Positions 1 to 24,596 of a stretch of DNA of 24,596 nucleotides are shown here, in pieces (within the stretch, counting starts at the first letter, position 1; every line of letters starts with the position of its first letter). The translations under genes were made by a program, and so were the position numbers. Under the pieces are notes generated by a model, which ran no database searches, was not told the DNA's origin, and was given only the letters and a program-made list of their open reading frames with translations. This DNA comes from a virus. Location of the stretch: the IMG/VR virus record IMGVR_UViG_3300032163_000101, positions 1 to 24,596 of that record; one strand, written 5' to 3'.

Positions 1-2
1 TT

Positions 3-128
3 CCTGAGTTTTGGTTGAAGGTGATTATTAGTTCCGACCCTAGTCTTAAAGATGGAGCATTTACTCAAAATTATGTTGTGAACCTAAGTAATATAGATGT
101 GAAAAAGTTACCAAAAACATGGAGTTAA
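3..128 (+). CDS. C-terminal end of an unknown protein (partial)
   Basis: An open frame enters from the left edge and ends at TAA 126-128. It gives 41 residues that begin PEFWLKVIISSDPS and end KKLPKTWS. The composition (alternating hydrophobic and charged residues, no stops) looks like a real C-terminus, and a GGAGG-like sequence follows at 131-135. The start lies outside the window and I do not recognise a family. Its position just upstream of the terminase genes suggests a phage gene, but nothing in the fragment gives a function. Confidence 0.5.
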   Translation, partial: PEFWLKVIISSDPSLKDGAFTQNYVVNLSNIDVKKLPKTWS

Positions 129-218
129 TCGGAGGCATAAGGTTAAATCATGCCCAGGACTAGATAATATCAAGATAATGAGAGTACCTATTATTAAGTA
201 TATCAGGAGTTATATTAT

Positions 219-533
219 ATGCCTTTCCAGAAGGGTCATACTGTAAGACCTCGTAACCCGGGCAGAAAGAAGAAAGAATCTACAGAAATCAAGGCGCTTA
301 TGGAGGCCGAACAAGCTCATACGCCGGCAATGATAAGAATTGTACGCGAGAGGGCGTTGGCCGGGGACCAGAAGTATATGGAGATATGGTGGGACCGAGT
401 ATACGGCAAGGGGAAGCAGGTGCTAGAGGCACGTATCCAGGCCGTAGCAACGATGGCACCAGAAGATTACGCCGAGGCTACACGCCTGGCTATCGAAGCG
501 GAGCAGAAGCTACTATCTGAAGCTACAACATAA
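219..533 (+). CDS. probable terminase small subunit / DUF5681-like DNA-packaging protein
   Basis: This 104-residue protein starts with a basic, Gly/Pro-rich stretch (FQKGHTVRPRNPGRKKK, residues 3-19). Many phage small-terminase and DUF5681-type proteins open in the same way, with a pattern like F.PGQSGNPGGRPKG. The rest is predicted helical and charged. Small terminase subunits recognise the packaging site and load viral DNA onto the large subunit. The gene lies just upstream of the large terminase gene, which supports the call. The start has an AGGAG 9 bases upstream (203-207). It lacks a recognisable helix-turn-helix, so the assignment rests on the N-terminal pattern and position only. Confidence 0.55.
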   Translation: MPFQKGHTVRPRNPGRKKKESTEIKALMEAEQAHTPAMIRIVRERALAGDQKYMEIWWDRVYGKGKQVLEARIQAVATMAPEDYAEATRLAIEAEQKLLSEATT

Positions 534-824
534 CATCGCAGAATGGTTATCCTGCGAACTAGAACAAGAACCGTAGCTAATTCTAACAATCTGTTCTACT
601 TCTGACCGATTGGGCAACCCCTTATGTAAAGCAGCACCCTATCAAGAGCCATGTATCAAGCACCCCCTACCCACCCAGATAACGTTAGACTATCAACCTA
701 CGTGGTGGAAGTGGGATGCCGCACCAGGAGTGGGAAATATAAACGCCGAGCCCGTAGTGAGATTTTTACTCAAAATCAGACTTTAGGGATTATGTAAACT
801 AAGAAGGAAAACAATAAGGAGAGT
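534..824 (+). other. intergenic gap between terminase genes; short hairpin, no convincing gene
   Basis: These 291 bases separate the two terminase genes, whereas most neighbours overlap. A 6-bp inverted repeat (TCGCAG 536-541 with CTGCGA 552-557) follows the small-subunit stop, without a T-tract. A start-less open frame (577-786) contains a Trp-rich segment (YQPTWWKWD), and a 48-codon ATG frame overlaps it (650-796). Neither has a good ribosome binding site. Packaging sites often lie near terminase genes, but I see no direct evidence for one here. AAGGAGAG at 815-822 is the ribosome binding site for the large terminase. Confidence 0.4.
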
Positions 825-2423
825 ATGAATTTAGACCCACAGATAATCCTTGCAGTTGGCAAGCGAGAAGAAGAATGTACGGCTGAGGACCGTAAGTTAC
901 GGGCACTCGAACACTATAAGTGCAAAAAATCCTTTGTTTACTTTCTCAGTAATTATTGCAAAATCATCGAACCACCTACACAGGACAATCCTGGCGGAAT
1001 TATTAGATTTGAACTCTGGCCGCACATCATTGAGGCAATCAAGGCGCTTCTCACGCAGAAACTTATCGACTGGCTCAAGGCTCGACAGGTCGGGGCTTCG
1101 TGGTTAATCGCAGCTTATGTTCTTTGGTTCGTAATGAACAATTTGGGAGGAACGGTCGCCATATCCTCAAAAGGCGAACCAGAGGCATTTGAATTAGTCG
1201 CAAAATGCAAAAGAATTTATTTACAACTTCCTGATTTTTTGAGATTGAAGATGCAACCCGACAGTAGTGGCGAATTGGGATTCCCCGTTATGATGAGTTC
1301 CATTAAGGCATTCGCCGCCACCGAAACAGCAGGACTTTCCTTTGCCTTCTCCATTATCGTCTGTGACGAATGGTTGCAACACCCCTACGCCGACCAAAAT
1401 TATTTCGCTTCAAAGCCAGCCAGGGATGCAGGTGGACAGTTCATCGGAATCTTCACGGCCGACCCTGAAAAACTAGACGGACTGGCGATAGCGGTTTTTA
1501 AGGATGCCCTAGAAAATAAAAACGGTTTCACACCATTATTCACTCCATACTTCGCTCGACCCGGACGCGATAAGAAATGGTATGACGAAACAAAGAAAAG
1601 TATTCCGACAAGAGAACTTGGCACCTTAACACCCGAACTTTATATGCTCAAGAATTACCCCGCCTCGATTGAAGAGGCATTAAGCCCTGCCCAGACAATC
1701 GCCGCCTTCGACCTGAAAGTCGTAACTGAAATGATGGCGGATGTCCGACAACCCATCAAGGTTACACGGGATGGGATAGATTCCAACATCGTACACATTT
1801 ACAAGGACTTTTCTATCGGACAGTATTTTATTGCTGCTACCGATACCTCGCATGGCGTAGGCAGGGATTTCTCAGTTACTACAATCATGAACATTAAGAC
1901 GGGTGAAGTCATAGCAGACATTTTGGATAACACACTTCCGCCAGAGGAACTCGCCCTTCACAGCACTCGGATGCTTGATATATTTCAGAATCCATTATGG
2001 TTTATCGAATCTAACGATTATGGCGGAGTGACCATTTTAACCGCGCAAAATCTGAATTACCGCAATCTTGGTTATGAGGATGACAAGAATCGCAAAGTCG
2101 GATTCAACACTCAGGGAAGTTTGGAAACGGGTGGTAAGGTTGTGGGGACACGGGTGGCGCTCTGGGGAAGTTTAATCCCAGCAATCAATAACAGGCAGAT
2201 TCAAATTTACAATGTCGAGGGATTGAAACAGTTTAGTGATATTATCCGTAATGCCCAGAAGCAAGGGCGTATAGAAGCTATGCACGGACGACATGATGAT
2301 TACCCGATGGCAGTCGGAATTTGCTGGCTGAAAAAAGACGAAGTTTCTGGGATTGGCGGGTCATTGGCTCCGATTGAAACCCTTCATTTTAAGAATCGAA
2401 CCAAACTCAGGAGGCGATGGTGA
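825..2423 (+). CDS. terL: terminase large subunit (packaging ATPase and nuclease)
   Basis: This 532-residue protein has the two-domain layout of phage large terminases, the motors that pump DNA into the prohead and cut concatemers. The ATPase domain shows a Walker A-like KARQVGAS at residues 85-92, with the lysine at the front of the motif as in lambda gpA (KSARVGYS) rather than in the usual GK[ST] position. Walker B is SIIVCDEW (176-183, D181/E182). The segment KNYPASIEEAL (276-286) is typical of the domain junction. The RNase H-like nuclease acids fit D340 (ATDTSHG), E395 (FIESND) and D491/D492 (GRHDD). Length is normal. The stop overlaps the next gene by 7 bases. Confidence 0.93.
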   Translation: MNLDPQIILAVGKREEECTAEDRKLRALEHYKCKKSFVYFLSNYCKIIEPPTQDNPGGIIRFELWPHIIEAIKALLTQKLIDWLKARQVGASWLIAAYVLWFVMNNLGGTVAISSKGEPEAFELVAKCKRIYLQLPDFLRLKMQPDSSGELGFPVMMSSIKAFAATETAGLSFAFSIIVCDEWLQHPYADQNYFASKPARDAGGQFIGIFTADPEKLDGLAIAVFKDALENKNGFTPLFTPYFARPGRDKKWYDETKKSIPTRELGTLTPELYMLKNYPASIEEALSPAQTIAAFDLKVVTEMMADVRQPIKVTRDGIDSNIVHIYKDFSIGQYFIAATDTSHGVGRDFSVTTIMNIKTGEVIADILDNTLPPEELALHSTRMLDIFQNPLWFIESNDYGGVTILTAQNLNYRNLGYEDDKNRKVGFNTQGSLETGGKVVGTRVALWGSLIPAINNRQIQIYNVEGLKQFSDIIRNAQKQGRIEAMHGRHDDYPMAVGICWLKKDEVSGIGGSLAPIETLHFKNRTKLRRRW

Positions 2424-2689
2424 ATAGTGTTGATATAACATTGGGCGAAATCTGTGCCATTACAGCAACGAATAGACAAGTATTGGTTGATGGGATAAAT
2501 GCCCGAATGGGTGGGTGGATTGATGCCCACCCCGAAGCGTCATATCTCTATGTATCATTATCTGGTGAGAAATTGGGATGCCCAGGTTGCTCGGCGGATT
2601 ATAAAACCGAGGTGGATGTCCCCGCACATTCAATTCCCTGCTCTTGTGGTAATCCTAAGCATTGGTTGATTAAGTACGAGGAAGAATAA
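2417..2689 (+). CDS. small zinc-ribbon-like protein between terminase and portal
   Basis: This is a 90-residue protein of unknown function. Its C-terminal half has a likely zinc-binding arrangement: C55-x2-C58 and C75-x-C77, with H71 and H82 nearby. The N-terminal half has no feature I recognise. The gene starts inside the end of the large terminase gene (GGAGG at 2410-2414 lies in the terminase coding sequence) and its stop overlaps the portal start in TAATG, so it is translationally coupled on both sides. A structural or assembly cofactor role is possible but not shown. It is one of three small Cys-rich proteins embedded in this late region. Confidence 0.75.
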   Translation: MVNSVDITLGEICAITATNRQVLVDGINARMGGWIDAHPEASYLYVSLSGEKLGCPGCSADYKTEVDVPAHSIPCSCGNPKHWLIKYEEE

Positions 2690-4518
2690 TGAAAAACGGT
2701 AAAGTTACCCCCGAAGAAATAAAAGACGAATTGATACCCAAGTGCAAAGAAGTCTATAACGACCTTTGGGATAAGGGATTTAAGCTGGATGAGAAATATT
2801 ATGAATTAGACTTTGGGGATAAACTAGACCTTCCCACCGAGTTTGCCGCAGAGGGCATTGTCCTGCCAACTGCCCGCGACATGGTGGATACCTTTGTTGA
2901 CCATATTGATATTTCAAATGCTCGTGTGTTCGTGAATCGTAAGGGAACGTCTACCGCATCTGCCGAAGACGCAGAGATGATGCGGAAGTTTTATCTTGGT
3001 TTGATTAACCGAACTAATGTGGAATCTGATATTTCACCGTGGAGGGTGGCGGCTAAACATTTTGCCATGCACGGTCTTGCAGTTTTCAAAACCGTTTGGG
3101 ATGCCGATAGATGGATTGATAAGCCCGAACAGGCAAAGAGTGAAAGCGAAACCGATTATGCTAACAGAATTGAGGAGTGGCAATCACAAACCCATCAATC
3201 TATTCCAATAATTATTCAGGCGATAAATCCCAATTGCATTATGCCCGACCCGTCTTATGGCGGGAGACAGTTTGTTATTGAAGAACAATCGAGACTTTGT
3301 TTCGATGCCTCTAAGAGATGGCCGCATTGGTCAAATCCAGAAAGTAAAAAGTTAGACCAACAAGTAACTTATATTTCTTATTGGGATGATACATACCGAT
3401 GCGACATGATAGACGGCGAACCGATACTTAAAGTCAAAGGTGGGGTTGTCCAGCACAAATATGGATTCATCCCCTACACTTTGATTGATTCTGGATTGGG
3501 CAATATGTCAGCCGATGGCGACCCCCAAAAGCGGTATGTTGGGATTCTGAGATATATGTTTGACCTCTTGGTGGCGGAATCGAGGGACTTCTCTATTTCT
3601 GATATTGTTCTTAAAAAAGCAGGATTCCCTTATCTGGTCATATCGGGCAAGAACTCCGCATTGGTTACCGAGATAAGCCAGAAATACGGTGTGGCGAATA
3701 GATTACCCGAAGGCGTGACAGTTGAGGAAATCGTTTCTAAGGTCCCCCCCGAAGCATTGGCACAACATCTTTATCGAACATCAGATTATATTTCAGCTCA
3801 CGCTGCACCACGTTCTGTGCGGGGGTTATCGGAAACGGGTGTAAGGTCGGGTGCTGATAGACGGTTGGTGTTATCTGAGGCCGCTGCTCGTTATCAATAC
3901 AGTACGGAGGCGTTTAAGAACGGCACGGCAAAGGTTTTAACCAATTGTGCCCGTCTAATGAAAAATGTTGTCCCTGGCGATATTAGGGTCTGGGCAAAAA
4001 CCCCCACTGATAACTTTGATGTCGAGATTAAAAAAGACAAAATGAAAGAGCCCTTCACCTGCTATGTGGAGTTTGCCCCGATTTCAGAAGAGGACGAATA
4101 TCGCAGGCATGATGACCTAGAGAGGTTATCTGCGAGTGGGATTGTTACCCCTCAATGGGCAAGAAGCCAGATGTCAAATGTTGACCCATTAGCAATGGAA
4201 ATTGAGGTTGAAAAAGAGAAATTAAAGAATGACCCGAATATTCAATCTGTTGTTGCACAGTATGTCGGGGGCAGGTTGGCACAGGCGATTTCACAAAGAA
4301 GCGCGGCAGAAGGATTGACTGCTGGTCTACCCCCGATACCTGCACCCCAACAGGGTGGAATACCCCAACAAGGTGGTGTGCCTCGCCAGATGGCTCCACC
4401 CATTACCGAGCGACCACCGATAGGTTCTGCCGAAAAATTGCAGACTGAACTGGCATCATTAAGAAGCAATAAACCAATGAAGCCCCAACAGGGAATCGGA
4501 GGGGGTAGTAACAGATGA
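2689..4518 (+). CDS. portal protein
   Basis: This 609-residue protein follows the terminase, the usual position of the portal, the ring at the special capsid vertex through which DNA is pumped. The length fits. Portal-like features include the early helical segment with LPTARDMVDTFVDHI, a long mixed alpha/beta core, and a helical 'crown/stem-like' segment around residues 378-420 (GLSETGVRSGADRRLVLSEA). A flexible C-terminal tail rich in Pro, Gln and Gly (about 545-580, two PQQGG units) follows, as seen in many portals. No catalytic motif is expected. The call is based on size, order and overall character, not on a signature motif. Confidence 0.8.
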   Translation: MKNGKVTPEEIKDELIPKCKEVYNDLWDKGFKLDEKYYELDFGDKLDLPTEFAAEGIVLPTARDMVDTFVDHIDISNARVFVNRKGTSTASAEDAEMMRKFYLGLINRTNVESDISPWRVAAKHFAMHGLAVFKTVWDADRWIDKPEQAKSESETDYANRIEEWQSQTHQSIPIIIQAINPNCIMPDPSYGGRQFVIEEQSRLCFDASKRWPHWSNPESKKLDQQVTYISYWDDTYRCDMIDGEPILKVKGGVVQHKYGFIPYTLIDSGLGNMSADGDPQKRYVGILRYMFDLLVAESRDFSISDIVLKKAGFPYLVISGKNSALVTEISQKYGVANRLPEGVTVEEIVSKVPPEALAQHLYRTSDYISAHAAPRSVRGLSETGVRSGADRRLVLSEAAARYQYSTEAFKNGTAKVLTNCARLMKNVVPGDIRVWAKTPTDNFDVEIKKDKMKEPFTCYVEFAPISEEDEYRRHDDLERLSASGIVTPQWARSQMSNVDPLAMEIEVEKEKLKNDPNIQSVVAQYVGGRLAQAISQRSAAEGLTAGLPPIPAPQQGGIPQQGGVPRQMAPPITERPPIGSAEKLQTELASLRSNKPMKPQQGIGGGSNR

Positions 4519-4522
4519 TTTG

Positions 4523-4723
4523 TTATTTGGGGGGGAATAAATCGCTACCCTTTATGGACGGGAAGGTTTCAACCCACCAACGAATAGCATAGAAGGCAAT
4601 TTGCATTTCTCGTTTTGATACCTCGGTACAATTCATTTTATCGAGGTATCTTTTGAGGTCGCGATATCGAAAATCGCCCTCGGTGGTTATAAAATGTTGT
4701 CCTAATCCAGATGAAATAACCAT
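4523..4723 (-). CDS. reverse-strand moron gene, unknown 66-residue protein
   Basis: This is the only convincing reverse-strand gene in the window. It fills the 250-base space between portal (ending 4518) and the next + gene (4769). The 66-residue product is mixed charge with a Trp pair (FYAIRWWVETF, about residues 44-54). It has no signal peptide, membrane span or family I recognise. Its start codon begins at the predicted first transcribed base of a consensus promoter, so the mRNA would be leaderless. A lone, oppositely oriented gene with its own promoter inside a late operon is the layout of phage 'morons', which often alter host physiology or exclude other phages. That role is inference. 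No terminator follows, so transcripts could run antisense into portal. Confidence 0.72.
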   Translation of the reverse strand: MVISSGLGQHFITTEGDFRYRDLKRYLDKMNCTEVSKREMQIAFYAIRWWVETFPSIKGSDLFPPK

Positions 4724-4729
4724 ACTGTA

Positions 4730-4758
4730 ATTATATAAAATAATTATGTTTTTGTCAA
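4730..4758 (-). promoter_or_regulatory. perfect-consensus sigma-70 promoter driving the reverse-strand gene
   Basis: On the reverse strand, TTGACA (4758-4753) is followed by exactly 17 bases and then TATAAT (4735-4730). Both hexamers and the spacer match the bacterial housekeeping consensus exactly. Six bases after TATAAT comes A4723, the first base of the ATG, so the expected start of transcription is the start codon itself. The + strand of the same stretch carries the ribosome binding site (AGAGGT 4758-4763) of the gene starting at 4769. Confidence 0.9.
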
Positions 4759-4768
4759 GAGGTAACAG

Positions 4769-5035
4769 ATGAAACCAACAACTTTAACCAGAATCACAGA
4801 AGAAGTTATTGACCTAAAATTAAAAGCCGCCGATGAATTTATTGCAGATGTTATCGAACCCTTAGAGAAAATCGGAAGTCCCGAGGCATTGATTGGCAAA
4901 AAGTATGAGGAATGGACTCCTCTGGATTTTCAACTTTTAGGACAAGTTTATGGTATGGGAAATGAAAGTCCGTTGGGTAAGTTAATATTCAAGAAGTCGC
5001 TTGAGGAAGTTCAGCGACTTGAGAGCGAGGTGTAG
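4769..5035 (+). CDS. unknown small protein after portal
   Basis: This 88-residue, mostly helical and acidic protein has a repeated pattern of charged residues and no Cys, signal peptide or membrane segment. An AGAGGT ribosome binding site precedes the ATG. It ends 2 bases before the next gene, so the two are probably co-translated. I do not recognise the family. Its place between portal and large virion genes suggests an assembly or minor structural role, but the sequence itself does not show this. Confidence 0.7.
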   Translation: MKPTTLTRITEEVIDLKLKAADEFIADVIEPLEKIGSPEALIGKKYEEWTPLDFQLLGQVYGMGNESPLGKLIFKKSLEEVQRLESEV

Positions 5036-5037
5036 AC

Positions 5038-6021
5038 ATGGCATTTTGGGATAATTGGCGACAGCAACAGGCACAGACGGCACAACCAGTACAGACTGAC
5101 CCTTATGTCGGTGCTGCGGGTCTGGCTACCTATCAAAGCGCTATGGCTGCGGGCAAAACCTATGTGCCGGGTTATGGGTATGTTTCACCTCAATCACTTA
5201 ACAATGTGGTTACAGCAACTCCACCTGGGGGGCAACCTCAGATGAATCCCCTTGCTGGATGGAATCCACAACCTGCACCTGTCGCAGGTAGACCTGCCAA
5301 TTTATATGCCGATTGGTTGACTACCCCCTCTACGGGATTGGCTGGGACAACTGTAAATACTCCTGGTGCTGGCAACTTGCCATTGGGCTTTGAATCATAT
5401 ACAGACCCGACCACTGGAATAAATTATTATCTGGGTGCTGATGGTGGTTGGCATGTTGCAGGTAGTTCCGAGAAAACTACAGATACCGCAATGACCGACT
5501 ATCAAAAAGCCATGATTGACCTTCAATTGCAGGATATGGCTACAACACAGGGATTGAGTGAGGATGAGTTGGCTTTACGAAGGCAACAAATGTATCAGGA
5601 TGCTTCCTATCAAAATGCACAATTGGCGTGGCAACAACAACAGTGGTCGCAACAACAGGCGCAGGAACAAAAGAATTATCTGGCTAATCTGGCTGCTGAA
5701 CCGCACAGTTGGCTTGAATATGCGTCTGCGGCAGGTCAACCACCTGTAATTCAACCGTGGATGCTTCCCCTGATGCCTTCAGATTATGGTATTTATTCTG
5801 CCGGGCAAACAATGCCTGGCTGGAATCCTGAAAATATGACAGGTATGCCCCAACTGATAAATCCCTCTGCTCAATATCAGGCCAGGATGGGTCCAACTGC
5901 ACAACAGCAATATTATGGTTATGAGCAAGCCAGAACAGGGGCTACCCCTGAAGAAAGTCAATGGCGTCTATGGTCTTATGCCCCACCCTCAGGAAATAGA
6001 GGTTTAACACAGGTAAGATAA
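5038..6021 (+). CDS. Gln/Pro/Gly-rich putative virion protein
   Basis: This 327-residue protein has low-complexity character. The N-terminal two-thirds is rich in Gly, Pro, Gln and Tyr. Residues about 180-214 form a very Gln-rich helical segment (QQQQWSQQQAQEQ). The C-terminal part again has Pro- and Tyr-rich runs (PPVIQPWMLPLMP). There is no signal peptide or catalytic motif. Such proteins are common as minor virion or ejection components in the portal-capsid interval. It couples to the downstream 1087-residue gene through TAATG (6019-6023), which suggests that the two act together. The role is inferred from context only. Confidence 0.7.
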   Translation: MAFWDNWRQQQAQTAQPVQTDPYVGAAGLATYQSAMAAGKTYVPGYGYVSPQSLNNVVTATPPGGQPQMNPLAGWNPQPAPVAGRPANLYADWLTTPSTGLAGTTVNTPGAGNLPLGFESYTDPTTGINYYLGADGGWHVAGSSEKTTDTAMTDYQKAMIDLQLQDMATTQGLSEDELALRRQQMYQDASYQNAQLAWQQQQWSQQQAQEQKNYLANLAAEPHSWLEYASAAGQPPVIQPWMLPLMPSDYGIYSAGQTMPGWNPENMTGMPQLINPSAQYQARMGPTAQQQYYGYEQARTGATPEESQWRLWSYAPPSGNRGLTQVR

Positions 6022-9000
6022 TGAACTGGGGAGAATCTCAGATAGCCAAAAAGCAACTGCCATTGCAGACTAAGACTCTTAGTCCTAGTCCTGAGGTTCC
6101 CGCATGGTTAAAATTCTGGCGTGGTAAAACACCGTGGCAAGAGGAACAGGGGCAGACATTTCCGCAATGGGCAGGACAGACTATTCACCCCCAGACTGAT
6201 AGGGTTGTTAGGTCTGTTAAGGGCGATGATAGCCTTATACATTCATTCACCGAATCAGGTAAGGAATTAACTTTCCCAGATTGGCAAACTGCTGAATCCT
6301 ACTCAAAGGGTAAGGGAATGGGTACTCCGCCAACACCTGAGTATAAATGGTGGAGGAATCCTTATATGCCAGGCGGACCCTTTGCAGGGGCAGCGGTTAA
6401 TCCCAGAACCACAAGTGATATAGGTGCTGCCGCAAGTCTGGCAATGATGGCGGGTATGGAACCCGCTGCCGCAGCAGTGGCGCCGTTGGCAACCTTGCTT
6501 CCGAAATGGGGTTCAACTGCATTGGGTTTTATTGCTGATGTTTCTGGCAGGATAGAACCAACGGTATCCCCCAAAATTATTCAACAAGCCACTGAATTTG
6601 CGATTAAACAATTACGTGAAAAAGGGGCAGAGGCGAAGGAAAGTATCATACAAGGCATCTCTAAGTCAATGCCTGAAAAACAGGCAAAAAAACTTGTTGA
6701 AACCGTGGCCAAAAGATTGGGCATAAGTGCCGAAAAGGTTGTTGGAAAGATACCCGAAGTTGCACCGAAGGTTGGTGGGGCAGTCCCACCTGTGGCGAAA
6801 GAAGCTCCCCAATTTGCAGGCAATATTCGTTTAGGGAAATTCCCCGAATCTACTCGACCAATTATACAGGAGTGGGCAAGTGCACATCCCCAAGAGATTG
6901 CAACGGCAAGGCGAGGGGTTATTCCCGATGCTCAGGTTTTAGCCGAAGGGCAAAAATTAGTTGAAGAAGTCGGTGGTGGGTTTGGCAAAAAGATTCAGAA
7001 ATGGAAGCCTGGGCAGGCTTGGAACGCCGAAGAAATTACAGCTTTGCGTGGTTCATTAAATAGCAAGGCGCAGGAAATAATCAGATTAAGAGATGCGATT
7101 CAGGGTGGTGTGGACACAACTGAGAATATGCTGAAATTAGAAATGTCATTATTGGAACACGCTCAATTACAGCAAACTGTCCTTCACGGTGTTACTGCTG
7201 AGGCGGGACGTTCCCTTAGAGCATTTAGGCAGACAGCATTTGATAGCTTGAAAGCTAGTAATGTTGAAAAAATGAATGAACTCCTCAAGCGACTTGGCGG
7301 GAAGGGGAAGATAAAAGATATCGCCGACAAGTTGGCGAAGGTGGACATGAATGACCCACTCGCCGTTAATAAATTTATCCAGTCGGTAACTAAGCCGAAA
7401 TGGTATGACTACTTGATTGAGATATTTTATAACTCAATTCTATCTAATCCCAAAACACATATCGTAAACTTTGGCTCAAATACCCTGACGGCAGTTTTGT
7501 CCCCCTTTGAACGAGGCGTTTCGGCGGCAGTTGAAGCACCGTTAGCGTTCTTTCAAAGACGACCACAACAAAGATTCCTTGGTGAAGTCGCACAGGATAT
7601 ATTTGGTGCATTAAGAGGAATACCAGAGGGATTGCGGGCAGCTCTTTACAATATTAAAAATGGATATACCTTGGAAGAGGTGGCGAAATGGGAAATCAAA
7701 AGTAAGGCATTTACTGGCAAGGCAGGGATTGTTGTCGGTATGCCAACGAGATTTCTTGAAGCTGCTGATATGTTTGGCAAATCGGTTAATAGGACCGCAA
7801 CGTTACGAGCCGAGGCCTATCGTACCGCCAAAATGTCGGGATTAAAGGGTGAACAATTTATAACCGAGCTCAATAGGTTGATTCAGAATCCCACCGGGGA
7901 AATGTTGAAACGGGCAAGTGATATTGCTGAATACAGATTATTTAGACAGAAACCCGGGGCGGTTGTAAGTAAGTTAATCAAACTTCGTGATGTTGAAATC
8001 ATGGGTATCCCAGTTCTGAGGTTCTTCGTTCCCTTTTTGAGAACACCCGCCAATCTTGTGAAGTTCGGATTAGAGCGTTCTCCGTTAGGTGTATTGAATT
8101 ATAAAATGTGGATAAACGCTGCCAAGAAAAGTCCTGAGGCGGCCGACCAAATAGCCAGATGGGTTATTGGGTCAACGATTGCGGTGGGGGTAGGCACCTA
8201 TATCGCCGATGGGAAGATTACGGGGGCGGCACCGACTTCACCAAATGAACGAGATTTATTCTATCGCCTGGGGAAACAACCATATTCAATTAAAGTCGGT
8301 GATAAGTGGGTGTCATATCAAAGAATCGAACCTCTTAATCAAACTCTCGCCCAAGTCGCAGCCGTGGCACAGTCCATTAAAGATAAAGAATCTGATACTG
8401 ACATTACGGGCATGGTAGGCAAGGCGATCGCCACAATATCCCAGAACTTTATTAGTCAAACTTATATGAGCGGGATTGCCGACTTAATGAATGCAATGGA
8501 AGACCCCGAACACTCTGGGGGGAATTTTATACAACGGTGGGCAACTGGACTTATTCCGTATAGCGGCACAATGAGAGCCGCAACACAGGCCACGGATGTA
8601 ACAATCAGACAACCGAGGGGGATTGCCGAATCTATCAAGGCAGGTATCCCTGGATTGTCTCAAACTGTCCCCGCCAAGATTGACATTTTCGGTGAAACAA
8701 TTACTAGAGAATCACCTTTCTGGTCGCCGATTTATGTGACTACAGAAAAAGATGGCAGATTGAATCAAGAATTGAATAATCTGGGATTGAACTTCGGTTT
8801 TGTCGGTGGCTCTATCTCTGGTACAGAATTAACCGAGGAGCAAACTAGGGAATACCGAATCCTGGCAGGCAACGTACTTAAAGACTATCTCTCAAGAGCC
8901 ATTGATAGTTCGGAATATCAATCATTAACTGCGATAGAAGACCGCAAGGATTATCTGAATAGTGTGGCGAATAGTGCCAGGCAACTTTCCAGAACAATTG

Positions 9001-9284
9001 AAATGGAAAAACTGGGTATGCCTGTATCTACGGCCTCAAAGGAAGTTCAGGCTAAAGAATTTCTCAATGCCAACTTAAATGCTGCCGAAGATAAAATTTG
9101 GCGACAATACTCACCTGATTTAAGAACCCTCTCTGACCAGATTATAAAACTTGAGAATAGCGATAACAGAAACGATAAGATTCAGGCCAGGCAACTCTTA
9201 ATGCAACATCCTGAAATTCTGTCAATCCGCAGGAAGATTGCAATTGAAAAAGCCAAGGTTAAAAGAGAAATGCAGGGGAGGTAA
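6021..9284 (+). CDS. large (1087 aa) polyvalent / internal virion (ejection-type) protein
   Basis: This is the longest gene in the window. Residues 1-110 are Trp- and Pro-rich. Residues 133-175 form an Ala/Gly-rich hydrophobic stretch. Residues 180-450 are helical and charged. A conserved-looking block follows: FYNSILSNPKTHIVNFGSNT (469-488), RFFVPFLRTPANLVKFGLE (667-685), a hydrophobic segment WVIGSTIAVGVGTYIADG (714-731) and QPYSIKVGDKWVSYQR (753-768). Blocks like these (NPKTHxVN, PFxRTPANxxK, PYSIxxGxxWxSYxR) occur in large polyvalent and internal virion proteins of phages. The C-terminal 150 residues are helical. It lies before the capsid gene, unlike a tape measure. A DNA-ejection role is the best inference. 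Confidence 0.75.
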   Translation: MNWGESQIAKKQLPLQTKTLSPSPEVPAWLKFWRGKTPWQEEQGQTFPQWAGQTIHPQTDRVVRSVKGDDSLIHSFTESGKELTFPDWQTAESYSKGKGMGTPPTPEYKWWRNPYMPGGPFAGAAVNPRTTSDIGAAASLAMMAGMEPAAAAVAPLATLLPKWGSTALGFIADVSGRIEPTVSPKIIQQATEFAIKQLREKGAEAKESIIQGISKSMPEKQAKKLVETVAKRLGISAEKVVGKIPEVAPKVGGAVPPVAKEAPQFAGNIRLGKFPESTRPIIQEWASAHPQEIATARRGVIPDAQVLAEGQKLVEEVGGGFGKKIQKWKPGQAWNAEEITALRGSLNSKAQEIIRLRDAIQGGVDTTENMLKLEMSLLEHAQLQQTVLHGVTAEAGRSLRAFRQTAFDSLKASNVEKMNELLKRLGGKGKIKDIADKLAKVDMNDPLAVNKFIQSVTKPKWYDYLIEIFYNSILSNPKTHIVNFGSNTLTAVLSPFERGVSAAVEAPLAFFQRRPQQRFLGEVAQDIFGALRGIPEGLRAALYNIKNGYTLEEVAKWEIKSKAFTGKAGIVVGMPTRFLEAADMFGKSVNRTATLRAEAYRTAKMSGLKGEQFITELNRLIQNPTGEMLKRASDIAEYRLFRQKPGAVVSKLIKLRDVEIMGIPVLRFFVPFLRTPANLVKFGLERSPLGVLNYKMWINAAKKSPEAADQIARWVIGSTIAVGVGTYIADGKITGAAPTSPNERDLFYRLGKQPYSIKVGDKWVSYQRIEPLNQTLAQVAAVAQSIKDKESDTDITGMVGKAIATISQNFISQTYMSGIADLMNAMEDPEHSGGNFIQRWATGLIPYSGTMRAATQATDVTIRQPRGIAESIKAGIPGLSQTVPAKIDIFGETITRESPFWSPIYVTTEKDGRLNQELNNLGLNFGFVGGSISGTELTEEQTREYRILAGNVLKDYLSRAIDSSEYQSLTAIEDRKDYLNSVANSARQLSRTIEMEKLGMPVSTASKEVQAKEFLNANLNAAEDKIWRQYSPDLRTLSDQIIKLENSDNRNDKIQARQLLMQHPEILSIRRKIAIEKAKVKREMQGR

Positions 9285-9286
9285 AT

Positions 9287-9445
9287 ATGCCGGCAGATTT
9301 TGAAAAATGTGTAGCGGACGGAGGCAGGGTAAGAACCATTAGTGTCAACAAAACTCAGTATATGCACGTTTGTTATCAAGATGGTAAGTCTTATCATGGC
9401 GAAGTCAAAACCAAGCAGCGTGCCAAGAGAAGGAATATGAAATAA
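9287..9445 (+). CDS. 52-residue basic protein of unknown function
   Basis: A short gene with a strong GGGGAGG ribosome binding site (9275-9281) starts 3 bases after the preceding stop and ends in TAATG, overlapping the next gene. The product begins MPADFEKCVADGGRVRTISV and ends in a Lys/Arg-rich tail (KTKQRAKRRNMK). Small phage proteins with a 'CVxxGGRVRT' opening and a basic end occur in other phage late regions, with no known role that I can name. Tight coupling on both sides supports that it is translated. Confidence 0.72.
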   Translation: MPADFEKCVADGGRVRTISVNKTQYMHVCYQDGKSYHGEVKTKQRAKRRNMK

Positions 9446-9645
9446 TGCCACTCTATGAATACCTCTGTGACTGCGGTGAGAAATTTGACAGTTGGCGCCC
9501 CTTCAATTTGAGATTATGGTCATTGTGCCCCAAGTGTGGCAAGGAAGCCCCAAAGGTATTTTCTGCGGTTAATAACACCTCTACCTGGGTGCTGGATTCT
9601 TTGAAGGATGATGTACCCAGGCGGTGGGAAGACCCGTATCATTGA
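9445..9645 (+). CDS. FmdB-like zinc-ribbon protein
   Basis: This 66-residue protein opens MPLYEYLCDCGEKFDS, the hallmark start of FmdB-family zinc ribbons (MPxYEYxCxxCGxxFE). Metal ligands are probably C8, C10, C28 and C31 (CPKCGKEAP). The first pair is C-x-C, not the more common C-x2-C. FmdB-like proteins are small putative regulators; in phages their job is unknown. It is coupled to the 52-residue gene upstream and followed directly by a terminator, so it closes the portal-to-internal-protein block. Confidence 0.82.
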   Translation: MPLYEYLCDCGEKFDSWRPFNLRLWSLCPKCGKEAPKVFSAVNNTSTWVLDSLKDDVPRRWEDPYH

Positions 9646-9658
9646 GTAGCCTTTCAAC

Positions 9659-9690
9659 AGTCGACTTAGAAATGAGTCGGCTTTTAATTT
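9659..9690 (+). terminator. rho-independent terminator before the scaffold/capsid block
   Basis: An 8-bp stem (AGTCGACT 9659-9666 with AGTCGGCT 9675-9682, one G-U pair) has an 8-base loop and is followed by TTTTAATTT. It lies 14 bases after the zinc-ribbon stop and 22 bases before the scaffold start. It may fully end upstream transcripts or only reduce them. Confidence 0.72.
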
Positions 9691-9711
9691 AGGAAGGATT
9701 AGGAGGATACA

Positions 9712-10431
9712 ATGGACGACATTAACGTTCAACCAAAAGGTGATGTTTCGCAAGAGACACTATCAACCGAGGCGAAAAAACTCGAACCGCCTCAACCTCA
9801 ACCTTTAACCGAGGATGTCCTTAAACAAAGGATTGACGAGGCAGTCGGTAAAGCTCTTGGTGAGCAGACCGAAAAAGCCAAACGTGAAATCCAGAGTATT
9901 AAGGATAAATCAAGGCAGGAGATTGAGACTCTCGTTAGGAGAGCAAATGTAGCTGAAACGACCCTACAAGGAATCGTCCCCGAATTGGATGAGGATACTA
10001 GAAATAAACTAGAGCTTCAACGATTACGGGGGCAGGCTGCACAGTATCAGACAAAGGAACAACAAGAAGAGGCGAAGCGTCAATATGACGAGTTTCACCA
10101 GACATTCGAGACCCAGATGTCAGAATTTATCACTGAGGCGGGTATAGACCCATCAGACAAGAGGATAGATTGGGCGAAGGATGCCAAAGATGCCTTTGAG
10201 ATGCAGAAAAGGATTCATTCTTCAGTGACTAAAATCATGAAGGATAACCAAAAGGCAGCCGATGATAAGCGGAGTCAAGACCTCAAAGATTTAGAGGCAA
10301 AACTTCGCAAAGACTTAGGGTTGGATTCGGTAGACACCTCAACTCCAATCGCCCCTAGAAAGGATGTCAGCAAAATGACAGCCTCGGAGTTGATAAAGGA
10401 AGGTTTGAAGGAGGGGCAAAAGAAAAAATAA
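9712..10431 (+). CDS. capsid scaffolding protein
   Basis: This 239-residue, highly charged protein is almost all helix. A Pro-rich patch (residues 25-36) is followed by a long coiled-coil-like region (about 40-125: KAKREIQSIKDKSRQEIETL and onwards). A second helical region comes next, and a lysine-rich C-terminus ends in EGQKKK. It lies directly upstream of the major capsid gene, with a strong AGGAGG ribosome binding site (9701-9706). Phage scaffolds with this composition sit inside the prohead, direct capsid assembly through a basic C-terminal helix-turn-helix, and then leave. No serine protease motif is fused to it and no separate head protease is seen. Confidence 0.85.
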   Translation: MDDINVQPKGDVSQETLSTEAKKLEPPQPQPLTEDVLKQRIDEAVGKALGEQTEKAKREIQSIKDKSRQEIETLVRRANVAETTLQGIVPELDEDTRNKLELQRLRGQAAQYQTKEQQEEAKRQYDEFHQTFETQMSEFITEAGIDPSDKRIDWAKDAKDAFEMQKRIHSSVTKIMKDNQKAADDKRSQDLKDLEAKLRKDLGLDSVDTSTPIAPRKDVSKMTASELIKEGLKEGQKKK

Positions 10432-10449
10432 AACAGGAGGACTAAAAAA

Positions 10450-11466
10450 TTGAATACGTTAGCTCAGTACAGTACGCTAACTACGGATAAAATCCTGAAA
10501 GGCGTACTCGACACTATCGTAAAAGAAAGTCCTCTGTTGGCTCGTTTACCCTTTAAGGAACACATTGGCAATTACTTCTACTTCAATATCGAAAACGCAA
10601 TGGCTACCGTGAACTGGTACACCGTTGGAGATACTTGGGTGGAAGGTGCTAACACATGGGCACAAGGCGGAGTCTTACTAACCACAATGGGTGGTGATGT
10701 GGACACCGACAAGTTCGCCATCAAGACAAAGGGCGATATTAACGATGTGAGAGCCGTTAATATCGAGGGCAAAGCGAAAGCTATGGCTCACGAGTTCGAC
10801 AGAGCTTTCATTTACGGGCAAACCACGACAACTTCCAATGCCAAAGAGTTAAAGGGGCTTTTGAAGTGGATTGCCAACTACGAGAACACAGACCTCACTA
10901 CAGCAGACCTCGACTCTGCACACAACGACCAGGTTATCCTTAACGATAGCACCGTTGGCACAGAGAGGGCACTTGTTATCACAAAGTTAGATGAACTGAT
11001 TGATGCAGTTAGACCAGGGAAACCTGATTGTCTAATGATAGATAGACGCACAAGACGTTTTCTTAACAGCCTCGCCTACGCATCAGCAAGTTCACCAATC
11101 CGCGTTGCCAAAGATGAGTTCGGGCAATTCATTGCTCTTTACAATGAAATTCCCGTAGTCATCAATGACTTCATGCTGGACAATGCACCAGATTCTACGG
11201 ATTCGTCTGATTACGCATTAGCCATTGCTAACTATGCCGTTGCCACCGCAAGAAGTGGTTCGGCAGACCGTTCTTTCGTTTTCGCTCTACGCTTTGATGA
11301 GCAGAATGGTGTATGTGGCATACAGAACGGGGCAATGGAACACGAGGATTTGGGTGAGTTGGAAACCAAGAGGGCATATCGCAATCGTTTCGCTTGGGAT
11401 TGCGGGGTCGTAATGCTAGGCAAGAAATGCGCTGCCGTTTTAATCAACGCTGGCGACTGCGCCTAA
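10450..11466 (+). CDS. major capsid protein (HK97-type fold, probable)
   Basis: This 338-residue protein has the features of a tailed-phage major capsid subunit. It has an N-terminal helix region, then a beta-rich extended arm (residues 40-80), the segment EFDRAFIYGQ (115-124), which matches the spine-helix end in many capsid proteins, and the usual KGLLKWI (135-141). A C-terminal P-domain contains ETKRAYRNRFAW and GVVMLGKKCAAVL. The start is TTG at 10450, 9 bases after AGGAGG (10435-10440). The first in-frame ATG would remove the N-terminal 50 residues, so TTG is preferred. The gene follows the scaffold and precedes decoration-like genes, as expected. Confidence 0.87.
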   Translation: MNTLAQYSTLTTDKILKGVLDTIVKESPLLARLPFKEHIGNYFYFNIENAMATVNWYTVGDTWVEGANTWAQGGVLLTTMGGDVDTDKFAIKTKGDINDVRAVNIEGKAKAMAHEFDRAFIYGQTTTTSNAKELKGLLKWIANYENTDLTTADLDSAHNDQVILNDSTVGTERALVITKLDELIDAVRPGKPDCLMIDRRTRRFLNSLAYASASSPIRVAKDEFGQFIALYNEIPVVINDFMLDNAPDSTDSSDYALAIANYAVATARSGSADRSFVFALRFDEQNGVCGIQNGAMEHEDLGELETKRAYRNRFAWDCGVVMLGKKCAAVLINAGDCA

Positions 11467-11478
11467 GGGAGGATAGAA

Positions 11479-11886
11479 ATGGCCTTTGCTGAAACCGCAC
11501 AAGATAGGAGAGTCCTAGAAGGCATTAACCCCTTTAGTGTAACCCTGGCAGAAGCGGTTCATGCAGGAGACCCACTTGGGATAAGTGGTGGAACATGGGT
11601 ATTATCTGCCAGTGCTACGGTAGAACAACCGATTGCCATAGCTGCGGAAAATGGGGCTGTCGGGGAAACCATAACAGCCTATACAATGGCCGTGGTGGAG
11701 TGTGTAACCACTTCTTCTACTTATGCAACGGTAGGTGAGAAAGTTGCCGTTTCTGATACGGGTTATTATATGGCAGCTACCGCCGATTATCCCGATGTCG
11801 GGTTTGTGGCTAGTATAGGCGGGCTTGTAACAGCGATAGTATTCCTTTGCCCGTGTGCTGCTCAATTAACAGTGGTGAGGGCTTAA
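11479..11886 (+). CDS. capsid decoration-like protein, paralogue 1
   Basis: This 135-residue, beta-rich, Ala/Gly/Val/Thr-rich protein lies just after the capsid gene. Motifs such as AGDPLG (residues 29-34), AAENGAVGE and a central G.KVAVSDTG resemble the DUF2190-type head decoration family, whose members bind the capsid surface and stabilise it. It has a strong GGGAGGAT ribosome binding site. It is clearly paralogous to the next gene (same length, shared MAFAETA start, shared QLTVVRA end, shared PDVGFV.SIG). The decoration role is inferred from family resemblance and position. Confidence 0.78.
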   Translation: MAFAETAQDRRVLEGINPFSVTLAEAVHAGDPLGISGGTWVLSASATVEQPIAIAAENGAVGETITAYTMAVVECVTTSSTYATVGEKVAVSDTGYYMAATADYPDVGFVASIGGLVTAIVFLCPCAAQLTVVRA

Positions 11887-11897
11887 GGAGGTGAGTT

Positions 11898-12305
11898 ATG
11901 GCATTTGCTGAAACCGCTTCCTCGATTAGAACGGTACAGGGTCAATGTCCCGTTAAAATCACTCTCGCTGGAACGGTACAGGCTGGCGACCCACTCGGCT
12001 ATTATTCGGGTTGGGTATTATCCGTAAGCACGGGAACTATCCAAGCCCTTTTGATAGCGGGGGAAGCAGGTGCAAATGGCGAGGAAATAACCGCTTTCCC
12101 AGTGGCAAAAGTATCAGTTATAACTACCTACGCGAACTGTGCTACGGTGGGTCAAAGGGTAGCCATTTCTGATACGGGCACTTACGCCGTTGCTGCTTCG
12201 GGAGACCCCGATGTTGGCTTTGTTACCAGTATTGGGAGTGATTCACTTGGTGCTGTCATTGAACTTTGTCCGATGTTGGCACAACTAACCGTTGTTAGAG
12301 CATAA
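11898..12305 (+). CDS. capsid decoration-like protein, paralogue 2
   Basis: This 135-residue paralogue of the gene just upstream starts MAFAETA, has AGDPLG at about residue 28 and ends LAQLTVVRA. The middle differs more (for example ITTYANCATVGQRVAISDTG against VTTSSTYATVGEKVAVSDTG), so the pair is diverged rather than a recent copy. A very strong AAGGAGGTGA ribosome binding site precedes it. Two decoration proteins could occupy different sites on the capsid, or one could have a display function. A hairpin terminator follows immediately. Confidence 0.78.
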   Translation: MAFAETASSIRTVQGQCPVKITLAGTVQAGDPLGYYSGWVLSVSTGTIQALLIAGEAGANGEEITAFPVAKVSVITTYANCATVGQRVAISDTGTYAVAASGDPDVGFVTSIGSDSLGAVIELCPMLAQLTVVRA

Positions 12306-12314
12306 AGGTCGAAT

Positions 12315-12340
12315 AAGGGGGGTAGAAATACCCCCTTTTT
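12315..12340 (+). terminator. rho-independent terminator after the decoration genes
   Basis: AAGGGGGGTA (12315-12324) pairs with TACCCCCTT (12329-12337) across a GAAA tetraloop with one bulged G, followed by a T-tract to 12340. A new ribosome binding site (TAGGAGG) follows before the next gene at 12358. Full or partial termination after the highly expressed capsid genes is likely. Confidence 0.8.
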
Positions 12341-12357
12341 AACTTAGGAGGTTTTTA

Positions 12358-12999
12358 ATGGCAAGAACATTACCAACTTACTTATCTCCCTGCGATTTCT
12401 ACGGCGAGGGGATTATTCGCCCTCTTGGGTATTTTGAAGCCACGACATCTACGGCAGATATAAAGATGATTCACGCCATCTTTACTTCTTCGGCCACCAC
12501 TGGCACTGCTCGGTCGCACTATTCATTCCTAACGATTAGTGGAGCAACGACAGATGGGGGAGAATCGGTTCGTGGTAGAACGGCAGTTACAGCTGCCGTA
12601 GCGGGTGGAGTTCATGGTGGGCATTTCGGACTTGAGGTTGGTTCTGGGGGATCACTCCCAGGACTCGGTGTTGGTTGCCGCGCCACCTTTATGATACCTA
12701 ACTCAACTATGAGTGGGGGTACGGTATATGGTGGTATGTCAGAAATTTATGCCGAGGGCAGTTCCTCCAGTGTTTCTGGGACAACCGCGCATGCCATACA
12801 TTGCTTCAGATGTGCTGGAGATACAACTGGGAGTGCGACTGCTCAAGTTGCACTCGACTTTAACGGCTTAAAAACAGGGACAACGGGAGGGACGGATATG
12901 GTTGATACCAGTCCTAGTAACGTGACCTGTAATCTGAAAGTCAGATGTAAAGTCAACGGTACAGTGGCATGGCTGATGTTTTGCACCACTGATAGCTAA
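12358..12999 (+). CDS. Gly/Ser/Thr-rich beta-structured virion protein
   Basis: This 213-residue protein begins MARTLPTYLSPCDFYGEG and is rich in Gly, Ser, Thr and Ala, with short alternating strands and several Cys residues (for example HCFRCAG). There is no signal peptide, membrane span or enzyme motif. The composition and the position between two hairpins in the capsid block suggest a head-fibre or surface virion protein, but I cannot name a family. The start has a TAGGAGG site 7 bases upstream. Confidence 0.7.
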   Translation: MARTLPTYLSPCDFYGEGIIRPLGYFEATTSTADIKMIHAIFTSSATTGTARSHYSFLTISGATTDGGESVRGRTAVTAAVAGGVHGGHFGLEVGSGGSLPGLGVGCRATFMIPNSTMSGGTVYGGMSEIYAEGSSSSVSGTTAHAIHCFRCAGDTTGSATAQVALDFNGLKTGTTGGTDMVDTSPSNVTCNLKVRCKVNGTVAWLMFCTTDS

Positions 13000-13008
13000 G
13001 GGATTTTA

Positions 13009-13039
13009 GGAGGGGGTAGATGCCCCCTCCCTCACTTTT
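13009..13039 (+). terminator. G/C-run hairpin, probable weak terminator
   Basis: A perfect 8-bp stem GGAGGGGG (13009-13016) with CCCCCTCC (13023-13030) encloses the loop TAGATG. Only TTTT follows (13036-13039), so termination may be partial. The loop's ATG (13020) could be read as a start of the next frame, but the stem would hide its ribosome binding site. I therefore prefer the start at 13053. Confidence 0.6.
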
Positions 13040-13052
13040 AACAGGTGCTTTT

Positions 13053-13247
13053 ATGGAAATAGATAAGAAATTTATTGAATTAAAAATAAACCAATTTGAC
13101 CAAAACTCTCTTAACGCCCATGAAAATTCCATTTATAACAAGGGGGCTGCCGATTGCCTGCGGGTTCTTTTGGAAGAGTTAGAAAAACAAGAACCTGTCA
13201 AGGTTGAGGATTTGATTAAGGATGCAGAAATCATAGGAGGTCAATAA
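13053..13247 (+). CDS. small helical protein, unknown
   Basis: This 64-residue, charged, mostly helical protein begins MEIDKKFIELKINQ. The start at 13053 has an AGGTG site 7 bases upstream. The longer frame from ATG 13020 begins in the loop of a hairpin and adds a Pro-rich MPPPSLLTGAF that looks unlike the rest. The stop overlaps the next gene as TAATG. Short helical proteins of this type are common in connector regions of phages. No function can be assigned. Confidence 0.65.
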   Translation: MEIDKKFIELKINQFDQNSLNAHENSIYNKGAADCLRVLLEELEKQEPVKVEDLIKDAEIIGGQ

Positions 13248-13537
13248 TGAAACAGGATTGCCCCTTTTGTGGGAAGGTAAACATTGATGGGCGGCACGTC
13301 AGGTTATGCCCTAAAAAGCCCCAGGATGAGGCAGGAAGCCCTTTAGTCGAAGAAAAGGTGGATTTACCTATCCCTGTTGAAAATCCATCAATCCCAACAC
13401 CTGAAACTAGTGAAGTAAAAACCTTGAATTGTCCTACTTGTGGGGCGAAATCCATAATGCTTAATGCCCTTGATTATCGTTGTCCTAACTGTGGAGATAG
13501 AGAAAAGAGACAACCGTTGCCTGCGGGGGTGAAATGA
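13247..13537 (+). CDS. double zinc-binding protein in the tail-connector region
   Basis: This 96-residue protein has two metal-binding modules joined by a Pro-rich linker (about residues 24-58). The first is C5-x2-C8 ... H17-x3-C21 (CPFCGK, HVRLC), a zinc-finger-like pattern. The second is a zinc ribbon, C62-x2-C65 and C79-x2-C82 (CPTCG, CPNCG). It is translationally coupled on both sides (TAATG upstream, ATGA downstream). Zinc fingers can bind nucleic acid or protein. In a late operon a structural, chaperone or late-regulator role is possible, but none is shown. Confidence 0.78.
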   Translation: MKQDCPFCGKVNIDGRHVRLCPKKPQDEAGSPLVEEKVDLPIPVENPSIPTPETSEVKTLNCPTCGAKSIMLNALDYRCPNCGDREKRQPLPAGVK

Positions 13538-14871
13538 GTACAACCTTAGCCACGGCGAGACAGGAATTAAGTCGTCAAATTGCAGATTACTGGGCTAGTA
13601 CAACTACGACTGCGGGTAACGCTGGCGGGACTACATATATTGATACTGCTTTAATGGCGAAGGCTAATGATTGGATTTCCGATGACCCGCAAGAAATATA
13701 CGACTTGATTACTTCTGTAAGTTCGGGTTCTAACCTTGATAATGAGCGGAAACTATATGCTCTCGACAGTACCACGGGAACGATTACCAGTCTGGCTCAT
13801 ACGGGGCAGGTATTAGTTTCTACTGGTTATGAGATACATCGGTTATTCTCTGCCTCCGAGAAACGGAGAGCCTTAATTCACGCTTGTAAAGCGGGATTTC
13901 CTTATATTTTCAAACAGGTTCGGGATACCTCATTGACGGTGGGCAACTGGTTAAGAAATGGCGACCTTGAATCTAATTGGTTGACTACTGCGACAAACTC
14001 TTATTGGGTAGCCGCAACTTCTACTCTGGCTCAATACACCACAGCACCTTACTTTACCCGTGGTGCGACCAGCATGAGGATAACGGGTTCTGCTGGTTCT
14101 GTCTATCAGAGTAATACAGAGAATGTTGACCTCATGAACTTGGCGGGAAATTCGGCGACTTTCGAGGCAGATGTATGGAGTAATGTCGCCTCTGATACCA
14201 GACTTTCAATTTATGACGGCACGACCACGACTTACTCATCTTATCATTCGGGCGGAAGCTCCTTTGAGAGATTAAGCGTTACGGCGACTATTGCGGATTC
14301 ACCCGCATCTGTTAAATTCTCAATCCACAGAGGAGCGAGTTCCACTGTCTATGCCGATGACTTCAGGGTTATCGGACCGAGTAGAGACAAACTCTACATC
14401 GGTGATTTGGGATTAGCCTTAAACTATCCGCACGAAATCAGGCAGTCGGCAGATTCCAGTATTGATGATGAACCGTGGCAACTCATCAGAGAATACGAGA
14501 TTGGTTCTGACGGTTATCTCTATTTGGGTGAGGGTTCAGATGATTACAGGCTGAGGATATGCGGAATAGGCTACTTAGACTTCCTCGCCTCTGGGGTTTC
14601 TTCAACGGCATGGACGGCAACGGTAGACATTGACTCACCCCAGACGGAGATACTCATAGTCGAGGCGGTTATGTATCTTTATATCCAAATGGTTACCCCA
14701 AACTATACTTCGGGCGACCGAGATTCTTTTGCCGAGATACTTCAATACTGGGAAGCGGAATTGGACAGTAGGCGACAGAAGTTTGGCATGAAAGCGCCGC
14801 CAGCGACTGTAAAATGGGGTAGCATTGGCGGAACTGGGTATAAGAGTGCTTATGGTCGAACTCAATACTAG
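13534..14871 (+). CDS. adaptor / head-tail connector-like protein with an inserted jelly-roll domain
   Basis: This 445-residue protein has helical ends typical of phage adaptor or connector proteins: residues 1-65 (TLATARQELSRQIADYW, LMAKANDWIS), KRRALIHACKAGFPYIF (110-126) and a long C-terminal helix region (about 370-425, IVEAVMYLYIQM and WEAELDSRRQKFGMK). These resemble the P22 gp4 / T7 gp11 class of short-tail adaptors. The middle (about 139-281) is a separate beta domain that starts WLRNGDLESNW and ends YADDFRVIG, the pattern of CBM4/9-type carbohydrate-binding jelly-rolls. The family call for each half comes from pattern recognition. It overlaps the upstream gene by 4 bases. Confidence 0.68.
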   Translation: MSTTLATARQELSRQIADYWASTTTTAGNAGGTTYIDTALMAKANDWISDDPQEIYDLITSVSSGSNLDNERKLYALDSTTGTITSLAHTGQVLVSTGYEIHRLFSASEKRRALIHACKAGFPYIFKQVRDTSLTVGNWLRNGDLESNWLTTATNSYWVAATSTLAQYTTAPYFTRGATSMRITGSAGSVYQSNTENVDLMNLAGNSATFEADVWSNVASDTRLSIYDGTTTTYSSYHSGGSSFERLSVTATIADSPASVKFSIHRGASSTVYADDFRVIGPSRDKLYIGDLGLALNYPHEIRQSADSSIDDEPWQLIREYEIGSDGYLYLGEGSDDYRLRICGIGYLDFLASGVSSTAWTATVDIDSPQTEILIVEAVMYLYIQMVTPNYTSGDRDSFAEILQYWEAELDSRRQKFGMKAPPATVKWGSIGGTGYKSAYGRTQY

Positions 14872-14880
14872 GAGATTATA

Positions 14881-15609
14881 TTGATTTTAATTCCGAAACG
14901 TAAACTTGGTGATATTCCCACCCAGCAAAACCTGACCATACAAGAGACACTACGCCAGGTGAAGGGGCTCAATCTCGATTGGGCAAATATCAAAAATGTG
15001 ATAATTGTTGATGCCCAGATAACCAATTGCTCAATATCGAAACTTACTGCGGGCAACCTGGCAGTCACAGGGACTTTAACAACTGGTGGTTATTTGAAAT
15101 CTACCAATTACGTTGCAGATACCGCAGGATGGCAGGTTGACTATCTTGGCAATGCCGAATTTAACAGCGTCAAGGTGCGGGGCAGTATTTATACATCATC
15201 TATCGTTTCGGATAATACCCTAACGGTAAGTGGAACGATTAGTGCGGGTGCTGGGAAAGTTACAATAGATTCAACTGGAGTAATTATTGGAACAACTGGA
15301 GCAGGTACGGCACATCTCACAATCAAAGATTCGGGGGGAACACAACGTGGCACTATTTTTGCAAGCACAACTCAATTTAATGTTTTCTCTTGGGCTTCTG
15401 AGTTGAATCTCTCTAGTGAACAGGGTGTTCAGATAGATGCCGAATCTGGATATGGTATAAATTTTGGAGGCGGTTGGATGGATTTACCCACCTCAACATT
15501 TGCAGGTACGCCCGAAGCAATTGAGCGCAGGTTCTTTTATAATACGACTTCCCATGTTTTGCAGTATCATAATGGTACTTCTTGGAAGGTTATTGCCACT
15601 GTGGCATGA
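14881..15609 (+). CDS. tail fibre / tip protein
   Basis: This 242-residue protein starts with TTG (14881), 5 bases downstream of a TAGGAGA site. No in-frame ATG gives a sensible protein. The helical N-terminus (residues 1-45) is followed by beta-repeats, with the signature TNYVADTAGWQVDYLGNAEF and KVRGSIYTS. This GW...GNAEFN..VRG pattern is seen in lambda J-like tail tip and fibre proteins. The C-terminus (FYNTTSHVLQYHNGTSWKV) is a common fibre end and resembles trimerising or receptor-binding tips. It likely sits at the tail end and contacts the host. Confidence 0.72.
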   Translation: MILIPKRKLGDIPTQQNLTIQETLRQVKGLNLDWANIKNVIIVDAQITNCSISKLTAGNLAVTGTLTTGGYLKSTNYVADTAGWQVDYLGNAEFNSVKVRGSIYTSSIVSDNTLTVSGTISAGAGKVTIDSTGVIIGTTGAGTAHLTIKDSGGTQRGTIFASTTQFNVFSWASELNLSSEQGVQIDAESGYGINFGGGWMDLPTSTFAGTPEAIERRFFYNTTSHVLQYHNGTSWKVIATVA

Positions 15610-15626
15610 ACATCGTCAGGACAAAA

Positions 15627-15914
15627 ATGAATGCATTTGAGTATTTGAAATCATTTGAGTTTCTTCCACAGAGAGGTACAAATTTAATAAATAGAAGACC
15701 ATCAAACAGCGAAATTAGAAGATGGCTACAAAATAAATCCATAATCATAAATGGCGAAAAGCCGCCTCCAGAAGATGAAATTGAATTTCCTGTTACTAGT
15801 TTAATATTTTTCCCGGCCTCGAGACCAATAACTATGATATTAGAAGAAGACTGGGAAGGAGCTAAACATTATTATGGCGAAAAGGAGAAAAGTGAACCCA
15901 GAAGAAGAACTTAA
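15627..15914 (+). CDS. small protein with an S4-like RNA-binding pattern (tentative)
   Basis: The preferred product is 95 residues, MNAFEYLKSFEFLPQRG onward. The ATG at 15627 has CAGGA 5 bases upstream; an earlier ATG at 15606 overlaps the fibre stop but has no good site. The segment SNSEIRRWLQNKSIIINGEKP (about 26-46) resembles the S4 RNA-binding core (SxxxxRxxIxxGxVxVNG). The C-terminal tail is charged. The gene overlaps the next one by 41 bases. An S4 domain would suggest RNA or ribosome contact, but the resemblance is short and the call tentative. Confidence 0.58.
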   Translation: MNAFEYLKSFEFLPQRGTNLINRRPSNSEIRRWLQNKSIIINGEKPPPEDEIEFPVTSLIFFPASRPITMILEEDWEGAKHYYGEKEKSEPRRRT

Positions 15915-16062
15915 AATTGCACAACAAAAGTTAGAAGAAGTGGTAAATCTTTTTAATCAGAAGGAACAAGAGAAACAAGAACTTTTGAAAGAATCCCTGA
16001 GACTTGAAGGTGAGATTAGGGGATATAACAAATTTATAGGAGAGAAAAATGTCAGTGGGTAG
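15874..16062 (+). CDS. short coiled-coil protein
   Basis: This is a 62-residue, highly charged helical protein. It begins MAKRRKVNPEEELKIAQQ, with a heptad-like pattern through most of its length (LEEVVNLFNQKEQEKQELL). ATG 15874 is 11-12 bases from its best upstream site. An in-frame GTG at 15892, preceded by AAAGGAGAAAA, is a credible alternative start. It overlaps both neighbours. Short coiled-coil proteins before tail genes in phages are often chaperones or minor structural parts; no specific role is visible here. Confidence 0.6.
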   Translation: MAKRRKVNPEEELKIAQQKLEEVVNLFNQKEQEKQELLKESLRLEGEIRGYNKFIGEKNVSG

Positions 16063-17875
16063 CCACACGCATGACCACGAAATAAGGGTAAATAGCACCA
16101 CCAAAAGATTTAATCTTGCCCGAAATGATAATGGCGGAGCCATATATCAGGTTTCCGAAGATACCCCCAAATATCAAAACCCATTCAAGTTCATAATGAG
16201 AAATTGGCAGGGTGGGCATGGGCAATATGAACTTAAACAATCAGACCTTTATTTCTATGGTCAATCTATAGATACCACACAGGAAGGCAAGGTAATTCTC
16301 GGTCCGCTAATTTATTCGGTGGGCGTAGGTGCAACCACAAGCCTTGGTGCTAATCCTGTCTGTTTCTGTTGGTATGCGGCCATTTCTAAACTCATGGTGG
16401 CTACGGGCACAAAAGTTTTCTGGTGGGACTCAAGCACGGGTTACTTTGTAGAGAAAGAGGATTTCACCGCCATTGGGATTATCACCGATATGAAGGAATA
16501 TGATGGAATCCTTTATGTGGCTCTAGGTATGGATGATTTGTATTATACCTCGGCAAATGGCGCTGATTTCACTGTTACGAACCTCACAGACCATCATGCC
16601 GTAGGATTCTTTACCGCTCCCAATGCTGCGGGAACTTCCAATGTCCTGTGGAAATTCATAACCCCCAATCAGATAGCATCTACAACTAATGGACAGGCGG
16701 GGGGAACGCAATGGTCAAGTCCTGCCTATATTGGGGATACCTCGAACAACATTACGAACATCTTTGTGGTTAATGGCAATTTAATGATAGGGCGGACGGA
16801 CAATCTTTATAATTATGATTCTGACGGTGGCGTTCATGCCTTGATGGATGGCCTGAAAAACAATCGGGATACCAACAACTTCAAATATGTCGTGGATTGG
16901 CAGACGGCAACTTATTTCTCGCTCACTCAAGGCCTGGGTGAAATCACGGCATATAACACTTTTCAACCTGTGGGACCATTTACTGATATTGATGACATAG
17001 GCAAGACTGGTACCTGTGTGGGTGTAGCATCTGATAAAGACTTTATCTATATCGCTATGGATGAGGGAACGAATACACATATCTACAAGGGAAGAGAGAT
17101 AAGACGGGCGGGTGGATTGCGTTGGGAGTGGTGCCCCTGGGTATTTTTATCAACAAACGCTTGTGCCACGATGATGGTTGTGCAACATAGTTCTACGGAT
17201 CGGCGGTTATGGTTCGGATATGGGAATTATGCCGCATATGTCATATTAACAGACAATCCCCTGGCGGATTCTGCTACTAGGTTTGCTGCCTCTGGGAATA
17301 TTCGCTTTAGTTATGATTATGGCAGCAATCCCTACTGGGACAAGTTATTCCAATCGGTTATTACCGAGACAAAGAATTGTACTGCCGACATCACTGTTAC
17401 TCCACGCTATTTGAAAGACACTGATACCTCTGCCACCGATTTAACCCCAGAGATAATAACCAATGGTGTGGTTAAAACCGACCTTACTAGTCCATTAAGT
17501 TGCAAACGTATCCAGTTTGAACTTGACCTTGCCACTAATAGTAGTTCCACAACCCCTGAAGTTACTTATTTTGAGGCTAGGGGTATTGAAAACCCAGAAA
17601 AAGTAAGAATATATGAGGCGGTATATGTGGTTGGTGATGAACCTTCACAGAAAGCCGAAACCATAAGAGATTTCTTCAGAGATGCCAGAGAATCAACAAA
17701 CCTTATTCGGTTTGCCGATTTACGTTATGGCGAATCAACTGAAAGTACGAATTACACATGGGTTGTAATGATGCCGGGATATCCCGTTGAGGTTGAAATT
17801 CTTCATGAACGTGGGAGAGCCCCAGAGATGGGGATTAAAGTTCGTTTCATGGAGATAGATTATACAATTTCATAA
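16049..17875 (+). CDS. beta-propeller tail (nozzle-like) protein
   Basis: This 608-residue protein is dominated by repeated propeller-type strands. Blade-like units can be seen near residues 113-133 (SKLMVATGTKVFWWDSSTG), 152-172 (DGILYVALGMDDLYYTSANG), 241-262 (VNGNLMIGRTDNLYNYDSDG), 279-303 and 329-350 (KDFIYIAMDEGTNTHIYKG). The last 200 residues are a separate beta domain. T7 gp12-type nozzle proteins at the end of short tails are propellers that follow an adaptor in gene order, as here. The His-rich start (SHTHDHE) is unusual. The start at 16049 has TAGGAG 6 bases upstream and overlaps the preceding gene. Confidence 0.66.
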   Translation: MSVGSHTHDHEIRVNSTTKRFNLARNDNGGAIYQVSEDTPKYQNPFKFIMRNWQGGHGQYELKQSDLYFYGQSIDTTQEGKVILGPLIYSVGVGATTSLGANPVCFCWYAAISKLMVATGTKVFWWDSSTGYFVEKEDFTAIGIITDMKEYDGILYVALGMDDLYYTSANGADFTVTNLTDHHAVGFFTAPNAAGTSNVLWKFITPNQIASTTNGQAGGTQWSSPAYIGDTSNNITNIFVVNGNLMIGRTDNLYNYDSDGGVHALMDGLKNNRDTNNFKYVVDWQTATYFSLTQGLGEITAYNTFQPVGPFTDIDDIGKTGTCVGVASDKDFIYIAMDEGTNTHIYKGREIRRAGGLRWEWCPWVFLSTNACATMMVVQHSSTDRRLWFGYGNYAAYVILTDNPLADSATRFAASGNIRFSYDYGSNPYWDKLFQSVITETKNCTADITVTPRYLKDTDTSATDLTPEIITNGVVKTDLTSPLSCKRIQFELDLATNSSSTTPEVTYFEARGIENPEKVRIYEAVYVVGDEPSQKAETIRDFFRDARESTNLIRFADLRYGESTESTNYTWVVMMPGYPVEVEILHERGRAPEMGIKVRFMEIDYTIS

Positions 17876-17887
17876 AGGAGGAAAAAG

Positions 17888-18490
17888 ATGCAACAAGTAA
17901 AATCAAACGACGGAGCAAGGCTTCGGGGAATCTTCAGTGGTGAAATCCTGAGACCGTATGACCAGGAGTTAGCCAAATCTATCAAGGCGAAGTTTGGCTT
18001 TAATTCACCTGAATATCGTGCCATCCCAAGGTATCTGGCAGACACGTTTGAGGGGCACAACCTCATAACTACCGAGGGCTTGAACAGATTGCAGGATGTC
18101 ATGTTTCATGGCACTACACAGACCAACCCGTGGTATTGCTGTCTTGTAGAGAGCGACACCGCTCCTGCAGCAGGCATGACCTACGATGTGCCTGTCTATA
18201 CGGAAAGCACGTCTTATGACGAGTCGGGCGCAGGTAGACCCGCCTATGTAGAGGCTGCGTCCGCTGCCGGGGTAACAACCAACACGCTCAATAAAGCAGT
18301 TTTTACTATCAATGCCACGAAAACTATGTACGGTGCTTCGTTGGTAAGTGTTATTACAGCAGGCGACCATACTGGCGGTGCTAATAATGTCCTGTATTGT
18401 TATGCCAAGTTTACAGCATCAAGAGCCGTGGTAGATAACGATGTTATCAATCTAACCTACCAGACATCAAGTGCCGATGACGCAGTTTGA
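17888..18490 (+). CDS. phage structural protein (jelly-roll-like), unknown
   Basis: This is a 200-residue protein with an excellent AAAGGAGGAAAA ribosome binding site. Residues 1-55 are helical and charged. Residues 56-200 are beta-rich, with LITTEGLNRLQDVMFHGTTQ and NPWYCCLVESD. Many uncharacterised phage virion proteins share the pattern 'N.VTTxGxNxxLDxxxxG...WYxGL'. It could be a tail or decoration component. It closes the tail block before a strong hairpin leader. The family function is not known to me. Confidence 0.62.
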   Translation: MQQVKSNDGARLRGIFSGEILRPYDQELAKSIKAKFGFNSPEYRAIPRYLADTFEGHNLITTEGLNRLQDVMFHGTTQTNPWYCCLVESDTAPAAGMTYDVPVYTESTSYDESGAGRPAYVEAASAAGVTTNTLNKAVFTINATKTMYGASLVSVITAGDHTGGANNVLYCYAKFTASRAVVDNDVINLTYQTSSADDAV

Positions 18491-18508
18491 TAGATGATTA
18501 GGTTTTGT

Positions 18509-18541
18509 GTGGGCGGACTGGATAATTTCCAGTCTGCCCAC
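18509..18541 (+). promoter_or_regulatory. strong leader hairpin just upstream of the first repeat-fibre gene
   Basis: A 13-bp stem (GTGGGCGGACTGG 18509-18521 with CCAGTCTGCCCAC 18529-18541, one G-U pair) has a 7-base loop and no T-tract, so it is not a classic terminator. The ribosome binding site AAGG (18543-18546) begins 2 bases after the stem and the ATG is at 18553. It may protect the mRNA end or tune translation. A similar leader precedes the gene at 19716. Confidence 0.6.
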
Positions 18542-18552
18542 CAAGGTAAACT

Positions 18553-19662
18553 ATGGCTACTCTAACAGTTTATGGCTCAACGAGTGACGGGTATATCATC
18601 TTATCTGACGCTACTTATAATACAGCCTGGACTGGTGCAAGTGGGACTGTAGTCGACACAGAGGGCACCTTTACACTTGGGCAAACGTATACACCAGAGA
18701 CATACATTCTTTATCGTGCTTTTCTATTCTTTGATACTAGCTCAATACCATCAGGAGCCGATATAACTCTGGCTACCTTAACTTTCTATGGAAACAGCGA
18801 TGGCTCTGCTACTGACTTTCTAATAACAATCCAGAATGGACAGCCGACATATCCTCACGACCCATTAGCAGCAGGTGATTATTCTAAGGCAAACTATTCT
18901 GGAGACGGCGGTAGTTTAACTACAGCTGGATTCAAAACTGGCGTAGGGGTTGGTAAGAACAACGTTTTAACACTTAACGCCGATGGCAGAAGTTGGATAA
19001 CAAAAGCAGGGCAGACGAAATTATGTCTTAGAAGTAGTAGGGATATAGCTGGCACAACGCCCACTGGTGCTGAATATGTGGAAATAGTATCTGCTGAGAG
19101 CAGTGGTGCGCCATATAGACCTGTCCTGTATGTGGAGTATACAGTAGTACCTTACGAACTTTCCTGTACCGATGGCTTGAAAGCAGGCGATTCTGCCGTA
19201 ATGGGTTTATTCTTTGTACTGGCTGCGGTAGATGGACTTAAAATTAGCGATTCGGCATTATACGACCACATTATGAACTTTACACTAAGTGATGGGGCGA
19301 AACTATCCGAATCCCTAAGTACTTGGTTACAGAGTTACCCAACCGCTACAGACGGAGTTAAGCTCTCTGAGGTACTAACCACGCTAAAAGAAACCTTCCC
19401 GACCTTAACTGATGGTGTTGGACTTGGCGATATGACTTCAACGTATGGTCTTTATGCCTTGTTATTAACTGACGGCATCAAATTATCAGATATCGCGACA
19501 CATTATTTGACTTTGAGCCTCTCGGCTACTGATGGTGTCAAGGTAAGCGACCTCACCTCTATTTACGGGGCTTTGGTTATCTATGCCTTATTGGAATTAT
19601 ACAGCAGGGCGCTCATAGCCAGATTACATAAGAGAGATACAACGGTGATACAAGAGGAATAG
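18553..19662 (+). CDS. DNRLRE-like adhesin fused to seven 20-residue TDGxKLSD repeats
   Basis: This 369-residue protein has two parts. Residues about 1-197 resemble a DNRLRE-type beta domain found in secreted carbohydrate-active proteins: YRAFLFFDTSSIPSGADI (54-71), ATLTFYG, and a final YRPVLYVEYT. Residues 206-345 are seven repeats of exactly 20 residues, each opening (T/S/V)DG(L/V/A/I)K(L/V)S(D/E), without insertions or deletions. The C-terminus (VIYALLELYSRALIARLHKRD) closely matches the end of the protein at 21225. It lacks a signal peptide, as expected for a virion fibre. A host-contact role is likely. Confidence 0.72.
   Translation: MATLTVYGSTSDGYIILSDATYNTAWTGASGTVVDTEGTFTLGQTYTPETYILYRAFLFFDTSSIPSGADITLATLTFYGNSDGSATDFLITIQNGQPTYPHDPLAAGDYSKANYSGDGGSLTTAGFKTGVGVGKNNVLTLNADGRSWITKAGQTKLCLRSSRDIAGTTPTGAEYVEIVSAESSGAPYRPVLYVEYTVVPYELSCTDGLKAGDSAVMGLFFVLAAVDGLKISDSALYDHIMNFTLSDGAKLSESLSTWLQSYPTATDGVKLSEVLTTLKETFPTLTDGVGLGDMTSTYGLYALLLTDGIKLSDIATHYLTLSLSATDGVKVSDLTSIYGALVIYALLELYSRALIARLHKRDTTVIQEE
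19168..19587 (+). repeat. seven coding repeats, 60-base period
   Basis: Seven consecutive 60-base units encode 20 residues each with the opening (T/S/V)DGxKxSD. Six of the seven begin with variants of TDG or VDG and all keep the DG pair. The DNA copies are diverged; the repeat is visible mainly at the protein level. Confidence 0.85.
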
Positions 19663-19679
19663 TTATGTATGTAAAAGTA

Positions 19680-19702
19680 GGGCGGCAGGCTTTGGTCTGC
19701 CC
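19680..19702 (+). promoter_or_regulatory. second leader hairpin, similar to the one at 18509
   Basis: GGGCGG (19680-19685) pairs with CTGCCC (19697-19702, one G-U pair). From TCTGCCCAC to the start codon the leader matches the 18533-18552 segment at 16 of 20 positions, with the same spacing: TCTGCCCAC, 2 variable bases, AGGTAAA, 2 variable bases, ATG. It appears to be a copied leader with its own ribosome binding site. Confidence 0.5.
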
Positions 19703-19715
19703 ACTGAGGTAAATC

Positions 19716-20681
19716 ATGGCGTGGTTAAATAATTGGTCATATCGTAAATCAGTCACAGTCACAAACGCCTCTGCTAGTTATCAGACTAAAGTCTTAGTTG
19801 GTGAGAGTTCAGGGGCAACTGGCGAAGAGGTTGACTGTAATTCACATTGCCAGACAGACTTCGATGATTTAAGGTTTACGGGTGCCGACGGCACAACTTT
19901 ACTTGATTACTGGATTGAATCCATAACAGGCACAACGCCTAATCAGTTAGCTACAATCTGGGTTGAAAACAATGCCACGCCCGATACTACTCTTTATATG
20001 TACTATGGCAAGGCTGACGCCACCGCAGTAAGCAATGGTGCAAATACCTTTATAACCTTTGACGATTTTGAGCGAGGCAATGATGGCGATACCGTAGGCG
20101 GTGCCTGGACTGAAGCAGACCCCCATGTTCATATCTCTACTGAACAGGATATAGGTAATGTTACGGGTTATACAGGCACCCGCTCAATGAAACTAATAGA
20201 CGCTTCAATAGCAACTATACCAGATACCCCTTCAGCAAATAAGGCTATTAGATTCCGTATTTATAAGGAGAATGCTGGCCAGTACAGTGGAGCATACGGG
20301 AATGGCACCAAATATTGGAATCCCGTCTTTTTTGCCACGGAGGATTTGGAGTATTACGATACCGACTATCGAGACACGGGAGTTAATGGAACTGCCGACC
20401 AATGGGAACTATGCGAGTTCAATGATTTTAACTGGACAGCCTATACTCTTGACTGGTGGTGGAACGGTTCAAGGATAAAAGATGGGGCTACGATGTATAC
20501 CTCTGCGGGTAGTAATGGGGTATTTGGCATCTATTCTTCGGCTGGCGGGAACATCTGGATTGATGATTTTATAGTTCGCAAATGGACTGCCACAGAGCCA
20601 ACATGGGGAAGCTGGGGAAGCGAGGAGGAGTTAATGTACATTCCATTCAAATCATTTTATCCGCATATACTCGCTCATTAA
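19716..20681 (+). CDS. DUF2341-like carbohydrate-binding virion protein
   Basis: This is a 321-residue protein. The N-terminus (MAWLNNWSYRKSVTVTN) and residues about 46-110 (TDFDDLRFTGADGTTLLDYW, LATIWVENN, TLYMYYGK) match the pattern of DUF2341, a beta-sandwich domain in surface and carbohydrate-binding proteins. The second half (about 110-305, FITFDDFERGNDGDTVGGAW ... IWIDDFIVRKW) resembles a concanavalin-like or LamG-type sandwich. The short end (MYIPFKSFYPHILAH) is distinct. It lies between the two repeat-fibre genes and probably belongs to the same host-contact structure. Confidence 0.72.
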   Translation: MAWLNNWSYRKSVTVTNASASYQTKVLVGESSGATGEEVDCNSHCQTDFDDLRFTGADGTTLLDYWIESITGTTPNQLATIWVENNATPDTTLYMYYGKADATAVSNGANTFITFDDFERGNDGDTVGGAWTEADPHVHISTEQDIGNVTGYTGTRSMKLIDASIATIPDTPSANKAIRFRIYKENAGQYSGAYGNGTKYWNPVFFATEDLEYYDTDYRDTGVNGTADQWELCEFNDFNWTAYTLDWWWNGSRIKDGATMYTSAGSNGVFGIYSSAGGNIWIDDFIVRKWTATEPTWGSWGSEEELMYIPFKSFYPHILAH

Positions 20682-20699
20682 ATAAAAAGGAGGTTTAAC

Positions 20700-21215
20700 A
20701 TGGGAAGAACTTACAACATAACGGCAACCGATATAACGGTTGTAACAGCAGTCAACGTACTGGCGGCAATCTATCCAGTTGCTACCCCGCCTGCTGCTGG
20801 CTCTGTTATCGCAATCAACAGGGTCGAGATTTCACAAGGAGAGAATGCTACATCTGCGGCGGTGAGGGCATTATTGTCGGCTAGGACTGGCGGCAATCTA
20901 ACTGTCGCTACTGTTACCCCTTCAGCAGCAATGTACGGAGGGGCGGCTTCTGCTATCGCTGGTGTAGCAGGGACGTTAGCTGCGGGCAAGTGCGGCATTA
21001 CTGGTTCGGCAGATGCAACCCCAACGTATGTTGACCTAATAACTGCCTCGTTCAACGCCTTAAACGGGTGGCTATGGATTCCAACACCTTCAGAGAGATT
21101 ATATTTTACGGGTGCAGTAGCTTTTGTTGTCAGGATAGGTGGTCCCGCTGGAGCAGCTGACCCCGGCAATCTTAACGGTTGGAATGTTTCCATAAACTTT
21201 GAAGAAATTTACTAA
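20700..21215 (+). CDS. small beta-structured virion protein
   Basis: This 171-residue protein starts MGRTYNITATDITVVTAVN, with an AAAGGAGG site. It is rich in Ala, Gly, Val and Thr and alternates short strands, with the pattern INRVEISQGENATSAAVRALL (residues about 39-59) and ATPTYVDLITASFNALNGW. A family of small phage virion proteins with an 'EISQ.aNaTSAxxR' segment occurs near tail and head genes. I cannot give a tested function. Context suggests a part of the fibre or baseplate. Confidence 0.66.
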   Translation: MGRTYNITATDITVVTAVNVLAAIYPVATPPAAGSVIAINRVEISQGENATSAAVRALLSARTGGNLTVATVTPSAAMYGGAASAIAGVAGTLAAGKCGITGSADATPTYVDLITASFNALNGWLWIPTPSERLYFTGAVAFVVRIGGPAGAADPGNLNGWNVSINFEEIY

Positions 21216-21224
21216 GGAGTTTAG

Positions 21225-21995
21225 ATGCCTATTTGGAGACAACCACCTCAACCCCAACAAATAGCGGTTCGTACACCGATTCTTATAGTTGGCGGCGAAG
21301 TCTATGAACTCTCTTGCACAGATGGGTTAAAAGCAGGAGACGCCACAACGGGAAGTTTAACTCTTAACTTATCATTAACGGATGGCCTCAAGGGTAGTGA
21401 GTCCCTAGCCACCCAGTGTAGTTTCGGCGTTTCTTGTATTGATGGATTAAAAGGCGGAGATGCCTCTGGCAATATAGCCAGTCTGTATAATACGCTACTA
21501 GACGGTGCCAAACTAAGCGATTCTGCCGCTCATTTTCTGGCCTTGTATTTATCGCTTACTGACGGTGCTAAATTATCCGATACCTTAACTACGTTGCTAC
21601 AAACATTCCCCTCCGTCACAGATGGTGTTAAACTCTCTGAGACCCTGGCTACTTTGTTGCAAACCTATCCCATTGTTACGGATGGCGTTAAGTTATCTGA
21701 AACCCTAGCAACCCTCCTACAGACCTACCCGTCTATTGTAGATGGCGCTACGCTAAGCGACTCGACAAGTATGCTAAACCAGATTTACAAGTCACTTGCC
21801 GATGGGGTTACGCTCAGTGATACAGCATTAGCGAGTTTGGTTTATAACTTACTGGCTACCGATGGCGCCACGTTAAGTGATTCTGCTATTCTCGATAGAT
21901 TAAAAGTTATCTATGCCTTATTAAAATTATATGCACGGGCAATAGAATCCGACCTTAACCAGAGGAGCTTGATAATCAGAATGAAGGGGAAATAA
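21225..21995 (+). CDS. fibre protein of ten 20-residue TDGxKLSD repeats
   Basis: This 256-residue protein has a short Pro/Gln-rich head (residues 1-28, RQPPQPQQ). It then has YELSCTDGLKAGD, a 13-residue string identical to the junction in the protein at 18553. Ten uninterrupted 20-residue repeats follow (32-231). Repeats 6 and 7 share 18 identical residues (TDGVKLSETLATLLQTYP). The C-terminus (VIYALLKLYARAIES) matches the other repeat protein. The strict period suggests a solenoid or a repeating shaft. The shared ends suggest a common anchor and a common tip, with the head domain exchanged. Confidence 0.75.
   Translation: MPIWRQPPQPQQIAVRTPILIVGGEVYELSCTDGLKAGDATTGSLTLNLSLTDGLKGSESLATQCSFGVSCIDGLKGGDASGNIASLYNTLLDGAKLSDSAAHFLALYLSLTDGAKLSDTLTTLLQTFPSVTDGVKLSETLATLLQTYPIVTDGVKLSETLATLLQTYPSIVDGATLSDSTSMLNQIYKSLADGVTLSDTALASLVYNLLATDGATLSDSAILDRLKVIYALLKLYARAIESDLNQRSLIIRMKGK
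21318..21917 (+). repeat. ten coding repeats, 60-base period
   Basis: Ten 60-base units encode 20 residues each, all with DG at positions 2-3. Repeats 6 (21618-21671) and 7 (21678-21731) have the same 18 amino acids but differ in 13 of 18 codons, all synonymously. The array is exact in length, with no indels. Confidence 0.88.
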
Positions 21996-22006
21996 GGAGT
22001 ATTAAC

Positions 22007-22321
22007 ATGGCAGACATGACTGTTCCCAAAAACGATAAGGGTTACTACCTAAGTTGGACCGTAAAGGATTCGGCGGGGGATGTTTACAGCCTGACCGATT
22101 ATACAATTAAACTCAAAGTCTGGGCTGCTGGCAGACCCGGCACACTTATTGTTGATGGTACGTGTACTCCCGTGGTGGCAGCCTCCGGTACTTGCCGATA
22201 CTTGGTTACAGCAACCGATTTTACACTCAAGGGAACATACTCGGCAGAATTAGAATTAACAAAAACGGATACCATTGAGAGTACAAGAATGTTTACCATT
22301 GAAGTAACCGAAAGCGGATAG
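22007..22321 (+). CDS. BppU-like / Ig-fold baseplate or fibre protein
   Basis: This 104-residue beta protein carries the pattern (Y)LSWTVKDSAGDVYSLTDYTI, KLKVWAAG, then GTYSAELELTKTD and FTIEVTE. It is the N-terminal-type domain of BppU-family (upper baseplate) and similar phage Ig-like proteins, here as a stand-alone protein. Such proteins link fibres to the tail. It lies directly after the repeat-fibre gene with a TAAGGAG site, consistent with that job. Confidence 0.7.
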   Translation: MADMTVPKNDKGYYLSWTVKDSAGDVYSLTDYTIKLKVWAAGRPGTLIVDGTCTPVVAASGTCRYLVTATDFTLKGTYSAELELTKTDTIESTRMFTIEVTESG

Positions 22322-22334
22322 GAAGGAAATTCCG

Positions 22335-22550
22335 ATGAAATTATCTGAACGAGTGGATAAAATCGAACAGGCAATTGACAACTTGACCGCCATAATATTT
22401 GACATGAAAGACAACCACCTGAAATGTATTGATGATAAAGTTACTCGTTTGGATGAACGGACTAAACTTATTTTAACTCTTGTATCACTTATGTTGGGAA
22501 CGGTAGTAATCGGCGGCTCTGTAGCAGTTATTATCAGGATGTGTTTTTAG
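22335..22550 (+). CDS. XhlA/holin-like small membrane protein
   Basis: This 71-residue protein has a coiled-coil-like N-terminus (MKLSERVDKIEQAIDNLTAI, to about residue 43) and one hydrophobic segment (about 44-67, LILTLVSLMLGTVVIGGSVA). The C-terminus is short (RMCF). This is the usual layout of XhlA-type phage holin or holin-associated proteins that act in the cytoplasmic membrane during lysis. An AGGAAGGAA site precedes the ATG. It opens the lysis-like block; the exact role is inferred. Confidence 0.75.
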   Translation: MKLSERVDKIEQAIDNLTAIIFDMKDNHLKCIDDKVTRLDERTKLILTLVSLMLGTVVIGGSVAVIIRMCF

Positions 22551-22574
22551 AACAAGTCAGTGTATTGACACACA

Positions 22575-22630
22575 ACTCCAGAAATGGAGTATACGCTCAA
22601 TAAAACAAACCGTCCCCATGGACGGCTTTT
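22575..22630 (+). terminator. two stacked hairpins, the second a rho-independent terminator
   Basis: ACTCCA (22575-22580) and TGGAGT (22585-22590) form a 6-bp stem with a GAAA tetraloop. Then CCGTCC (22610-22615) and GGACGG (22620-22625) form a 6-bp stem with a CCAT loop, followed by CTTTTG. The second is a typical terminator; the first may aid stability. Both lie between the two membrane-protein genes. Confidence 0.65.
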
Positions 22631-22645
22631 GCTTTAGGCAACAAT

Positions 22646-22687
22646 CTGAGCAGAAATGATGTTCAGTCGTAAACAAAAAGTGCTCAG
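22646..22687 (+). repeat. short inverted repeat upstream of the second membrane gene
   Basis: CTGAGCA (22646-22652) and TGCTCAG (22681-22687) form a perfect 7-bp inverted repeat with a 28-base spacer, 34 bases before the GTG start at 22721. It could be an operator or a weak long-loop hairpin. A repeat of this length can occur by chance. Confidence 0.3.
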
Positions 22688-22720
22688 TTGAAATATAAAA
22701 AATAAACAAGGAGGAAAAAC

Positions 22721-23455
22721 GTGAAGGAAAAACTAGATGCCATAATCAGTTTTATCAAGGGGCTCATGCAGCCAGCATTGACGGCTGTAATGGTGGCCGT
22801 ATTCCTGATACTGGTATTATCGGGATACAATCAATCCGATGTCTTTAAGTTGGTGGTCGGTGTAATAGTGTTTTGGTTCGGCTATACCGCCTTCAACTTC
22901 AAGGTTAATGGCAACGGTTCATCGGCGGGTAGCAAGGTAGAACCCCCAAAAGCTAACGGCGGGCAGTCTACTGTGGCTACCCCATTCTTTGAGCCATTAG
23001 ATGATATGTCCGCAGTAGAGGAACCTGGCTTTGATTCCTGGGATGATAAACCTATCAAGCCTTTTGATGCAGACAAATTCATGTCTGAAGTAAAGAGGGA
23101 TACAGTAGGACAGTACGGTGAAGAAAATCCCGCCACACTATTCTATGAAGCCCTTGCCAAAACAGAGGGCGTTGCCGCACCGTGGACATTCAACAATCTA
23201 CAAGCGTTAAGGGATTGCCGGGAGTTCATCTTGGGATTAGCCGAGGACGCCTTTACTTGGAAATGGGGCGTGGATTTTGCAACAGCAGAAGCCCATCTCA
23301 ATGACCCACGAGGTTGTACTACCTGCGGCGACAAGACTATCGGTTGCACCTATCCCGACATCGACTTTAAGGCACGCCAATTGGGCATGGACTATTATGT
23401 TGCCTTGCGTTATTACCGAGAAGCAAAAAGGAAAGTTGACGACCTAGAGGGATAA
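22721..23455 (+). CDS. two-span membrane protein with a Cys-containing soluble domain (holin-like)
   Basis: This 244-residue protein starts with GTG at 22721 behind AAGGAGGAAAAAC. It has two hydrophobic spans (about 18-34 LMQPALTAVMVAVFLILV and 42-58 VVGVIVFWFGYTAF), as in class II holins. A Gly/Ser/Pro linker (62-85) and an acidic, mostly helical domain (about 105-244) follow, with C199-x2-C202 ... C209 (CTTCGDKTIGC). A holin is usually much shorter, so the extra domain is odd; it may be a holin fusion or a host membrane modifier. It is followed 3 bases later by the lipoprotein gene. Confidence 0.68.
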   Translation: MKEKLDAIISFIKGLMQPALTAVMVAVFLILVLSGYNQSDVFKLVVGVIVFWFGYTAFNFKVNGNGSSAGSKVEPPKANGGQSTVATPFFEPLDDMSAVEEPGFDSWDDKPIKPFDADKFMSEVKRDTVGQYGEENPATLFYEALAKTEGVAAPWTFNNLQALRDCREFILGLAEDAFTWKWGVDFATAEAHLNDPRGCTTCGDKTIGCTYPDIDFKARQLGMDYYVALRYYREAKRKVDDLEG

Positions 23456-23458
23456 ACC

Positions 23459-24070
23459 TTGAAAAAGTTAATATGGATTATTCCAATAGTCTTATTATTC
23501 CTATCCGCTTGTGTGCCTTCCCCTGCGGTTGACTGCAAATCACAAACAGATGCCGCATATCACCAGGGATTCAACGATGCTAGTTCGGAAGCATTAAATG
23601 CCCTCACTGTGGATTTAGTACCTGATTCCATCTACCGGAAAATCTACAATGAGGGCTTTCAGGACGGGCAAATGTGTCAGGCTGACTTGGTTATCAATTA
23701 CCCAACAACCCAACAGGTACTAGACTTCGTGGCTCAGGATGATACCGACAAGATTCTCTCAAATCCTGATGGCTTTGTCTGTGCAGATTATAGTAATAGA
23801 ATCAGTGGGAACGCTTGGGACCAGAACATACCATGCTACACAGTTATGATAGTGTTGGAGTATGTAGGCGGATATGCTATGTTCCATGATTGTGTAGCCT
23901 TTCCTGTACGGGATAGTCCCGACTTACTCTTTATCGAACCCCAGAATGACCTAATCATTCACGATGTTGTAGCGGGTTCTATCCCCTATGTCTGTGCAGA
24001 CAACAATGGAAATGGATTCTGTAAATTCCTGACTGAGAAGCCCGTACTCAAAGTGCTAGTGAACAGATGA
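23459..24070 (+). CDS. lipoprotein with a transglutaminase-like Cys-His-Glu arrangement
   Basis: This 203-residue protein starts with TTG at 23459, a start supported by the signal sequence that follows. Residues 1-18 form a lipoprotein signal (MKKLIWIIPIVLLFLSAC) with a lipobox LSAC at C18. A later region holds C108-A-D110, H143 (YAMFHDCVA) and FIEPQND (E160-P-Q). The order Cys, His, acidic and the C-x-D / EPQ context fit transglutaminase-like cysteine enzymes. Five further cysteines (26, 73, 126, 145, 179, 188, part of these) suggest disulfides outside the cytoplasm. It overlaps the next gene by 4 bases. It could act as a wall-modifying or lysis factor; activity is not shown. Confidence 0.7.
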   Translation: MKKLIWIIPIVLLFLSACVPSPAVDCKSQTDAAYHQGFNDASSEALNALTVDLVPDSIYRKIYNEGFQDGQMCQADLVINYPTTQQVLDFVAQDDTDKILSNPDGFVCADYSNRISGNAWDQNIPCYTVMIVLEYVGGYAMFHDCVAFPVRDSPDLLFIEPQNDLIIHDVVAGSIPYVCADNNGNGFCKFLTEKPVLKVLVNR

Positions 24071-24501
24071 TGTGTAAATTCTTTCAACCAAAAGTCCCAG
24101 TCAACCTTGTTGAGATGTCACCCAATGCAGTTGAAACCCTGTTCAAATCGGTGAAACTTCCTATCCCGATGGGACTCTTAGATGGTAAATACTGGACAAC
24201 CGATGCCGAAACTTGGGCGACAGTTCTCAGTAAATTAGTGGCCTCACCGTGGGCATACAAAGATGAGATAAACGACTGCGAGGACATCGCCCTGGAAGCT
24301 ATGTTGCAATGCTCAAGAGACTATGGACTTAACACAATGGGCATGGCGATAGGCAAATCCCCCTACGGCTACCACGCCTTCAATATTTACATCGTAGGCG
24401 GTACTGACCTCTGGCTATTTGAACCCCAATTTCTTGGCTCTCAACAATACTTCCCCCTCAAAAATGACATGGGGTATATTCCAGATAAAGTCCTGATATA
24501 G
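24067..24501 (+). CDS. transglutaminase-like putative cysteine enzyme
   Basis: This 144-residue protein has C71-E-D73 (NDCEDIA), H103 (GYHAFNIYI) and E119-P-Q121 (LWLFEPQFL). This is the Cys / His / acidic order of the transglutaminase-like fold, with the same C-x-D and [IL]FxEPQ context as the preceding lipoprotein. There is no signal peptide. It overlaps the lipoprotein gene (ATGA at 24067-24070), so the two are co-translated and probably work together. Residues 1-66 are a helical lead-in. In the lysis block it could cleave or link a wall or surface component. The family call is from motif pattern only. Confidence 0.72.
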   Translation: MMCKFFQPKVPVNLVEMSPNAVETLFKSVKLPIPMGLLDGKYWTTDAETWATVLSKLVASPWAYKDEINDCEDIALEAMLQCSRDYGLNTMGMAIGKSPYGYHAFNIYIVGGTDLWLFEPQFLGSQQYFPLKNDMGYIPDKVLI

Positions 24502-24596
24502 TTCACAACGCCCTGTGGCTTCACCAGACGCTAAAATTCAAGGGTATGAGGCAAAACTAGACCTAGGATACCTGTTACCCCATAAATGAGTAAAAA

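Follow-up and report, generated by a model that had tools for sequence, protein, structure and literature searches.

The classic definition of a phage moron includes a transcription terminator of its own. In the broader current usage, any gene insertion confined to a limited set of genomes counts as a moron, and a terminator is not required (PMC6316719). In the lytic phage SPP1, morons bracketed by transcription signals lie within the late genes, most of them encoding fewer than 100 amino acids (aa) (PMC6316719); morons thus also occur in virulent phages. STMMW_20121 of ST64B has its own promoter and lies antisense to lytic genes, a placement that has been called characteristic of moron loci (PMC7067206). 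Among TA-led leaderless bacterial genes, the -10 box is found about 10 to 12 bp before the start codon (PMC3160421).

Here we describe a 243-bp insertion in a viral contig of 24,596 nucleotides (nt) (IMG/VR record IMGVR_UViG_3300032163_000101), analyzed over its whole length and called the window below. With a probability of about 0.72, the insertion is a moron, consisting of a promoter and one open reading frame (ORF) and inserted backwards into a tailed-phage late operon, at the junction of portal with the gene that comes next. The features of the locus are as follows.

2689..4518, plus strand: portal-position gene, 609 aa, called "portal" from its position (no PHROG or Pfam match)
4508..4518, plus strand: left copy of the 11-bp direct repeat GTAACAGATGA, containing the portal stop
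4519..4761, no strand assigned: 243-bp insertion, unique to the window contig and absent from L002, L003, and L004
4523..4723, minus strand: 66-aa predicted leaderless ORF with a coding signal and no recognized family
4617..4650, no strand assigned: inverted repeat within the ORF (plus-strand hairpin of -16.3 kcal/mol, then TTTT)
4730..4735, minus strand: -10 element TATAAT (17-nt spacer; ATG 6 nt downstream)
4753..4758, minus strand: -35 element TTGACA, found by sequence scan
4762..4772, plus strand: right copy of GTAACAGATGA, containing the next gene's start codon
4769..5035, plus strand: 88-aa gene, found next after portal in most relatives, with a Shine-Dalgarno (SD) sequence, GAGG (4759-4762), that comes partly from the insert end

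The insert has in common with classic phage morons an extra gene between genes that are adjacent in relatives, its own sigma-70 promoter, and a deviating GC content. It differs from them in its opposite orientation, in being leaderless, in its flanking 11-bp junction duplication, and in having no terminator: as the sequence-only reading had stated, the minus strand from 4523 to 3000 contains no terminator-like site, so that antisense read-through into portal is possible. We file the insert as a moron under the broader usage. It shares with STMMW_20121 the own promoter and the antisense placement, although expression of STMMW_20121 was measured in a lysogen (PMC7067206), whereas that of the insert is predicted. 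As a moron, it is a clean, ordinary one of an already known type.

IMG/VR was searched first with the portal-position gene and next with its aligned relatives, which yielded 67 related loci; no portal relatives were found in the genome contigs collection, and no isolate phage carries the window's portal. In the three closest relatives (L002, L003, and L004), one of which (L002) has 95% protein identity, portal runs directly into the next gene through an ATGA overlap, and no DNA separates the two. The DNA alignment of the window with L002 stops at 4518 and restarts at 4761. This comparison had been proposed with the initial description of the promoter-ORF unit, whose span (4523-4758) is nearly all of the insertion, and it shows that the 243 bp are missing from all three relatives. 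The GTAACAGATGA repeat is exact at both insert edges (none of 2,000 shuffles of the right boundary matched) and is single-copy in L002 and L004, while L003 has one mismatch. Because of the duplicated junction, portal kept its stop, and the 88-aa gene kept its start and gained an SD sequence, the final bases of the insert completing the GAGG ribosome-binding site. The locus thereby shows an accessory gene entering a tightly overlapping virion operon with both neighbors intact, the junction duplication restoring stop, start, and ribosome-binding site. The ORF occupies 201 of the 243 bp, and promoter and ORF together leave only 3 to 4 nt at each end. GC content is 37% in the insert and 41% in the ORF, compared with 45% in the window. 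No meaningful DNA relatives of the insert were found in the relatives' loci or in the rest of the window. A DDE transposon or MITE-like element was considered and rejected, as no terminal inverted repeats were found in the insert.

On the minus strand, direct reading and a scan both give TTGACA (4758-4753), 17 nt, TATAAT (4735-4730), the 6 nt TACAGT, and ATG at 4723. This promoter (4758..4730) agrees with the sigma-70 consensus at 12 of 12 positions and is the single perfect TTGACA-N15..19-TATAAT match in the window, for which shuffles of the window average 0.03. Most of the window's other genes have a purine-rich SD sequence before the start; the 66-aa ORF has none, and its -10 element is placed for a transcription start at the ATG; a leaderless mRNA is thus predicted. 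Both the perfect promoter and the leaderless geometry proposed by the sequence-only reading (a 6-nt gap from TATAAT to ATG) held when re-read and re-scanned. In a sample of IMG/VR with at least 106 perfect promoters, scanned for an ATG within 30 nt downstream, the ATGs that open ORFs of at least 45 codons peak 6 to 8 nt past TATAAT (15 cases among the 106 promoters listed). Because this peak includes clamp-loader-like, primase-like, and polymerase-like genes, as judged by translation among the same 106 promoters, the geometry is really used; since such spacing is common among phage promoters, the arrangement here is unremarkable. Like the TA-led leaderless bacterial genes, the 66-aa ORF has no SD and a TATAAT that puts position +1 on the A of the ATG (PMC3160421), whereas nearly all other genes of the present phage are SD led.

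Perfect sigma-70 promoters are overrepresented in this phage group, with 5 in 471 kb (window plus relatives) against about 0.6 expected at the rate from the window shuffles. The other four are on the plus strand, near locus starts and upstream of packaging genes, and for this reason consensus promoters look like real signals in the group. They are located at L034:176, L037:126, L043:145, and L047:28; in L047 an ATG (62 aa) follows TATAAT by 7 nt, which is the leaderless geometry again. A search for a T7-type RNA polymerase in the relatives gave no match, and its control likewise matched nowhere.

The minus-strand 66-codon frame looks coding. An ATG-started ORF of at least 66 aa appears in 33 of 5,000 dinucleotide shuffles of the insert (0.7%), and the codon score of the ORF is 0.07, at the low end of the window's known genes (0.07 to 0.20), while scores of -0.16 to -0.41 were obtained for the remaining five frames. 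There is no sign of selection on the frame, since a second copy of the gene was found nowhere in the viral, genome, phage, and plasmid collections searched at the sensitivity used. The product had been described as unrecognized, and family and structure searches agree: it has no match in PHROGs, Pfam, PADLOC, or NCBIfam and none at a meaningful E value among solved structures. A single-sequence AF2 model (pLDDT 76, pTM 0.63) predicts a beta-hairpin and two helices and scores only moderately higher than the one antisense control ORF that was modeled (pLDDT 67, pTM 0.40); fold searches with it gave no E value below 0.35. Origin as a portal-derived fragment was hinted at by tblastn (best E value, 0.084) and by a rank of 1 in 10,001 with the portal profile. 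This origin was discarded, as shuffled proteins matched the same loci equally well in 29 of 300 cases, and the likeness of residues 2-35 to profile positions 266-299 does not rise above these shuffles. Rfam matches were also set aside, every one lying far below the gathering score.

The portal/next-gene junction is an insertion site in this phage group. Among the 58 relatives that have the downstream side of portal, in about 12 another addition separates portal from the conserved small gene, in every case in plus-strand orientation. Such additions include Pfam-confirmed HNH_3 endonucleases in four relatives (L021, L048, L052, and L055) and small ORFs without an assigned family in L010, L028, L056, and L061. 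The free-standing HNH endonuclease genes occupy the same junction as the insert but are forward-strand genes, and the insert has no recognizable nuclease. The L010 addition (L010:4205-4400) is about 170 nt long, contains a 42-aa forward ORF, and is bordered on each side by 8 bp of the motif duplicated in the window (TAACAGAT); five other junction inserts tested for a flanking repeat have none. A 77-aa ORF after portal in L009 (4733-4966) resembles, by eye, the window ORF at 15627-15914, which starts MNAFEYLKSFEFLPQ, and this likeness suggests that small genes may move between junctions in the group. The junction in these uncultured phages is a place to seek more accessory genes.

Three other explanations were weighed. 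Accessory DNA at the portal junction is highly variable, and the insert, known from one contig only and with lower GC and no homologue, could be recently captured, non-functional DNA with a chance promoter and ORF that is being lost. The joint occurrence of a perfect promoter, leaderless spacing to the base, and a frame that looks coding is improbable, however, and the unit fits the insert ends tightly, so that we hold this explanation to be improbable. Somewhat less so, though still unlikely, is a regulatory element in which an antisense RNA into portal, a hairpin damping late transcription past portal, or both would be the functional part and the ORF incidental. The absence of a minus-strand terminator between 4523 and 3000 and the stable plus-strand hairpin followed by TTTT agree with this, but the hairpin is trailed by only four T's, and most of the insert is given to an ORF with coding-like codon use whose first base coincides exactly with the predicted start of transcription.

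That the insert is known from a single contig could also point to an artefact of metagenomic assembly or strain mixing. This is very improbable: the breakpoints are clean and lie at a biologically sensible junction, the independent contig L010 has a similar insertion with its own duplication, and an 11-bp repeat is short for joining by an assembler.

The moron reading, an inserted and separately transcribed gene, is well supported by the empty site, the direct repeat, the own promoter, and the lower GC. What stands of the initial moron interpretation is an autonomous inserted gene with its own promoter; lysogenic expression and a host-directed function do not. Among the longer relative contigs, a tyrosine integrase was matched in only 1 of 16, which is distant, and the other 15 have no such match, though these contigs may be fragments; nothing supports a temperate life for the window's phage. 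Likewise, a host-directed function finds no support in the 66-aa product, which has neither a homologue nor a fold match.

Most likely, the insert is a recently acquired accessory gene that host RNA polymerase transcribes first, with late transcription opposing it afterwards. Separate transcription from the minus-strand promoter, and also its timing, we infer from sequence, with early reading by the host polymerase suggested by the placement of the insert. On insertion, the 11-bp junction sequence would have been duplicated, with the portal stop and the next-gene start both retained. Once the phage DNA enters the cell, host RNA polymerase with the primary sigma factor would read the promoter, and the mRNA would begin at or beside the A of the ATG and be translated without a leader. 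Late-operon transcription over the same DNA would later oppose the minus-strand unit by collision and antisense RNA. Because of this presumed early reading and later opposition, the 66-aa protein may be a small early accessory factor, acting in host takeover, anti-defense, or superinfection exclusion, and not a component of the virion, an assignment that we make tentatively and at somewhat less than even odds; the protein is a small, testable candidate. A more speculative extension, which we consider improbable, takes the 243-bp unit as a minimal mobile cassette, in which a self-contained leaderless gene would insert at the gene junctions of phages and duplicate the junction sequence. A possible route would be repair of a break cut by HNH endonucleases, whose genes lie at this junction in relatives; small autonomous genes would accumulate there as a result.

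The inverted repeat at 4617-4650 is possibly a weak sense-strand terminator or an operator. Its sequence, GATACCTCG, has further exact plus-strand copies at 1842 and 16736 and, with up to one mismatch, 9 matches against 3.4 expected, a weak excess; it is possibly an operator or due to chance. Elsewhere in the window, an intergenic gap of about 170 nt (22551-22720) holds a bidirectional terminator-like hairpin (CCGTCC CCAT GGACGG) with T-rich tails on both strands, and the stretch from 22557 to 22709 is the window's sole other slot for a reverse ORF without a forward gene.
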